Shown here: one piece after another, positions 1 to 64,000 of the stretch
How positions within the stretch are numbered: the first letter of the stretch is position 1
How the letters are laid out: the number at the start of each line of letters is the position of its first letter
Origin: Pseudobdellovibrionaceae bacterium
GTDB taxonomy: Bacteria; Bdellovibrionota; Bdellovibrionia; Bdellovibrionales; Bdellovibrionaceae
DNA: 64,000 nucleotides
NCBI GenBank assembly: GCA_019637915.1
Contig: JAHBUV010000001.1
Coordinates: 2,946,565 to 3,010,564, forward strand
Direction: 5' to 3'
Translations under genes and position numbers: made by a program
The notes under the pieces: model-generated
What the model was told of the DNA's origin: nothing
Seen by the model: the letters and a program-made list of their open reading frames with translations, nothing else
Database searches by the model: none

Positions 1-189
1 GGCGCGGGCGCGCACCACTTCGGTGATGTTCTTCTCGACGATGCCGAGGTTCTTCTTGTAGTCGTCGAGGTTCGCCTGCGCGTTGTCGACGTTGCCCTTC
101 AGGCGCTCGAAGCCGGCGTCCGTGCGGTCGGCGGCCCGGGCGTTGAGCGCCAGACCGGTCACGAGGATCATCAAGAGCTGCGTTTTCAT
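1..189 (-). CDS. Exported coiled-coil protein, C-terminus beyond window
   Basis: Only the first 63 codons are visible. The ATG is preceded by a clear AAGGAG ribosome site. The start MKTQLLMILVTGLALNARA reads as a signal peptide cleaved after an A-x-A motif. The mature part is charged and heptad-like (leucine, valine and isoleucine at spaced positions), which suggests a periplasmic coiled coil. It lies 34 bp downstream of the 693-aa TPR gene on the same strand, so it is probably the next gene of the gliding-like operon. No family can be named from this fragment. Confidence 0.75.
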   Translation of the reverse strand, partial: MKTQLLMILVTGLALNARAADRTDAGFERLKGNVDNAQANLDDYKKNLGIVEKNITEVVRARA

Positions 190-223
190 AAAAACTCCTT
201 TTTTCACCTTCAAAAAAAATCAA

Positions 224-2305
224 TCAGTGCGAGGCGACTTTTTCATCCGTCTGCGAGCAGACGTTCTTCAGCGACGAGCGGTAGTGGCCGACCTCGTCCT
301 CCCAGATCTCGCCCTTGAAATCCCATTTCACCTTGCGCTCGTCGGAGGGCAGGCGCTTCTGCTCGGCGATCTTGGCGCCCGCCGATTGCGAACGCAGGTG
401 CTCGCCGGCGCCGGCCAGGATCTCGTACTGCAGGACTTCGTTCTGTTCCAACACGTGGGTGAGCTCGGCCACCATGCTTTCCAGGCGCTTTTTCAGCGTC
501 GTGGAGGCCTGGGCTTTCAGGCCGACCTTTTCCTTCTCGATGCGGGCGAAGGCGCGCGAACGGGCGTCCTTCATGAAGGTGCGGGCGCGCTTCGACAGGT
601 CGTACTGCATCTTCAGGCCGGCGATGCGGCTCTCCAGCGAACCCAGGCGGACCTTGAGCTCGGCCTCGGAGCCTTTGCCGCCCGAACGCTGGTTCTTCAC
701 CTTGTTCAGCTCGTCGCGGGCCTCGGCCTGCAGGCGCAGGAAGTCTTTTTCCTTCTGGATCAGCGTCAGGGTCGCCTTGTTGAAACGCTCGAGCTCGTCC
801 TCGAAGTTGTTGATCGTGCCCTGGGCCTTCATGAACGACGGATGACGGGCGAGCTCGACGATGAAGGAGCGCGGCAGGCCGTCCACTTCGCGCAGGTCGG
901 AGTTCTTCAGCCAGCTGCGGACCGTGTTGTAGTAGTCTTCCGGGGCTTTTTTCTCGCTGCGGTACTTCTGCAGGCGGCCGACCATGGGGCCGTAACGGCG
1001 CTTCAGGTTTTCCAGCACCTGCAAACCGTCGCCGTACTGGCACAGGTTCAGGTAGGCGACCGAGCGCACGGTGTAGGTTTCCGGCGCGAAGGCGTTCTTG
1101 AAGAAGTCCGTGTGCAGGGAGAACATGTTCCCGGCGGCCCCCTCGAAATCCTCCTTCAGGATCTGCGCCCAGGCCTGTTCCACCATGGCCTGCAGGAAGA
1201 GGGCGCTCGAGCGGTCCACTTGCAGGTAGGTGTCGTAAGCCTCCTGGTATTTGTTCTTCTGGAACTGGATGCGCGCCAGGGTCAGGGCGCCGATGGAGCG
1301 CAGGGAATTGTCCTTCGGGATCGTCTTCAGCATGATCTCGAGGTGCGTCTGCGCGCGGTCGATGTCGCCCGAACGGTACGCGGACAGGGCGCTGATCAGC
1401 AGGGCGTCGGCGCGGAACTTCGAGGTCTCGGGGATGAACTTCAGGGCGTCCTCCACCTGACCGAGGTTGCCGGCCTCGAGGAAGTACTTGGCGCGGTAGA
1501 AGTTGTAGGCGTCGTTCTTGTCGGTGTCGATCTCATGGCGTTCCACGAGCTCGGTGAGCTGCTTCATGTCGGAGAAATCGAGGGCCTCCACCTCGCGGGC
1601 GAGGGCCTCCACGGCCATCTTCGACCAGTCTTTTTTGTTCTCGAGGGCGATCTTCATCAGCGTCGAGCGGAATTCGCTGTGCAGGCCGAGCTGGCGGGCC
1701 GCCAGGGCGTAGCTGTAACGGGCTTCCGTCTGCACTTCCTTGTTGTCGAGGAGCTCGACCAGCAGGCCGAGGGCGATCTCCGGGTTCTTCTGGCGCTCGA
1801 GCAGGATCTGCGCCTCGAAGAGCTTGGCTTCGGCCACCGAGAAGGGGTCGAGCTTTTTGGTCTCGACCTGGGTGTCGGAAGTGACCGGATCCGGGATGAC
1901 TTTCAAGGGCGCCACCAGCGGGGCGGCCGTGTAGCTCTTGCCCGTGGTGAGGGTCTTCGCCGCCGTCGCCGGCGTGAAGAGATTCTTCAGCGCCTTGGCG
2001 TCCATGGTCACCGCGGCCGGGGAGGCTTTGGCGTCGATGGGTTTTAGGCTCAGCTTCGGGGCGGCCGGGATGTTGACGGCGCCGTCCTGGAATTGCAGGG
2101 ATTTTTCCTCGCCGATGTCCAGGCGCGGGATCTTGCCCTGGGCCTTGTGGATCTCGAAGGTCGGGACGTTGGAGGACTTGATCTTCATGGAGGCGGCGGG
2201 CGCGCGGCCCTTGGTTTTCGCTTTCAACGACGTCTGCGCCTTCGCCGCGTTGGCGGCGAAGAGCAGGACGAGGACGGCGATGAACATTCTTTCCAGTGAC
2301 ATCAT
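224..2305 (-). CDS. Exported TPR/coiled-coil protein of the Glt-like cluster
   Basis: 693 aa. It starts at an ATG 7 bases after AGGAGG; a hydrophobic signal sequence ends near ANAAKAQ (residues 5-24). A low-complexity linker rich in K, A and P (about 25-150) precedes tandem TPR-like helical pairs with A, G, Y and L at TPR positions (about 150-440). A long coiled coil follows (about 490-620, many E, K, R and L). The C-terminus is soluble. TPR proteins of this size occur in the Myxococcus Glt periplasmic complex (GltD/GltE class), where they form the envelope scaffold. The assignment to this complex rests on its position beside ExbB/ExbD and AgmX-tail genes, not on a specific motif. Confidence 0.75.
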   Translation of the reverse strand: MMSLERMFIAVLVLLFAANAAKAQTSLKAKTKGRAPAASMKIKSSNVPTFEIHKAQGKIPRLDIGEEKSLQFQDGAVNIPAAPKLSLKPIDAKASPAAVTMDAKALKNLFTPATAAKTLTTGKSYTAAPLVAPLKVIPDPVTSDTQVETKKLDPFSVAEAKLFEAQILLERQKNPEIALGLLVELLDNKEVQTEARYSYALAARQLGLHSEFRSTLMKIALENKKDWSKMAVEALAREVEALDFSDMKQLTELVERHEIDTDKNDAYNFYRAKYFLEAGNLGQVEDALKFIPETSKFRADALLISALSAYRSGDIDRAQTHLEIMLKTIPKDNSLRSIGALTLARIQFQKNKYQEAYDTYLQVDRSSALFLQAMVEQAWAQILKEDFEGAAGNMFSLHTDFFKNAFAPETYTVRSVAYLNLCQYGDGLQVLENLKRRYGPMVGRLQKYRSEKKAPEDYYNTVRSWLKNSDLREVDGLPRSFIVELARHPSFMKAQGTINNFEDELERFNKATLTLIQKEKDFLRLQAEARDELNKVKNQRSGGKGSEAELKVRLGSLESRIAGLKMQYDLSKRARTFMKDARSRAFARIEKEKVGLKAQASTTLKKRLESMVAELTHVLEQNEVLQYEILAGAGEHLRSQSAGAKIAEQKRLPSDERKVKWDFKGEIWEDEVGHYRSSLKNVCSQTDEKVASH

Positions 2306-2333
2306 AAAAAATCCTCCTTGATCCTTCTCTTCC

Positions 2334-3086
2334 TCACAAGAAGAAGGTCAGGCCGAGCATCAGCTGCGTGTCGTTGATGGATTTCGTGCCGAGGGAGCGT
2401 TCCGATTCCGGCGTGCCGCCGGGGAGCTTGTAACGGAAACGCTCTTCCGGGGTCCAGGTGTTGCGGAAATCCGCCTTGATGGCGAAGTGCTCGCTGATGA
2501 AGTAGTGCTGGTAAATGCTGAAGCCGTACATGCTGGCGCTGGCATTGCGGTTGCCGCTCTCGACGTTTTGCGTGAAGGACGACTGACCCAGGATCAGGCC
2601 CAGGCCCATGTCGAAGTAGATGATCTTCTTGTCGACGAAGCTCATCTTGGCGTAGAGGGGAATGTAGTTCAGCTGCACGTACTTTTGGTTTTCCAGCTTA
2701 TTGTGGTTCGGGTAAGTGGCGTGGTCTTCCTGGAACTGGGTGGTGGCGTCGTTGTCGCGGTAAGCGGCGTCCAGGTAAGCCACTTCCACGCCCCAGCGCT
2801 CGGAGAAGTGGTATCCGAGGGAAAGCCCGGTCATGTTCCCCGTGGAATAGGGGTCGTTGATCGGAATCCCGTAGTGCAGCGTCGCGAAGAAGCGTTTCGC
2901 CTTGCTGTAGGCGCGGTTCTGAACGACGCTGAAGTCGTCGTCCTTGGCGGACCAGTATTTGTCCTCGAGTTTCTTGATGTCGAGCTTGTCGGAGTCGCGT
3001 TGCGCTTGCGCGAAGGCGTTGTCCGACAGGCCGGCGATCAGGCTGAGGGCGAGCAGAGTCTTGGTGAGCATCGTGGTGTTTCCCAT
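2334..3086 (-). CDS. Outer-membrane beta-barrel protein of the Glt-like cluster
   Basis: 250 aa. ATG with GGAGG 9 bases upstream; the signal peptide ends at DNAFAQ (about residue 27). After a charged segment (28-65) the sequence alternates aromatic/hydrophobic and polar residues in short strands, with typical turns, for example the stretch beginning GLSLGYHFSERWGVEVAY. It ends in LMLGLTFFL, a barrel-type terminal strand. Myxococcus Glt systems use porin-like outer-membrane proteins (GltA, GltB and others) to reach the surface; this is the best candidate for that role here. It sits between the AgmX-tail gene and the TPR gene with gaps under 30 bp. Confidence 0.72.
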   Translation of the reverse strand: MGNTTMLTKTLLALSLIAGLSDNAFAQAQRDSDKLDIKKLEDKYWSAKDDDFSVVQNRAYSKAKRFFATLHYGIPINDPYSTGNMTGLSLGYHFSERWGVEVAYLDAAYRDNDATTQFQEDHATYPNHNKLENQKYVQLNYIPLYAKMSFVDKKIIYFDMGLGLILGQSSFTQNVESGNRNASASMYGFSIYQHYFISEHFAIKADFRNTWTPEERFRYKLPGGTPESERSLGTKSINDTQLMLGLTFFL

Positions 3087-3103
3087 GTTAAATAACCTCC
3101 GTG

Positions 3104-4513
3104 TCAGTTAGTGCTCTTGAACAAGAACGGGTAAGTGACCATCACCTTGGTCCCCCCTTGCGGGGCGGGGAATCTCCAAGATGCGACCTTGTTCAGAATA
3201 CATCCTTCGACGGTCGCGTTTTTCAATGTGGTGTCGCCGATGTTCTGGCTTTCCACCGAGCCGGTCGGGCCGATGGTGAAGCGCACGGCGACTTTCCCGA
3301 AGAGGTCGGGGTTCGCCGACAGCTGGCGTTCGTAACAGTAAAGGATCTGTCCCAGGTAGGACTTGATCGTCTGGGCGATGATCTCGCGGTCGAGGCCGCC
3401 GGAGATTTCCGATTCGTCCTCGATCAGACCGACGCCGCCGGAACCGGTGTTGCCCGCGGCCAGGGTGCCGAGACCGCCGACGGCGCGACCGCCGCCGCGA
3501 CCCGAGGTCGAGACGGTGACGCCGGAACCGGTGGCCGCCGCGTTCCAGTCGCCGCCGCCGCGATCGACCTTGCCGAGCGCCGCGAGGGCGGCGCCGGAGG
3601 GGCCTTCACCGGCTTTGATGCCGTTGCCGACGATGACCTGCTTGCTGCGCGCGGCCTGGGCCGAGACTTTGCCGAGGAGTTGCGACAGACGGCCCGAGTT
3701 GACGGCGCGGAGCATGCCGGCCACGCGACCGCCCGGGGCGTCCTTGGGTTCGCCCACCGCGGGAGCCGGCATTTTTTCCAGCTTCTTCTCGACGGCGGAG
3801 CCTTTTTTGACTTTCATCGGGGCGATGGCCACCGTCACCTTCTGAGGGATCGGGGGCAGGGTGGCGATGGGCTCGAGTTTCTGCGAGCGCGGTCCGTAGA
3901 GCGCGATGCCGGCGAAGAGCACCGAGCACAGGACGACGATGACGGCGCCGCGGCGGCTTTCGGCGTCCATGGCTTTGGCCGGGTTCATGCGCGTCAGGTC
4001 CTTGTCGGAACCGAGGTGCACGGGGCGGCGGAGCACGACGACGTTGTCGCCGGCGAGTTCGCGGGCGGCTTTGGCCTGCGCGGACTCCTTGGCGCCGCTT
4101 TTCAGCACCTTGGTCGACAGCACGCGGCCGCCGAACTTCACGATCTCGAGATCGAAGGTCGAGGTGCCGATGGCCGGGTCGGCCGCCGTGGTCTTTTCCA
4201 GGCGTTCGTAAAGACTTTGATCTTTTTGTAAAAATTGAAAACTGAGCTCGGAGCCGGCCAGACGAATGACCGTGTTCTCGTTCTGGATCTCGGTTTCCGC
4301 CGGTTGGTCCAGGGCGGACTCGTTCATGTTGAGCCAGTACCAGCGGCCTTCGCGGCATTCGAAAACGCCCTCGATGCCCTTGGATTGCGGGTCCATGGAC
4401 GAGAGTTTCGCCAGGCGGGAAGAGCCCAGGGTGATCGTGGACGTGCCCGGGCGCAGGCGCCAGGTGCGGGCGGAGCCATTCTCAAGATTCTGTCGGACGA
4501 CGAGTGTTCTCAT
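3104..4513 (-). CDS. FHA-like / single TM / AgmX-PglI C-terminal domain protein (GltG-like)
   Basis: 469 aa from the ATG at 4513, chosen because GGAG lies 6 bases upstream; an ATG at 4525 would add four residues. The N-terminal ~100 residues look like a degenerate FHA fold (RLRPGTSTITLGSSRL, then EGRWYWLNMN). One TM helix follows (about residues 189-207, AVIVVLCSVLFAGIALYG), then a long Gly/Ala/Arg-rich periplasmic linker. The last ~98 residues match the AgmX/PglI tail (TonB-like): ILYCYERQL, GKVAVRFTIGPTGSV, a second Cys in VEGCI, and WRFPAPQGG ending YPFLF. Cytoplasmic FHA plus TM plus TonB-like tail is the architecture of Myxococcus GltG. It probably couples the inner-membrane motor to the periplasmic and outer-membrane parts. 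Confidence 0.8.
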   Translation of the reverse strand: MRTLVVRQNLENGSARTWRLRPGTSTITLGSSRLAKLSSMDPQSKGIEGVFECREGRWYWLNMNESALDQPAETEIQNENTVIRLAGSELSFQFLQKDQSLYERLEKTTAADPAIGTSTFDLEIVKFGGRVLSTKVLKSGAKESAQAKAARELAGDNVVVLRRPVHLGSDKDLTRMNPAKAMDAESRRGAVIVVLCSVLFAGIALYGPRSQKLEPIATLPPIPQKVTVAIAPMKVKKGSAVEKKLEKMPAPAVGEPKDAPGGRVAGMLRAVNSGRLSQLLGKVSAQAARSKQVIVGNGIKAGEGPSGAALAALGKVDRGGGDWNAAATGSGVTVSTSGRGGGRAVGGLGTLAAGNTGSGGVGLIEDESEISGGLDREIIAQTIKSYLGQILYCYERQLSANPDLFGKVAVRFTIGPTGSVESQNIGDTTLKNATVEGCILNKVASWRFPAPQGGTKVMVTYPFLFKSTN

Positions 4514-4526
4514 TTTTCGCTCCATA

Positions 4527-4808
4527 TCACTTCACGTAAAAGGAGCTTTCACGAATGCGGCTATCCATGTCCTTCTTTACGTCATGAAGGGGCAGGAACT
4601 TAAGGCCGCGCTTCTGCACGAGATAGGCGCCGTCCGGGTTGCGGATCGTGCCCTTCAGGCTCATCTCGTCGAAGTTCACTTCCTGAACGCGACGAATCGT
4701 CTTCTTTGTTTTGGCGGGGGCGTCGACCGAGACCAGGCAAAGAGCCAGGATCGCGATGACACCGACAATCTTCGTTTCCATTGAAACCGTCCTTGTCCGT
4801 GTCAACAT
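4527..4808 (-). CDS. Small exported protein of the Glt-like cluster
   Basis: 93 aa. The ATG at 4808 follows the stop of the 1247-aa gene by one base and has GGAG six bases upstream inside that gene. A second ATG at 4781 (METKIVGV) has AAGGA 8 bases upstream and would give an 84-aa product with a tighter signal peptide; either start is plausible. The signal sequence IVGVIAILALCLVSVDAPAK is followed by about 60 basic and acidic mixed residues. No known domain was recognised. Its size and position suggest an accessory periplasmic component. Confidence 0.65.
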   Translation of the reverse strand: MLTRTRTVSMETKIVGVIAILALCLVSVDAPAKTKKTIRRVQEVNFDEMSLKGTIRNPDGAYLVQKRGLKFLPLHDVKKDMDSRIRESSFYVK

Positions 4809-4809
4809 C

Positions 4810-7800
4810 TCAGTCTCCGGAGGTGACGTTCAAGCCGACCTTGAAGTTGACTTTCAAATACTCTTTTTTGCGTTGCAACCATTCCTTCTGAGCGGGATCT
4901 TTCGCCAGCCGCAGGGCCTTTTCGTAGGCTTCCAGGGCGGGCACCGGGGCGAACTTGTAGACTTCGTTCAACCGTCCTTGTTGAATCAGCAGCTCGGTGT
5001 TCGTTCCCATCGCCGTCAGGTCCGTGATGAGCTTGAGAGCGCCGTCCAGTTCGCCCGCTTGCGCCAGGCTTTCGCTCAAGAGGGGTCCCAAGTTCAGATG
5101 ATAGAGTTCCTGCCTGGAAAATCCACCGAAAAGCGTTTTGACGGCCTTCGAATCTCCCTCTGAGAACGCCTTGAAACCCTTCAATATTCCGATTTCCGTC
5201 GAACTCATGGACGTGCTCAGAACCTTGGCGATTTCCGAAGACGCCGAGGTGCTGTCGTCGAGCTGGATCAGCAGGCGAGCCTTCTCATAGTGGATCAGGG
5301 CGTGCGCCGGGTTTTCCTTCTCGGCGAGGTTCAGCATCCACAGGGCTTTCGTGGGCATGCCCTTGGCGTCGGCGATCAGCGCCAGGTGGTGGAAGCCGCG
5401 CACGCGCTGGGCCTTGTCCTGGGTCATTTCGCGGGCCGATTTCTCGGCGATGTCGTACTGACCGGACATGAAGCAGCGGTGGAAAACCGGTTTCCTGGCG
5501 TCGCAGGCGGATTTCTTTTCCGCTTCGGCGCGGTCGATCTTCCGGGCGTCCTCGGACCAGTCTTCCGGCACGTAGGGCTTCAGGAAGGTCCATTTGGCGG
5601 GCACCATGGGGGCGGGCGTGGTGTCGCCGCCCAGGTCCTCCCAGCGCGATTGCGGGGCTTCCCCGGAGGCGGCGCTGGCCAGCCCGCGGATCTGCTTGCG
5701 GTTGTCGTCGCGCTTGTCCCGGATCGGGACGAGGATCTTGGCGATCTCGCTCTTCAGGGCCTTTTGATCCGCTTCCTCGAGGCCCGGGGGCAGGGGCAGG
5801 TGCTCCAGCACCTCCACGAGGTGGCTGTAGCAGCGGTCGACGCCCGAGAAGGAGTCGGCGAGGATCTTCGGGTTCGAGGTCATCTTCGAGGCGCCGAGAT
5901 AAGCCGTTTGCGCTTTTTCCAGGCGTTCGAGTTTCATCGCGAGGATGTTGCCGAAGCGCTCGACTTTCGAGGTCTTCACGGACTGGCCGATGAATTCGCG
6001 CTCGAGGATGCGCGCCTGGATCAGGCGGGCTTCGGCGCGCAGCTCGGAGGGCGCGTCGCGGGAGATGATCTTGCGCGCGGCCTCGAAAGCCTCGGTGCGC
6101 TTGCCTTTGTCCATCATGTCCTGGGCCCGTTTGGTCAGGATCTGGGTGGCGAAGGGCTCGAGGTTCTGTTGCAGCACCAGGTTCTCCAGCCGCGTGATCT
6201 CGGGCGATTGCGGGTCTTTGCGGAACGTCTGCAGCAGTTTATTGTACAAACGCGAGCGGTCGGCGGCGGGCGCGTTCGGCAGCAGGTTGTTGTAAAGGGC
6301 GCGGGCCTCTTTGAAGTTGTTCTCCATCAGGTAGAAGTCGCCGGCGGATTCGAGATGGGCGGCGCGGTTCTTCGGCTCTTTGTCGGCGATCTGCTTGAGC
6401 AGGCGCGCGGCCTTTTCCATTTCACCGGCTTCGGCGCTGACCCGGGCGGAGTCCTTCAGGGCGGCGAGCAGGCGGGGATCGGAGTCGTTTTTGCTGGCGA
6501 AGGTCTCGATGGAGGCGGCGGCGGACAGGCCGCGGCCCTCGACGAAATCCAGGGCGGCGGACTGGTACAGCGCCTCGTTGGCGAGCTTCGATCCCTCGTG
6601 GGCCTTGGCGAATTCGCGCAGGCGGTCGGCGGCGACTTTTTTGTCCACCGTCTTCAGGTCGCTCTGCATGGCGGAGTAGGCGGACTCGATCTCGATCTTC
6701 TTGAGGTTGTCGCGGCGCTTGGCGTCCGTTTCACGCTGGGAGAAAACCTTGGCCTGGGCGGAGAGGCCCTTGAAGTCCTTCTTCAGGTTCAGGATGTCGA
6801 GGGCGAGGTCCTCGGCCTTGATCTGCAGGCCGCGGCCGGACTGGCCGATCAGCAGCGGCTCGAGCCATTTGCGTGAACCGTCCAGGTCCTGTTCTTCATA
6901 AAAAATGGCGGCCATGCGGAAGGTGACGTCGCCGGCGTGATCGCCCTTCGGGTGGCGCTTCAGGTAAAGCTGCGCCAGGTCCTTGCGCTTGGCCTCGAAC
7001 AGGGAGGTCTTTTTCTTCTCGATGGCTTTTTCCATGGAGAAGAGCGCGCCGTAGTCGGCGTCGTGCAGGCTCGGCAGCTTCTTGATGCCGGGCGCATCGT
7101 CGTCGTCCTCGTCTTTTTGCGCCTTGCCCTTCGCCGCGGTCTTCTGGGTCTGCTTCAGGTTCACCAGGCTTTCGGCGCTGCGATGGTAGTTGTCGGAGGC
7201 CTCTTCGAAGCGGCCCAGCTGGAAAAGCAGTTCGGCGTAAGCGAAGCGCGAGCTGATGTCGGGGGCCGCCGGGTCCTCGTTGTCGAGGACGACCTTCAGG
7301 GCCTGCTCGGTCAGGTTGGAGAATTCCTTGTGGCTTTTGTTCTTCTGCCACACGTCCCACCACTTGCCGGCGATCTCGTGGGATTTGCGGGTGAAGGCGC
7401 CTTCGCAGGAGGCTTTCAGGGTTTCGGCGTCCTGCTTGGCTTTCCAGGACGATTTCGGGCCGCAGGTCTCGGCGGCGGCGCGCAGGTTGTCGAGCACCTT
7501 GTCGCGCTGTTTGAGGGATTCGTTGCCGTCCACGAGCACGAGGATGGCTTTCACGCGGGTGGGGTTCGACGGGTGCTTGCGCAGGAACTCGTCGAGGAAG
7601 ATGTTGATCTCCTTGTAACGGCTGTGGGACAGGTAGAGGTTCGCCATGTCCATCATCGACTGGCCGAGCTCCTCCTCTGTGGTGATCTTCTTGAAGAAGT
7701 CGTAGAGGTCGTCGGCGGACTTGCTGTCGGCGACGAAAATGCCCAGGTCGCGCAGGGCCTCGCGGCGCAGGTTCTGGCGGTTCCTGTCCTCGCCGCTCTC

Positions 7801-8553
7801 GTCCGGGGCGCTGGCCTTCACCACCTCGATGAGTTTCTTGGTGCCGAGTTCGGCGTCCTTCATGTTGTAGTGGGCCCAGGCGGCCTTGTAGAGGGCGTAG
7901 GTGTAAACGCGGGACTTCGGGTATTTTTCGACCAGGGCCAGGTGATTGAGGGCCAGGGCGAAACGGCGCTGGTCGTAGGCGAGTTCGCCGAGGGCCACGG
8001 CGGCGTCGGGCACCAGGGCCGAGTTCGGGCGCTTGTCGATCATGCGCTGGTAGAGCGCTTCCGACTCGCGGATCTTGCCGAGCTGCTGGTTGGCGAAGGC
8101 GTTGTTGAACAGCACGGAGTCGATCTCGCGGTAGTTCGGGAATTTCTTTTCGATCTCGTAGTAAACGCCCGAGGCCTTGCGGATCCAGTCCGCGCCTTTT
8201 TCCGACGGGATCGGGAAGGTCGAAAGCTTCAGGGTTTTCGAGTTCTGGTGAAGGTCGAAGAAACGGCCGGTGCGCGAACGGCGCATGTAGAGCTCGGCCA
8301 GGCGGTGCTGCAGGCCGGATTCCTCGGAAGTGCCTTTTTTCTTGGCCAGGAGTTTCTGCAGGCTCTGGATGGCCTTGGTTTCGGCGTGGGTGATGAGCAG
8401 CTCGGCCTGAACGGCGCGGCGCTCGTTCTCGTTTTCGTTCTGCGAATCCATGCGGACCTCCGGGAGGAGGCCGCGGTTGTCATCCTTCGCTTGGGTGGAC
8501 AGAGGAAACGTGCCGAGGAGTCCGATGAGCGCGATTTTCGAAATAAGCTTCAT
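4810..8553 (-). CDS. Large exported TPR protein (GltD/AgmU-like)
   Basis: 1247 aa, signal peptide MKLISKIALIGLLGTFPLSTQA. Nearly the whole mature chain is TPR-type helical repeats: patterns such as ALYQRMIDKRPNSALVPDAA and ALYNNLLPNAPAADRSRLYN recur throughout, broken by charged linkers near residues 475-500 and 990-1010. No TM helix after the signal is visible. Its length matches Myxococcus AgmU/GltD (about 1200 aa, a periplasmic TPR protein of the gliding complex), and it lies directly between the ExbD genes and the AgmX-tail gene. Function by analogy: scaffold carrying motor force through the periplasm. The specific orthology is inference; TPR proteins align loosely. Confidence 0.78.
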   Translation of the reverse strand: MKLISKIALIGLLGTFPLSTQAKDDNRGLLPEVRMDSQNENENERRAVQAELLITHAETKAIQSLQKLLAKKKGTSEESGLQHRLAELYMRRSRTGRFFDLHQNSKTLKLSTFPIPSEKGADWIRKASGVYYEIEKKFPNYREIDSVLFNNAFANQQLGKIRESEALYQRMIDKRPNSALVPDAAVALGELAYDQRRFALALNHLALVEKYPKSRVYTYALYKAAWAHYNMKDAELGTKKLIEVVKASAPDESGEDRNRQNLRREALRDLGIFVADSKSADDLYDFFKKITTEEELGQSMMDMANLYLSHSRYKEINIFLDEFLRKHPSNPTRVKAILVLVDGNESLKQRDKVLDNLRAAAETCGPKSSWKAKQDAETLKASCEGAFTRKSHEIAGKWWDVWQKNKSHKEFSNLTEQALKVVLDNEDPAAPDISSRFAYAELLFQLGRFEEASDNYHRSAESLVNLKQTQKTAAKGKAQKDEDDDDAPGIKKLPSLHDADYGALFSMEKAIEKKKTSLFEAKRKDLAQLYLKRHPKGDHAGDVTFRMAAIFYEEQDLDGSRKWLEPLLIGQSGRGLQIKAEDLALDILNLKKDFKGLSAQAKVFSQRETDAKRRDNLKKIEIESAYSAMQSDLKTVDKKVAADRLREFAKAHEGSKLANEALYQSAALDFVEGRGLSAAASIETFASKNDSDPRLLAALKDSARVSAEAGEMEKAARLLKQIADKEPKNRAAHLESAGDFYLMENNFKEARALYNNLLPNAPAADRSRLYNKLLQTFRKDPQSPEITRLENLVLQQNLEPFATQILTKRAQDMMDKGKRTEAFEAARKIISRDAPSELRAEARLIQARILEREFIGQSVKTSKVERFGNILAMKLERLEKAQTAYLGASKMTSNPKILADSFSGVDRCYSHLVEVLEHLPLPPGLEEADQKALKSEIAKILVPIRDKRDDNRKQIRGLASAASGEAPQSRWEDLGGDTTPAPMVPAKWTFLKPYVPEDWSEDARKIDRAEAEKKSACDARKPVFHRCFMSGQYDIAEKSAREMTQDKAQRVRGFHHLALIADAKGMPTKALWMLNLAEKENPAHALIHYEKARLLIQLDDSTSASSEIAKVLSTSMSSTEIGILKGFKAFSEGDSKAVKTLFGGFSRQELYHLNLGPLLSESLAQAGELDGALKLITDLTAMGTNTELLIQQGRLNEVYKFAPVPALEAYEKALRLAKDPAQKEWLQRKKEYLKVNFKVGLNVTSGD

Positions 8554-8578
8554 TCTTGCATCCTTGCACCGTCCTCGG

Positions 8579-9076
8579 TCAATTTCCCAGCATGGTCACC
8601 ATTTTCAGCTGAGGAAATCCCGCCATCGATGCCGTATAGAGGACTTTCCGCAAAGTATCGTAGGGAAGGCGGGCGTCGGCTTGCAGCAACACGCGTCCTT
8701 CTTTGAGATACTCCTTATCCTCTTTGTTTTCGGCGAGTTTGTTCAGTTCATTAAATAATTGAGGCAAAAAATTGGGGTCTTTCACGTCCGTGTCTTTGGT
8801 CTGGAACCGCTTGTTCTCGAGCGTCGCCAGCACATGGTCGCCGATGCGCAGCTCGTTCTCGCTCACCGTGAGCTTGACGCCTTCAACCGGATTTAAATTC
8901 GTGTTCGAAGAGGGCAGGCGCATGCCCGGCAGCGGTTCCATCTGGACCGAGGCCGTGGAGAAGGTCTGCAGCAGGAACACGAGCAAAAGAATGAACATGT
9001 CCGTCAGCGAGTTGATGTTCAGCGCGAAGCTCGACGGGCGCTTCGCGGCGACTTGGAAACGGCGGCGGCGGCTCAT
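8579..9076 (-). CDS. ExbD/TolR-family stator subunit (channel Asp present)
   Basis: 165 aa. A short basic cytoplasmic N-terminus (MSRRRRFQVAAKR) precedes one TM helix, NINSLTDMFILLLVFLLQTF (residues 21-40). The TM motif aligns with the ExbD/TolR pattern N-x-x-P-x-x-D, and the proton-handling Asp (D27) is kept, although the usual Pro is Leu. The periplasmic part ends with VLLQADARLPYDTLRKVLYTASMAGFPQLKMVTM, typical of the TolR/ExbD fold. It overlaps the upstream exbD by four bases (ATGA), so the two are translationally coupled. Equivalent of one of Myxococcus AglQ/AglS. Confidence 0.9.
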   Translation of the reverse strand: MSRRRRFQVAAKRPSSFALNINSLTDMFILLLVFLLQTFSTASVQMEPLPGMRLPSSNTNLNPVEGVKLTVSENELRIGDHVLATLENKRFQTKDTDVKDPNFLPQLFNELNKLAENKEDKEYLKEGRVLLQADARLPYDTLRKVLYTASMAGFPQLKMVTMLGN

Positions 9077-9627
9077 AGTCCACTCTCCAGGCTGTTGGCG
9101 AAGACCACTTCCGGGAACATGAAGGGCGTCTGCACCTGCTTGTTCTGTTGGGCGTCGAACACCGGGAAGGTGATCTGCTGGTCGCGGGGACGGCGCGCTT
9201 CGTCCATGGTGCGGACGATGTCGCCGTACTCGACGCCGGCGCGGGGCACGAGGTCGATCTGGAAAACGTCCGGGTGGGACTTCTTCAGGGCGACGAGGTT
9301 TTCGTGCAAGGCCGGGAAATCGAGGGCGCCGTTCTTGAGGGCGACGGCGGACTCTTTTTCCTGGCCTTTTTCCGTGACGTAGATCTTGAAGCCGGCGGCG
9401 TTGTCGATCTCCAGACGGACTTTGGCGAGGTTCTTGTTCGGGTCGTTGTTGTTCTGGATGGCTTCCTTCACGACCTGCGGCAGCTCGGTCTCGATCACCA
9501 TGAGCTGCACGAAGGCCGAGCTCAACAGCATGACCGGCACGAGCTTCATGATCACGGCCAGAAGCGGAGCCAAATCCAGTTCGAATTCACCTGTCGTATC
9601 GTGATGCATCCAGCGGCGTCCGCGCAT
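9073..9627 (-). CDS. ExbD/TolR-family subunit lacking the conserved TM Asp
   Basis: 184 aa. The N-terminus MRGRRWMHHDTTGEFELDL is followed by one TM helix from about residue 19. The signature reads DLAPLLAVIMKLVPVMLL, which aligns with the family pattern N-x-x-P-x-x-D-V-M-L-V-L-L. The position of the essential Asp is Ala, and a Lys sits four residues later in the helix. The periplasmic domain (about 45-184) keeps the ExbD layout, with EYGDIVRTMDEARR near the end. It forms the second half of a tandem exbD pair downstream of exbB. Losing the Asp in one member suggests a non-equivalent ExbD dimer. Confidence 0.87.
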   Translation of the reverse strand: MRGRRWMHHDTTGEFELDLAPLLAVIMKLVPVMLLSSAFVQLMVIETELPQVVKEAIQNNNDPNKNLAKVRLEIDNAAGFKIYVTEKGQEKESAVALKNGALDFPALHENLVALKKSHPDVFQIDLVPRAGVEYGDIVRTMDEARRPRDQQITFPVFDAQQNKQVQTPFMFPEVVFANSLESGL

Positions 9628-9653
9628 GACTCACCTCACTCCTTCGTCGTTCC

Positions 9654-10364
9654 TTAAGAGGCCTTGATGTTCGGATTCGGGGGTTGCACCGAGGGCGCGA
9701 CGCCGTTGTCCGGGAACAGGGTCTGGCGGGTCAGGTTCGGGATGTGGGCGCTGGTCAGCAGTTCCGTCAGCTTCGAGCACTTCTCCGTGGCTTGTTCGAT
9801 CAGGCTGTTCTGACGCGACACCAGGAAGGAGTAGAGCACCATGGCCGGGATGGCGACCACGAGACCGAGGGCCGTCGTGTACATGGAGACGGAGATCCCG
9901 TTCGCCAGCAAGTGCTGTTTGGCGGCCGGGTCGGCTTGCGCCACGGCTTGGAAGGAGAGGATCAGACCGTGGATCGTTCCCAACAGACCGAGCAGGGTGG
10001 CGACGTTGGCGAGCATGCTCAGGTAGTGCAGGCGGCGCGTGTAGAGCGGCACCGCTTCCGACATGGCGATGTCGTGGGCCTGGAAGATGGTCTCGTCGTC
10101 GCGGTCGGCTTTTTCAAGGATGGTCTTGAAGGCCTTGGCGAGGGGTTTCGACTCCATCTGCGAGCACAGCACCAGGGCCTCGTCGACTTTGCGCGACAGC
10201 ACCAGGGTCTGGACGCGGTTCATGAATTCGTCGGCGTTCATGCCGTAGTGGAAATACAGGGCGCGCACGCGTTCCACGCAGAGAATGGCGGTGCCCACAC
10301 CGGTGAGAAGGATCGTCCAACCCACCACTCCGGATTCGTTCATAAATGCGAAAAATGCTGTCAT
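9654..10364 (-). CDS. ExbB/TolQ/MotA-family proton channel (AglR-like)
   Basis: 236 aa. The start is the ATG at 10364 (MTAFFAFMNESGVVGW), with GGAG upstream and an ATGA overlap with the GYF-PilZ gene; the open frame runs further upstream but that part is not coding. TM1 is about residues 12-32 (VGWTILLTGVGTAILCVERV). A cytoplasmic loop follows, then TM2 (LATLLGLLGTIHGLI-like, about 130-150) and TM3 (VSMYTTALGLVVAIPAMVLY, about 170-190), the classic ExbB/TolQ topology. It should form the pentamer that houses the two ExbD helices and supply proton-motive-force-driven rotation, like AglR in Myxococcus. Confidence 0.92.
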   Translation of the reverse strand: MTAFFAFMNESGVVGWTILLTGVGTAILCVERVRALYFHYGMNADEFMNRVQTLVLSRKVDEALVLCSQMESKPLAKAFKTILEKADRDDETIFQAHDIAMSEAVPLYTRRLHYLSMLANVATLLGLLGTIHGLILSFQAVAQADPAAKQHLLANGISVSMYTTALGLVVAIPAMVLYSFLVSRQNSLIEQATEKCSKLTELLTSAHIPNLTRQTLFPDNGVAPSVQPPNPNIKAS

Positions 10365-10951
10365 TGTCCCGTCTCCTTCAATTTTTGAGTCACGATTTTT
10401 TTGATTGAATGTTGGCCCGGCTCCGACACCTGCGTGAAGCGGACGGCGTAATGCAGGCCGGACTTCACGTTGAGGCGCGTGCGGGTGAAATTCTTGCGGA
10501 CGATCTCGGCCCGCAGGTTGAACGCGGGCAGGGCGTCGGTGACGCTGCGGAAGTGGATCAGCAATTCCTGGCCCGGCAGCATGAGGGGCGAGTTCAGCAG
10601 CAGGAGGGCGCCGTTCTCGCTCAAGGACAGGCTCTGCCCGTCGAAAAAGATCTGGCCGTTGTGGCCGTAGACGGGCAGCTGCACGTCGACCCGCGGGCAG
10701 GCGCGGTCTTTGAACGAGCCGCGCAGGCCGTCGGCGTTTTCGATCAGGCGGGCCAGGCGGTCCTTGGAGAAATCCGCCAGCTCGCCCACCAGGGTCCAGC
10801 TGTCGAGGTGCGGGGCCCACACGAAGTTGTAATCGTAGAGCTCGTTATTCTGCATCATGCGGATCATGGCGGAATACTCGAAGGGGCCGTACTTGTTCTC
10901 GCCGCGCAGAATGTACCATTGGTTCTGTACGGCTTGTGCTGTCGTATTCAT
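10361..10951 (-). CDS. GYF domain fused to PilZ domain
   Basis: 196 aa, cytoplasmic, no signal. Residues about 9-60 match the GYF_2 pattern: QWYILRGENKYGPFEYSAM, then a mid-domain W (VWAPHLDSW). Residues about 75-185 match PilZ: the RxxxR box is RACPR, the second box is SLSENGALLL, and a C-terminal strand reads GLHYAVRF. The second c-di-GMP box normally begins with D or N before x-S-x-x-G; here that position is Ser, so ligand binding may be weakened or altered. Myxococcus GltJ/AgmX carries a GYF domain in its cytoplasmic part. Here it is a separate protein joined to PilZ and translated just ahead of exbB, which suggests that c-di-GMP or a PilZ-mediated contact gates the motor. Confidence 0.85.
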   Translation of the reverse strand: MNTTAQAVQNQWYILRGENKYGPFEYSAMIRMMQNNELYDYNFVWAPHLDSWTLVGELADFSKDRLARLIENADGLRGSFKDRACPRVDVQLPVYGHNGQIFFDGQSLSLSENGALLLLNSPLMLPGQELLIHFRSVTDALPAFNLRAEIVRKNFTRTRLNVKSGLHYAVRFTQVSEPGQHSIKKIVTQKLKETGQ

Positions 10952-10975
10952 TTCCCGTCCCGTCCTTTCCGCCTT

Positions 10976-12085
10976 TTAGAGTTTCACCGATTTCGGGTCG
11001 AAGTAGATCCTCACGTCGGAGCCGGAGTTCGGCACGGCGTTGCCGTGGAAGCTGATCGACCAGTTGGCGGCGTCGTAGGTCCAGCCGTTGGTGGCGCTGT
11101 TCGGCACCGTCACGCCGTCCACGATCACCTGGATGGTGCTCGGGTGCGGTTCGCGATCGAGCTTGAAGACCGTCGAGAGCTCCATGATCTTGTCGGAGAT
11201 CATCTGCAGGGTCAGGCCGAAGTCGGCGCACAGCGAGCCCTTGGTGCCGCCCGTGGCGTCGGCCAGGGCCATGTAGCGCGTGCTGATCTTGCGTTGGAAG
11301 CCGTCGGTGGAGAGGGTGCTGCGGCAGGCGGCGTCCAGCACCGAGATGGTGCTGACGTTGTAGTTGCGGATGCCGCCGGCGGTGGAGTCCGTCAGCGTGT
11401 CCAGGAAGTTCGTGAAGCGCGAGATCGGGAACTGCTGGCTGTAGTTCTCGTTGAAGGTCAGGCTGTTGTCGCCGTTCTGCCAGTCGTAGTGGCTGAAGTC
11501 GTCCTCGTCGCTGACGATGATGATGGACAGGAAGGCGCCGGGGCGGCGGAAGTCGTTGTTGAGCGGGTTGCTGAGGGCGTGCTCGAAGCTCGAGAAAGCG
11601 CGCTCGTCGCCGCTGCCGCACACGCCCTGCATGGCGTTCTTCACGAAGACCTGGCTCAGGTTCGGCGTGTTTTTGTCCATGACGCGCACGCCGGAGATCA
11701 CGGCCAAGTCGTCGACGCAGTTGTCGGGGGTGCCGCGGATGTCGACGCCGCGGTCTTTGAGGCGTGAGCGGTTGTTGCTGTTGTAGTGGTAACCCAGATA
11801 CGCGTCCGTGGTGATGACGCCCATGCGGAAGTCGTAACCGAGGGTGCTGAAGCGGTTGATGAAGGACTGGAAGTTGGCGGCCAGGCGCTGCTGGCTGGTG
11901 TCCATCGAACCGGAGTTGTCGATGACCCACAGGATGTCGACGGGGCGTTGCACGTAGGCGACGTTCTGCTTGAAGGAGGATGACGCCGACATCAGGGAGA
12001 AGGAGTCCGTCGACTTTTCGCATCCCGTGAAAAGGGCCACGGCCGCAGACAGCAACAGCATCTTGTTGAGCATCCGGTTTTTCAT
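10976..12085 (-). CDS. VWA-domain lipoprotein, first gene of the Glt-like operon
   Basis: 369 aa from the ATG at 12085, which has GGAGG 8 bases upstream; upstream in-frame starts add a sequence without export features. The signal ends in lipobox LFTGC (Cys22). The VWA domain begins at about residue 45 with the MIDAS motif DNSGSMD (D56-S60), followed by IIIVSDEDDFSHYD later in the fold. The C-terminal ~90 residues (from about DREPHPSTIQVIVDGV) resemble a beta-sandwich. It should be an envelope-anchored, metal-binding adhesion-type protein. Whether it faces the periplasm or the surface cannot be told; there is no Asp at +2 (the residue is Glu). Confidence 0.85.
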   Translation of the reverse strand: MKNRMLNKMLLLSAAVALFTGCEKSTDSFSLMSASSSFKQNVAYVQRPVDILWVIDNSGSMDTSQQRLAANFQSFINRFSTLGYDFRMGVITTDAYLGYHYNSNNRSRLKDRGVDIRGTPDNCVDDLAVISGVRVMDKNTPNLSQVFVKNAMQGVCGSGDERAFSSFEHALSNPLNNDFRRPGAFLSIIIVSDEDDFSHYDWQNGDNSLTFNENYSQQFPISRFTNFLDTLTDSTAGGIRNYNVSTISVLDAACRSTLSTDGFQRKISTRYMALADATGGTKGSLCADFGLTLQMISDKIMELSTVFKLDREPHPSTIQVIVDGVTVPNSATNGWTYDAANWSISFHGNAVPNSGSDVRIYFDPKSVKL

Positions 12086-12585
12086 TTGATCAACCTCCTG
12101 GTCCATCGTCCTTGAGGATTCATGTCGCGAATCCGTGAATAGAATATCGGGCGCTAAGCAAAAACAAAAAGCCGCGCGCAAGTGCGCGACAGCACTGGCG
12201 GAAATTCCCGGAGTCCCTTTTCGGGACAATCCAAGTTGTTGAAATCCTTGGGCGGTCCCAAATCGAGCCGTTCGAAAAAATAGGGACGTCTGTCAAGGCG
12301 GTTCACGCTTTCCGCGGGATTCGCCCGGCGCCCGCGAATCAAGTTTGGAAGTCACCGGATAGTGCCCAACTCTTCGACGGCGGGGATCGGAGGAAGTTTC
12401 GAAGTGGCTGAGATTGTGGGGGAATTGTGCCTTGCTTCAGCGGGACGAGGGCGGTCTCCGGAAAAGCGCGGGGGGGCGCGCGGCGGACCGTCGGGAGCAC
12501 GGCTCTTCCCGTGGGAAACGGAAGATTTCACTTCCGGCGCCGGAAGCGATGCAGGTAAATTCGTGCTCTGGCAAGGGGGAGCGGT
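12086..12585. other. 500-bp divergent intergenic region
   Basis: This is the gap between the minus-strand Glt-like operon (start 12085) and the plus-strand hypothetical gene (start 12586). It contains a minus-strand terminator-like hairpin (12158-12188), a small inverted repeat GTCCC/GGGAC at 12213-12227, and a TTGACA hexamer on the minus strand at 12291-12296 without a good -10 at the right distance. The short ORFs in it have no ribosome site or domain. It probably holds the main promoter of the large operon, but no convincing promoter can be named. Confidence 0.5.
12158..12188 (-). terminator. Possible rho-independent terminator or leader attenuator
   Basis: On the minus strand, stem CGCGC, loop ACTT, stem GCGCG is followed by GGC and then TTTTTGTTTTTG. 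It lies 73 bp upstream of the first codon of the VWA gene. It could insulate the operon from read-through, or lie inside the operon leader. The stem is only 5 bp and the U-run is interrupted, so this is tentative. Confidence 0.4.
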
Positions 12586-13095
12586 TTGGGTCTTTGGGTG
12601 GTGAAATTGCTGGGAGCGGACGCCGGGGAACTTTCCCGCGTCGAGAGGAAGCGGGCCAATTGCTTTCAGGCCGTCCGACTTTACTTCGAGGAGCATCTGC
12701 GGCCCGAGTTTCTGGGACCGGCGGAATTCGTCGCGTATCTTCAAAAGGAATTCACGCAGCTGCAAGCCCGGGATCAGGTCCTCGCCGACGACGTCATGGT
12801 CATCTGGAGCCGCGGCCTGATGGAATTGCCGCTCGGGGAGATCCGGATCGATCGCCTGCGGCCGGAAGTTCCCGGTTATCCCTTCGGCCTTGTCATCGAG
12901 CACGCTTTGGTGTGGCTCGAGGACGGCTGGGTTTTTCAGAAGCGCAACCCCTCCGCGCAAGGGCCCTATGAAATCGTGAACATCGCGGAAGCGCTGGCGC
13001 CCTACCGCGAGCGCTACGGCTTTGAGGTGACGGTGCACCGCCGCCGTTCATGCGGGGTCCTTCGTCAGCCGGAGGGCCGGCGGCGGGATCCCTAG
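12586..13095 (+). CDS. Hypothetical protein, TTG start
   Basis: 169 aa. The best start is a TTG (GLWVVKLLGADAGELSRVE) because AAGGGGGA lies about 5 bases upstream. The product is soluble and mixed alpha/beta. It contains VMVIWSRGLMELPLGEIRID, then PFGLVIEHALVWLEDGWVFQ followed by KRNPSAQGPYEIVNI; the EHALVWLEDGWVFQK stretch has the look of a small enzyme-like or permuted papain-like strand pair, but no family is recognised. It converges with mazG and the two stops overlap by four bases, a normal tail-to-tail arrangement. Confidence 0.6.
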   Translation: MGLWVVKLLGADAGELSRVERKRANCFQAVRLYFEEHLRPEFLGPAEFVAYLQKEFTQLQARDQVLADDVMVIWSRGLMELPLGEIRIDRLRPEVPGYPFGLVIEHALVWLEDGWVFQKRNPSAQGPYEIVNIAEALAPYRERYGFEVTVHRRRSCGVLRQPEGRRRDP

Positions 13096-13904
13096 TCCGC
13101 GGCCCGCTCGCGCCGCTTCGCCTCCGCCCACAGGGCTTCCTTCTGTTCCGCGGAAAGATCGTCCCAAACCAGGCCCCCTTCGCGGGCGGCCGTCATCATC
13201 AGCGCGAACCGGCCCTCGAAGCGGCGGTTCGCCTGGCGCAGCACCTGCTCAGGGTCCATGCCCAGGTGGCGGGACAGTTGCGCCAGGGAAAACAGCACGT
13301 CGCCGAGCTCGTGGGAAATGTGCTCGCCGGATTCCTCCTCCAGCGCCTCGTCCAGTTCCGCGAACTCCTCGCGGACTTTTTCCAGGACCTGCTCGGCGTT
13401 TTCCCAGTCGAAGCGCAGTTTCTGGGTGCGGTGGCCGATCTTGGCGGAGCGCTGCAGGGCGGGCAGGTGCAGGGGCACGTCGATCAAGGGCTTGCGGGCG
13501 GCGTCGCCATTGGAGCTTTTCTCCGCTTTCTTGATTTTCTCCCAATCGCGCAGCACCTCGGCGGAGTCGGCGGCTTTTTTGTCGCCGAAAACGTGAGGAT
13601 GGCGTCGGATCATTTTTTCATTGAGGGTCTCGACCACATCGATGAAACTGAACGCGCCCCGCTCTTGGGCCAATTGGGAGTGCAGGACCACTTGAAACAG
13701 CACGTCGCCCAGCTCCTCTTTCGTCCAGCGATCGTCGCCGGACTCGATGGCCTCGACCATCTCGGCCACCTCTTCGACCGCGTAAGGGGCCAGAGAGCGA
13801 TGCGTTTGCTCCTTGTCCCACGGACATCCGTCGGGGCCACGCAGGGCGGCGATGATTTCGATCAAAGACTGGGTGTCGCGGAGATTTTTTGGCACCTTCG
13901 GCAT
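13092..13904 (-). CDS. mazG: Nucleoside triphosphate pyrophosphohydrolase MazG
   Basis: 270 aa from the ATG at 13904 (MPKVPKNLRDTQ); an in-frame TTG at 13943 would add 13 residues not needed by the family (E. coli MazG is 263 aa). It has two MazG domains. The first contains GPDGCPWDKEQTHRSL, EEVAEMVEAIE and EELGDVLFQVV (Mg-binding E-E...E-x-x-D). The second contains DWENAEQVLEKVREEFAELD and HELGDVLFSLA. It hydrolyses (d)NTPs to NMP and pyrophosphate, a housecleaning function that also affects ppGpp-linked growth arrest. It is divergent from the 7TM-HD gene. Confidence 0.95.
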   Translation of the reverse strand: MPKVPKNLRDTQSLIEIIAALRGPDGCPWDKEQTHRSLAPYAVEEVAEMVEAIESGDDRWTKEELGDVLFQVVLHSQLAQERGAFSFIDVVETLNEKMIRRHPHVFGDKKAADSAEVLRDWEKIKKAEKSSNGDAARKPLIDVPLHLPALQRSAKIGHRTQKLRFDWENAEQVLEKVREEFAELDEALEEESGEHISHELGDVLFSLAQLSRHLGMDPEQVLRQANRRFEGRFALMMTAAREGGLVWDDLSAEQKEALWAEAKRRERAAD

Positions 13905-13981
13905 GACAAAAGAGCTAACATACAAGCTTGGGGTTTTCGACAAAATTTCCGATGAGTTGAACGAGGAGTCACCACCGGCTT

Positions 13982-16348
13982 ATGCAGCGTCTCAAGTCGC
14001 CCAAAAAAGAGCAGCCCTCGTCGCGGGATCACTGGGAGGATCCGCGCCCGCAGTTCTTGCACTGGGTGGAAACGCACGACCTGGAAAAGACCTGGATCGG
14101 CCGCCTGATCCTGCGCCTCGACGCGCGCTTCAGCCTGCGCCGCACGCTGCTGATTTTCGCTTTCTGCCTGGTGCTGTCCTTCCTGCTCTTCTTCCCCATG
14201 CGCATGACGACGGAGTTGCGCATCGGTGAAACCGCCAAGATCGACGTGACCTCGCCGTTGTCCTTCGAGATGGTCGACGAGGTCACCACCGAGGAAAAAC
14301 GCCTGAAAGCCCAGGGCGGCGTCGCCGAGATCTACGACTACGACCCCGAGGTTTTCGGCCGCATCGTTTCCGGCATCGACCGCTCCTTCCGCAACATGCG
14401 CATCTTCGGCCGCGAGGTGAAATGGCCCGGCTCGGTGTTCCGCCGCCAGGAGAGCCTCAAGCCCTTCTTCGCGCAAAAAGCCGCCTTCGAAAAAGACCTG
14501 CAGGCCAACGTGCCCGACGACATTTTCGAGTGGCTGGTCGACAACCGCTTCAACCCGCGCATCGAGAACGCCCTGGTGAGGAACCTCGAGGGCTGGTACG
14601 AGCGCAAGATCGTCGAAGTGCCGGACCGCAAGCTGTCCCCCATGGACGAGCTCACGGCCCGCACCCTGAGCCGCAATTCCGTGGGCGCCGAGATCAAGAT
14701 CCGCACCCGCGACATCCTGGATCTGCGCAACCCCGAGGTTTTCCAGCTGACCGACCGCCGGGCGCTTGAGCGTTTCGACGACGCCGACCGCGCCCACGTG
14801 CTGCGCCTGTCGAGGGCCCTGCTGCAACCGAATCTGACGCTCAACAAGGCCGAGACGGCGGGCCGTCGCCAGAAGGCCCGCGAGGACGTCCTGCCGGTGA
14901 ACATCTCAATCAAGAAAAACCAGACCATCGTGAGCCGCAACTCCGTCGTGCAGCCCTTCCACATGGCGGTGGTCAAACAGATCGAAAGCCTGCAGGCGGA
15001 GCGCCGCCGCGGCCTGATGTCCGTGGCCCTGGCGGTCCTGCTGGCCACGGCGATCCTGGTTTTCGTGAGCTTCCACCGCCGCTTCGGTTCGCAGCGTTTG
15101 AAACTGACCTCCAAGGACCTGATGGTGATGATGCTGGTGGCGATCAGCCAGGTGTTTTTCACCAAGGTGTTCCTCTCCATCATGGACGCGGCCTTCCTGT
15201 CGCGGCAGGCGTCCTGGATCTCGCCGGATTTCTTCCTGGCCCTCGCCCCGGTGGCGGCCGCCCCGATGCTGATCGGCCTGCTGCTGAACGCCGGCGAGGT
15301 CATCTGGTTCTTCACGGTGTTCATGGCGGTGAGCCTGGGCATCATGGAGGACTTCAACTACGCCTTCTTCCTGCAGTGCCTGCTCGGCGGCATCGCCGGC
15401 GCCCGCGGCGTCTTCAACTGCAAGACCCGCAATGACATCTACTGGGCGGGCCTGCGCGCCGGCGCCGTCAACGCGCTGGTGGTGGCCTCGCTCTTCCTGG
15501 TGGCGAAGTCGGACCACGACAACCCCTTGCCCATCGTGCTGGCCACGGTGGGGGCGGGCTTCGCGGGCGGCATCCTGTCGAGCCTGATCACCATGATGAT
15601 CCTGCCCTTCATGGAGAGCGTCTTCAACTACACGACGGACGTGAAGCTCCTGGAGCTGTCCAACATGAACCACCCCTTGCTGAAGGAGATGTTCATGAAG
15701 GCGCCGGGCACCTACCAGCACTCCCTGATGGTGGGCAACATGGTGGAGGCGGCGGCCGAGGAGATCGGCGCCAACCCCTTGCTGGGGAAAGTCATGTGCT
15801 ACTACCACGACATCGGCAAGATCGGCCTCGCCAATTACTTCATCGAGAACCAGAAGCCGGGGCAGAATCCCCACGACCACCTGTCGCCCTTCATGAGCAA
15901 GACCCTGCTCATCGCCCACGTCAAAGACGGCGTGGAGCTGGGCATGAAGTACAAGCTGGGAAAACCCATCATCGACGGCATCCTCCAGCACCACGGCACG
16001 ACCCTCATCGCGTATTTCTACAACAAGGCCCTCGATCAGCGCACCGATCAGGATCCCGAGATCGCCGAAGAGGATTTCCGCTACCCGGGGCCGAAACCGC
16101 AATACAAGGAGACCGCGCTGTGCATGCTGGCTGACAGCATCGAGGCGGCGGTGCGCTCCCTGGATGAACCGACGCCGGCCCGCCTGCAGGCCATCGTCCG
16201 CAACATCATCCAGAAAAAATTCAGTGACGGCCAGTTGGACGAGTGTAATCTGACGTTGAAAGAAATCGCCAAGATCGAGAAGTCCTTCATCAAGATCCTG
16301 CTGGGCATGCATCACCAGCGGATCGACTACCCGCGGGAGCGCGCATGA
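13982..16348 (+). CDS. 7TM-HD membrane phosphohydrolase (PgpH/YqfF-type)
   Basis: 788 aa. After a basic N-terminus, TM1 is at about 54-75 (LLIFAFCLVLSFLLFF), followed by a large extracytoplasmic 7TMR-HDED domain (about 76-345). Six further TM helices (about 345-525) precede a cytoplasmic HD domain (about 550-720) with TYQHSLMVGNM, YYHDIGKIG (HD at about 608), DGILQHHGTT and a late Asp in LADSIEAA. In Firmicutes this family (PgpH) hydrolyses c-di-AMP to pApA. The substrate in this organism is inferred only. The downstream ybeY is the usual neighbour (pgpH-ybeY) and overlaps by four bases. An AGGAG lies 13 bases before the ATG, a long spacing. Confidence 0.9.
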   Translation: MQRLKSPKKEQPSSRDHWEDPRPQFLHWVETHDLEKTWIGRLILRLDARFSLRRTLLIFAFCLVLSFLLFFPMRMTTELRIGETAKIDVTSPLSFEMVDEVTTEEKRLKAQGGVAEIYDYDPEVFGRIVSGIDRSFRNMRIFGREVKWPGSVFRRQESLKPFFAQKAAFEKDLQANVPDDIFEWLVDNRFNPRIENALVRNLEGWYERKIVEVPDRKLSPMDELTARTLSRNSVGAEIKIRTRDILDLRNPEVFQLTDRRALERFDDADRAHVLRLSRALLQPNLTLNKAETAGRRQKAREDVLPVNISIKKNQTIVSRNSVVQPFHMAVVKQIESLQAERRRGLMSVALAVLLATAILVFVSFHRRFGSQRLKLTSKDLMVMMLVAISQVFFTKVFLSIMDAAFLSRQASWISPDFFLALAPVAAAPMLIGLLLNAGEVIWFFTVFMAVSLGIMEDFNYAFFLQCLLGGIAGARGVFNCKTRNDIYWAGLRAGAVNALVVASLFLVAKSDHDNPLPIVLATVGAGFAGGILSSLITMMILPFMESVFNYTTDVKLLELSNMNHPLLKEMFMKAPGTYQHSLMVGNMVEAAAEEIGANPLLGKVMCYYHDIGKIGLANYFIENQKPGQNPHDHLSPFMSKTLLIAHVKDGVELGMKYKLGKPIIDGILQHHGTTLIAYFYNKALDQRTDQDPEIAEEDFRYPGPKPQYKETALCMLADSIEAAVRSLDEPTPARLQAIVRNIIQKKFSDGQLDECNLTLKEIAKIEKSFIKILLGMHHQRIDYPRERA

Positions 16349-17004
16349 GAATGCTGCTGATCAACGACACCGAAGAGGCCCTGCCCGAAGCTTTCCTGGG
16401 GGAATGGGTGGGCAAAGTCGCCCGTGAGTTGAAGAAGCGCTCCATCCTGCCGGCGGACAAGGCCGACCGGGAATTGTCCCTGGTGTTCCTGAAGGAGATG
16501 GACGCCAAGCAGTTGAACTGGACCCATCGTCAGCGCGACTACGCCACCGACGTTTTGAGTTTTCAGACCGACGACCCGGACAGCCTCGGTGAACTCGTGA
16601 TGTGCGCTCTGGTGCTGCAAAAACAGGCCAAAGAGCACAAAATGAGTTTCGAGGACGAGCTCGGTTACATGGTTTTGCACGGCGTGCTGCACCTGCTGGG
16701 TTACGATCATGAGCAGGAAAAAGACGAGGCCGCAGGCCGCGAAATGCTGCGTCTGCAGGACGAGATTTTTGAGGCTTTGACGGCGCCTCCGCCGAAGGCG
16801 AAAAAAACCGTTCCGAAGGCGAAAGCGGCTCCGGCCAAAGAAAAAGCCGCGCCGAAAGCAAAAGCCCCGAAGAGCAAAGTGGTCATGAAAGAGAAAGCGG
16901 CTGCGTCGAAGGCTCCTGCCAAGGTGGCCAAGAAAGTCGCTGCGAAACCCGCCACGAAAGCCAAAAAAGCCGCCGGCAAAGCCTCCCCCAGCACCCGTCG
17001 CTGA
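16345..17004 (+). CDS. ybeY: Endoribonuclease YbeY with a basic H1-like C-terminal tail
   Basis: 219 aa. The core (1-145) is YbeY: LSLVFLKEMDAKQLN, RDYATDVLSFQTDD, and the zinc motif HGVLHLLGYDH (about 112-122). The family is a single-strand endoribonuclease for 16S rRNA 3'-end maturation and ribosome quality control. The enzyme is normally about 150-165 aa; here about 70 residues follow that are almost only Lys, Ala and Pro (repeated PKAK, APAK, KAAPKAK, ending SPSTRR). This resembles histone-H1-like tails and may bind RNA or ribosomes. The start overlaps the 7TM-HD stop (ATGA). Confidence 0.93.
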   Translation: MRMLLINDTEEALPEAFLGEWVGKVARELKKRSILPADKADRELSLVFLKEMDAKQLNWTHRQRDYATDVLSFQTDDPDSLGELVMCALVLQKQAKEHKMSFEDELGYMVLHGVLHLLGYDHEQEKDEAAGREMLRLQDEIFEALTAPPPKAKKTVPKAKAAPAKEKAAPKAKAPKSKVVMKEKAAASKAPAKVAKKVAAKPATKAKKAAGKASPSTRR

Positions 17005-17021
17005 AGGGAAGGACCGCGTCA

Positions 17022-17050
17022 TTGACAGGGGCGGGCCTCTCGCAGGAAAT
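17022..17050 (+). promoter_or_regulatory. Candidate sigma70-type promoter for prfB
   Basis: A perfect TTGACA at 17022-17027 lies 17 bp before GGAAAT (or 18 bp before GAAATT). The -10 is weak (3 of 6 matches), so only the -35 box is persuasive. It lies 67 bp upstream of the prfB start and after the ybeY stop. Confidence 0.35.
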
Positions 17051-17093
17051 TGATTTCTTCGTTAGTCTCTCAGAGTCAAACCGAGGAAATGCC

Positions 17094-18225
17094 ATGTCGC
17101 TCGCCGCCGAACTTCACGAAGTGAAACGCCAGATTTCGACGCTGGAAAAGCTGTCCTCCGAACTCCGGGGGTATCTTTGACCTCGACAAAAAGAAGCGCC
17201 GCCTCGAAGAGTTAGCCATGTCCGCCGAAAACCCCGCGATTTGGGGCAAACCGGCGGAAATGCAGAAATTGAACAAAGAAAAAGCCCTGCTTGAACGCGC
17301 CGTCGGCGAGTACGAGAGCTTCAACAACAAGCTCGAGGACGCCAAAGTCCTGCTCGAAATGGCCGTGGAAGCCGGCGATGAAGCCTCCTTTCAGGAGGTG
17401 AAACAGGAGCTCGCCACTTGCGAGAGCCTGGGCAAGGACCTGGAGCTGCAGCGCGTGCTGTCGGGCGAGCTCGATGGCAACAGCACTTATCTCGCGATCA
17501 ACGCCGGCGCCGGCGGCACCGAGGCCTGTGATTGGGCTTCCGCCCTCATGCGCATGTACATGCGCTACGCCGACAAGCACGGTTACAAGGTCAGCGTCCT
17601 TGATTCCACCGATGGCGAGGGTGCGGGCATCAAGTCCTGCACCCTGCTCATCGAAGGGCCTTACGCTTATGGCTATCTGAAAGCGGAAAACGGCGTGCAC
17701 CGCCTGGTGCGCATCTCGCCCTTCGATTCCAATGCCCGCCGTCACACGTCCTTCGCCTCGGTCTTCGCCTGGGCGGAGGTGGACGACGACATCAAGATCG
17801 AGGTGAATCCGGCGGATTTGAAAGTGGAGACTTTCCGCTCCTCCGGGGCCGGCGGTCAGCACGTCAACAAAACCGACTCCGCCGTGCGCATGTACCACTT
17901 GCCGACGGGCATCGTCGTCTCCTGCCAGACGGAGCGTTCGCAGATCCAGAACCGCGAGCGTGCCTTGAAGATGCTGAAAGCCGCCCTCTACGAAAAAGAG
18001 GTGGAGAAGCGCAACAAGGCCAAGGACGAGATGAACGCCGTCAAAAAAGACATCGAGTGGGGCTCGCAGATTCGTTCGTACGTCATGCATCCTTATCAGA
18101 TGGTCAAAGACCATCGCACCGATCATGAAACCAACCAGGTGGACGACGTGATGAACGGGGATTTGGACCCCTTCATCATGGCGTATTTGAAATCCACTGT
18201 CACCGAAGCGGCTCCGACGGCATGA
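17094..18225 (+). CDS. prfB: Peptide chain release factor 2 (programmed +1 frameshift)
   Basis: The product is 376 aa made from two frames: 28 codons from the ATG at 17094 (GAGG 7 bases upstream) to an in-frame TGA at 17178, then a +1 shift to GAC at 17179 and 348 codons to 18225. The protein shows the stop-recognition tripeptide SPF (RISPFDSNARRHTSF) and the catalytic GGQ (SSGAGGQHVNKTDSAVR). It releases peptides at UGA and UAA. The last codon overlaps the start of lolC. E. coli RF2 is 365 aa, so the size fits. Confidence 0.97.
17166..17181 (+). promoter_or_regulatory. prfB +1 programmed frameshift site
   Basis: The sequence CGGGGGTATCTTTGAC is the standard bacterial RF2 recoding site (usually AGGGGGTATCTTTGAC): an internal Shine-Dalgarno-like GGGGG, then slippery CTT and stop TGA followed by C. 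Low RF2 makes the ribosome pause at UGA and slip to the GAC frame, which gives autoregulation. The first base differs from the usual A, which slightly weakens the internal SD. Confidence 0.95.
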
Positions 18226-19443
18226 TGAAGGCTGAGGCCTGGATCGCCTGGAAGCTGCTGTTCTCGCGAAAGACTTTCGTCGGCGGCTCGGCGCCCCTGT
18301 CCCTCGTCGGCCTGTGCTTGGGCGTGGCGAGCCTGGTCGCCGCCATGGGCGTGATGAGCGGTTTCGAGCGCAGCCTGCAGCAGGCCATGTCCGACGTCAC
18401 CGGCCACGTCCAGGTGATCAAACGCACGCGCGGTCAGGATGATTGGCGCGAGCTCGAGGACAAAATCAAAAAAGCCGAGCCCGAGCTGGTGTCGAGCGCG
18501 CGTTTCCTGCGCGTCGAGGCTTTGCTCGCCCGGGCCGGCCGCATTCAGGGCGTTTTCCTGCAATCCGTCGACGCCGACCGCCGCGATCAGGTGATGAACC
18601 TGCGTTCGCGCCTGGTGGCCGGGAGCCTGTCCATGGAGCCCGACGGCGACGTCCCCGCCGTGCTGATCGGCCGGGGCATCGCGAGCAAATTCCAGATCAA
18701 GCCCGGCGACCGCCTGCGCCTGGTCGTGCCCATCGCCGACGCCATCGACCCGGAGAAATTCCGCCGCAAGATGGGCGAATTCATCGTGCGCGGCACGGTG
18801 GACCTGGGCAAGCACGACTGGAACGAGCGTTTCCTGCTGGCGGACCTGGCGCCGGTGCAGCGGCTCGCCGAAACGGGCGACCGCTATCAAGGACTTTTGT
18901 TGAAATTCCAGGACGCCGAGCGCGCCCGCGAGTCGGGTTTCCGCCTGAGCCAGCAGCTGGGCATCGGCTATTACGTCGCCGACTGGCGCGAGATGAACGA
19001 GTACCTCTTCGAGGCCGTGAAGCTCGAGCGCGTGGTGATTTTTTTCGTCGTCTTCATCATCGTCGTGGTGGCGGCCTTCAACGTGGCGAGCACCTTGTTC
19101 GTGAACGTGCTCCGCCGCACCGAGGACATCGCGCTGCTGAAGGCCCTGGGGCTTTCGACCAAGGCGACCCTGCGGCTGTTCAGCCTGCAGGGGCTGGCGA
19201 TCGGCGTGGCGGGGTTCATCGGCGGCACGGCGCTCGGCTGGCTGATCTGCCAGGCCTTCACGTTTTTGCAGGGCCGCTTCCAGCTGATGTCGGGGGCGGT
19301 TTACAAACTCGAGACCATCGAGGCCTCGGTGCGCGGCTCGGACCTCGCGGTGATCGCCCTGGCCACCATCGGCATTTGTTTTGTGGCGACCTTCGCGCCG
19401 GCCTGGCGCGGCTCCCGCCTGACCCCCACGGAAGGATTGCGCA

Positions 19444-19451
<8 letters not shown>
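18222..19451 (+). CDS. lolC: Lipoprotein-releasing ABC transporter permease LolC/LolE type
   Basis: 409 aa. TM1 is at about 24-46 (PLSLVGLCLGVASLVAAMGVM), then comes a large periplasmic MacB-like domain (about 50-265), then three C-terminal TM helices in a FtsX-type domain (about 270-400; VVIFFVVFIIVVVAAFN, then ALLKALGLSTKATLRLF with the cytoplasmic coupling helix). It works with LolD to extract lipoproteins from the inner membrane. Only one permease gene is present here, so it may form a homodimer (LolF-type) instead of LolC/LolE. It overlaps prfB by four bases and lolD by eight. Confidence 0.92.
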
Positions 19452-20121
<670 letters not shown>

Positions 20122-20290
20122 GGCCCCGGGAGTGGCGCGGGCGGCGGAAGCCTGTCCTCGAAACTCGTCGACCTCAGCTGCCGCGCCGCCAAAACCGGCG
20201 TGTTTTTCCTCGACTTCCGGGCCGAATTCCGTTTTTCTGGCGTCCGGTTAAGTCCCCATAAAGACGGGGGAAACAAGCGAGGGATCAGAG

Positions 20291-22783
<2,493 letters not shown>

Positions 22784-22795
22784 GAAGGAATGGAC

Positions 22796-23296
22796 ATGAA
22801 AAAAATGATGATCTTCGCCGCTTTGATCTTCTCGGGTGCTTTCGCTTCCGCCGAAGTGAAAGTCGGATTGGTTGACATGCAGAAGGCCGTGCAGGCCACT
22901 TCCGCCGGCAAAAAAGCCAAGACGGAGTTGGAAGGCGACTTTGAGAAAAAGAAAAAAGAACTGCAGAAAAAAGAAGCCGATCTGAAGAAGATGGGCGAGG
23001 ACCTGGAAAAGAAGAAGTCCGTCATGTCGGAAGAGGCCTTGCAGAAGAAGCAGGCCGAGTTCCAGGAAGAGATGATGAAATACCGCGATGTCGTCAGCAA
23101 ATCGCAGATGGACATCCAGAAGAAAGAGCGTGACCTCACCCAGCCCATCCTGGAGAAGATGCGCAAAGTGATCGAGAAGATCGCCAAGGAAAAAGGCTAC
23201 AGCATGATCCTTGAGAACAGCGCCATGGTCCTCTTCAGCGACAAGGGCCTGGACATCACCGACGACGTGATCAAAGCTTTCGAAAAAGAAAAATAG
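22796..23296 (+). CDS. Periplasmic chaperone Skp/OmpH family
   Basis: 166 aa from the ATG at 22796, because AAGGA sits 6 bases upstream; the ATG at 22790 would overlap the ribosome site. Signal peptide KKMMIFAALIFSGAFASA. The mature protein begins with a strand KVGLVDMQKAVQAT, then long lysine-rich coiled-coil arms (about 45-115), then a final strand YSMILENSAMVLFSDKGLDIT. This is the jellyfish-like Skp fold that holds unfolded barrels for BamA. It lies 12 bp after bamA, the classical bamA-skp order. Confidence 0.95.
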   Translation: MKKMMIFAALIFSGAFASAEVKVGLVDMQKAVQATSAGKKAKTELEGDFEKKKKELQKKEADLKKMGEDLEKKKSVMSEEALQKKQAEFQEEMMKYRDVVSKSQMDIQKKERDLTQPILEKMRKVIEKIAKEKGYSMILENSAMVLFSDKGLDITDDVIKAFEKEK

Positions 23297-23300
23297 GCCT

Positions 23301-24125
23301 ATGGCGAAAATCCACCCCACCAGTGTGATCTCCGGTGAAGCGGAGATCGGGCCCGATGTCGAAATCGGGCCTTATTGTTTGATCCAGGGGAAAGTGAAAA
23401 TCGGCCGCGGCACCTCGATCGAGGGTCATGCCACCGTGGGTTGCAAAACCTCGGTCATCGAGCTCGGCGAAAACAATCTGATCTGTCCGGGCGCCGTTAT
23501 CGGCGGTCCTCCCCAGGATCTGTCCTACAAAGGCGAGCCGACGAAGCTCATCATCGGCAACAACAACACCTTCCGCGAGTTCTCGACCGCCAACATCGCC
23601 ACCTCGAAAGGCGACGGCATCACCCGCATCGGCAACAACTGTTACTTCATGGCTTACACCCACGTCGGCCATGATTGCCGCATCGGCGACAACGTCACCA
23701 TGGCGAACGACTCCCATGTGGGCGGCCACTGCGAGATCGAGGACAACGTCACGATCGGCGGTGTCTGCGCCTTCAACCAGTTCACTCGGGTGGGCAAGGG
23801 CGCTTTCGTCGCCGGCAGCTCCATCGTGAACAAGGACATCCTGCCCTTCGCCCGCGCCCAGGGGAATTGGGCCCTGGTGAAGGCCACCAACAAGGTGGGT
23901 CTCCTGCGCCGCGGGTTTTCCCGCGAGGAAGTGCAGAACATCCACAAAGCCATCCGCATCATCATCATGGGCTCCCACACCGTGGAAGAAGGCCTCGAGC
24001 GCATCCGCAACGAGTGCCTGCCCAGCGAGAACATCGATTACCTGGTGAACTTCATTCGCGCCTCGAAGCGGGGGATCGCCATTTCCCGCCAGGCCCACGG
24101 CACCGGGAGATCCGACGATGAGTAA
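23301..24125 (+). CDS. lpxA: UDP-GlcNAc (or UDP-GlcNAc3N) acyltransferase LpxA
   Basis: 274 aa. Left-handed beta-helix hexapeptide repeats (IGPDVEIG, IGRGTSIEG, IGDNVTMAN, IEDNVTIGG) cover about 1-190. The catalytic His lies in MAYTHVGHDC. The C-terminal helical domain runs from about 195 (LLRRGFSREEVQNIHKAIR). It adds the first 3-acyl chain in lipid A synthesis in the cytoplasm. The gene overlaps the next by eight bases. lpxD and fabZ, commonly found just upstream, are absent here. Substrate choice (3-OH versus 3-NH2 sugar) may differ because of the neighbouring oxidoreductase. Confidence 0.96.
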   Translation: MAKIHPTSVISGEAEIGPDVEIGPYCLIQGKVKIGRGTSIEGHATVGCKTSVIELGENNLICPGAVIGGPPQDLSYKGEPTKLIIGNNNTFREFSTANIATSKGDGITRIGNNCYFMAYTHVGHDCRIGDNVTMANDSHVGGHCEIEDNVTIGGVCAFNQFTRVGKGAFVAGSSIVNKDILPFARAQGNWALVKATNKVGLLRRGFSREEVQNIHKAIRIIIMGSHTVEEGLERIRNECLPSENIDYLVNFIRASKRGIAISRQAHGTGRSDDE

Positions 24126-25053
24126 GCTGCGCGCCGCCGTCGTGGGAGTCGGTTATCTGGGCCGTTTCCACGCCCAGAAGTACAAAAACAACACGGCGGC
24201 GGAGCTGGTGGCCGTTTGCGACGGCCGTCTCGAGCAGGCGCAAAATGTTGCCCAAGAACTCGGTGTGAAGGCGGTGAAGGATCCCCGTGAGCTCATCGGT
24301 CAAGTGGATCTGGTGACCGTGGCGGCGAGCACGCAAGCCCATTACGACCTGGGATTGCTGTTCCTCGAGGCCGGCATCCCGGTCAATATGGAAAAGCCTT
24401 TGGCGGCCACCGCTGAACAGGCGCAGCGTTTGGTGGAACTCGCCGAAAAAAAGAAAACCCTCCTGGCCGCGGGCCACATCGAGCGCTTCAATCCCGCCAT
24501 CGTCGCCTTGAAAAATGACCTGCGCTCGCCGAATTTCATCGAGCTCATCCGTCACACGGCCTTCCGCGCCCGCGGCGCCGACGTCAGCGTCCTCCATGAT
24601 CTGATGATCCACGACATCGACCTGCTCGCCTGGCTGGCCGGGGACGGCGAGGTCGCGGACATGAAGGCCTGGGGCCATCGCCTGATCGGTTCCTCCACGG
24701 ACGCGGCCGAGGTTTTCGTGGAAATGAAAAACGGCCTGAAGGCGCGTTTGAGCGCCAGCCGCGTGTCGAGCCGGCCCCAGCGCGCCATCCGCGTCGTGGA
24801 AAAAGACCGGGCCCTGTTCGCCGACACCGGCGCCCTGGAGCTGGAGACCATCCAGCCGGTGGACCTGAACGCCGCGGAGCCGATGAGGACCGAAAAAAAA
24901 ACCATCGAGAAAAAAGACGCCCTGCAAGCCGAGACGGATGCCTTCATCGAGGCCGTCCGCTCCGGACATCCCCCGGTCGTGAGCGGCCGCGACGGCCTGC
25001 GCGCTTTGCAGATCGTCGAGAAAATCGAAAAGCTCCTCGGGGGCCCGCGGTGA
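24118..25053 (+). CDS. Gfo/Idh/MocA oxidoreductase between lpxA and lpxB (GnnA candidate)
   Basis: 311 aa. N-terminal Rossmann domain with GVGYLGRFHAQKY (about 11-23). The family EKP motif is NMEKPLAAT, followed by AAGHIERFNPAI, and a C-terminal sheet domain has HDLMIHDIDLLAW. This family includes GnnA, which oxidises UDP-GlcNAc at C3 so that GnnB can aminate it, giving UDP-GlcNAc3N for an amide-forming LpxA. The position inside lpxA-lpxB strongly suggests that role. No GnnB-type aminotransferase is in the window. An alternative is another sugar-nucleotide dehydrogenase. The stop overlaps the lpxB GTG. Confidence 0.85.
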   Translation: MSKLRAAVVGVGYLGRFHAQKYKNNTAAELVAVCDGRLEQAQNVAQELGVKAVKDPRELIGQVDLVTVAASTQAHYDLGLLFLEAGIPVNMEKPLAATAEQAQRLVELAEKKKTLLAAGHIERFNPAIVALKNDLRSPNFIELIRHTAFRARGADVSVLHDLMIHDIDLLAWLAGDGEVADMKAWGHRLIGSSTDAAEVFVEMKNGLKARLSASRVSSRPQRAIRVVEKDRALFADTGALELETIQPVDLNAAEPMRTEKKTIEKKDALQAETDAFIEAVRSGHPPVVSGRDGLRALQIVEKIEKLLGGPR

Positions 25054-26213
25054 GCGCCGCCGCCGGCGACGCCACTTCGGTGATGATGGTCGCGGCGGAG
25101 GCCTCGAGCGCCCTCTTCGCGCAACGTCTGCTGGAGCATTGGAAAAAAGAAGGCCGCGACATCGCGGCCTTCGGCGTCGGCACCCGCGAAATGGAGTCCC
25201 TGGGTTTCGAGCGCCTGGGCAAGTCCGAGGAGATGGCCATCGTCGGCGCCGCCGAGATCATCTCCCATTACGGGCTTTTGAAAGGCGTCTTTGACCGCCT
25301 GGTCGAGGAGGCCGCGCGCCGCCGCCCCAAAGTCGTCATCGTCATGGATTACCCCGAGTTCAACCTGATGCTGGCGAAGAAGCTGCACGCCCTGGGCTTG
25401 AAGGTGGTCTATTACATCTCGCCCCAGGTGTGGGCCTGGCGCAAAGGCCGGGTCAAGACGATCAAGAAGTACTGCGAGAATGTTTTCCTGCTCTTCCCTT
25501 TCGAGGTGTCCTTCTACGAAAAGCACGGCGTGCAGAACCAGTTCATCGGGCACCCTCTGCTGGATGAACTGGATCCGCAGCTGGAGGACGAGCACTGGCG
25601 GCATTTGCGCCGCAACCAGTGCGGCATCCGTGACGAGGAAAGGGTGCTGGGGCTGATGCCCGGCAGCCGCCGCCTGGAGATCAAGAATCTTTTCCCGCGG
25701 CAGCTGGAGGCGGCGAAGATCCTGTGCCGTGAGCATGCCGATCTGCGGGTGCTGATCCTGGTCGCGCCCACGGTGGAGAAGGAAGAGCTCCTGCCATACC
25801 TCGAGGACGTGCGCTTTCCCTACATCCTGATGAAGGACGAGCCTTTCCGCATGATCGCGCTGACGGATTTCATGCTGGCGACGTCCGGCACGGCGACCCT
25901 GATGGTGGGCATGCTGAAAAAGCCCATGGTCATTATGTACCGCGTGGCCTGGCTGACCGCCATCATCGGCCGCATCATCATCCCGGGGCTGTTCGGCCTG
26001 CCGAATCTGGTTCTGGGGCGCAAGGTGGTGCCGGAGCTTTTCCAGTGGGATTGCACGCCGGGAAAAATCGCCGCCGCCATGGACGCCTTCCTGAAGAATC
26101 CCGCCCTGGCGGATCAGGCCCGCCGGGAACTCGGCGAGATCGTGCCCCAGCTCGGGGACCGCGGCGCCACGAAACGGGTGGCTGAATCCCTGCGGAAGTA
26201 CCTCGACTCATGA
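25050..26213 (+). CDS. lpxB: Lipid-A-disaccharide synthase LpxB
   Basis: 387 aa, GTG start overlapping the previous stop (GTGA). GT19 family marks: MMVAAEASSALFAQRLL near the N-terminus (usually GE-x-SGD-x-G), MDYPEFNLMLAKKLH, YYISPQVWAWRKGR (about 125-138), FPFEVSFYEKHGV, FIGHPLLDE, LMPGSRRLEIKNLFP, and a late ATSGTATLMVGMLKKPMVIMYR. It joins two acylated sugar nucleotides into the lipid A disaccharide at the inner-membrane surface. The N-terminal region deviates from the usual SGD motif (here SSALF), which could reflect family drift. Confidence 0.94.
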   Translation: MSAAAGDATSVMMVAAEASSALFAQRLLEHWKKEGRDIAAFGVGTREMESLGFERLGKSEEMAIVGAAEIISHYGLLKGVFDRLVEEAARRRPKVVIVMDYPEFNLMLAKKLHALGLKVVYYISPQVWAWRKGRVKTIKKYCENVFLLFPFEVSFYEKHGVQNQFIGHPLLDELDPQLEDEHWRHLRRNQCGIRDEERVLGLMPGSRRLEIKNLFPRQLEAAKILCREHADLRVLILVAPTVEKEELLPYLEDVRFPYILMKDEPFRMIALTDFMLATSGTATLMVGMLKKPMVIMYRVAWLTAIIGRIIIPGLFGLPNLVLGRKVVPELFQWDCTPGKIAAAMDAFLKNPALADQARRELGEIVPQLGDRGATKRVAESLRKYLDS

Positions 26214-27217
26214 AGCCCTTGTTGTCGGGCCTGGCGAAAATCCACGAAGGCCTGGTCGCCGGCCGCAATTATTTTTACGATCATTCCTGGATCAAGATCC
26301 GCAAGGTGCCGGTGCCGGTGATCAGTCTCGGCAACCTCACCGTGGGGGGCACGGGCAAAACCCCGCTGACGGACCTGTGCTTGCGGCTGCTGCGCGAGCG
26401 CGGTCATCGCCCGGGGTTGGTGTGCCGTTCTTACCGGGCCTCGCTGACGGGGCCGGAGCGCGTGAACGCCTCGCGCGACGGGGCGGCCTCGCGGTACGGG
26501 GACGAGGCGGTGTGGTTCGCCCGCCGTCATCCCGAATCGCCGGTGTGGTCGGGCCCCGTGAAGAGCGACACCGCCGCGGCCCTGGCGGCGGCGGAAAACG
26601 TCGACGTGATCCTGGTGGACGACGGTTTCCAGCACCGCCGCCTGCACCGCGATCTGAACCTGGTTCTTTTGGACGCGACCGACGACCTGCCGGCCTACGA
26701 GCTGCTGCCCGCCGGGCGCGGCCGCGAGGTTTTGTCCGCTTTGTCCCGGGCCGACGCGGTTCTTTTCACCAAGGTGAATTGGGCGGGCGGCGGGGTGCCG
26801 GCGCCGGTGAGAGCCCGGATCCCCGCGGGCCTGCCGGTGTTCTCGTTCGAGTTCGCTTTGTCGCCTTTGCCGGACGCCGCGGGGGAGGACGACAACCTCC
26901 TGCTCGTGTCGGCGGTGGCCCGGCCCGGGGCCTTCGAAGCCCTGGTGCGGGAGCAGCGACCGCGGGCCCGTCTGGAACATCGCCGCTTCCGCGATCACCA
27001 CGCGTACGGCGCCGGGGATGTCGAGGCCTTGCTGGAAAGGGCCCGGGCCTTGGGGGTTTCGCGGATTTTCACCACGGAAAAAGACGAGGTGAAGCTGCGT
27101 CCCTTGTGGCCCGCGACGGGACCGTCTTTGAACGCCTTGTCCCTTGAAGTCCGCCCGCAATCCTCCATAGAATCTTTTTATGACGTCCTCGCCCGGGCTT
27201 TTCGCCCTCGCCCTTAG
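26210..27217 (+). CDS. lpxK: Tetraacyldisaccharide 4'-kinase LpxK
   Basis: 335 aa. P-loop LGNLTVGGTGKTPLTDL (about 43-59), then SYRASLTGPERVN, a GDEAVWFA motif, and the catalytic DDGFQHRRLHRDL (about 140-152). C-terminal RDHHAYGAGD and TTEKDEVKL are also family marks. It phosphorylates the lipid A 4' position. It overlaps lpxB by four bases and shares 38 bases with the following acyltransferase gene. If lipid A in this lineage lacks phosphate, as reported for Bdellovibrio, the phosphate must be removed or replaced later. Confidence 0.95.
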   Translation: MKPLLSGLAKIHEGLVAGRNYFYDHSWIKIRKVPVPVISLGNLTVGGTGKTPLTDLCLRLLRERGHRPGLVCRSYRASLTGPERVNASRDGAASRYGDEAVWFARRHPESPVWSGPVKSDTAAALAAAENVDVILVDDGFQHRRLHRDLNLVLLDATDDLPAYELLPAGRGREVLSALSRADAVLFTKVNWAGGGVPAPVRARIPAGLPVFSFEFALSPLPDAAGEDDNLLLVSAVARPGAFEALVREQRPRARLEHRRFRDHHAYGAGDVEALLERARALGVSRIFTTEKDEVKLRPLWPATGPSLNALSLEVRPQSSIESFYDVLARAFRPRP

Positions 27218-28064
27218 CCGTCTCCTGGTTTTCCTGCCGCGCTCCTGGGTGCGCTGGACGGGGTCCTTGCTGGGCGTTTTCTGGTTCGATGTCCTGCGCC
27301 TGCGCCGGAAGACGATGATCGAGCACCTGGACATCGCTTTTCCGGAGAAGGACCGCGCCTGGAAAACGCGCACGGCCCGGCGTTCGTTGCGCAACTTCAC
27401 GGCGGGCTTCGCGGAGTTTTTCGCCCTTCCCGCCATCGACGACGCCTGGGTGGAGCGCAACGCCCGCATCGAGGGGATGGAACACCTCGTGGAGGCGAAA
27501 AAGAAAAACAAAGGCGTCTATCTCCTGAGCCTGCACATGGGCTCCTACGACGTGGCCGCGAGCCTCATGCCCATGCGGGGCCACGAGACGGTTTTGATCA
27601 CGAAGTTTTTCAAGAACAAGCGGCTGAACGACCTGTGGTTCTCGATCCGCGGCGCCCGCGGCATGAAGTTCATCGAGCCGCACGGGGAGAAAACCGCCTT
27701 CGACATCCTGAAGGCGATCAAACGCAACGCCGGGGTGATTTTCGTCCTCGATCAGTTTATGGGCAAACCCTACGGCATCGCCACGCGCTTTTTCGGCCGG
27801 GAGACGGGCACCGCCTACGGCCTCGCCCTCTTCGTGCTGAAAACCGGCTCGCCGGTGGTGCCGGTGTACAGCGTGCAGGGCGGGGACGGCCGCCTGCGCC
27901 TGATCTTCGAGCCGGAGATCCCGGTTTCTTCTTTGATTTCCGATGATAAAGATGAAAGCATTCGGCGTCTGACCCAGAAATTCAATGACGTCATTGAAAG
28001 CATCGTTCGACGCTATCCCGAGGAGTGGTTATGGCTGCATCGTCGCTGGAAAACCTTCGAATGA
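27180..28064 (+). CDS. Lipid A / lysophospholipid acyltransferase (LpxL/HtrB family)
   Basis: 294 aa. An N-terminal hydrophobic anchor (about 6-40) is followed by the LPLAT core: catalytic HX4D in SLHMGSYD (about 117-124), then FFKNKRLNDLWFSIRGARGM, IFVLDQFMGKPYGI, and a final PVVPVYSVQGGDGRLRLIFEPEI. The family adds secondary acyl chains to lipid A. It sits directly after lpxK, which supports a lipid A role. The gene starts inside lpxK (38 bp overlap), unusually long but both frames look conserved to their ends. Confidence 0.9.
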   Translation: MTSSPGLFALALSRLLVFLPRSWVRWTGSLLGVFWFDVLRLRRKTMIEHLDIAFPEKDRAWKTRTARRSLRNFTAGFAEFFALPAIDDAWVERNARIEGMEHLVEAKKKNKGVYLLSLHMGSYDVAASLMPMRGHETVLITKFFKNKRLNDLWFSIRGARGMKFIEPHGEKTAFDILKAIKRNAGVIFVLDQFMGKPYGIATRFFGRETGTAYGLALFVLKTGSPVVPVYSVQGGDGRLRLIFEPEIPVSSLISDDKDESIRRLTQKFNDVIESIVRRYPEEWLWLHRRWKTFE

Positions 28065-29134
28065 GACCAATGCTGGGATGGCTTCTCGTTCTGTCGTCCG
28101 CCCTCATGATGGCGGGTTGCTCGGCCAAATACATGAAGGTCAAGAACCCGGATCTGCTGACCTCGGGCAACCGCGAGTTCGAGCAGGCCGTGAAGATCGA
28201 CGCGCCGACCGAGGACGGCCCGACCGTCACCACCTCGGGCCCGCCGCCCGAGCCGGCGGAGACCGCCGCCAAGGGCAAAAAAGGCAAGGGCGCGAAAAAA
28301 GCGCCGCCGCCCCGCAAAGCCCCGGTGAAAAAAGGCAAAGCCGGCGCCAAGGCCGAAGGTCCTTTGGTGCACGAGCCGGCGGACGTCGAGGACGGCCGCG
28401 GTTTCATCGGCCGCCGCCCGGTCAAGGACCCTTTCCGCATCGGCGAGACCGTCGTTCACGACGTCAGTTACTTCAAGGTTTCGGCCGGCGCCCTCACCAT
28501 GAAGGTGGAGCCCTTCGCGCAGGTGAACGGCCGCAAAGCCTACAACTTCACCACGTCGTTGAAGACCTACCCGCGTTTCGAATCCTTGGTGTACGCCGTG
28601 GATGACAAGGCCGTGACGCTCGTGGATTTCGACCAGCTCATCCCGCGGGTCTTCACCTTGCACGTCAAGGAAACCGGGCAGCTGAAAGAGGCGCGTTCCT
28701 ACTTCGACTTCGATAAGCTGCAAGCCCGCTACTGGGAAAAGAAAGTGAACAAGCAGGGCGAAGTGGAGGAGAAGAAACAGGAGTGGGAGATCCTGCCGTA
28801 CTCGCAGAACGTTTTTTCGGCGATCTACTACATGCGCCTCTTCGACTGGGAGATGGGCAAGGAGTACGCCTTCCGCGTCGCCGACGACGAGCAGAACCTG
28901 ATCTTCAAAGGAAAAGCCATCCGTCGCGAGACCCTGGACACCGACATCGGCCCGTTCAAAGCCATCGTCGTGAAGCCCGAGATCACCGTGAAGGGCATCT
29001 TCAAACCGGTCGGGGACATCTACATCTGGCTGTCGGACGATGACCGCAAGTTGGTCCTACGTCTGGAATCGAAAATCAAGATTGGGACCTTGGTCTCAGA
29101 GATCATTCGTTACGAGCCCGGCCGGGCCCCTTGA
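28031..29134 (+). CDS. DUF3108-family lipoprotein
   Basis: 367 aa. The ATG at 28031 has GAGGAG 5 bases upstream; an ATG at 28061 (overlapping the previous stop) is the alternative. The lipobox LMMAGC gives an outer- or inner-membrane lipoprotein. A long Ala/Lys/Pro-rich linker (about 75-110) precedes a beta-rich domain (about 130-365) of DUF3108 type: GETVVHDVSYFKVSAGALTM, ILPYSQNVFSAIYYMR, KGIFKPVGDIYIWLSDDDRK, PVLRLESK-like ending. The family's biochemical role is not established. Its place at the end of the lipid A genes suggests an envelope function. Confidence 0.82.
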   Translation: MAASSLENLRMRPMLGWLLVLSSALMMAGCSAKYMKVKNPDLLTSGNREFEQAVKIDAPTEDGPTVTTSGPPPEPAETAAKGKKGKGAKKAPPPRKAPVKKGKAGAKAEGPLVHEPADVEDGRGFIGRRPVKDPFRIGETVVHDVSYFKVSAGALTMKVEPFAQVNGRKAYNFTTSLKTYPRFESLVYAVDDKAVTLVDFDQLIPRVFTLHVKETGQLKEARSYFDFDKLQARYWEKKVNKQGEVEEKKQEWEILPYSQNVFSAIYYMRLFDWEMGKEYAFRVADDEQNLIFKGKAIRRETLDTDIGPFKAIVVKPEITVKGIFKPVGDIYIWLSDDDRKLVLRLESKIKIGTLVSEIIRYEPGRAP

Positions 29135-29150
29135 GTGATACGATGAAGGC

Positions 29151-30281
29151 ATGGCGATCACGTCCTGCCGTCACTTCAACGGTTACAAGCCCTGCGGCCT
29201 CAATCCGCGCTGCGACCACGGCTGCCCAAAAAGGGACGAACCGACTCTACGAATTTTGTTGATTCACCTGGGCGCCCTCGGCGCCGTCGTGCGCAGCACG
29301 GCCCTGCTGGCGCCCCTGCGCCGGCGTTTCCCCGGCGCCCACCTCACCTGGGTGACCGACCGCCCGGCGGACGCCTTGCTGCGCGGGCACCCGCGCATCG
29401 ACCGCGTCCTCACCACGCAAGAGGGCGACATCCTGGCGCTCTCGGCGCTCGAGTTCGACGTCGCCCTCGTCGTCGACAAGTCCCTGAAGGCCTCGGGCGT
29501 GCTGGCACGCACCAGGGCGGACCTCGTGCTCGGTTTCGTCGCCGAGGCGCGCACGGGCGCCATCCTGCCGGCGAACGAGGCGGCCCGCGAGCTGTGGTCC
29601 CTGGGGCTCGACGATCAGAAGAAATTTTTCGTGAACCGCAAATCCGAGATCCAGCTCACGACGGAAGCGTTGGAGCTCGGGCCCTGGAAGCGGGATCCCT
29701 ACGACCTGCCCCTGAACGAGGACGAGAAATCCCGGCGCGACCGGCGCCGCGCGGAGTGGTCGGGACGGGGGCGTTTCCGCGTCGTCGGGATCAACACCGG
29801 GTGCAGCCCGATGTTGCCCCACAAAAAACTGTCCGTCGACGGGCACCGCGAGTTGATCCGCCGTTTGAAATCCGATTCCTCCTTGCGTGTGGTGCTGCTG
29901 GGCGGTCCCGAGGACGGCGAGCGCAACCGCCGCATCGCCGACGGCCTGAACGTCATCCTGTCGCCCACGGAGGAGGGCCTGCGCGACGGCCTGGTGAGCG
30001 TCGCGGCCTGCGACGCCGTCATCACCGGGGACAGCCTCGGCCTGCACATGGCGCTGTCCCAGAGCGTGTGGACGGTCGCGTGGTTCGGACCCAGCTGCGC
30101 CCACGAGATCGAATTCTATGGACGCGGCGAGGCGGTTTTGTCCCGGGCCTCCTGCTCGCCCTGCTGGAAGAGGGTTTGTTCGAAAGAGCTCATGTGTTAC
30201 GATCAGGTCAACTTCACGGAGATCGAACAAAAACTCCGTCAGGGCTTGGCGGCATGGGAAACAACCACAATCAGACCTTGA
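29151..30281 (+). CDS. GT9 heptosyltransferase-like glycosyltransferase 1
   Basis: 376 aa. The extreme N-terminus carries four cysteines (C6, C15, C21, C25; motif CRHFNGYKPC then CDHGC), followed by the GT9 core: ILLIHLGALGAVVRSTALLAPL (about 35-56), TWVTDRPADALL, then the C-terminal half with NTGCSPMLPHKKLS, VVLLGGPEDGERN and GDSLGLHMALS. A late Cys cluster (SCSPCWKRVCSKELMC) is typical of the family. It probably adds heptose or a related sugar to the LPS core at the inner face. It overlaps the next gene by 28 bases. Confidence 0.85.
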   Translation: MAITSCRHFNGYKPCGLNPRCDHGCPKRDEPTLRILLIHLGALGAVVRSTALLAPLRRRFPGAHLTWVTDRPADALLRGHPRIDRVLTTQEGDILALSALEFDVALVVDKSLKASGVLARTRADLVLGFVAEARTGAILPANEAARELWSLGLDDQKKFFVNRKSEIQLTTEALELGPWKRDPYDLPLNEDEKSRRDRRRAEWSGRGRFRVVGINTGCSPMLPHKKLSVDGHRELIRRLKSDSSLRVVLLGGPEDGERNRRIADGLNVILSPTEEGLRDGLVSVAACDAVITGDSLGLHMALSQSVWTVAWFGPSCAHEIEFYGRGEAVLSRASCSPCWKRVCSKELMCYDQVNFTEIEQKLRQGLAAWETTTIRP

Positions 30282-31345
30282 TCATTCAGACGGCTTTTCT
30301 GGGGGACTTGCTCCTCAGCGTGCCGCTGCTGTTGCGCGCGCGCGCCTTGTGGCCCGAGGACCGCCTGGTGCTGATGTGTCGCGAGCACCTCGGGGATTTT
30401 TTCAAACGCACCGGCCTGGTGGACGAGGTCATCGAGATCCGCAAAAAAGACGCCGGCACCTATCGCCAGGCCCAAGAGGCGTTGAGCGGCCGCCCGTTGG
30501 CGAGGGTCATCAGCCCGCATTCCTCCTTCCGCACCGCCTGGTTCGCGCGCGGCCTGAACGCGGCGGAAAAAATCTCCTTCCGCCAGCCGTGGAATTTCTT
30601 CGCTTACAACCGTCGTTTGCCCCGGCCGCGGGCTTTGCCGGATGCCCTTCGCCAGCTGAGCCTGCTGGCGCCCTTTGACGAGGTGCTGGCGGAAAACCTC
30701 CGGCAATACGCCGTGAGCGGCCGCGCTTACCGCAAGGATGAGGACGGTCGTTTGTCCGGCGTTCCGATCTGGGCTTCGCCCAGCCTGCGTTCGCGTTTGC
30801 TCGCGGACCGCGGCGCCTGGACGCGACTCATGGAAAAACTCGATTGGCAGCGTTTCGGCGCGCGCCCCAAAGTGCTGATCTTCCCCGGCAGCGTGTGGGC
30901 CACGAAACGCTGGACGGAGGAGGGCTTCGTCGAGGTCGGCCGCCGCCTCACGGACGAGGGCAACCAGGTTTTCATCATGGGCGCCGGCAACGAAGTGCCT
31001 TTGGCCGAACGGGTGGCGGAGCGGATCCCCGGCGCGGTCTCCCTCGCCGGACGCACGAGCTTGTATGAATCCGCCCTCGTGCTGGCGCACGGCGACCTGA
31101 TGATCGGCAACGACAGCGCCTCCATTCACCTGGCGAGCTGCACGGAAACGCCCTTGATCACGATCTTCGGTCCGACGGTCCTGGAATTCGGTTTTCGCCC
31201 CTGGTCCAACCAGGCCTGGGTGGCGGAGCGCGAAGGATTGTCCTGCCGCCCCTGCGGGCCCCACGGCCACAACAAGTGCCCCCGAGGCACTCATGAATGC
31301 ATGAAGAACCTCTCGGCGGACGAGGTCCTGAAAAGCCGCCCTTAG
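30254..31345 (+). CDS. GT9 heptosyltransferase-like glycosyltransferase 2
   Basis: 363 aa from the ATG at 30254 (MGNNHNQTLIIQTAFLGDLLL); the frame is open upstream but that part is the antisense-like shadow of the preceding gene. GT9 marks: IQTAFLGDLLLSVPLLLRAR (about 11-30), SPHSSFRTAWFARGLN, LIFPGSVWATKRWTEEGFVEV, MGAGNEVPLAERV, and GNDSASIHLASCTETPLITIFGP. The C-terminal cluster LSCRPCGPHGHNKCPRGTHEC is family-typical (WaaF-like). With gene 1 it makes a two-step core pathway. The stop converges with the NtrC-type regulator with a four-base overlap. Confidence 0.88.
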   Translation: MGNNHNQTLIIQTAFLGDLLLSVPLLLRARALWPEDRLVLMCREHLGDFFKRTGLVDEVIEIRKKDAGTYRQAQEALSGRPLARVISPHSSFRTAWFARGLNAAEKISFRQPWNFFAYNRRLPRPRALPDALRQLSLLAPFDEVLAENLRQYAVSGRAYRKDEDGRLSGVPIWASPSLRSRLLADRGAWTRLMEKLDWQRFGARPKVLIFPGSVWATKRWTEEGFVEVGRRLTDEGNQVFIMGAGNEVPLAERVAERIPGAVSLAGRTSLYESALVLAHGDLMIGNDSASIHLASCTETPLITIFGPTVLEFGFRPWSNQAWVAEREGLSCRPCGPHGHNKCPRGTHECMKNLSADEVLKSRP

Positions 31346-32754
31346 TCCTCGTCCGTGTAGTCCTTGACGTTGATGCCGTACTTGCGGATCTTGCGCAGCA
31401 GGGTGTTCTTCGGGATGTTCGCCTGGGCGACGGTCTGATTGATGCGGCCCTTGTTGGCTTTCAACGCCGAGACGATGAATTCCTTCTCCATGCCTTCCTT
31501 GAACACGTCGAAATCCAGCGGTCCGCTGTAAGCCACGCCGCCGATTTTCTCCTGGATCTGGCGCGGCGCCTGACGGATCGGCTCGGGCAACGAGCTCACC
31601 GTGATCTGATTGGAGTTCTCGACGATGAAGGCGCGCTCGATCAGGTTCTCGAGCTCGCGGATGTTGCCGGGCCAGCGGAAGCGTTTCAGCATGTCGAGGG
31701 CTTCCGGTTCGATGCCCTGGATGTTGCGGCCGTGCTGCTTCGAGAATTTCTTGATGAAGTGGCTGACCAGGGCCGGGATGTCCTCGGTGCGTTCGCGCAG
31801 GGGCGGCATGAAGATCGGCATGACGTTCAGGCGGTAGAAAAGATCCTCGCGGAAGACGCCGTCCTCCATGAGTTTCTCCAGGTTGCGGTTGGTGGCGGCG
31901 ATGATGCGGGCGTTGGTCTTCACCTCGCGGTGCCCGCCGACGGGCGTGAACTTCTTGTCCTGCAGGACGCGCAAAAGCTTCACCTGCATCTCGGGCTTGA
32001 GTTCGCCGATCTCGTCCAGGAAAAGCGTGCCGTTGTTGGCGGCCTGGAACTTGCCGATCTTGCGCTCGTGGGCGCCGGTGAAAGCGCCCTTCTCGTGGCC
32101 GAAGAGCTCCGATTCCATCAAGGTCTCGGGGATGGCACCGCAGTTGAGGGCGATGAAGGGGCCGCTCTTGCGGTGGGAGTTCGAGTGGATGGCGCGGGCC
32201 ACGAGCTCCTTGCCCGTGCCGTTCTCGCCGCGGATGAGCACCGTCGTGTCGACCTTGCAGAGTTTGTAGATGAGGTTGAAGACCTCTTTCATTTTCGACG
32301 TGCCGCCGACGAATTCGCTCTCGACGTCGTCGTCGAACACCGGGTTCGACAGGGCCAGGTTCGAGACGAGCTCGCGGGCCTCCAGCGCCTTGCGCACGAT
32401 CTCGCTCAAGGCTTCGGGCTTCACGGGCTTTTCCAGGTAGTCGTAAGCGCCCTCGCGGATGGCGGCGACGGCGTCGTTCAGGTTCGCGTGCGCCGTCATG
32501 ATGACGACGAAGGTGCGCGGATCGTGCTCCTTGATCAGGGTCAGGGCCTCGAGGCCGTCCATCTCGGGCATGCGCACGTCCATGAGAACGAGGTCGTAGT
32601 CCTTGTTCTTGACGTGATTGAGGGCCTCCAGCCCGTTGCCGGCCTCGTCGATGTGGAAGGCGACTTCGGGCACGGCGGATTGCAGGATCGAGACGACGGA
32701 GCGCCGCAGTTCATTTTCGTCATCGACAATGAGGGTATTCAACTCGGTTTTCAT
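31342..32754 (-). CDS. Sigma54-dependent response regulator, NtrC family
   Basis: 470 aa. Receiver domain 1-125: acidic pocket LIVDDENE, phospho-Asp in DLVLMDVRMPEMDG, switch Thr in VIMTAHA, Lys in YLEKPVKP. AAA+ domain about 150-385: Walker A GENGTGKE, sigma54 loop GAFTGA, Walker B TLFLDEIGE, and arginine finger region PLRERTEDIPALV. The DNA-binding HTH (about 425-465) reads SALKANKGRINQTVAQANIPKNTLLRKI. It should activate sigma54 promoters when phosphorylated by the CHASE2 kinase encoded immediately upstream (four-base overlap). Confidence 0.95.
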   Translation of the reverse strand: MKTELNTLIVDDENELRRSVVSILQSAVPEVAFHIDEAGNGLEALNHVKNKDYDLVLMDVRMPEMDGLEALTLIKEHDPRTFVVIMTAHANLNDAVAAIREGAYDYLEKPVKPEALSEIVRKALEARELVSNLALSNPVFDDDVESEFVGGTSKMKEVFNLIYKLCKVDTTVLIRGENGTGKELVARAIHSNSHRKSGPFIALNCGAIPETLMESELFGHEKGAFTGAHERKIGKFQAANNGTLFLDEIGELKPEMQVKLLRVLQDKKFTPVGGHREVKTNARIIAATNRNLEKLMEDGVFREDLFYRLNVMPIFMPPLRERTEDIPALVSHFIKKFSKQHGRNIQGIEPEALDMLKRFRWPGNIRELENLIERAFIVENSNQITVSSLPEPIRQAPRQIQEKIGGVAYSGPLDFDVFKEGMEKEFIVSALKANKGRINQTVAQANIPKNTLLRKIRKYGINVKDYTDED

Positions 32755-34628
32755 GACAGAACCTCTTCCTTCGACCCGGATGGAGTATCATCAACCAGGG
32801 GCAGGGTAAACGAAACAGTGCTTCCTTGGCCCACCTGGCTCTCCAGGCGCACCGAGCCGCCGTGCAGCTCGATGAAGTACTTGACCAGATAAAGCCCCAG
32901 GCCGCTGCCCTTGGTGCGCAGATCCTGGTCCTTGCCGCGGGTGAATTTGCGCCAGACCTTGTCGAGCTCGTCCGCGGCGATGCCGGGCCCGTTGTCCTGC
33001 ACCTCGACGCGGATCAGGTCGTCGATCTCCTCGGAGCGGATGGCGATGCGGCCGCCCGGGTGGCTGTACTTGATGGCGTTTTCCACCAGGTTCAGCACGA
33101 CCTCCTTCATCAGGGTGACGTCGAACTCCGCCGAGAACATCGGCTCGAGCTCGGTGTCGATGCGCAGGCCCTTTTCCGAGGCGAGGGGGGCGAGCTGCCG
33201 CACCACCTGCTCGATGACTTCGTTGATGTCGGCCACTTCGCGGTGCAGTTGGAAATCCCGCGATTCGACCCGCAGCAGCTTCAGGATGGACTGGATGTAG
33301 CGGTTCAGCTCCTCGCTGGAATCATGCAGGGAGCGCAGATCCTGCTGCAGCCCTTCTTCCAGGGGCTGGGCGCGCAGGCGGTTGACCACGGCCTGGATCT
33401 TGGCGATGGGCGTTTTCAGGTCGTGGCTGATCAGCGAGACGAAGTTGTTCTTCAGCTGCTCGAGCTCCTGCAGGTAGCGCTGCTCCTGCTGCAGCCGCTG
33501 GTTCAGGCGCTCGATGCGCGTCGCCTGGTAGCCAATGAAAATGATCCAGGTCGCGGCCAGCAGGATGAAGGGCGAAAAGGCCGGGAACCACAGCGCGAAG
33601 GTGTCGAAGGCCCAGGCCGACAGCGCCGCGCACAGCGTGCCGATCCACCAGAAGAACAGCAAAGCCACCGACTGCGGGTAGGCGGTGATCAGGAACACCG
33701 ACAGGCAGGTGAGGAGGAGGAACATGGCGGCGTACCAGAAAAAATTCAAACGTTTGATCCAGCGGTCGTGCAGCTGGTTGTCCACCAGGTGCGCGATGAT
33801 TTCCGCCCGCGGCAAAGGCCCCACCGGCGTCAGGTAACGGGGGCCGCTGCCGGTGTCGGCGCCGATCAGGATGATCTTGCCGGCCAGGGCCTCGGGGGGG
33901 ATCTCGTCGTTCATCAGTTCGCTCAGGGTGTAGTGCGCGAACTGGCGCTGGCTGCCGCGGTAGTTGATGACCAGCCCTTTTTGCGGGGAGGTGAGTTCCT
34001 GGCCCGTCAGCCGCTCCACCATGCTGGGCACCTCGCCCTTGATGGAGAACAGGCGGCGCACGACGCCGTCGTCGTCCCGCTGCAGGTCGACGCTGGCGAT
34101 GTTCGACAGGTCGGGGCGCGCGAAGGTGGGGTTCATCATGCGCTCGACGTTGTTGATGGAGGTGGCCCAGATGATTTTCTTGTTTTCAAGCACGCGGCGC
34201 TCGTCGCCGTTCAGGCGGATGTCGCCGATGTTCTCGCCGAACCACAGGGTGACACCGATGGCGCGCGGGTCGTATTTCAACAAGCTTTCAAGAAGGCGCA
34301 TCCAGGTCTTGCGGTCCCAGAAGAAGCTGTCCGTGATGTCGGTGATCTCCGACATGTTCATCAGCGAGTAGGGGCGGCCCCCGTAGACGCTCAAAAAATC
34401 GGAGGGATAGAGGGTGAGAAGAACGACCTCGTCCGCGGCTTTCTGCTCGCCCCGCAGCTGGAAACGGCGGTCGTAGGTTTTGCTCTCATCGACGGACAGG
34501 GCCAGGCAGCCGATGGCCCAGCACAGAAGGGTTCTTAAAACGAGCCCGCGCCGGCGGGAGAGGCTGCGAAGGAGCCATTCCCAGCGGATGCGAAGTTTCT
34601 CCAGGGTCTGTCGCGTCACGCATTGCAA
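32751..34628 (-). CDS. CHASE2-domain sensor histidine kinase
   Basis: 625 aa; the frame opens at a TTG at 34628, with a GTG three codons later as an alternative. TM1 is about 30-48 (VLRTLLCWAIGCLALS), then an extracytoplasmic CHASE2 domain (about 50-300; KTYDRRFQLRGEQKAADEVVLLTL, then KIILIGADTGSG). Three TM helices (about 298-370) and a coiled linker lead to HisKA with phospho-His in LISHDLKTPIAKI and HATPase_c (NAIKYSHPGG, QDNGPGIAADE, GSGLGLYLVKY). It senses an unknown extracellular cue and partners the overlapping NtrC-type regulator. Confidence 0.93.
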   Translation of the reverse strand: MQCVTRQTLEKLRIRWEWLLRSLSRRRGLVLRTLLCWAIGCLALSVDESKTYDRRFQLRGEQKAADEVVLLTLYPSDFLSVYGGRPYSLMNMSEITDITDSFFWDRKTWMRLLESLLKYDPRAIGVTLWFGENIGDIRLNGDERRVLENKKIIWATSINNVERMMNPTFARPDLSNIASVDLQRDDDGVVRRLFSIKGEVPSMVERLTGQELTSPQKGLVINYRGSQRQFAHYTLSELMNDEIPPEALAGKIILIGADTGSGPRYLTPVGPLPRAEIIAHLVDNQLHDRWIKRLNFFWYAAMFLLLTCLSVFLITAYPQSVALLFFWWIGTLCAALSAWAFDTFALWFPAFSPFILLAATWIIFIGYQATRIERLNQRLQQEQRYLQELEQLKNNFVSLISHDLKTPIAKIQAVVNRLRAQPLEEGLQQDLRSLHDSSEELNRYIQSILKLLRVESRDFQLHREVADINEVIEQVVRQLAPLASEKGLRIDTELEPMFSAEFDVTLMKEVVLNLVENAIKYSHPGGRIAIRSEEIDDLIRVEVQDNGPGIAADELDKVWRKFTRGKDQDLRTKGSGLGLYLVKYFIELHGGSVRLESQVGQGSTVSFTLPLVDDTPSGSKEEVLS

Positions 34629-34660
34629 GCTACTCGAAATTCCGGAAAATTCAATGGGTT

Positions 34661-35599
34661 ATGCAGATCTTTCAAGGCCTTTCCCAACTCCCCGCGCCCC
34701 TGTCTTCGTCGGTGGTCACCATCGGCAATTTCGATGGCGTGCACCGCGGCCATCAGGAGCTGATCGCCCGCTTGCTGCACGCCTCCCGCCGCTGGAGCGC
34801 GGAGCCGGTGGCGGTGACCTTCAATCCCCATCCCGCCCGGGTGCTGACGCCGCAAAAGCCGGTGTTGCGGCTCTTCGATTTCGAGGACCAGCGGGAGCGT
34901 TTGAGCCTGTTGGGGGTGAAAGTGCTGATCGAAGAGCCCTTCACTCCGGCCCTGGCGCGGGTGACGGCGGCGGAATTTTTTGAGAAGTGGATCCGCCAGC
35001 CGCTCCATCCCAAGGCCCTCATCGTCGGTCATGATTTCGCCTTCGGGGCGGACCGCGGCGGCCGCCAGGATTTCCTGCGCGACGCCTGCCTCCACCACGG
35101 CATCGAGTTGGAAATCGTGCCGGCCGTGGTGATCGAAGGCGCGCCGGTGTCCTCCTCGCGCATCCGCGAGGCGCTGACCCAAGGGGAGGTCGATGTGGCG
35201 GCCCATCTCCTGGGGCGGCCCTATTACCTGAAGGGCGAAGTCATCGCCGGCGAAAAGCGCGGCCGCCAGATCGGCGTGCCCACGGCGAACATGCGGCCCC
35301 TGATGGAATTCACCCCGCGCCAGGGCGTTTACATCACGCGCACCCTCGTGGGCTCGCAGCACTTCGTCTCCGTCACCAACCTGGGGATCAATCCGACCTT
35401 CCACTCGGAGCCCGGCGCGCCCATCAAGGTGGAAACGCATCTGCTGGATTTCGCCGGCGACCTCTACGGCCGCGAGCTGCGCGTGGAGCTGCTGAAGTTC
35501 CTGCGTCCGGAGAGGAAGTTCTCCGGCATCGACGAATTGAAAACCCAGATCGATGCCGACATGGCCGAAACGAGGAGGTTCTTCGATGAAAGCCCTTAA
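34661..35599 (+). CDS. ribF: Bifunctional riboflavin kinase/FAD synthetase
   Basis: 312 aa. The N-terminal FAD synthetase nucleotidyltransferase has TIGNFDGVHRGHQELI (about 20-35) and FNPHPARVLTP, then VSSSRIREAL. The C-terminal flavokinase (from about 185) has GRPYYLKGEVIAGEKRGRQI, then GVPTANM and LLDFAGDLYGRELRVEL. It makes FMN and FAD. It starts 32 bp from the divergent kinase gene and overlaps the AroE-like gene by 14 bases. Confidence 0.96.
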   Translation: MQIFQGLSQLPAPLSSSVVTIGNFDGVHRGHQELIARLLHASRRWSAEPVAVTFNPHPARVLTPQKPVLRLFDFEDQRERLSLLGVKVLIEEPFTPALARVTAAEFFEKWIRQPLHPKALIVGHDFAFGADRGGRQDFLRDACLHHGIELEIVPAVVIEGAPVSSSRIREALTQGEVDVAAHLLGRPYYLKGEVIAGEKRGRQIGVPTANMRPLMEFTPRQGVYITRTLVGSQHFVSVTNLGINPTFHSEPGAPIKVETHLLDFAGDLYGRELRVELLKFLRPERKFSGIDELKTQIDADMAETRRFFDESP

Positions 35600-36473
35600 G
35601 ATCCTGTCCCTCGGGGCGGATCCCTTGTTGAAGGAGGCCGGCGCCCACTTCCGCGAGTTTTACGGACCGCGCGGCGTGGACATCCAATGGGACACGCGCG
35701 AGGTCGCGGATGCCGCGGCGTTTTCCGCGCTGATGGCCGGGAATCCGGAGGTGGACGCCGTCCGCCTGGTGCCCGATCTGTGCGAGGAGTACCTGGCGAA
35801 ATGCCCCGTGCAGCCCCTGCCGGTGAGCCGCTACCGCACGGCGGACGCTTTTTACCGGCGCCAGGGGGTTTGGGAGCCGGAGCTGCTCGCGGAAGAATCG
35901 GTCCGTCGCGTGATCATGCGCCAGGCCCATCACCTGGATCTGCGCGAATCCGCCTACGTCGCCGGCAGCGGCGTGTTCCTGCGGGTCGTGGGCGGGGTCG
36001 CCCTGGGTTTGGGTTTCCGGCGGGTTTACCTGGTCGGGGAGAACGAGGCCGATCTGAATGAGCAGGCGCGCAGCCTGATGAAGCTCTATGTCGGCTCCGA
36101 GGTGCAGGCGCTGCCGGCGCACCAGCTGACGGTGCAGACGGTGGGCGGTTCCCTGCTGGTGAACACCTTGAATTTAGCGAGCCGCCCGGAGCTCGCCGCC
36201 GATCTGGCGTATTTCAATTTCATGCGCCGCGGGGGCCTGGTCATGGATCTGCACGGCGGTCCCAGCGAACAACTGGTGCTCGAGGAGGCCCTGCGCGCCG
36301 ACCTGCGCATCGTGCCCCCCCATGAGTTCAGCGGGCAGAGCGAGTACTTTTTCGCCGAGCGTCTGGGGCTGGGGTCCCTGGCTTCGGAGAGGGATTTCCT
36401 CAACAGCTGGTTCGAGTGGCTGCGCCGCCTCATGTCCGCGGGCACGGCGAAAAACCCAACTTCAGTCCAGTAA
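35586..36473 (+). CDS. Shikimate-dehydrogenase-like Rossmann protein
   Basis: 295 aa from the ATG at 35586, which has AGGAGG 7 bases upstream. The C-terminal half resembles the NAD(P)-binding part of AroE: AYVAGSGVFLRVVGGVALGL followed by GFRRVYLVGENE, LLVNTLNL, and RRGGLVMDL. The N-terminal half does not show the usual shikimate-binding S-x-S/NxT motifs, and the glycine loop is GSGVFLR instead of GAGG-x-x-x-A. It may be a diverged or repurposed AroE. It lies between ribF and pilB with no obvious link to pili. Confidence 0.6.
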   Translation: MKALKILSLGADPLLKEAGAHFREFYGPRGVDIQWDTREVADAAAFSALMAGNPEVDAVRLVPDLCEEYLAKCPVQPLPVSRYRTADAFYRRQGVWEPELLAEESVRRVIMRQAHHLDLRESAYVAGSGVFLRVVGGVALGLGFRRVYLVGENEADLNEQARSLMKLYVGSEVQALPAHQLTVQTVGGSLLVNTLNLASRPELAADLAYFNFMRRGGLVMDLHGGPSEQLVLEEALRADLRIVPPHEFSGQSEYFFAERLGLGSLASERDFLNSWFEWLRRLMSAGTAKNPTSVQ

Positions 36474-36510
36474 CAAAAATCGTCACCGCGTGAGACGATG
36501 ACCCTCATCT

Positions 36511-38214
36511 ATGTCGATTAAAATCGGTGAAATTCTTGTGAAGCAAGGCCTGCTGAAACCGGAGCAGTTGTCGGCGGCTTTGGACGAGCAGAAAAAAAAC
36601 GGCGGCAAGCTGACCGCCGACATCATCCGATTGGGTTTGCTGAAGGAAAACCAGATCCTGCGCGCCATGGAGAAGCACTACCAGGTGCCCGGCGTGGAGG
36701 TCTCGACCTTCGAAATCGACGCCTCCGTCATCGCCCTGATCAAAAAGGAAATCTGCGAGCGCCAGGGGCTGATCCCCCTGCAAAAGGCCGGGCAAACCTT
36801 GGTCGTGGCGTTCTCCGACCCGAGCAACGTCATGGTCCGCGAGGACCTGCGCTTCCTCACCAAGATGAAGATCCAGCCCGTGGTGGGCACGGAGACGGCG
36901 ATCCAGTCGAGCATCGACAAGTACTACGGCGGCTCCATCAGCATGAAACAGATGGACACGGCGGGCCTGGAGGTTCTCGACGAGGAGTTCGAGTTCGCCA
37001 ACTCCTCCGCCGCGGAGATCATCGACCAGAGCGGCGCCGGCGACGAGGCCCCGATCGTCAAGTTCGTCAACGCCGTGCTGGCGGACGCCATGCGCAAGCG
37101 CGTCTCCGACATCCACTTCGAGCCCTATGAAAAACGCTACCGCGTGCGTTTCCGCATCGACGGCAATCTCGTCGAGGCGACGGCGCCCCCGGCGGGGACC
37201 GCCGCCGCCATCGCCAGCCGGATCAAGATCATGTCGAAGCTCGACATCGCCGAAAAGCGCCGCCCCCAGGACGGCCGCCTGAAGGTGCGCACCACCAAGG
37301 GCAAGGAGATGGACTTCCGGGTCAGCGTCCTGCCCTGCATCTGGGGCGAGAAGATCGTTCTGCGCCTGCTCGACAAATCCAACCTGCAGCTGGACATGAC
37401 CAAGCTCGGTTTCGAGGAAGACGACCTGAAGATCTTCAAATCGAACATCAACCTGCCCCAGGGCATGGTGCTGATCACGGGACCCACCGGTTCCGGGAAA
37501 ACAAACACTATTTATTCGGCCCTGTCCGACCTGAACCGCACCGACACCAACATCTCGACGGCGGAAGACCCGGTGGAATTCAACCTGGAGGGCATCAACC
37601 AGGTGCAGATGAACTCCGACATCGGACTGACCTTCTCGACGGCGCTCAAAACCTTCCTGCGTCAGGATCCGGACGTCGTCCTGGTCGGCGAGATCCGCGA
37701 CTACGAAACCGCCGAGATCGCCTTCAAGGCCGCCTCCACCGGTCACCTGGTGGTGAGCACCCTGCACACCAACGACGCGCCGTCGACCATCGTGCGCCTG
37801 ACCGAGATGGGCGTCGCGCCCTACATCATCACCTCCACGGTGAATCTCGTCGTCGCCCAGCGCCTGGTGGGCCGCATCTGCGAAAACTGCAAGACGCCCA
37901 TCGAAGTGCCGCCGCAGACCCTGATCAACCTGGGCGTCGCCCCGGCGGACGTGAAGGACTACAGCCTCTTCAAGGGCCGCGGCTGCTCGAACTGCAACAA
38001 CACGGGCATCAAGGGGCGGACGGCCATTTTCGAGCTCATGTCGATGAGCGAGAAAATGAAGGAGGCCATCCTCAAGGGCGCCTCCACGGGGCAATTGCGC
38101 TACCTGTCGCGCGAGCAGGGCATGCGCACCCTGCGCCGGAGCGCCTTGCTGAAATTGCGTCGCGGGATGACCACCATCGAAGAAGTGCTCAATGCTTCCG
38201 TGAAGGATGTGTGA
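36511..38214 (+). CDS. pilB: Type IV pilus assembly ATPase PilB with MshEN domain
   Basis: 567 aa. The N-terminal MshEN-type segment has two repeat motifs: IGEILVKQGLLKPEQLSAAL (about 5-24) and ADIIRLGLLKENQILRAM (about 35-52); this domain binds c-di-GMP in MshE-type ATPases. The GspE/PilB core has GPTGSGKTNT (Walker A, about 324), FLRQDPDVVLVGEIRDYETA (Walker B and Asp box), STLHTNDA (His box), and the zinc tetracysteine CENCKTP plus CSNC (about 456-495). It powers pilus extension. No clear Shine-Dalgarno is seen before the ATG. It heads pilB-miniPilT-pilC-pilS-pilR. Confidence 0.96.
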   Translation: MSIKIGEILVKQGLLKPEQLSAALDEQKKNGGKLTADIIRLGLLKENQILRAMEKHYQVPGVEVSTFEIDASVIALIKKEICERQGLIPLQKAGQTLVVAFSDPSNVMVREDLRFLTKMKIQPVVGTETAIQSSIDKYYGGSISMKQMDTAGLEVLDEEFEFANSSAAEIIDQSGAGDEAPIVKFVNAVLADAMRKRVSDIHFEPYEKRYRVRFRIDGNLVEATAPPAGTAAAIASRIKIMSKLDIAEKRRPQDGRLKVRTTKGKEMDFRVSVLPCIWGEKIVLRLLDKSNLQLDMTKLGFEEDDLKIFKSNINLPQGMVLITGPTGSGKTNTIYSALSDLNRTDTNISTAEDPVEFNLEGINQVQMNSDIGLTFSTALKTFLRQDPDVVLVGEIRDYETAEIAFKAASTGHLVVSTLHTNDAPSTIVRLTEMGVAPYIITSTVNLVVAQRLVGRICENCKTPIEVPPQTLINLGVAPADVKDYSLFKGRGCSNCNNTGIKGRTAIFELMSMSEKMKEAILKGASTGQLRYLSREQGMRTLRRSALLKLRRGMTTIEEVLNASVKDV

Positions 38215-38215
38215 G

Positions 38216-38833
38216 ATGAAAAACGAATTCCCCCCTGTGTTCACCGAAACCCTGATGAGGCCCCACGGCCTGGTGCTGTTCGCGGGCCTGCGCCAGTCCG
38301 GCGTCGAGGAAACGGTGCGAGGCCTGCTCGCCGCCGCCAACCGCCGCCTGGGCGAGGACGTCGTCGTCATGGACGGGGAGTTGGGCGCCGCCGGCCTGAA
38401 AAAGGCCCTGACCGCGGCGGAGGAAGGCCGTCTGGTCGTCCTGATCCAAAGGGCGCCGACGCCGCTCGTGGCCCTGCGCCGCCTTCTGTCCGAGGACTTC
38501 GGCGAAGGGCGACGGCACGTTCTGTGGCGCCTCAGTGAACAACTTTTGTTGATGAGCGGCCAGTTGCGCCTGAAGGGCATGAACGACGGCCGCGCCGTCG
38601 ACGCCTTCGAGATCCTGCTGATGACGCCGGCCCTGCGGGCGGCCCTCGCCCAGGAGGATTTCAGCGCCGCCGATCAGGCGCTGCGTTCCGCCGCCGATGG
38701 CGCCGGCCTGGTGAACTTCAATCAGGCGATCCTGCAGATGCTGCTGCGCCGGCAGATCGACATCAAGACGGCCTTCGAGGCCACCCGCGATCCCTCGCAC
38801 CTGGATGAAATCCTGAAACAGGTTGGCATCTGA
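38216..38833 (+). CDS. Degenerate 205-aa PilT-like protein in the pilT slot
   Basis: 205 aa from the ATG at 38216 (AAGGA 8 bases upstream). It aligns to the C-terminal two thirds of PilT: RPHGLVLFAGLRQSGVEET stands where PilT has GLVLVTGPTGSGKST; VVMDGELGAAGLKKALTAAEEGRLV replaces the [25 protein letters not shown] region; then LSEQLLLMSGQL, AFEILLMTPALRAAL and a last FNQAILQMLLRRQIDIKTAF. The Walker A Lys and Ser are gone (V, E), the Asp and His boxes are lost, and the N-terminal domain is missing. It should not hydrolyse ATP. Possible role: structural or regulatory PilT paralogue. It is 1 bp from pilB and overlaps pilC by one base. Confidence 0.8.
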   Translation: MKNEFPPVFTETLMRPHGLVLFAGLRQSGVEETVRGLLAAANRRLGEDVVVMDGELGAAGLKKALTAAEEGRLVVLIQRAPTPLVALRRLLSEDFGEGRRHVLWRLSEQLLLMSGQLRLKGMNDGRAVDAFEILLMTPALRAALAQEDFSAADQALRSAADGAGLVNFNQAILQMLLRRQIDIKTAFEATRDPSHLDEILKQVGI

Positions 38834-40050
38834 TGGCGCGCTATGAGTTTGTCGCCCGCAACCGGCTGGGACAGACCGCGAAGGGACGCCTGGACGCCCC
38901 GACCGAGGCCGACGCGCGCGTGCGCCTGAAGGCGCAGGGCCTGGAGGTCGTCACCCTCACCCGGGGCGGCACCGGGGCCCGCGTGAAAACCAAGTCCGCC
39001 GGGTTTTTCGCCCCCCGCGTGAAGGGCAAGGACCTGCAGATCTTCACCCGCCAGTTCGCGACCCTGATCAACGCCGGGATCCCGGTGGTGGATTCCCTGA
39101 AGATCCTGAGCGAGGGCCTGCGCACCGGTTTGCTCAAGGAATCCGCCGGTCACGTCAAATCGCAGATTGAAAACGGCCTGCGCCTCGCTGAATCCATGGC
39201 GCAGCGGCCGAGCGTTTTCGACAAGCTTTACTGCAATATGATCCAGGCGGGCGAGGAGGCGGGGATCCTCGACAGCATCCTGCAGCGCCTGGCGATTTAC
39301 CTCGAGAAATCCGAGAAACTGCGCAGCCAGGTGAAGGGCGCCCTCGTCTATCCGGCCATCATCATCCTGGTGTCCATCCTGGTGATCTCCGGCATCCTGG
39401 TTTTCATCATCCCGAAGTTCCAGGAATTCTACGCCGGCTCCGGCAAGGAACCGCCGGCGCTCACCATGTTCGTCGTGGGCCTGTCCGACGCCCTGGTGAA
39501 GAACTGGTACGTGTTCATCGGCGCCCTCATCGCCTTGCCCTTCCTTTTCCGCCAGTGGATCAATTCCCCCTCGGGCCGCGACAGCTTCGACCGCTTCATG
39601 ATGCAGGCGCCGATTTTCGGGGACGTGATCCAGAAGTCCTCCATCGCGCGCCTGTCGCGGACCTTGTCGACCCTGCTCGCCGCCGGCGTCAGCGTGCTCG
39701 AGGCCATCGACATCGCCGCGCGCACGGCGGGCAACATCGTCATCGAGCAGGCCCTCCTGCGCTGCAAGGAATCCGTGTCGCAAGGCCGCCCCTTCGCGGC
39801 GCCCCTGGCCAAAGAGAAGGTTTTCCCCGACATGGTGGTGCAGATGATCGCCATCGGCGAGCAGTCCGGAACCATGGACCAGATGCTGGCCAAGATCGCC
39901 GACTTCTACGAGGACGAGGTCGAGGTCGCGGTGAAGGCCATGACCTCGGTGATCGAGCCTTTGCTGATGGTCGTTCTCGGCGCCATCATCGCCTTCATCG
40001 TCATCGCCATGTACCTGCCGGTGTTCAACATGGCCGACACGGTTCAATGA
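38833..40050 (+). CDS. pilC: Type IV pilus inner-membrane platform protein PilC
   Basis: 405 aa. An N-terminal RYEFVARNRLGQTAKGRLDAP segment, then two T2SF domains (about 70-190 and 275-395) with FTRQFATLINAGIPVVDSL and LSRTLSTLLAAGVSVLEAID. TM helices lie at about 173-195 (ALVYPAIIILVSILVISGIL), 215-240 and 375-400 (LLMVVLGAIIAFIVIAMYLP). It is the membrane platform on which PilB (and PilT) act. The order pilB, pilT-like, pilC is the classical pilus operon. Confidence 0.97.
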   Translation: MARYEFVARNRLGQTAKGRLDAPTEADARVRLKAQGLEVVTLTRGGTGARVKTKSAGFFAPRVKGKDLQIFTRQFATLINAGIPVVDSLKILSEGLRTGLLKESAGHVKSQIENGLRLAESMAQRPSVFDKLYCNMIQAGEEAGILDSILQRLAIYLEKSEKLRSQVKGALVYPAIIILVSILVISGILVFIIPKFQEFYAGSGKEPPALTMFVVGLSDALVKNWYVFIGALIALPFLFRQWINSPSGRDSFDRFMMQAPIFGDVIQKSSIARLSRTLSTLLAAGVSVLEAIDIAARTAGNIVIEQALLRCKESVSQGRPFAAPLAKEKVFPDMVVQMIAIGEQSGTMDQMLAKIADFYEDEVEVAVKAMTSVIEPLLMVVLGAIIAFIVIAMYLPVFNMADTVQ

Positions 40051-40051
40051 T

Positions 40052-41650
40052 ATGGTGCTCAACGCCGCCCTGAACAAGGACGAGAACCAGCGCCTCCTCA
40101 TCGAGGGGGCGCGCATCAGCCTGTTCATGGTGATCCTGCTGGTGAGCATCGCGAGTTACCTGTTCCAGCCGGCCTTCATCAATTGGACCCTGCTGGCGCC
40201 CTTCTACGCGCTGGTCACCGTCGCCCTGACCATGCACCTGGGGATTCTCGCCTCCCTCGAGAGGCTCTTCCGGCGGCCGGGCTGGTTGTTCGCGACCTTC
40301 GTGATCGACGCGCTGCTGATCTCGGCGCTGATCCTGCTGAGCGGCCTCAACCAGTCGCTGTTTTTGTTCCTCCACCTGGTGAACATCCTGCTCGCCGGCC
40401 TGGTCTTCCGCACGGAAGGCGGCCTGATCGTGGCCCTGCTGACCAGCGTGTTTTTCACGGCGGCGTCCCTGCTCGGGCCCGATCTGAAGGCGCTGAGTTT
40501 CATCCTGCTGCTGGCGCTGAACAACATCGCTTTCTTCCTGGTGGCGGGATTGTCCGGCTACCTCTCGGATCAGCTCGACACCGTGGGGGCGGAGCTGCGC
40601 CGGGCCGGTCTGTCCCTGCGCGCGGCGCGCGAGCTCAACCGCCTGGTGATCGAGAACATCCCGTCGGGACTGCTGACCTTCGATCAGGGCGGACAGGTGC
40701 TGCAGGCCAACCGCGCCGCCCAGGAGATCCTGGGGCAGGACAACCTCGCCGGACGCAGCGTGCACGAGATCCTGAAAGGCTTCGAGCCGCGCGGCGTGGG
40801 CGAGATCGCCCGGGTGGATTTCAAATTCCAGCCGCCGCAAGGGGAGTCCAAGCTGCTGGGCCTGCTCGCCTCCGGTTTCGAAAGCCCGGAGCTGGGAGCG
40901 CCGGTGCGGCTGCTGCTGATCGACGACCTGACCAAGATCCGCCAGTTGGAGTGGGGCCTGCGCCAGGCCGAGAAAATGGCCGCCATCGGCCAGCTCGCCG
41001 CCGGCATCGCCCATGAGATCCGCAATCCCCTGTCGGGGATCAGCGGCAGCGTGGAGTTGCTGAGCCAGACCTCCGCCACCGAGGACGACCGCAAGCTCAT
41101 GAAGATCATCCTGCGCGAGATCGACCGCCTGAACGGCCTGATCACGGAGTTCCTGGATTACTCGCGCCCCGAGCAGCCGCCCACCGATCCCGTCGACCTG
41201 GTGGTTCTGCTGCAGGAAACGCTGGGCTCCGTCGCCCTCGGGAAAAACGTCCGCCAGGACGTCGAGTGCATCCCGCAGTGGCCCGCCGCTGCCGCGCGGA
41301 TCCTGGGCCGTTCGGAGAAACTGCGACAAGCTTTTTTGAATATGTTCCTGAATTCGTATCAGGCCATGGAGAACACGTTACATCCTCGTCTTGAGCTGGT
41401 CGTCGCCGAGGACGCGGAGTTTGTGACCGTAAAGATCCGCGACAACGGCTGCGGCATGAGCGAAGCCACGCGTAAGCGCATCTTCGAGCCCTTCCACACC
41501 ACGAAGGCGAAGGGCACGGGCCTGGGCCTGGCGGTGACCCATAAAATCCTCGAGGGGCACGGCGCCCGGATCTTCGTCGAGAGCGAGGAAGGTCGAGGCA
41601 CGGAATTCACTCTTGTCTTCCCGCGCTGGATTGAGAAAATAAGAGCATAA
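40052..41650 (+). CDS. pilS: Pilus two-component sensor kinase PilS-like
   Basis: 532 aa. About six TM helices in residues 20-175 (FMVILLVSIASYLF, LLISALILLSGLN and others), a PAS-like domain (about 195-300; VIENIPSGLLTFDQGGQVLQ), HisKA with phospho-His in AAGIAHEIRNPLSGI (about 320), and HATPase_c (NSYQAMENT, RDNGCGMSEATRKRIFEPF, GTGLGLAVTHKI). This TM-PAS-HK plan is that of PilS, which controls pilA through PilR and sigma54. Its location after pilC supports the name. The start lies one base after the pilC stop. Confidence 0.92.
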   Translation: MVLNAALNKDENQRLLIEGARISLFMVILLVSIASYLFQPAFINWTLLAPFYALVTVALTMHLGILASLERLFRRPGWLFATFVIDALLISALILLSGLNQSLFLFLHLVNILLAGLVFRTEGGLIVALLTSVFFTAASLLGPDLKALSFILLLALNNIAFFLVAGLSGYLSDQLDTVGAELRRAGLSLRAARELNRLVIENIPSGLLTFDQGGQVLQANRAAQEILGQDNLAGRSVHEILKGFEPRGVGEIARVDFKFQPPQGESKLLGLLASGFESPELGAPVRLLLIDDLTKIRQLEWGLRQAEKMAAIGQLAAGIAHEIRNPLSGISGSVELLSQTSATEDDRKLMKIILREIDRLNGLITEFLDYSRPEQPPTDPVDLVVLLQETLGSVALGKNVRQDVECIPQWPAAAARILGRSEKLRQAFLNMFLNSYQAMENTLHPRLELVVAEDAEFVTVKIRDNGCGMSEATRKRIFEPFHTTKAKGTGLGLAVTHKILEGHGARIFVESEEGRGTEFTLVFPRWIEKIRA

Positions 41651-41662
41651 GGAAAACCCATC

Positions 41663-43072
41663 ATGAAATCCAGAATCCTCGTTGTCGATGATGAAGCCTC
41701 CATCCGTGAATTCATGGAAATCTTTCTGAAGAAAGAGGGATATGAGGTCACCGTCGCTGAAGACGGCGCCAAAGGCAAAGACCTGCTGGCGAAGAAGAAC
41801 TTCGACATGGTGATCTCCGACCTGCAGATGCCGAACATGACGGGCATGGAGCTGCTGAAGCATTCCCGCGAATCCTACCCGGAAACCGTTTTCGTGATGA
41901 TGACCGCGTTCGGCACCCTGGAAAACGCCGTCGAGGCGATGAAGGTCGGCGCCTACGACTACCTCACCAAGCCCTGCAAGATCGACGAAGTCCGTTTGGT
42001 CATTCAGAACGCTTTGCGCACGCGCAATCTCGAGGTCGAGAACCGTGCCCTCAAAAAAGAGCTCGTCAAGGAGTACAGTTTCCAGAACGTCGTCGGCAAT
42101 TCGGCAGCCATGCACGCCGTCTTCGACCTGATCAAGCGCGTCTCGATGACCCCCACGAACGTGCTGATCACCGGGGAGTCCGGCACCGGGAAGGAAGTGG
42201 TCGCCAAGGCCATCCACTTCAATGGTCCCCTAAAAGACCGCGCTTTCATCACCGTCAACTGCGGTGCCATCCCCGAGAACCTGATGGAATCGGAGATGTT
42301 CGGCCATAAAAAAGGTTCCTTCACGGGCGCCATCGCCGACAAGGCCGGCCTGTTCGAGGCCGCTGACGGCGGGACATTGTTCCTCGATGAGGTGGGTGAG
42401 CTTCCTCCCAGCATCCAGGTGAAACTGCTGCGCGCCATCCAGGAGCGGATCATCCGCCGCGTCGGCGCCACCGAGGACGCCAAGGTCGATGTGCGCATCA
42501 TCGCCGCCACCAACCGCAATCTCGAGGAGATGGTGGAGAACGGCACGTTCCGCCAGGATCTGTACTACCGCCTGAACGTCATCAACATCCGCACGCCGGG
42601 CCTGCGCGATCGCCGCGAGGACATTCCGCTACTCGCCAACCACTTCCTGAAGAAATACAACGACAAGCTCGGCAAGAACATCGGCGGCATCTCCGTGGAG
42701 GCCATGGAGATCCTCAAGAAGTACGATTATCCGGGCAATGTGCGGGAACTCGAGAACCTGATCGAGCGCACCGTCGCCCTCGAGGGCGGCGCCACCATCC
42801 TGCCCGAATCCCTGCCGCCCATCGTGAACACCTCGTCGGGCCGGAAGATGGCCTCCAGCCACGAGATCGAGATCGGCGATGACGGCATCGACCTGGACAA
42901 GGTCCTCGGCCAGATCGAAAAAGAGCTGATGATCAAGGCCATCCACGCCGCCGGAGGCATCAAAAAGCGCGCTTCCAAGCTGTTGCACATCTCTTTTCGC
43001 TCGATGCGCTACCGCATCGAGAAATATAATCTTGGCGTTGTCGGGGATGATGAGTTAGACGGGGATGAGTAG
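41663..43072 (+). CDS. pilR: Pilus sigma54-dependent response regulator PilR-like
   Basis: 469 aa. Receiver with VVDDEASIREFMEIF, phospho-Asp in MVISDLQMPNMTG, Thr in MMTAFG, Lys in LTKPCK. The AAA+ domain has GESGTGKE, GSFTGA (sigma54 contact loop; G-S in place of the common G-A), TLFLDEVGEL, and GLRDRREDIPLLA. The C-terminal HTH reads KAIHAAGGIKKRASKLLHIS then FRSMRYRIEKY. It should drive pilA-type sigma54 promoters; no pilA is in view. It ends 15 bp before tRNA-Arg. Confidence 0.93.
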   Translation: MKSRILVVDDEASIREFMEIFLKKEGYEVTVAEDGAKGKDLLAKKNFDMVISDLQMPNMTGMELLKHSRESYPETVFVMMTAFGTLENAVEAMKVGAYDYLTKPCKIDEVRLVIQNALRTRNLEVENRALKKELVKEYSFQNVVGNSAAMHAVFDLIKRVSMTPTNVLITGESGTGKEVVAKAIHFNGPLKDRAFITVNCGAIPENLMESEMFGHKKGSFTGAIADKAGLFEAADGGTLFLDEVGELPPSIQVKLLRAIQERIIRRVGATEDAKVDVRIIAATNRNLEEMVENGTFRQDLYYRLNVINIRTPGLRDRREDIPLLANHFLKKYNDKLGKNIGGISVEAMEILKKYDYPGNVRELENLIERTVALEGGATILPESLPPIVNTSSGRKMASSHEIEIGDDGIDLDKVLGQIEKELMIKAIHAAGGIKKRASKLLHISFRSMRYRIEKYNLGVVGDDELDGDE

Positions 43073-43087
43073 AATCCTCGTTTTCAC

Positions 43088-43160
43088 GACCCCATAGCTC
43101 AACTGGATAGAGCCTTCGTTTCCTAAACGAATGATCCCCGTTCAAGTCGGGGTGGGGTCA
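43088..43160 (+). tRNA. tRNA-Arg(CCT)
   Basis: A 73-nt cloverleaf can be folded by eye: acceptor GACCCCA pairs with TGGGGTC plus discriminator A. The D arm is GCTC/GAGC. The anticodon stem is TTCGT/ACGAA around loop TTCCTAA (anticodon CCT), and the T arm is CCCCG/CGGGG around TTCAAGT. CCA is not encoded. It reads AGG codons. Confidence 0.95.
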
Positions 43161-43298
43161 AAATCTTGTGCGGAAAATCTCCTCGACTTTCGATTCCCCA
43201 TTTCCCAAGTGATGATTTCCTCACCACCTTCCACCACGAAGGCAGGTTATGCTTTCCTCTATGGTGCCGAATCAACGGCCCACGGCTGGGAGGAAAGA

Positions 43299-43418
43299 AT
43301 GAAATTCATGATGGAAAAGGAAAAAGGTGGAATCGCCGTTCCCGCTATCCTGTGGTTCATGGGTGTGCCGTTTTTCTTCGTTTTGCTGCTGTGGCTTTTC
43401 TTTTTTCGCGGAACATGA
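43299..43418 (+). CDS. 39-aa membrane peptide
   Basis: The ATG at 43299 has GGAGG 5 bases upstream, the best ribosome site in this interval. The product starts MKFMMEKEKGG and then has one strong hydrophobic segment, AVPAILWFMGVPFFFVLLLW, ending FFFRGT. It looks like a real single-pass small protein with a charged N-terminus. No family was recognised. It stands alone between tRNA-Arg and a regulator gene. The longer open frame upstream runs into the tRNA and is not coding. Confidence 0.6.
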   Translation: MKFMMEKEKGGIAVPAILWFMGVPFFFVLLLWLFFFRGT

Positions 43419-43500
43419 GGTTCCTGCTTCTCGTTGAGGCGAGGGTTCTTCCCTGCTTTTCAGTCATAGGCTAAATGCTCTATGCGGAAAGGTCCTGAAA

Positions 43501-43563
43501 AAGTGTCTTTTCAAAAGAGTGCGCGAGTTCTCCTTGCGATCCAAAATTTGGAACAAGACACTT
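43501..43563. repeat. Nested inverted repeats upstream of the TIGR02147 gene
   Basis: Perfect 9-bp arms AAGTGTCTT (43501-43509) and AAGACACTT (43555-43563) enclose a second perfect palindrome TCCAAAATTTGGA (43540-43552). The right arm ends 7 bases before the GTG start of the regulator gene. The arrangement looks like operator sites or an RNA leader fold for autoregulation. Confidence 0.5.
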
Positions 43564-43570
43564 AAAGCAC

Positions 43571-44311
43571 GTGGAATGGAAAAATCTTTTTCAGAAAATG
43601 TTGTTGGAAGATTTTGAAAACGCTCAGAAGCGGAATCCCCGCTTTTCCCTGAGAAGTTACGCCAAGCATCTCGGAGCGCCGGTGAGCGCGCTGTCCGAAG
43701 CGCTACGCGGCCGCGTGCTGATGAAGCCGGAAAAGGCCGCGCAATACGTGGCGAAGTTCGGTTTCGAACAAAGGCGCAAAGATCTTCTGTTCGCCTTGAT
43801 GAATTTGCCGGCTTCGACGATGAAAAGCCGTTTCGTGGATCGCCAGCGCCATCCTCTTCTTGGGGATTGGGCGCATGCGGCGGTTTTGCACTTCTTTGAA
43901 CTGGATGTGCAGGACAAGTCGGCGCAAGCCATCGCGGCCCGGCTGCATTTGAGTTTTGAGCGCGTGCAGGAGATCCTGCAGAATCTTTCCCAGGAAGGAT
44001 TGCTGCCGAAGGAAGGCGAAATCCCGCCGCGCCCGCCGTCGGTTGAGCCGCCCTCCTATCCAGAGGCCGCCTTACAGGACCGCGCCAATATCGACATGAT
44101 CCTAAAACGCATGCAAGGGCCGGAGCAAAACGCACCCTTTATGACGGCCACGACTTTCACGGGGAGTCGGCAACAGTTCGAGATGGTCATCCAGGAGATC
44201 CAGCTTCTGCACGGCAAAGCGGCCGCGCTGTCCAGCCAGGGACAGCAGCGCGAACGCATTTACCGTTTGTCGGTGTCGCTCTTGCCCGTTGATTTCACGG
44301 ACAAAGAATAA
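43571..44311 (+). CDS. TIGR02147-family (DUF4423) HTH regulator
   Basis: 246 aa. The in-frame start is a GTG with only weak Shine-Dalgarno; an ATG at 43607 is possible. The N-terminal region FSLRSYAKHLGAPVSALSEAL resembles the Xre-like domain of TIGR02147 proteins, which are expanded in Bdellovibrio and Fibrobacter. A winged-helix part follows (HFFELDVQDKSAQAIAARLH, then LSFERVQEILQNLSQEGLL). The C-terminal ~70 residues have FMTATTFTGSRQQFEMVIQE, typical of the family end. Target genes are unknown. It converges with the lipoprotein operon, only 3 bp apart. Confidence 0.8.
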   Translation: MEWKNLFQKMLLEDFENAQKRNPRFSLRSYAKHLGAPVSALSEALRGRVLMKPEKAAQYVAKFGFEQRRKDLLFALMNLPASTMKSRFVDRQRHPLLGDWAHAAVLHFFELDVQDKSAQAIAARLHLSFERVQEILQNLSQEGLLPKEGEIPPRPPSVEPPSYPEAALQDRANIDMILKRMQGPEQNAPFMTATTFTGSRQQFEMVIQEIQLLHGKAAALSSQGQQRERIYRLSVSLLPVDFTDKE

Positions 44312-44314
44312 GAA

Positions 44315-47300
44315 TCATAGACAGCCGGCCGGCGGGTTCTGAACGTTGCGGAAGGTCAGCTGCACGTTGCGGTTGACGCTGCCACCCCGGCCGTCGCTGC
44401 CGGTGACGGTGTAAGTGCGGGTGATGTTCACCGACCCCGCCTGCAGGCAATTCGGCATTTTGAAGCTCCAGACGCCGCCCGTGATGCTGCCGGGGGCGTA
44501 GGGCGTGATGATCTGGAAGATCTTGTCGTCATTGCCGCCGTCGGCGTCCATCAGATCAAAAGGGATCGTGTAGGTGTTCATCCAGGACGTGCCCAGCTTG
44601 CGGTCGCGGTTGGCGTCGATGGCGGCGATGGACATCGTGGACGAGCCGTAGGTGTAAGGGCCCGCCGTGGCATTGAGGGCGCCGACCCCCAGCTGGGTCG
44701 GGGCGCGGTTGACGTTCTGGATCTTCAGGCTCACCGCCACTGTGGTGAGCAAGGTGGGGTCATCGGTTTTGTAAACGGTGAAGCTGATGTTGTAATTGGC
44801 ATCGGCCGCCGGAATCGGGGCATCGCCATCCGTCGCGTTGGGCGTGATCGTGAAAATGAAATTCTTGGAGCCGAGGCTGCCGTCGCCGGTCATGCTGGCT
44901 GGATTGGTGATCAGGCCGAAACGGCAGAGCGTGCCATCCGTGCGGCGGCACACGGGTTCGGAGAAGGTGTAGAGATAGGCGTCCACCGGATTGCCGCTCG
45001 GCGGGCTCACTGCGATGATCAGACTGGTGCTGGTGGCGGGTGTCGAGACGTTTTCGCTCAAAGTGAGGCTGGTTTGCGTCGGGATCACGAGCATTTCCGA
45101 CGGGCCGTCATTGACGGTGATGGTAAGATTGCTGGTCACCGTGACGCCGCCGATATCGGTCGCCTGAAGCTGCAGAACATAGGGCGAGTTGTCGGAGGCC
45201 GAGCTGTTCGGGGTCCAGCGCAGGCGGTTTTGCCGGGAATCCAGGGCGAAATCCGAGGTGATACCCAGTGCGCCGCAGTTCAGACATTGATATTGCAAGC
45301 GTTCGTACTCGTCGCCGATATCGAGATCGGGATCATTGAAGATGTCCAGCAGGTCGACGGTCAGGGCTTTGCGTTCGTCGATGCTCACGGCGGTCAGGGC
45401 GTCCGGGCGGACGACCACCGGTTGGTTCGTGTTGGTCACGTCATAGATGAATTCCTGGCTCGAGGACGCCAGGCCGGTCGCGTCTTTGGCGAGGAGCGTG
45501 AAGGAGCATTGGCGGGGACTGGTCAGGGTGGGAGTCCCCGAAATCTGCAAGGTCACGGGGTTCACTGCGAGCGTGGGCCACAGGCAACGCGGGTCCGCGC
45601 TGTCGATCGCGTAGGTCAGGGCCGTCGGATTGGGATTCGGGTCAAAAACGCTGCCGCCCGCGAAACCGCTGAAGGGCGATCCTTCCGTGACGGTGTGGGA
45701 GTCCGCGACGGCGGTCCATTGCGGAGGATCATCCACATTGGTGAAATTCAAGGTCATGTCCTGGGAAACGCGCGAACTGGTGGCGTCGAAATTCCCGCTG
45801 CTGCCATCGTAATGAGCCATGAACGCGACGGCCAAGCTGCCATTGGAGCCGATCCTCTGCAAATAGCTCGGGATGAAGGAGACTCGGAAAGTCGTGGTGT
45901 TGGCCGTGCTGCCGAGAGTGGTGACGTTGAAAATGCCGGAACCCACCGGCAGACCCGTCTTGATGGCGGAAGTCTCCATGACGTCGAGTGAAATGGGGTC
46001 GCCCTCCGCGTCCGTGACCTCCACATCCACGGTGCCCAGGGTTCCTTCGGACAGGTTCCAGGAGGCGGGGATGACGCTGAAAACGGGCAGCGTGTCGGGA
46101 TCGACGTGCACGGTGATGGTCCCGATCTCCGACTTTCGGTCGTTGTCATTGTCGAAACATTCGATCTGCACCGGAAAATCCCCGAGTTGCGCCGTTCCCG
46201 AAGCCGGTTGCACCGGCTGCCAGCTGAGAGCGCCCGTGGGGAGAACGCCCAATCCCGTCGGGCCGTTCACCAGTTGGTAGCTCAGGATAGTACCCGCGTC
46301 CGGGTCGCTGCAATAGGAGCCCAGGTTCACGGACATGCGGCGGTTCGCCTGCGTGGTCAGCATCACGCCAGTTTGCCAGACCGGTGGGCGGTTGGTGTTT
46401 TTCACATCCACGTCGTAAGTGAAGCTTTGGTTGCCGCGCGCGTCCTGGAGATCCACGACGATGCTGTTGGGGCCGGCTTTGTCATAGTCGAAAAAGGGCG
46501 AATAATTCTCCCCCCCGTCCTGGTGTTCGACTTCGGCGCTGTTGAAGCTGTGGGTCCAGCGCGTGGGTTCAATTTTTTTCGTTGAATGGCGCACGTCCAC
46601 GAACAGGATTCTCAGCTTGATGGAAACGCCCTCCTTGCTGATCAGGCTGGCCGTGGCGTTTTCACCGAAAGGCGGGTTGTCGAACGCGAGAAGGGGCGCG
46701 GGCTCCTGGAAGCCCGTCCACTGCAGGTTGGTCAGCGACGGATTCTCTTTGCGCAGGGCCGCTTCGAGCTCGGACAGATAGGATGCGTTCGCGAGCACGA
46801 GGGCCAGGACCTCGGAGTTGGTTTTTGCCCGGCAATCGTTGCAGAACACCTCGATGCCGCCGGCCGCCGAATCCCAGAGATTTCTCGAGACCAGGAAGTC
46901 CGCGCGGTTGAAGCCATGGCGAAGGAGCCAGCTGAGGACCGTGGTGGTGTTGCTGATCTCGTAGGTGGGGGACAGGATCAAGCTCTCGAAATAGAAATCA
47001 CCGTTGCTTTTGCCGTTGTAAGAGAAATCCTGGTTGAACACCTTCAGGACCAAATCCATCGGCTGGGGGACGCTCGTGTCGCGGCGATCGCCGTAATCGC
47101 CGTTGTAGAGGGAAACGGGCAGGCGGCCCGCATTGACGGTGGGACTCACTTCCGACACCGGCACGGCCCCGGCGGGACCTAGGTGGTAAATGCGGTTCAC
47201 GGAAGAACGGGAAATGTAACCGTCCGAAGAGCTCGCCAGCATGGTGTCGGGACTCACCAGCGTGGAGGAGTCGCAGGCAGCGAGGGCGAGGAAAGCGAAA

Positions 47301-47326
47301 AGAAGTAGGCGGTGTGAAAGGATCAT
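44315..47326 (-). CDS. Large cadherin/Ig-like repeat lipoprotein
   Basis: 1003 aa from the ATG at 47326 (GGAG 5 bases upstream); eight residues more are possible. Lipobox LALAAC gives a lipoprotein. From about residue 320 the chain is repeated beta-sandwich units with linkers NTNRPPVW, NVDDPPQW, NTNQPVVV and NVNRAPTQ, and internal LSYQLVNGPTGLGVLPTGAL-type strands: cadherin-like/dystroglycan-type folds. Scattered Cys pairs occur. It is probably a surface adhesin. It is the third gene of an operon with two FN3/FGE-like lipoproteins; the upstream stop lies 2 bp away. Confidence 0.78.
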   Translation of the reverse strand: MILSHRLLLFAFLALAACDSSTLVSPDTMLASSSDGYISRSSVNRIYHLGPAGAVPVSEVSPTVNAGRLPVSLYNGDYGDRRDTSVPQPMDLVLKVFNQDFSYNGKSNGDFYFESLILSPTYEISNTTTVLSWLLRHGFNRADFLVSRNLWDSAAGGIEVFCNDCRAKTNSEVLALVLANASYLSELEAALRKENPSLTNLQWTGFQEPAPLLAFDNPPFGENATASLISKEGVSIKLRILFVDVRHSTKKIEPTRWTHSFNSAEVEHQDGGENYSPFFDYDKAGPNSIVVDLQDARGNQSFTYDVDVKNTNRPPVWQTGVMLTTQANRRMSVNLGSYCSDPDAGTILSYQLVNGPTGLGVLPTGALSWQPVQPASGTAQLGDFPVQIECFDNDNDRKSEIGTITVHVDPDTLPVFSVIPASWNLSEGTLGTVDVEVTDAEGDPISLDVMETSAIKTGLPVGSGIFNVTTLGSTANTTTFRVSFIPSYLQRIGSNGSLAVAFMAHYDGSSGNFDATSSRVSQDMTLNFTNVDDPPQWTAVADSHTVTEGSPFSGFAGGSVFDPNPNPTALTYAIDSADPRCLWPTLAVNPVTLQISGTPTLTSPRQCSFTLLAKDATGLASSSQEFIYDVTNTNQPVVVRPDALTAVSIDERKALTVDLLDIFNDPDLDIGDEYERLQYQCLNCGALGITSDFALDSRQNRLRWTPNSSASDNSPYVLQLQATDIGGVTVTSNLTITVNDGPSEMLVIPTQTSLTLSENVSTPATSTSLIIAVSPPSGNPVDAYLYTFSEPVCRRTDGTLCRFGLITNPASMTGDGSLGSKNFIFTITPNATDGDAPIPAADANYNISFTVYKTDDPTLLTTVAVSLKIQNVNRAPTQLGVGALNATAGPYTYGSSTMSIAAIDANRDRKLGTSWMNTYTIPFDLMDADGGNDDKIFQIITPYAPGSITGGVWSFKMPNCLQAGSVNITRTYTVTGSDGRGGSVNRNVQLTFRNVQNPPAGCL

Positions 47327-47328
47327 TC

Positions 47329-49731
47329 TCACTCCGCTGGCAAGACGCAACGGAAACCGTAATCCGAGGTCTGGCGATCGGGGGGATAGGCGTAAACCAG
47401 GAACCAGCGCCCGGCGCTGGTGCTGTTTTGTCCGGTGCCTCCGTAGAGGAACGTGCGAGAGAAGGGCGTGTAATTCGACATATAGGCCGCGTGGAAGGGC
47501 AGGAACGCGTCGCTGCTGGTGTTGACGTTGTTTCTAGGCGTGTAGAGGTTCGAGGTGCTGGCCAGCGGCAGGCCGAGCGGAACTGCCAGCGTGTTGACGC
47601 GCGTGTCTTGAAACGTGTAGGTGGTGCCGACGACGAAGTTTGAACCGCCCGCCGCGAAGTCGCCGTCGAAACGGATGCCGTTGAGATCCCGGTTGCCGCT
47701 GTCGAAGTAACTGGGCCCGCCAACATAGGTGCGCACATCGGGCGCGGTGGTCAACAAGGTCGCGATGCTGTCGTTGGCGATCTCCCCTTTGCTACCGATG
47801 CCGTCTTGAACGCCATAGCGCGATTGGCAGTCGGCGCTGATGGCGGACCCGATGACGGCCGCCGGCACGTTGGCCGTGTTGGTCTGGGCCGAGCGGTTTT
47901 CGCTCACCAGCGTGCTGAGGGCCGTCGGCAGCGTCCCCAGAGCGCCGGCGCTGACGATGCAACGGGAAGCGACGGCCGTCGATCCGTTTTCCAGAGTGGC
48001 CCAGTTGGACAGGTAATAAGGATCATCTGTTTCGGTCGGCCAGGCCAGGAAGGCCTGCTTTTCCCGCATGCGCGGCAGACGGAATTGCCCATAGACGGGA
48101 TCCGTGACGGCGTTGCAGGCGGCGGCCGCCCCATAAGCCGTCAATCCGCCGATGGACGGGAGGAATTTGCTGCCGACGTTCTGGTTCGTGCTGTGCTTTA
48201 GGAGCGAAGCCGGCGAGTTCTCCCAGAAGCGTGACCAGGCGTTGTCGCCGCTTTTCAGGTAGCAGAGGCCGGTCCCGGCGTCGTAGAACGTGTCGCCGAT
48301 TTTTCCGATGGTGCTGGCCGGGGCGGCGCCCGTGTCGTGGATGCAATCGCCGTCGCTGGCGCCGGCCCCGCATTTGCCGCCTTCCAGTTGCGAAGTCCAA
48401 TTGCAGCTGCGCTCGTAGCGGTCGACGAAGAGGTTGTAGCCGAAGTCGTAGTAGCCGGAGTCGAAGACCAGGGGAGGTTTGTTGTGCCCTGTGGAGTAGG
48501 GGACGGCGCCGATCCCCTGATACGTGCAGCGATTGTGGTGCGAGGGGTCCGTGGGCGAGCCCATGGTCATGCACATCTCGTGATTGGCTGCGTCCCGTTG
48601 CAGGAGAACCATGTGGCTGGGCGGGATCGGCACGAGCAGTTTGAAGTGGCCCAAGGAGTTGTCCGAGGGCAGGGGCTCCACCCATTCGTCACCACCGGCC
48701 TTTTGCACCAGGGCCACGGCGTATTCGTAGCGCGCCGGTGACGGGGCGATCTGCGTGTCCCGGCACATCAGGACGCCGGTCCCCGAGATGCGGCACACGC
48801 GGCAGCTATCCTGGCTCGCGACCGTGCAGGAATTCGTGACCGACGTGTCGATGGCGCGGCCTTCCGCGGCCCGCACGAGGACGTACTCCGTCAGCGGCGA
48901 GGCTTTCCCGTAGAATGAATACCAGATGATCTCCACCTGGCGGGCATTGGGCGTGCGCAGGGCGCTGATCGAAGACGCGGGGGCGCCGGCGGAATCGCCG
49001 AAAGCGCGGATGTTCAAAACGTTGCGGTAGGCGAAGGGACTGGGGCCTTCGACGTGGTAGCCTTCCGTGTTGGTGGTGACGGGGAAGCTCACGGTGTTGC
49101 CGTCCTCTTTGTTGAGGGAGGCGACGTAGGCTTGGGCGCTGACCTTGTATTTATAGCCGGTGCGCAGGCCCGTGATGGTGTACGTGAGGTCGCTGCCGGT
49201 CAGGGTGGTGACGAGGGTCTTCAGGCCGCTGCCGTTGTCCGGTTCGATGTACAGGCGCACCTGATCCACCAGGGGGGCCGTGGAGACGAAGTTCACCTGC
49301 ACGCTGGTGCGTGAAGTGGTCGTGACGCCGGAAATGCCCCCCCAGGAGAGGGCGCTCACCACTTTGGTGTTGCTGTCTTCGAGACCCAACTGATCCACGA
49401 GATTGACCTGGTAGCTGTAGATCTGTCCCCAGTAGGTGTTGCCATCAATATAAGACGTGGCGCTGGGACCCACCGTGGTGATCAACACGCGCTGGCCGGC
49501 GGTGATGCGATAAATGCGGTAGCTCTGGGCCGCGCTGCCGGCGGTGGGCCAGCGGACCATGACGCCGCTGACGGTGTTCTTCGCCTCCAAAGCCCCGCTG
49601 TAGGCGATCTTGGATCCGTTGTCACTGCTGCTGTTGCTCGAGGATTGCTGGGCGGCGGGGTCAAAGCAACCGCTCAGGAATCCGAGCATACCCATCATCA
49701 GCATCATCAGAAGGACGCGCGCGAAAGTCAT
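47329..49731 (-). CDS. FN3 plus FGE-like domain lipoprotein, paralogue B
   Basis: 800 aa from the ATG at 49731 (AGGAGG 4 bases upstream, overlapping the previous stop as ATGA). Lipobox FLSGC. Two FN3-like modules lie at about 45-230 (VRWPTAGSAAQSYRIYRI; YTITGLRTGYKYKVSAQAYV). The C-terminal half resembles a diverged formylglycine-generating-enzyme (SUMF1/EgtB) fold: MVLLQRDAANHEMC at its start, DFGYNLFVDRYERSC, a block AAACNAVTDPVYGQFRLPRM, and a final SDYGFRCVLPAE. Many cysteines may form disulfides. The copper- or calcium-site residues of real FGE are not evident, so it may be a non-enzymatic ligand-binding fold. Confidence 0.75.
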   Translation of the reverse strand: MTFARVLLMMLMMGMLGFLSGCFDPAAQQSSSNSSSDNGSKIAYSGALEAKNTVSGVMVRWPTAGSAAQSYRIYRITAGQRVLITTVGPSATSYIDGNTYWGQIYSYQVNLVDQLGLEDSNTKVVSALSWGGISGVTTTSRTSVQVNFVSTAPLVDQVRLYIEPDNGSGLKTLVTTLTGSDLTYTITGLRTGYKYKVSAQAYVASLNKEDGNTVSFPVTTNTEGYHVEGPSPFAYRNVLNIRAFGDSAGAPASSISALRTPNARQVEIIWYSFYGKASPLTEYVLVRAAEGRAIDTSVTNSCTVASQDSCRVCRISGTGVLMCRDTQIAPSPARYEYAVALVQKAGGDEWVEPLPSDNSLGHFKLLVPIPPSHMVLLQRDAANHEMCMTMGSPTDPSHHNRCTYQGIGAVPYSTGHNKPPLVFDSGYYDFGYNLFVDRYERSCNWTSQLEGGKCGAGASDGDCIHDTGAAPASTIGKIGDTFYDAGTGLCYLKSGDNAWSRFWENSPASLLKHSTNQNVGSKFLPSIGGLTAYGAAAACNAVTDPVYGQFRLPRMREKQAFLAWPTETDDPYYLSNWATLENGSTAVASRCIVSAGALGTLPTALSTLVSENRSAQTNTANVPAAVIGSAISADCQSRYGVQDGIGSKGEIANDSIATLLTTAPDVRTYVGGPSYFDSGNRDLNGIRFDGDFAAGGSNFVVGTTYTFQDTRVNTLAVPLGLPLASTSNLYTPRNNVNTSSDAFLPFHAAYMSNYTPFSRTFLYGGTGQNSTSAGRWFLVYAYPPDRQTSDYGFRCVLPAE

Positions 49732-52310
49732 TCGGCCTCCTGCACGCAACGGAGGAGGACGAAAAAAAACTCGTTGGAGGAGACAGCCGTTCCGCCCAGG
49801 CGGTAGCTGACGTCGAAGCGCTGGTAAAATTGACCGGCTGGATAGACGACCGTTCCCACGGCGACGGGGCTGGTAAGCGCTGCGGTTTCGCTGAGAACCT
49901 TGCTGCCGGATTCCGCGGGCAGGGCATTGAACTGGTTCAGGGTCATCACATCTTCGTTTATCGGGTCTTTGGCGACCAAAGGCAGCCCGAGAGCCGTGTT
50001 GAGGTAAGCGATGGCGGGACTCGCAGCCGCGCCGGTCAGGTAAGTCTGGGTCACGTTGGAGGCGGAGCTCCAGCCGCGGACGCCGTTGAAGTGGAAGCCG
50101 GCGAGATCCGTGTTGCCGTTGTCGTAAGGGGAGGCCAATCCGAGGAAGTCGGGGCGGCCGGCGCCGGTGTCGGCTTGGCGGATCAAGCGATCGCTGACGA
50201 TGCTGACGCTGGTGAGATGCATGCCTTGTCGGGAGATGCAGCCCGTGGTGTAGGGGTTCCCCGGGAAGAACTGCTCGTGGAAACGGTACCCGCCACCGTA
50301 GTTGAGGCCGGCGGTGGTGTCGCGCACTTGGGCGCGCCAGTTGGTGATGGATTTGAAGGCGTTGAGGCCGAACGTCGCCCAGTCCGTGACGTTGGTGAGG
50401 CTTAACTCCGTGCTGGCGAGATCCGCGGTATTGGGGCTGCACTGCCGGAAATTGCCCATGACGCCGTCCAGGCCGTCGAACACACGGGCGCGGTACTGAC
50501 TGGTCGTTGCGTAAGGTTCGCCTTGCATCCATGCGGAGGCCTGCGTGGCGATGTGCTCGCGCCGGCGCGGCAGGCGTTTTTTCCCGTAACCCGTCGTCTG
50601 CGACTGGCAAGCGGCCCACGCGTTGGTTTGACTGACACCGCGAAGGGGGAAATTCATGTTGTTGTTGGCCTGCGGGTCATTGGACAGGATTTTTTTCCAA
50701 TCGTCGGGATCCGTGAGGGTGCCCGTGGTGTGGATGGCGGTCCAGCCGGACGCGCCTTTGATGTAACAGTAGGGAGGGGCGTTCGTGCCACGGATGAAAT
50801 AGAAAACATCCCCGATTTTGCCTTTGTTGACCCAGTTCGGATCCGACGTGGACGGGATGGTTCCCACGGTGCTGCCGCCGATGCAATCCCCGGGCTGCGG
50901 GTCGCCGGGTGCGGACGTGTCGCCGCACATGCCGCCCGCGCTTTGACGGGTCCAATTGCACATGGAGGTCCAGCGATCGGCGAACAGGTTGTAGCCGAAA
51001 TCATAATAGCTGGTCGGGAGATTCAGCAGCGGGCGGTTGGGGCCGGAATTCACGGGTGCGGCGCCCATGGCGGTGAAGGAGCAACGCTGGTATTTGCGGG
51101 GGTCGCTGGTGCGACCCAGGATCTGGCATTGCTCGTAGTTCACTGTGTCCCGCTGCACGAGGACCATGTTGTTCGGCGGCATGGGCACGGACAGCTGGAA
51201 TTCCGAGGTGTTCTGCAGGGGCAGTTCCTCGGCCCAGGTGTCGCCCAGCGCGGGGTCGGTTTTCACCATGGTCACGGCATAGTGGTAGAAGGCGGTCTCG
51301 GTCTCGGAATCGAAAGGCGGGATCTGGGTGTCCTCGCAGGTCTGGGGCCCCCCGCCGGTTTTGTCGCAGACCACGCAGGTGGTGGTCAGGGCCGGAGTGC
51401 AGGCCGTGGTGACGGAGGTGTCGAGAGTGGTCCCGTTCTTCACGCGGAACAAACGATAGTGGGTGCTGGAGTTGGAGTTTTGGAAGGGCACCCAGGTCAA
51501 GCGCGCCAAACGGGTGTTCGGGGCGCGGGCGTTGTCGGCGGGATCGAGGGTCTGGCCCGGGGCTGCGCCGTAAACCATGGCGCTCATGAATCCACGGTAT
51601 TTGTATTCATTCAGGCTCTCGACGGGGTCACCGGTGCCGAAGGACTCCGAGGGGCTTTGGCGTTCGACGTAGACCTGGTTGCCGTCCTCGCCGCCGGCGA
51701 AGCCCATATAGGCCTGGGCGTTGAAACGGTAAGTGATTCCCGAGCGCAACGTCGTCATGTCGAGGGTCGTCGCCGATCCCTGGATGCGGCCCATGAGGAT
51801 TTTCGTGCCGCCGTTTTTCGGTTGCGCGTAGATGCGGACTTCGTCGAAAGAACCGAGGGCCGAGTTGATGCGCGCCTGCAGGGTGGTCGGGCCCATGATC
51901 ACCACGTCGGCGATGCCATCGAAGGCGACGGTGGCGGCGGTTTTGTTGTTGGTGTCCTCGTTGCCGGTCATGTCGATGGCGCGCACGCGGTAGGTGTACA
52001 AACCGCCCGAGATCAGGCCGGTGTCGGTGTAGGAGGTGATGTTGGCGGCGACCTCGTTGACAAGGGTCCAATTGGAACTGCCCCCGCTTTGCACGATGGT
52101 GTAGATGCGGTAGCCCTGTACGCTCTGCAGGGATGGGTTCCAGCTGAGGCGCACGCTCGTCGGCGTGCCGCCGAGGTTGGTGGCGCTTTGGATGCCTTCG
52201 AACCATGAGCTGCTGGCGGCGCTGTTGCTCGATGGTTTGACGTCTTCCGCCAAACAGCCGGTCAGCGCGAGCGCGCTCAGCAAAAGTGGGAACATCAGCA
52301 GGCGTTTCAC
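49728..52310 (-). CDS. FN3 plus FGE-like domain lipoprotein, paralogue A
   Basis: 860 aa, GTG start, signal with lipobox ALTGC. The same plan as the next gene: FN3-like modules at about 50-230 (VRLSWNPSLQSVQGYRIYTI; GGLYTYRVRAIDMTGNED), an Fn3-linked module to about 360, then the FGE-like region: NMVLVQRDTVNYEQC, DFGYNLFADRWTSMCNW, AWAACQSQTTGYGKKRLPRR, and ending FVLLRCVQEAE. The Cys positions match paralogue B closely, so the pair arose by duplication. The domain call is by pattern only. Probably a surface-exposed recognition protein. Confidence 0.75.
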   Translation of the reverse strand: MKRLLMFPLLLSALALTGCLAEDVKPSSNSAASSSWFEGIQSATNLGGTPTSVRLSWNPSLQSVQGYRIYTIVQSGGSSNWTLVNEVAANITSYTDTGLISGGLYTYRVRAIDMTGNEDTNNKTAATVAFDGIADVVIMGPTTLQARINSALGSFDEVRIYAQPKNGGTKILMGRIQGSATTLDMTTLRSGITYRFNAQAYMGFAGGEDGNQVYVERQSPSESFGTGDPVESLNEYKYRGFMSAMVYGAAPGQTLDPADNARAPNTRLARLTWVPFQNSNSSTHYRLFRVKNGTTLDTSVTTACTPALTTTCVVCDKTGGGPQTCEDTQIPPFDSETETAFYHYAVTMVKTDPALGDTWAEELPLQNTSEFQLSVPMPPNNMVLVQRDTVNYEQCQILGRTSDPRKYQRCSFTAMGAAPVNSGPNRPLLNLPTSYYDFGYNLFADRWTSMCNWTRQSAGGMCGDTSAPGDPQPGDCIGGSTVGTIPSTSDPNWVNKGKIGDVFYFIRGTNAPPYCYIKGASGWTAIHTTGTLTDPDDWKKILSNDPQANNNMNFPLRGVSQTNAWAACQSQTTGYGKKRLPRRREHIATQASAWMQGEPYATTSQYRARVFDGLDGVMGNFRQCSPNTADLASTELSLTNVTDWATFGLNAFKSITNWRAQVRDTTAGLNYGGGYRFHEQFFPGNPYTTGCISRQGMHLTSVSIVSDRLIRQADTGAGRPDFLGLASPYDNGNTDLAGFHFNGVRGWSSASNVTQTYLTGAAASPAIAYLNTALGLPLVAKDPINEDVMTLNQFNALPAESGSKVLSETAALTSPVAVGTVVYPAGQFYQRFDVSYRLGGTAVSSNEFFFVLLRCVQEAE

Positions 52311-52317
52311 ATGAGGC

Positions 52318-52342
52318 TTATCGGCGGTTTTTCGCGACTTTA
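52318..52342 (-). promoter_or_regulatory. Sigma28 (FliA)-like box upstream of paralogue A
   Basis: On the minus strand TAAAGTCG (52342-52335) and GCCGATAA (52325-52318) match the flagellar-sigma consensus, but the spacing is 9 instead of 11. The -10 box lies only 7 bases before the GTG, so a transcript from it would be nearly leaderless. Tentative. Confidence 0.3.
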
Positions 52343-52451
52343 TGAGCTTTCAGGACCCTGAATTGTTCGCCGATTATGAACGTTTCGGAATGAGAATGAG
52401 GAAGACTCAGGCTTCGGTCTGATGGAATCTATGGATTCCTAGGGGTCTTTT

Positions 52452-53702
52452 CTATTTTCTGAGTTGGGACAAAAGGCGCTTTGATTGGGAGTCCAAAACG
52501 CCTCTGACCAGACTCAAGGCGGGTGAAGGCCCGTGGATTTCTTTGAATGTCCGCTGAACCGTTGGGAAATTCGCCTGCAGAATCTCAAGCACGTACTCGA
52601 CCCGCTGATGCACCAGTTTGGGGGAGACCTGAATGCTCTCTGCCAAGCGGCTCCAATGAGTTCCTGTGATGGTGCCGGAGTCGCGAGACCCGCCAATTGA
52701 AAAGGCAAGGTTTTTAGAAATGCTCTTATAAACCCTGGTGCTGACAAGGTCATAGAAAGGGGCGAGCCTCCAATGATTCGGCGATGTCATCAGCAGGGAA
52801 ATGTTTTTTGCGTGATTGTCGCAATTACCAATGGCGACGTTGAAAATCAACCAGTCGATGAGGCTTGCAATGTCTTGAGTCACATTGTCGCTGCGCTCGC
52901 TGAGGAAATCAAAAACCCGGGAGATGTCCGGGCCATTGTCGTTTTCGTACTTGCTCTGATGGCTGAAACCTAAAGCCTGGCAGAAGTCCTCTTGATGCAA
53001 ACGTTTTAAGGAGTTGTCGATGTTCGCCCTGTCATAGCGGGCAATCAGGGCGAAATGGGTTTTTTCATGGGTGAGCAGTTCGATGTCAGCGACATCCGCC
53101 AGCAGGCCCGCTGCGAGCCAGCCACTCAAACATTCATTCTCCGGAAGATACTTGAAATGACGGCTTGGCAATTTCAAGATATGGGACGAGGGTGCCCCCG
53201 CCTGGGGAAGATAGAGTTTCCCATCTCTGTAGTAAACGGGGAGTTTATCCTGTGCGCCAGCCAGGGATAAACGAATGTCTCCATCCCTGTTGTAGGTTGC
53301 GAACACATCGGCGCCGCTTTTCCATGTTTCCCAAATTTTCGCGAGTGAAAGGCCGCGGTAAAAGTCCCCATCCCGGTGAAAATGAGAACCCTGCGGGCGG
53401 ATCTCAAGCGCGCCGGCACAGTCCCCGCCGATTTCTTTGAGCAATGAAAAGTCATTGCTGATGGAGATCCCGAGTTTTCTGGTAATGGCGGCGCGGACGT
53501 CTCCTTCCGGCAAAAAATTGGCGAAAAATCGCTTGGCGGCGTGCGGGGCGAAATTCCCGGAGAGAGGAAGAGAGGCGGAAATAGCGAAGGATTTCGGGTT
53601 GGACGTCCAGTTCACATCATACTGGAAGCTCAGTCCTTCCGATTCTTCACGGATTCGTCCGACAAGGTCCTTTTCAAAAAAGACATCCAGGGTCTCAGTC
53701 AT
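52452..53702 (-). CDS. hipA: HipA-family Ser/Thr kinase toxin
   Basis: 416 aa. An N-terminal subdomain (about 1-100; FEKDLVGRIREE, RFFANFLPEGDVR) is followed by the ATP-binding loop SLAGAQDKLPV (146-156), whose Ser146 matches the E. coli HipA autophosphorylated Ser150. The catalytic motif is NCDNHAKN (293-300, D295), and the metal-binding Asp is in APFYDLVST (D318). Full-length and apparently intact. In E. coli HipA phosphorylates glutamyl-tRNA synthetase and causes persistence. It overlaps hipB by eight bases. It is visibly more AT-rich than its neighbours, which suggests acquisition. Confidence 0.94.
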   Translation of the reverse strand: MTETLDVFFEKDLVGRIREESEGLSFQYDVNWTSNPKSFAISASLPLSGNFAPHAAKRFFANFLPEGDVRAAITRKLGISISNDFSLLKEIGGDCAGALEIRPQGSHFHRDGDFYRGLSLAKIWETWKSGADVFATYNRDGDIRLSLAGAQDKLPVYYRDGKLYLPQAGAPSSHILKLPSRHFKYLPENECLSGWLAAGLLADVADIELLTHEKTHFALIARYDRANIDNSLKRLHQEDFCQALGFSHQSKYENDNGPDISRVFDFLSERSDNVTQDIASLIDWLIFNVAIGNCDNHAKNISLLMTSPNHWRLAPFYDLVSTRVYKSISKNLAFSIGGSRDSGTITGTHWSRLAESIQVSPKLVHQRVEYVLEILQANFPTVQRTFKEIHGPSPALSLVRGVLDSQSKRLLSQLRK

Positions 53703-53919
53703 GGTGCTCGCGGCTCGTGATGGACAGATCGAGCCCCAAGCGTTTCAACACGTGCAGGGCTTTACCGAACTCCATGGTTTTTTTGCCATGTTCCAGCTCT
53801 GAAATAAAGCGTCGACCGACGCCTGAAATCCGCGCGAGTTCTTCTTGGGAAAGGCCACGGGCTTTCCTCGTTTGTCTGACGATGGTTCCAATGTCTTCCA
53901 ACGAACGAATGTTTCTCAA
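53695..53919 (-). CDS. hipB: HipB-type Xre antitoxin
   Basis: 74 aa, TTG start with GAGG 5 bases upstream. HTH_3 fold: IGTIVRQTRKARGLSQEELA then RISGVGRRFISELEHGKKT, followed by FGKALHVLKRLGLDLSI. HipB proteins bind DNA as dimers, repress the operon and inactivate HipA. Three palindromes upstream are its likely operators. The stop overlaps the HipA start. Confidence 0.93.
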   Translation of the reverse strand: MRNIRSLEDIGTIVRQTRKARGLSQEELARISGVGRRFISELEHGKKTMEFGKALHVLKRLGLDLSITSREHHD

Positions 53920-53936
53920 GAGAACCTCTTCCTGAA

Positions 53937-53965
53937 ATTATACTCTTGATCCCGATCGGGCGCAA
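53937..53965 (-). promoter_or_regulatory. hipBA promoter
   Basis: On the minus strand TTGCGC (53965-53960), a 17-bp spacer and a perfect TATAAT (53942-53937) give a good sigma70-type promoter. Transcription would begin near 53930, about 10 bases before the TTG start of hipB. Operator O1 lies wholly within the spacer, so HipB binding would block RNA polymerase. Confidence 0.75.
53948..53963. promoter_or_regulatory. hip operator O1 (degenerate right half)
   Basis: GATCCCGATCGGG has the perfect core palindrome CCCGATCGGG at 53951-53960. The left outer half matches O2/O3 (GATCC), the right outer half (GGCGC) does not. It sits in the promoter spacer. Confidence 0.65.
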
Positions 53966-53981
53966 TCTAAGTCTTTGAACC

Positions 53982-54007
53982 AATTTGATCCCGTTCAGGA
54001 TCAAATT
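53982..54007. promoter_or_regulatory. hip operator O2
   Basis: Perfect 10-bp arms AATTTGATCC and GGATCAAATT around the 6-bp centre CGTTCA. It shares GATCC-N6-GGATC with O3. Its centre is 39 bp from the centre of O1 and 39 bp from O3. Confidence 0.75.
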
Positions 54008-54022
54008 GCTGTGGTATTTCAT

Positions 54023-54044
54023 CATGATCCCGATCGGGATCATG
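54023..54044. promoter_or_regulatory. hip operator O3
   Basis: A perfect 22-bp palindrome with half site CATGATCCCGA. It ends 2 bp before the stop codon of the upstream VWA gene, so the regulatory region fills the whole gap between the two genes. Confidence 0.75.
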
Positions 54045-54046
54045 GG

Positions 54047-55396
54047 TCATTGAAGCCAGTTCGTCCGGTCTTCCGCTCGTACGGGCACGCGGCGTGCGCC
54101 GGGCGGCACCAAGTGGGCCTCGACCCGCCCTGCGCCCATGGTGATCTCCAGCACGCGTTGCCGGTCGGAGCGGTCATTGTCGATCCAGCGCAGCTCTTTT
54201 TTGAGTTTTTCATCGAGGGCGATGCGACTGTTTTCCGGGGTGATGCGCAGGGTCTGCTCGGGCAGTCGGCCTTTCAACCATTCCGGCGAAACGACCTTGA
54301 GCGTCCAGGTGCCGATGGGGATGTCTTTCGCTTCCAGGCGATCGCCGTTGAGGCGGGCCTGCACCGGAATCCGCTTCGGTTCGCCATGCACTTCGCGGGT
54401 GCGGTCGCTCGGCGTGAGCTCAAAGCCCAGGGAAATCTCCTCGAAAGAGGCGTCGCCGCGAGGGCGTTGGAAGAAATCCGAGAGGAGGAACTGCCGGCGC
54501 TCGCGATCTTTCAAGGAGACCGGCAGGCTTTTGCCATTGGCGTTCACGTAGCGGATGACGTAGTCCCCGGCGGGAAGATCCAAGGGCAGGCCGCCGTACC
54601 ATTCGCGCCACACTTTGCCTTTGATGAGGACCTGGAAGTGATCGGCGGCTTCGGAGCCGCGCACATGGAGCTGAGCGGGTCCCATTTGATCTTTGTTTTC
54701 GCCGGTGGCGCCGCCGCCAGCCGTTCCGGTGCCCAGGCTTCCCTGGTTGGTGCCGCCCGTGGCGGAGGCGTTGGCGTCGGCATCGGGTCCCAGTTGCTGC
54801 AGGCGCTTCACCGCCTCGGCCTGCAAGGATTCCGACACGGCTCTTTGCATGTCGTAGGAACTTTCGGCCGAGAAGAACTTCACCTGCACGTTCGTCGTTT
54901 TGGGATCCTTCAGGCACTCGAGTTTTTGCGCGTCGTTTTTCAGGTCATAGCCGACGATGACGAGATTGAGTTTTTTCCGGCGCGCGCCCAGGTCGCGGTC
55001 GAGGGCGAGCAGAGCTTGGCAAGGATCCTCGCCGCAGGTGTCGGCGCCGTCCGTGAAGAGCAGGGCGGTGGAGCCTTTGAGATCCTGCGACCAGTCGCGC
55101 ATGTAGCGCAAGGTGCGGGCCAAGGGCGTTTTGCCGTAAGGACCGGGCTTCATCCCCAGGGTGGTCGCGAGGCTCTGGGCGGGCGTCGTCTTGAAAACTT
55201 GGAAGTCCTGACAGCCCTTCGCGGGATTGGCTCCGAAGACCACCATGCGCACGGATTCGCCGGCGGGAAGGGTGGACAGGACGGCGCGGGCCTGGTTTTT
55301 TAACTGCAGGATTTTCGGTTGCTGCTCCAAGGCCTGGTCCATGGATCCACTGAAGTCGAGAACAAGCAGCAGGGCGATGGCGGGCGTCACTGCCAT
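54047..55396 (-). CDS. VWA-domain protein
   Basis: 449 aa. GGAGG lies about 10 bases before the ATG. The VWA domain starts at once: ALLLVLDFSGSMDQAL with MIDAS D-x-S-G-S (about 14-18), Thr site in GKTPLARTL, and LLFTDGADTCGEDPC. The C-terminal part (about 240-449) looks like two beta-sandwich modules. No signal peptide is seen; the hydrophobic start is the first VWA strand. It could be cytoplasmic or be exported by another route. It overlaps the upstream secreted-protein gene by ten bases, so they are likely co-transcribed. Confidence 0.8.
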   Translation of the reverse strand: MAVTPAIALLLVLDFSGSMDQALEQQPKILQLKNQARAVLSTLPAGESVRMVVFGANPAKGCQDFQVFKTTPAQSLATTLGMKPGPYGKTPLARTLRYMRDWSQDLKGSTALLFTDGADTCGEDPCQALLALDRDLGARRKKLNLVIVGYDLKNDAQKLECLKDPKTTNVQVKFFSAESSYDMQRAVSESLQAEAVKRLQQLGPDADANASATGGTNQGSLGTGTAGGGATGENKDQMGPAQLHVRGSEAADHFQVLIKGKVWREWYGGLPLDLPAGDYVIRYVNANGKSLPVSLKDRERRQFLLSDFFQRPRGDASFEEISLGFELTPSDRTREVHGEPKRIPVQARLNGDRLEAKDIPIGTWTLKVVSPEWLKGRLPEQTLRITPENSRIALDEKLKKELRWIDNDRSDRQRVLEITMGAGRVEAHLVPPGARRVPVRAEDRTNWLQ

Positions 55397-56466
55397 AAGT
55401 TATCCCCTCCTTTAATGGAGAAGCCCACGGACATTTTCTGGAAGGTGAGGCTGGATCCGTCCAGTCCCGTGATCAGGTTCCGGTTGATTCCCGCCGTCTG
55501 GCGGTCCATCTGCCAGAGGGCGTGGGCGCACAAGGCGAATTGCAGGCCGAAACGCTTCATCTCGGTCGTGCAGCGTTCGCCCCGCGCCTGCAGGACATTG
55601 CGGTTGAACGGGGATTTGCGGTACCCGAGTTTTTCCGAGACATTGGAAAACAGGCTCACGCCGATCAGCGCGTTCCACGTCGGTTCCCCGAGGCCGAGCT
55701 CCAGGAGCCCGCTTTTCATGTCGACGGAGTAGGCGCTGACCTCCTCCTGGCTGATCGTGTATTTGGTCTGGTCCATGCTGAGGACGCCGATCCATTGATA
55801 GGTGCCGGTCAGCACGCGCCATTCCGTTCCGTAGGTCATCTCGCTGATGCCGAGGTCGGAACCTTCCAGGCCGCTCGGCCCGCGCGCCGGATTGGCGGCC
55901 CGCAAGAACAGGCCGCCCCGCAGGTTCTGCCCGGCCATGGTCAGGACTTTCAAAGGACGGACGTTGAGTTCGAAACGGAATCCGCCCAGAAAACTTTTGG
56001 AGGCGGTGTTTTGCAGGATGGTGCTGTCGGATTTGACCTCGAGTCTTTCCGCCTGCAGACCCAGCCGCGCATCGAGCAGGAGGAAATCGCCCTCCTTCAG
56101 GCGCTCGCGCTCGAAGGCCGTCAGCCGGGGATCGACCGGGGCGGGTTTCGGATCCGGTTGTTTCACGTAGGGAAGGACCGGGAATTTCCGGAGCAGCAAG
56201 GGGTACTCGGGGTCGCTCGGGCGGATGATCTTCAGTCCGCCGTCCTCGACGGGCTCGGTGGGAAGCTTCGGATTCCATTCCTCGCCCTCGTTGAGGGAGA
56301 CGAACCGGCAATAAGGATCGCAATTGAACAGGATGCCCCGCGCGGGACCTTGGCCCGGGAATTTCCCGTCGAGGGTCTCCTGGGTCAGAAACAGCGTGGC
56401 GCCGTGAGAGTTCCACGGAATCAGAAGGAGCCAGCTGCAGAGGAACAGAAAAGATCCCGCTCTCAT
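55387..56466 (-). CDS. Exported protein, possible outer-membrane barrel
   Basis: 359 aa. AAGGA 5 bases before the ATG; signal FLFLCSWLLLIPWNSHGA. The first ~110 residues hold a Cys pair in FNCDPYCRFV; the rest alternates in barrel-like strands (GGFRFELNVRPLKVLTMAG; EWRVLTGTYQWIGVLSM) and ends QKMSVGFSIKGGDNLWQ. No known family. It is the first gene of a pair with the VWA protein, so the two may interact at the envelope. Confidence 0.65.
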   Translation of the reverse strand: MRAGSFLFLCSWLLLIPWNSHGATLFLTQETLDGKFPGQGPARGILFNCDPYCRFVSLNEGEEWNPKLPTEPVEDGGLKIIRPSDPEYPLLLRKFPVLPYVKQPDPKPAPVDPRLTAFERERLKEGDFLLLDARLGLQAERLEVKSDSTILQNTASKSFLGGFRFELNVRPLKVLTMAGQNLRGGLFLRAANPARGPSGLEGSDLGISEMTYGTEWRVLTGTYQWIGVLSMDQTKYTISQEEVSAYSVDMKSGLLELGLGEPTWNALIGVSLFSNVSEKLGYRKSPFNRNVLQARGERCTTEMKRFGLQFALCAHALWQMDRQTAGINRNLITGLDGSSLTFQKMSVGFSIKGGDNLWQ

Positions 56467-56629
56467 AAGAGTCCTTTTAGAGTAATCTCGCGCCTTGATC
56501 TCAGGCCAGGGAAAAGGCGGGATCCAGACCCCATCTTAAGGACTGTTTTGTTTTTCTGAACGACCTTGAGTCCAGAAATGCTTATGTGATGCAAATCAGG
56601 AACCGACGAGGACAGGGAAGAGGTTTCTT

Positions 56630-57250
56630 ATGTTGAAACGCCGTCATCAACTTTTGCCGCTTTTCGCGTGCCTGTGGCTGTGCAGCGCCTGCACGTCGAA
56701 ATTGATCCTGCAATCGGATCCGCCCGAGGCGGACATCCTTTTGTCGACCTCCGGTCAGAAGGACAAAGTGAAGGCGGGGAAAACCCCGCTCGAGCTGACC
56801 GAGAAGCAGTTGGCCGACATGTTGAAACTCACCCCGCAGCGCACGGACCTCATCGAAGTGACTTTCGAGAAAGCCGACCGCGAGACGCGCACCATCCTGC
56901 TGCCCTCGAACCGCTGGGGCGAACTCACCAAAACGGTGAAGGTGGAGCTGAGCCCGCGCGAGAACGAGGGCACGACGGTCACGCGCCTGCTGCGCCACCT
57001 GTTCAACGCCCGCAAATTCGCCGAGTCCCGGCAGTACGATCAGGCCCATGCCGAGATCGACCGCGCCCTGCAACTCGACTCCACCCTGGCGCAGGCCATG
57101 GTCATGAAGGGCAGCGTTTACTTCCTGCAGGGACAGACCACCGAGGCCGAGGCCTGGTATAAAAAAGCCCTGGAGAAAGACCCGAGCCAGTCGGAAGCCG
57201 TGCAGATGCTCGAGAAAATCCGCAACCGGAAGGGGAACTCGCCGTCATGA
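56630..57250 (+). CDS. TPR lipoprotein of the mot cluster
   Basis: 206 aa; the ATG follows AGAGG. Lipobox LCSAC. A PEGA-like N-terminal segment (KLILQSDPPEADILLSTSGQ, then KTPLELTEKQL) leads to C-terminal TPRs (AESRQYDQAHAEIDRALQLD; YFLQGQTTEAEAWYKKALEKD). It is the first gene of the plus-strand cluster with the FliF/FliG-like gene, and its stop overlaps that start by four bases. It could anchor the motor to the outer membrane or wall, like flagellar and Tol accessory lipoproteins; this is inference. Confidence 0.75.
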   Translation: MLKRRHQLLPLFACLWLCSACTSKLILQSDPPEADILLSTSGQKDKVKAGKTPLELTEKQLADMLKLTPQRTDLIEVTFEKADRETRTILLPSNRWGELTKTVKVELSPRENEGTTVTRLLRHLFNARKFAESRQYDQAHAEIDRALQLDSTLAQAMVMKGSVYFLQGQTTEAEAWYKKALEKDPSQSEAVQMLEKIRNRKGNSPS

Positions 57251-59115
57251 TGAGTTTCCGTTCGGGACTTCTTTTCCTGGCTTCCTTCTTCGCCGTGAAC
57301 GGGGCGTTCGCGCAGGCGCGTCCGACCTCGGCGCTGATGGAGATCCGCACGAAGCTGGAAAAAGAGATCCAGGGCAACCTCGAGAACGCCATCGCGACGC
57401 AGCTCGAGCGCGGCACGTTCAACGTCTCCGTCTCCGTGAAACTGTCGGAAGCGGGGGACGCCAAACCCCCGGAACAGCCGAAGATCCCTTCGGACCGTCC
57501 GCTGGGATTGGACCTCGGCGCCATCAACGTCGAGGAGATCGTCAATTCCTACGAGCGCGAGATCGAAGAACTGAAGTTGAAACAGGCCCAGGCCAGGAAA
57601 GAGGACAAGCCGCGCTTCAACGTCGATCGCATCGCCGTGGACGTGGGCCTCGCCGAGGACTACCCGGAAGAGTACCGCAAGACCTTCGCCGACTGGCTGA
57701 AAGCCAAAGTCGCGAAGGACTTCGGCCGCATCGCCCAGTCGAGCGTCAACGTCATCCACCGTTTGAAAGTCATTGAAAAACCGAAGGAAGAGATCCACAA
57801 GACGCCCTTCGACCGCCTGCGCGAGCTGCAGCAGCTCTCTGGCCTTTTGATCCTGGGTCTCCTGCTCGCCCTCGGCGCCTGGCTGATCGGCCGCTCCCTG
57901 ATCAAGGCGGCGCGCGAGCAGCAAAACGTCGCCCTGCAGCCCACGGGCACCTTCAACCTGGAATCCAATCTGCCGGCCGCGGCCGCCGCGGCGGAAGAGG
58001 CCAGGCCCGAGATGGACGCGACCATCCCGCCCCTGGAGCACCTGCCATCGCCCGTGCACACCGAGACCCTGGTCACGAAGATCGCCTTTGTCTGCATCGA
58101 GTTGCAGGGCCGGTTGAACGAGTTGGTGCGCGTGTGGATCGATTCCGGCGAGGAAGGCTACATCAAGACGGCCCTGCTGATCGACGCCATGATGACGGCC
58201 CGGGAGAAAATGCTCACGCAGGCCGGCGCCATGCCGATGCTGCAGATCCCCCTCGATGAGGACCTCGTCACCTCGCGCGAAGAGCACCTGGCGGAAGCCT
58301 ACCGCCGCATCATCCAGATGGATTTCGCCGAACGCATCCCGGTGCTGGAGCAGATCTACTGGGATCTGATCTCGGTGCGCACCCTGGGTCTGCAGAGCCT
58401 GCGCCGCCCCTTCGACTTCCTGTCGGGCATGGGCGCCGACGAGGTGAAAGAGCTTCTGAAGACGCAGAAAAAAGAATCCCGCGCCCTGGCCCTGCTCTAC
58501 ATGAATGAGGATTCCCGCGTGGAGATCTTCGAAAAGGCCGAGAACGAGGAAAAAGAGAATCTCGTGCAGGAGATCCTCATGCACTCGCAGATGACCCAGC
58601 AGTCGATCTGGGACTCCGACACCGCGGTGAAGGTGACGGCGATGAACTACGCCCAGCCCGGACGCGAGCGTCTGGTGAACCTCTTCCCGCGCACCTTGGA
58701 AGTCTTGAGCGTCCTGAACTCGCTCGACGAGATCCGCATCCTGCGCAACGTGGCGCCGTCCCTGCCGGACCGTGGTTACGACCTGAAAACCCAGTACGTG
58801 ACCCTGGCCTTCCTGGAGGAGTGGAAGCCCGAGTTCGTGCGCAAGCTGATGTCCAACGCCGGCTCCGACGAGATCACCGCCCTGGTGAGGGCCCTGCCCG
58901 GCGCCAAAGAACTGATCTTCGAGCAATGCCCGCCGAAGGTGAAGTTGATCGTCGAGGATGATTTGAAGGTCACCGCCAATCCGGATCTGACGGTCATGGC
59001 GGCGAAGATCGAGTCGCTGAAAAACAAATGGATGCGCCTGGTGCAGGCCGAGAAGATCCAGCTGGTCAAAGTCTTCCGCTCCGAACCGGTGAGGGAGGCC
59101 GCCCATGCAGCTTAA
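57247..59115 (+). CDS. FliF/FliG-like membrane protein (signal peptide, RBM3-like, TM, FliG-like)
   Basis: 622 aa. A signal peptide (1-23) leads to a periplasmic part (about 28-185) whose two blocks, LEKEIQGNLENAIATQLE followed by NVSVSVKLSE, and FNVDRIAVDVGLAEDYPEEY followed by VAKDFGRIAQSSVNVI, look like the FliF/YscJ ring-building strand-helix pattern. One TM helix is at 197-217 (LSGLLILGLLLALGAWLIG). The cytoplasmic part (270-600) resembles FliG: RPFDFLSGMGADEVKELL (387-404) aligns to the FliG middle domain (PFDFL then the EHPQ site, here QKKES), and SDEITALVRALPGAKELIFE (540-559) aligns to the FliG C-terminal torque helix. It would be the rotor-like partner of the motA/motB encoded next. 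The FliG/FliF calls are pattern-based. Confidence 0.7.
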   Translation: MMSFRSGLLFLASFFAVNGAFAQARPTSALMEIRTKLEKEIQGNLENAIATQLERGTFNVSVSVKLSEAGDAKPPEQPKIPSDRPLGLDLGAINVEEIVNSYEREIEELKLKQAQARKEDKPRFNVDRIAVDVGLAEDYPEEYRKTFADWLKAKVAKDFGRIAQSSVNVIHRLKVIEKPKEEIHKTPFDRLRELQQLSGLLILGLLLALGAWLIGRSLIKAAREQQNVALQPTGTFNLESNLPAAAAAAEEARPEMDATIPPLEHLPSPVHTETLVTKIAFVCIELQGRLNELVRVWIDSGEEGYIKTALLIDAMMTAREKMLTQAGAMPMLQIPLDEDLVTSREEHLAEAYRRIIQMDFAERIPVLEQIYWDLISVRTLGLQSLRRPFDFLSGMGADEVKELLKTQKKESRALALLYMNEDSRVEIFEKAENEEKENLVQEILMHSQMTQQSIWDSDTAVKVTAMNYAQPGRERLVNLFPRTLEVLSVLNSLDEIRILRNVAPSLPDRGYDLKTQYVTLAFLEEWKPEFVRKLMSNAGSDEITALVRALPGAKELIFEQCPPKVKLIVEDDLKVTANPDLTVMAAKIESLKNKWMRLVQAEKIQLVKVFRSEPVREAAHAA

Positions 59116-59671
59116 TCGCGGGATGGTTTTCCTCTTCGTGACGCTGCTGCCGCTCGCGAGCCAGGCCCTGCGCGTCTCGGCGGTGCTGGGGTTCGGTTCT
59201 TCGACCTCGTCGCGGGACTCCAGCTACAACGAGGGGCCCTTCCTGCAGGCTTACGCCGTGGAGTACGACTACGACAGCCGCAACGTCGTCGGCGTCGAGC
59301 ACGTGCGCAGCTTGAGCCTGTCGCCCATGAGCACGGCGATGTCTTACACGGGACTGGCTTACAAATACTACCTGAACGGCATCCCCAGTCCTTACAACGA
59401 CCTCGGCGGCATGAAGGCGAACACGGTGGAATACCGGGACTGGTCCGTCTACACGGGCGGAAGCTTCGGCTTCGCCCAGTCCAACGCCCCCCAGGACATC
59501 GACAAGTCGCGCGCGGCGGCGGGGATCTACATCGCCCCGAAGGGCGGGGTTGATTTCCCCATGTCCGGGAATTGGGGCGTCCGCTCGGAACTGATTTTTC
59601 AAATGCTGGTGGTGGGTTCGGGATCGATGAGCTCCATGGGGCTCGCCGGCGGCGTTTATGTTTTATTTTAA
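59105..59671 (+). CDS. Small outer-membrane beta-barrel protein
   Basis: 188 aa; overlaps the previous gene by 11 bases. Signal MVFLFVTLLPLASQALR. Strands alternate with turns (FLQAYAVEYDYDSRNVVGVE; TGLAYKYYLNGIP; GVRSELIFQMLVVG) and the chain ends GGVYVLF with a terminal Phe, the outer-membrane barrel signature. No specific family. It may be the outer-membrane part of the mot-associated machine. Confidence 0.7.
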   Translation: MQLNRGMVFLFVTLLPLASQALRVSAVLGFGSSTSSRDSSYNEGPFLQAYAVEYDYDSRNVVGVEHVRSLSLSPMSTAMSYTGLAYKYYLNGIPSPYNDLGGMKANTVEYRDWSVYTGGSFGFAQSNAPQDIDKSRAAAGIYIAPKGGVDFPMSGNWGVRSELIFQMLVVGSGSMSSMGLAGGVYVLF

Positions 59672-59683
59672 GGGAGAAGTCGT

Positions 59684-60466
59684 ATGAACTTATCAGCTCT
59701 CGTCGGGATTCTCATGGCCTTCGCCGTCTTCATCGGCGCCGCCGTGACATCAGTGAGCGACATGAGGATCTTCCTGGATTTTCACGCTTTCCTGATCGTG
59801 ATCGGGGGAACGCTGGCGGCGAGCCTGATCTCGTTCTCCGGGAAAACCATGGTCATGCTGGGGAAGATCTTCCTCAAGCGCGTCCTGGGCAAGAATGACG
59901 AGATCAAAACGGCCATCGAGGAGCTGGTGGACCTCGCCCGCGGCTACCGCGAAAACGACGCCTACCTGAAGGACAAGATCCCCGCCATCAAGACGCCTTT
60001 CCTGAAAGAGGCCCTCGAGATGATGACGGAAGGGGGGATCGATCCGCAGGATGTTGACAAGATCCTCGCCAAGCGCGCCGCCGCCGTGCAGGCCCGTTAC
60101 GACGCCGACGCCGACATGTTCAAGTCCCTGGCGAAATTCCCGCCGGCCTTCGGTCTGCTGGGCGCCGTGATCGGGATGATCGCCTTGATGCAGAACCTGG
60201 GCGGTGCCGACGCGTTCAAAAAAGTCGGCCCGTCGATGGCCATCGCCCTGGTCGCCACCATGTACGGGATCGCCGTCGCGAACTTCATCTTCCTGCCGTT
60301 GGGGGAGAACCTCTCGAAAGCGAACCGTTTCGATCAGACCATCCGTCTCATCGTCATCGACGGCATCAAGCTCGTGCGCATCAAAAAGCACCCGATCGTC
60401 GTGGAAGAGTCGCTGAAGAGTTACCTCTTGCCGACGGAACGCGACAACATCAAGAAAGCGGCGTGA
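59684..60466 (+). CDS. motA: MotA/PomA-type stator protein
   Basis: 260 aa. Four TM helices: about 4-25, 33-52, 151-172 (KFPPAFGLLGAVIGMI with the conserved Pro) and 180-205 (KVGPSMAIALVATMYGIA, second conserved Pro). The cytoplasmic loop (60-145) has ALEMMTEGGID and the C-tail FDQTIRLIVIDGIKLV. The PomA-like length and motifs indicate the ion-conducting stator ring. It lies in the same operon as the FliF/FliG-like gene. Only 3 bp separate its stop from the convergent phosphatase stop. The matching motB is about 2.5 kb downstream. Confidence 0.95.
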   Translation: MNLSALVGILMAFAVFIGAAVTSVSDMRIFLDFHAFLIVIGGTLAASLISFSGKTMVMLGKIFLKRVLGKNDEIKTAIEELVDLARGYRENDAYLKDKIPAIKTPFLKEALEMMTEGGIDPQDVDKILAKRAAAVQARYDADADMFKSLAKFPPAFGLLGAVIGMIALMQNLGGADAFKKVGPSMAIALVATMYGIAVANFIFLPLGENLSKANRFDQTIRLIVIDGIKLVRIKKHPIVVEESLKSYLLPTERDNIKKAA

Positions 60467-60469
60467 GGC

Positions 60470-62179
60470 CTATTTCAATCCGAAGAACAGATAGGACAGA
60501 TCGTCCACGAGGGGGCTGCCGCCGCGATAGGCTTGCAGCTCCTCCTGCATTTTGCTGAAGAACGCTTCGGTGTCGGCGCTGTCCTTCGAGGTCTTGATGA
60601 TCAGGCGGAGCATGCGTCCCTCGCCGAGGCTTTTGCCTTCCGGCGTTTGCACGTCCAACAGGCCGTCGGAATACAAAACCAGGGTTTTCGGCCCCGCCTC
60701 CACCTGAATGGAGGACTCGGTGTAGACGCTGTCGGGGTTTTGTCCCAGGCGCAGGCCGTGGCGCTCCAGCAAAAGAACCAGATCCTCTTTTTTCAGGGCC
60801 TGGCCCATGGGCAGCAGCACCGGCGCCTCGTGGCTGGCGTTGCAGTAGGTGAGGACGCGGGAACGCAGGTCGAAGGAGCCGATGAAGCAGGTCATCTGGA
60901 TCTCGCCGGCGGTGGTCTGGTAGATGGCCTCGTTCATCGATTTCATCAGCAGCGCCGGATTGTGGAACTTTTCCTTCTGGGTGGCGAAGGCGGCGCGCGC
61001 CGCGGCCGTCACCAGGGCGGAGCTCATGCCGTGCCCGGTGGCGTCGGCGATGCAGAAGATGATGCGCTCCCGGGTGCGGTCGTGGAACCACCAGTCACCG
61101 CCGCATTGGGCGGCGGGTTCGTAGTAACCGTAAATGGAGTTGTCGCCGTCCACCCAGATGTTGGAGGGGAAGAAGCGGCTTTGCAGGGTCGCGGCCATCT
61201 GCATCTCGTGCTCGATCTTGGATTTTTCGGCGCGCTCGAGCAACAGGCGCTGCAGCTGCGCCGTCATGTGGTTGAAACCGCGGGTCAGCTGGGTCACCTC
61301 GTCATGGCCTTTTTCCGGGATCTTCAATTCCCAGTCGCCCTGCTCGACGCGCCGGAAGGCCGCGAGCAATTCGAACAAGCGCTTGGTGAGGGTGCCGCTG
61401 AAGATGACGCCGAGGAAACCGGTGAGCACGAGCAGGCTCAGGAGGATCAAAACGCCGCGCACGAGGAAGGGGATGGCGGCCTGGCGGGTGGCGGACTCCG
61501 GCGTCGCGGCGACCAGGATCAGGGGGAACTTCTGCATTTTGCGGTAGCTCAGCAGGGAGGGCCCTTTGCCCTCGAAATTCGCCTGCAGGCGGCCCGTGGG
61601 TTCTTTGTAGGCCGCGAGGCTTTTGAAATCGAGTCCCGGAAAGGCTTTGTCGACGCGTTTCCCGGCGAAGCGGATGTCATCGCTCAAGACGATCCAGCCG
61701 TCCTGGGTGACGAGGAAAATCGACGACAGATCCTGATCCGTCAGGTTGGCGGTGATGATCTCCCCGGGGATGCCCATCACCCAGGTGACGCCGTCGAGGT
61801 AGCGGCAGTGCACGAAAAAGGACTGGCCTTTCTGAAAGGGCCACCACAGGAAGGAGTGGCGGGGATCGCAGGTGCGCGCCAGCAGTTGCTTGGCGCCGTC
61901 CTCGTTGATCGGTTGGCCGGTCTGATTGGCGAGGATCTCGATCGGGCCGCGCGCCGCCGTCTGGCGCATCAGCAAGGGCAGGCTTTCTTTGCGTTGCACC
62001 AGGACTTCGAAGGCGTCTTCCAGATTCAGGGCGATGCTGTCCAGGGCGACGCGCTGGTACTCGTACAGGTAGGTGGATTTGTCCTCTTCGAAAGTTTGCG
62101 TCAGCAAATACAGCAAAAGACCCAGGGCCAGGGTCGGAAGGGCCAGAAGAACGCAGAGGATCTTGAGTCTCAATGACAT
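60470..62179 (-). CDS. Membrane PP2C-type (SpoIIE/RsbU) phosphatase with HAMP
   Basis: 569 aa. TM1 (about 5-27), an extracytoplasmic sensor (about 30-245; WVMGIPGEIITANLTDQDLS suggests a dCache-like fold), TM2 (about 246-268), and HAMP (about 270-325; KRLFELLAAFRRVEQGDWEL). The phosphatase domain (about 345-569) has the metal motifs CGGDWW, ADATGHGMSSAL, LVLYSDGLLD and DDLSYLFF. It would act on an anti-anti-sigma-like partner, not seen here. It is transcribed against motA/fecR/motB and separates motA from motB. Confidence 0.92.
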   Translation of the reverse strand: MSLRLKILCVLLALPTLALGLLLYLLTQTFEEDKSTYLYEYQRVALDSIALNLEDAFEVLVQRKESLPLLMRQTAARGPIEILANQTGQPINEDGAKQLLARTCDPRHSFLWWPFQKGQSFFVHCRYLDGVTWVMGIPGEIITANLTDQDLSSIFLVTQDGWIVLSDDIRFAGKRVDKAFPGLDFKSLAAYKEPTGRLQANFEGKGPSLLSYRKMQKFPLILVAATPESATRQAAIPFLVRGVLILLSLLVLTGFLGVIFSGTLTKRLFELLAAFRRVEQGDWELKIPEKGHDEVTQLTRGFNHMTAQLQRLLLERAEKSKIEHEMQMAATLQSRFFPSNIWVDGDNSIYGYYEPAAQCGGDWWFHDRTRERIIFCIADATGHGMSSALVTAAARAAFATQKEKFHNPALLMKSMNEAIYQTTAGEIQMTCFIGSFDLRSRVLTYCNASHEAPVLLPMGQALKKEDLVLLLERHGLRLGQNPDSVYTESSIQVEAGPKTLVLYSDGLLDVQTPEGKSLGEGRMLRLIIKTSKDSADTEAFFSKMQEELQAYRGGSPLVDDLSYLFFGLK

Positions 62180-62234
62180 GGGGTTATTCTAAAGAAGGTC
62201 GATGTCCGGTGCCAATCAATTCGGAGTGGGAACG

Positions 62235-62912
62235 ATGAAGTCGGGACTTTTGAAAAGCCTCGTGATGGCGGGCCTGCTGAGTCTGGGCTTGCTGCCGCCC
62301 TTCTTCGAGAAAGACGTTTTGTTGTCCCTGGAACCGTCGCTGCATTCCGAGCGCAAAAACATCGGCCGTTTCGAAAGCGCGCAAGGGGACGTGCGCCGGC
62401 GTTCCGCCGGGACTTTGATCTGGTTGCCGGTCGAGTCGGGAAGCGCCGTCTATGACCGCGACATGATTTACACCGGCGGCGGTTCGGAAGCCCGCGTGCA
62501 GCTCGTCAGTCAGAACCGTTTGCGCATCCGCCCCGATTCCCTGGTGCGGGTGCAGGATTTCCAGACCAAAGACGCCGTCTCCATCAAGCAAGGCGGCTTG
62601 AAGGCGGAAAAAGGCCCGGGCGGCAAGCCCATGGAAATGAATAGCACCCAGGGCTCGAAGCGCATCGAGTTGGACCGGGAGACCGTCGATTCCGAAGAGG
62701 CTTTCCCGCCGGCCCAGATGGAGCTGGTGCAGCGCTGGGAGGACGCCGACCGTTCCATCGGCAAACCCATTCGCGCCGCCCCAAAAGCCGAGGAGCAGGC
62801 GACCCTGCAGAATCCCGTCAGCAACGAGCGGCTGTGGGTGATCATGGTTTTCTACGTCCTGGCCCTTGGTGTGGTGGCGATCGACGCCATCCGCAACCGT
62901 TCGAGCATCTAG
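62235..62912 (+). CDS. FecR-like membrane protein
   Basis: 225 aa from the ATG at 62235 (GGAG 8 bases upstream); an ATG at 62202 is possible. An N-terminal hydrophobic helix (LLKSLVMAGLLSLGLLPPF), a periplasmic FecR-type segment (AQGDVRRRSAGTLIWLPVES; VYDRDMIYTGGGSEARVQLV), and a C-terminal TM helix (LWVIMVFYVLALGVVAIDAI). The FecR segment often accompanies OmpA or signalling proteins. It is 52 bp upstream of motB on the same strand, so it is probably co-transcribed with it. Confidence 0.75.
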   Translation: MKSGLLKSLVMAGLLSLGLLPPFFEKDVLLSLEPSLHSERKNIGRFESAQGDVRRRSAGTLIWLPVESGSAVYDRDMIYTGGGSEARVQLVSQNRLRIRPDSLVRVQDFQTKDAVSIKQGGLKAEKGPGGKPMEMNSTQGSKRIELDRETVDSEEAFPPAQMELVQRWEDADRSIGKPIRAAPKAEEQATLQNPVSNERLWVIMVFYVLALGVVAIDAIRNRSSI

Positions 62913-62964
62913 AACCAGACCTCCCGCGTCTACATTCCCCGCTGGACTTGTCCGATGAAGCCTC

Positions 62965-63714
62965 ATGGCCCTGGCGAAGAAAAAAACCGCGGAAGAACAA
63001 CAGCCCCATCTTCAGGCCGTGCCTGAGGCCGATCCGTCCCACGACGCCTCCGACGACATCCACCTGCCTTTCACCACTCATAAAAAGCACGAGGACAGCG
63101 AAGGCATCTGGCTGATGAGTTACGCCGACATGATGACGCTGCTGATGGGTTTTTTCGCCCTCATCGCCAGCTTCTCTAAAGTCGACTCGACGGAATTCGA
63201 AAAAGTGAAAGTGGAGGCGGTCAAATACTTCGGCGGCGAGTATGAAACCCCTTACGGGGATCTCGCCCAGAAGATCAACAGCGCCATCGAGGAAATGGGC
63301 ATGGCCGCCATGGTGGACGTGCAGGACAAACCCGAAGGCGTCGTCCTGGTGTTCAAGGGCTCGACGCTCTTCGATTCCGGCGCGTTCGAGGTCAAGGCGG
63401 CCGCCACGCCGATGATGCAGGAGCTGGCCAAGGTCGTGCACGGCATCGCGCCCACCCACAAGATCGTCATCGAAGGCCACACCGACGACGTGCCGATCTC
63501 CAGCGGCATCATCCTCAGCAACTGGGAGCTCTCCGGTTTGCGCGCGGCGCGCGTCGCCCTGGTTTTCGAGGAGAAGGGTTACCAAAAACCGCAGATCACC
63601 TTGCGCGGGTGGGGCGAGACGCAGCCGCTGTCCGCGAACAAGAATCCCGACGGCACCCCCAATCCCGACAACATGGCGAAAAACCGCCGCGTCACCGTCA
63701 CCATCCAGAACTGA
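62965..63714 (+). CDS. motB: MotB-type stator protein
   Basis: 249 aa. A charged N-tail, one TM helix with the proton-binding Asp (GIWLMSYADMMTLLMGFFAL, D55), a plug/linker region, and a C-terminal OmpA peptidoglycan-binding domain (about 130-249; IVIEGHTDDVPI, LSGLRAARVALVFEEKG, NRRVTVTIQN). It anchors the stator in the wall and conducts ions with MotA. It is separated from motA by the antisense phosphatase and fecR. Confidence 0.95.
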   Translation: MALAKKKTAEEQQPHLQAVPEADPSHDASDDIHLPFTTHKKHEDSEGIWLMSYADMMTLLMGFFALIASFSKVDSTEFEKVKVEAVKYFGGEYETPYGDLAQKINSAIEEMGMAAMVDVQDKPEGVVLVFKGSTLFDSGAFEVKAAATPMMQELAKVVHGIAPTHKIVIEGHTDDVPISSGIILSNWELSGLRAARVALVFEEKGYQKPQITLRGWGETQPLSANKNPDGTPNPDNMAKNRRVTVTIQN

Positions 63715-63867
63715 TCCCGTCCGTCCCGAAATCGAACGTTCAGGGATCTGAACAAAGAAAGTTGAGTCCGTCTCAAAGCGATCGCCATCCCCTGTTCCAA
63801 GCGTTGAATGGATCAGCGAAACAAGGGATTTCATCAACCTGAGAGTTCCTTCCGCCGATCCGTTCCC

Positions 63868-64000
63868 ATGATGCGTGCGATCCTGTCCATGATCATTTTT
63901 TGGGGAGCGATGGTGCCGGCCTGGGCCGATACCCCGCTGGTTTACGAGGGCTACCTCGTGGACACCAACAATGATCCCGTGAACAATCCCTCTTTGCCCG
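63868..64000 (+). CDS. Exported protein, cut by the window end
   Basis: Only the first 44 codons are visible. A signal peptide (ILSMIIFWGAMVPAWA) is followed by DTPLVYEGYLVDTNNDPVNN, a strand-turn pattern common at the start of large surface or fibre-like proteins of Bdellovibrio type. No strong ribosome site precedes the ATG. No function can be given. Confidence 0.6.
   Translation, partial: MMRAILSMIIFWGAMVPAWADTPLVYEGYLVDTNNDPVNNPSLP

Follow-up and report, generated by a model that had tools for sequence, protein, structure and literature searches.

An operon of Bdellovibrionaceae encodes a tandem ExbD pair in which one member lacks the channel aspartate

The operon and its two ExbD genes

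The window analysed here, a stretch of 64,000 nucleotides from a Pseudobdellovibrionaceae genome, carries on its minus strand an operon for a vWA/MIDAS lipoprotein, a PilZ protein, an AglR/ExbB protein, two ExbD proteins (ExbD-A and ExbD-B), a TPR protein, a small protein and a GltG-like protein. The genes, together with the codons of the ExbD residues discussed below, are as follows.

10976..12229, minus strand: vWA/MIDAS lipoprotein of the gliding-adhesin type; its position matches Bd1483
10361..10951, minus strand: GYF_2 plus PilZ protein of the c-di-GMP receptor type; ortholog of Bd1482
9654..10364, minus strand: pentamer subunit of the AglR/ExbB/TolQ type, 236 aa from the Met at 10364; Pfam MotA_ExbB 90.2 bits
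9073..9627, minus strand: ExbD-A, 184 aa, ExbD/TolR-type protein without the channel Asp; Pfam ExbD 59.4 bits
9574..9576, minus strand: codon GAT for Asp18 of ExbD-A, six residues ahead of the channel site
9556..9558, minus strand: codon GCC for Ala24 of ExbD-A, at the channel-aspartate position
9544..9546, minus strand: codon AAG for Lys28 of ExbD-A, in the same helix as Ala24 and four residues on
8579..9076, minus strand: ExbD-B, 165 aa, partner that retains the channel Asp; Pfam ExbD 52.9 bits
8999..9001, minus strand: codon GAC for Asp26 of ExbD-B, the channel aspartate
4810..8553, minus strand: large TPR protein, 1247 aa, probably periplasmic, matching TPR families; syntenic in B. bacteriovorus
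4527..4808, minus strand: small protein, 93 aa, a conserved operon member with 61% identity to the syntenic B. bacteriovorus gene
3104..4525, minus strand: GltG-like protein with an AgmX/PglI (TonB-like) C-terminal domain (NCBIfam NF033768)

The operon is syntenic gene for gene with a locus of B. bacteriovorus kdesi (L074), which, like Bdellovibrio sp. qaytius (L079), is among the named relatives of the window in Bdellovibrionaceae. The reading frames of ExbD-A and ExbD-B share an ATGA, and so do those of PilZ and AglR. The true start of the lipoprotein lies within its ORF, upstream of the lipobox LFTGC, and the protein scored 58.7 bits against the NCBIfam MIDAS family adhesin and 46.4 bits against CglD, each below the respective cut-off. 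The GltG-like protein, a probable force transducer, scored 111.7 bits against NF033768 (cut-off 40) and gave a partial match of 136 bits, below the cut-off, to the GltG family. The order vWA-PilZ-AglR found in Bdellovibrionaceae (10361-12229 in the window) is replaced by PilZ-vWA-AglR in sister families (L096, L101 and L117). Moreover, the large TPR protein resembles its counterparts in the sister families only up to about residue 950, so that the C-terminal 300 residues may be peculiar to Bdellovibrionaceae.

The AglR/ExbB protein scored above the Pfam cut-off for MotA_ExbB (22.9 bits), and both ExbD proteins scored above that for ExbD/TolR (PF02472, 25.4 bits), which bears out the two ExbD ORFs that an earlier note on this DNA had placed on the minus strand at 9073-9627 and 8579-9076. 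The same note had reported an Ala instead of the channel aspartate in the first of them, with a Lys four residues on, and a retained aspartate in the second, and this is indeed how the helices read: E-L-D18-L-A-P-L-L-A24-V-I-M-K28-L in ExbD-A, and L-N20-I-N-S-L-T-D26-M-F, with an N20-x5-D26 spacing, in ExbD-B. The corresponding motif of E. coli ExbD is N19-V-T-P-F-I-D25. A shift in the alignment that would put Asp18 (of ELDLAP) on the channel site, which the earlier note had named as something that would refute its reading, is excluded: ExbD-A aligns across the helix without gaps to Asp-bearing orthologs, with NLAPMLD opposite DLAPLLA and with Pro31 and Phe39 common to both. The register is thus secure and there is no other Asp at the channel site. 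Since ExbD-A lacks the channel aspartate of a proton-conducting ExbD/TolR, which ExbD-B has, we class it as an ExbD-fold protein and not as a conducting ExbD. All the other ExbD-like proteins of the same genome (three further pairs and two singles) carry Asp at the site.

The AlphaFold2 model of ExbD-A (mean pLDDT 76.7) consists of a membrane helix at residues 20-36 and a mixed alpha/beta domain, which is the layout of ExbD/TolR proteins, a single membrane span ahead of a TolR-like periplasmic domain. Foldseek assigned the TolR fold to the predicted periplasmic domain (best PDB match, TolR 5by4, E 7.9e-4), and a search of solved structures with ExbD-A returned remote TolR/ExbD matches only. 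As the predicted helix starts at residue 20, Asp18 would lie at its cytoplasmic mouth. In the model, Ala24 and Lys28 are on the same face of the helix, and Lys28 is the sole charged residue inside it.

Conservation of the asymmetry and its recurrence in other motors

We read the ExbD-A motif in orthologs from 131 genomes of Bdellovibrionota, counted apart from the paralogous motors L066-L069 and from a shortened, unreadable ortholog (L065). All 61 orthologs from Bdellovibrionaceae, B. bacteriovorus included, carry D18, A/S24 (Ala in 56, Ser in 5) and K28. In sister families, 24 orthologs carry D18 with A, S or G at position 24 and are devoid of the Lys, which is present in 61/61 Bdellovibrionaceae and in none of the other families. 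The remaining 46, distributed over the order, class and phylum, retain D24 and have N (45) or S (1) at residue 18. Accordingly, residue 18 is Asp in 85/85 Asp-less ExbD-A orthologs of this motor, and orthologs with Asp at both 18 and 24, or at neither, amount to 0/131. ExbD-B, for its part, has the channel Asp in every ortholog where it could be read. The earlier note had held that relatives with Asp in both members would speak against its proposal. Such relatives do exist (the 46 mentioned above), but they represent the outgroup condition that preceded the asymmetric form, and the conservation that the note had suggested checking is borne out by the 85 genomes in which ExbD-A has kept the Asp loss. 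Three observations go beyond that note: the replacement of Asn by Asp18 that accompanies the loss of Asp24, the limitation of Lys28 to Bdellovibrionaceae, and the occurrence of the same loss in other motors.

Within the 61 Bdellovibrionaceae, D18 is encoded by GAC (24) or GAT (37), K28 by AAG (32) or AAA (29), and site 24 by seven codons (GCG, GCC, GCA, GCT, TCG, TCC and TCA). Judging from these codons, in which synonymous positions vary while the residues are fixed, the ExbD-A site is under purifying selection, and the agreement among the 61 is far more than chance would give. Mean pairwise identities in the family are 80% for the membrane helix and 40% for the periplasmic domain of ExbD-A, of which the helix is the best-conserved part, and 74% and 43%, respectively, for those of ExbD-B. 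The conservation in 85 genomes and the purifying selection rule out a sequencing error, a pseudogene or a decaying duplicate, and we hold the sequence claims with high confidence. The gene order R-A-B is constant in the ortholog loci across Bdellovibrionota, and the ExbD-A and ExbD-B frames overlap or are at most 20 bases apart in 119/130 loci. Two genomes deserve separate mention. In G002, a complete, single-contig genome of Bdellovibrionaceae, one search at E 0.01 yielded no ortholog of the window type and another a paralog-level match only, so that it appears to be without this motor, yet its genus mates have one. Conversely, a MAG contig labelled Streptomyces griseus (L092, CALQIT020000121.1) carries a clear Bdellovibrionaceae version of the operon, and the label is therefore probably wrong.

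Searching with the divergent match L068 disclosed a second, paralogous R-A-B motor set. The copy in the window genome (contig, about 704 kb; L008/L010) retains the Asp, and seven genomes of other families (L212-L218) have Gly at the ExbD-A channel site (e.g. PFIGLF), with D18 in two, N18 in five, and an ExbD-B with Asp. In another phylum, the MAG L121 (CP070719.1) displays Ser at the site of the first ExbD, as do 8/12 genomes of that phylum (L253-L260), and a further set in one of those Ser genomes (L262) presents D18/N24, an exact Asn/Asp swap (D-x5-N); there, all the ExbD-B partners read have Asp. In all sets read, every Asp loss fell on the first ExbD gene of the pair and none on the second. 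The presence of the asymmetry in a paralogous motor and in another phylum shows that the loss arose several times. A tree of AglR plus ExbD-B required eight state changes, at least five of them forced by well-supported branches, the exact number being soft with this quick method and the long branches present. For the orthologous set alone, a single origin of the loss was not rejected (AU p 0.35), and the best tree needs two changes, the second of which is due to one f5 genome (L045).

The perfect reciprocity of the orthologous set (D18 without D24 in 85 genomes, N/S18 with D24 in 46) and the exact swap of L262 in another phylum are what would be expected if the proton site had been relocated, so that Asp18, six residues towards the cytoplasm, replaced Asp24 as the ExbD-A carboxylate. 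However, the reciprocity represents one or two evolutionary events in that set, and in the predicted structure Asp18 stands ahead of helix 20-36, at the cytoplasmic mouth and not at the Thr ring. Other motors speak further against the idea, as they lost the channel Asp and acquired no Asp18, Asn18 having stayed in place in the paralogs (N18/G24 in five genomes) and in the other phylum (N18/S24). A displacement of the Asp by six residues was thus rejected as a general rule, and we consider relocation of the site quite improbable.

The AglR pore and the candidate axle

Alignment to solved ExbB and TolQ identified Thr130 and Thr164 of the window AglR as the equivalents of ExbB Thr148 and Thr181. 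Both threonines are invariant in 104 AglR sequences from all classes, which indicates that the pentamer has kept its part of the proton path, and profile and threonines together place the window AglR among the AglR/ExbB/TolQ/MotA pentamer subunits. An additional Thr163, adjoining the Thr181 equivalent, was observed in 56/59 AglR partners of Asp-less ExbD-A and in 6/26 partners of Asp-bearing ExbD-A (order and class). On the Bdellovibrionaceae branch, ExbD-B changed at three positions relative to its Asp (-6, Gln to Asn; -1, Val to Thr; +11, Lys to Gln), AglR gained His113 and Ser160, and ExbD-A gained K28. Such joint changes in sequence suggest that the three helices may meet in one pore; being all on one branch, they do not constitute independent evidence.

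The same branch invites a different reading of Lys28, namely that it is a charged partner in the pore, either of ExbD-B Asp26 or of a lipid, and that the complex would work as a gated or ratcheted channel instead of rotating freely. This would be in keeping with the invariance of Lys28 in Bdellovibrionaceae, with its being the only charge in the ExbD-A membrane helix and with the concurrent loss of the +11 Lys in ExbD-B, and the Arg-Glu pair of GldLM is a possible analogue. Against this, we looked in the AglR alignment for a conserved acidic partner in the membrane helices and found none, and a new acidic AglR mate for Lys28 was dropped. Since Lys28 is missing from all other Asp-less ExbD-A, the asymmetry cannot be explained by it, and we regard this reading as very improbable.

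The succession R-A-B, TPR protein and AgmX/PglI-domain protein is the gene order of AglRQS/Glt systems. The operon resembles M. xanthus AglR-AglQ-AglS in the R-Q-S order with two tandem ExbD/TolR-type genes, and Agl/Glt in the GltG-like partner with its AgmX/PglI domain and in the MIDAS adhesin. It differs in that one of the window ExbD proteins is naturally without the Asp, whereas in Myxococcus a conserved Asp is described in both AglQ and AglS (PMC9389320) and the AglQ D28N change abolishes proton conductance and motility (PMC3858216). With the 5:2 motors ExbB-ExbD, TolQ-TolR and MotA-MotB it shares the Thr pair of the pentamer and a partner that has one helix and a TolR-like periplasmic domain, but the paired helices of those motors are identical and each has its Asp. 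Heterologous pairs have been proposed as axles for TPH-vWA proteins with TolQ-like pentamers, in which, unlike here, the Asp is present in both members and each has a vWA domain (PMC12204202). In the papers searched we found no report of an ExbD without the channel Asp, nor one to this effect for the first ExbD of Bd1473-Bd1483, which is weak evidence of absence.

In the models for MotAB, ExbBD and TolQR, the channel alternates between two Asp at 36 degrees per proton (PMC12215075, PMC9389320). The asymmetry described above is old, selectively maintained and recurrent and, as far as sequences tell, agrees with a heterodimer of which one helix binds protons. We believe that the operon rather probably encodes an AglRQS-like 5:2 motor with an obligate A-B heterodimer as axle, a single Asp, a 72-degree cycle and 5 H+ per turn. 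The axle would be made of one ExbD-A and one ExbD-B helix with the membrane proton-binding carboxylate on ExbD-B only, and ExbD-A, with a neutral Ala or Ser at the site, would act as a permanently protonated helix. Since one of two helices would load a proton, there would be one transit per 72 degrees and 5 H+ per turn, as compared with 36 degrees and 10 H+. In Bdellovibrionaceae, the Lys located one turn above the vacant site, together with the changes in ExbD-B and AglR, would tune this asymmetric axle, and the proton-driven motor would be coupled to the GltG/TonB-like transducer, the TPR protein, the PilZ (c-di-GMP) regulator and the MIDAS adhesin. An A-A axle would be without a membrane carboxylate, and the A-B axle is the simplest functional arrangement that would account for both the constraint on ExbD-A and the constant Asp of ExbD-B. 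The requirement for each of aglR, aglQ and aglS in M. xanthus (PMC3858216) is consistent with both ExbD-type proteins acting together. The pairing of A and B in one pore, the altered step and the gliding role are what we infer from these data, with moderate confidence as to the heterodimer and its drive cycle; rotation itself is putative for this motor class as a whole.

The main rival to the A-B axle is a two-Asp axle formed by ExbD-B alone, with ExbD-A as an accessory or regulatory protein that becomes part of other complexes or closes inactive pentamers. ExbD-A and ExbD-B are separate genes, every ExbD-B read has the Asp, and, according to a review, AglQ/S may pair either as hetero- or as homodimers (PMC9389320), all of which would suit such a B-B axle. 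It is harder to reconcile with the tight gene coupling, with the concerted changes in the helices of ExbD-A, ExbD-B and AglR, and with the need of M. xanthus for both aglQ and aglS (PMC3858216). Moreover, the pore helix is more conserved in ExbD-A than in ExbD-B (80% versus 74%), which would be needless for an accessory protein outside the pore. On balance, we deem the B-B axle unlikely.

The A-B axle has its own demands. As AglQ D28N kills the M. xanthus motor, a one-Asp motor would not be trivially functional and would need compensation. As we read one turnstile scheme (PMC9389320, Fig. 6), the axle should stop turning when one site is always neutral, and a single-Asp axle would be tolerated only by the variant that allows rotation with both sites neutral, not by the strict rail version. 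Extending the A-B axle to the other Asp-less sets, we tentatively raise the possibility that natural single-Asp 5:2 rotary motors (5 H+ per turn, 72 degrees) have multiple origins, in Bdellovibrionota and in another phylum, and that two-Asp alternation may not be universal.

The orthologous operon of B. bacteriovorus

Strain HD100 has four operons of this kind, Bd0412-0420, Bd0828-0838, Bd1473-1483 and Bd2368-2377 (PMC2797640), and Luciano 2011 (PMC3169522), who described four core sets in Bdellovibrio, favoured Bd0828-0838 as the gliding set. The PilZ gene Bd1482 is at the 5' end of a gliding operon (PMC3271064) and AglR corresponds to Bd1481 (PMC2277423); therefore, the HD100 ortholog of the window operon is Bd1473-1483, in which, by gene order, ExbD-A is probably Bd1480 and ExbD-B probably Bd1479. 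Mutants with an insertion in Bd1481 or Bd1483 prey less well on thick biofilms (PMC2277423), and a 2026 review lists the gliding motor of B. bacteriovorus as unidentified (PMC13104615). A role in gliding or in the generation of surface force is likely for operons of the Bd1473-1483 type.

A selected one-Asp axle in predatory Bdellovibrio and its relatives would challenge the idea that both halves of the axle alternate. Moreover, a natural one-Asp pair makes both the dimer type of AglQ/S and the alternation directly testable in the tractable B. bacteriovorus: if a single-Asp axle turns, the alternation rule falls, and if it does not, the operon would represent a regulated or non-rotary device.
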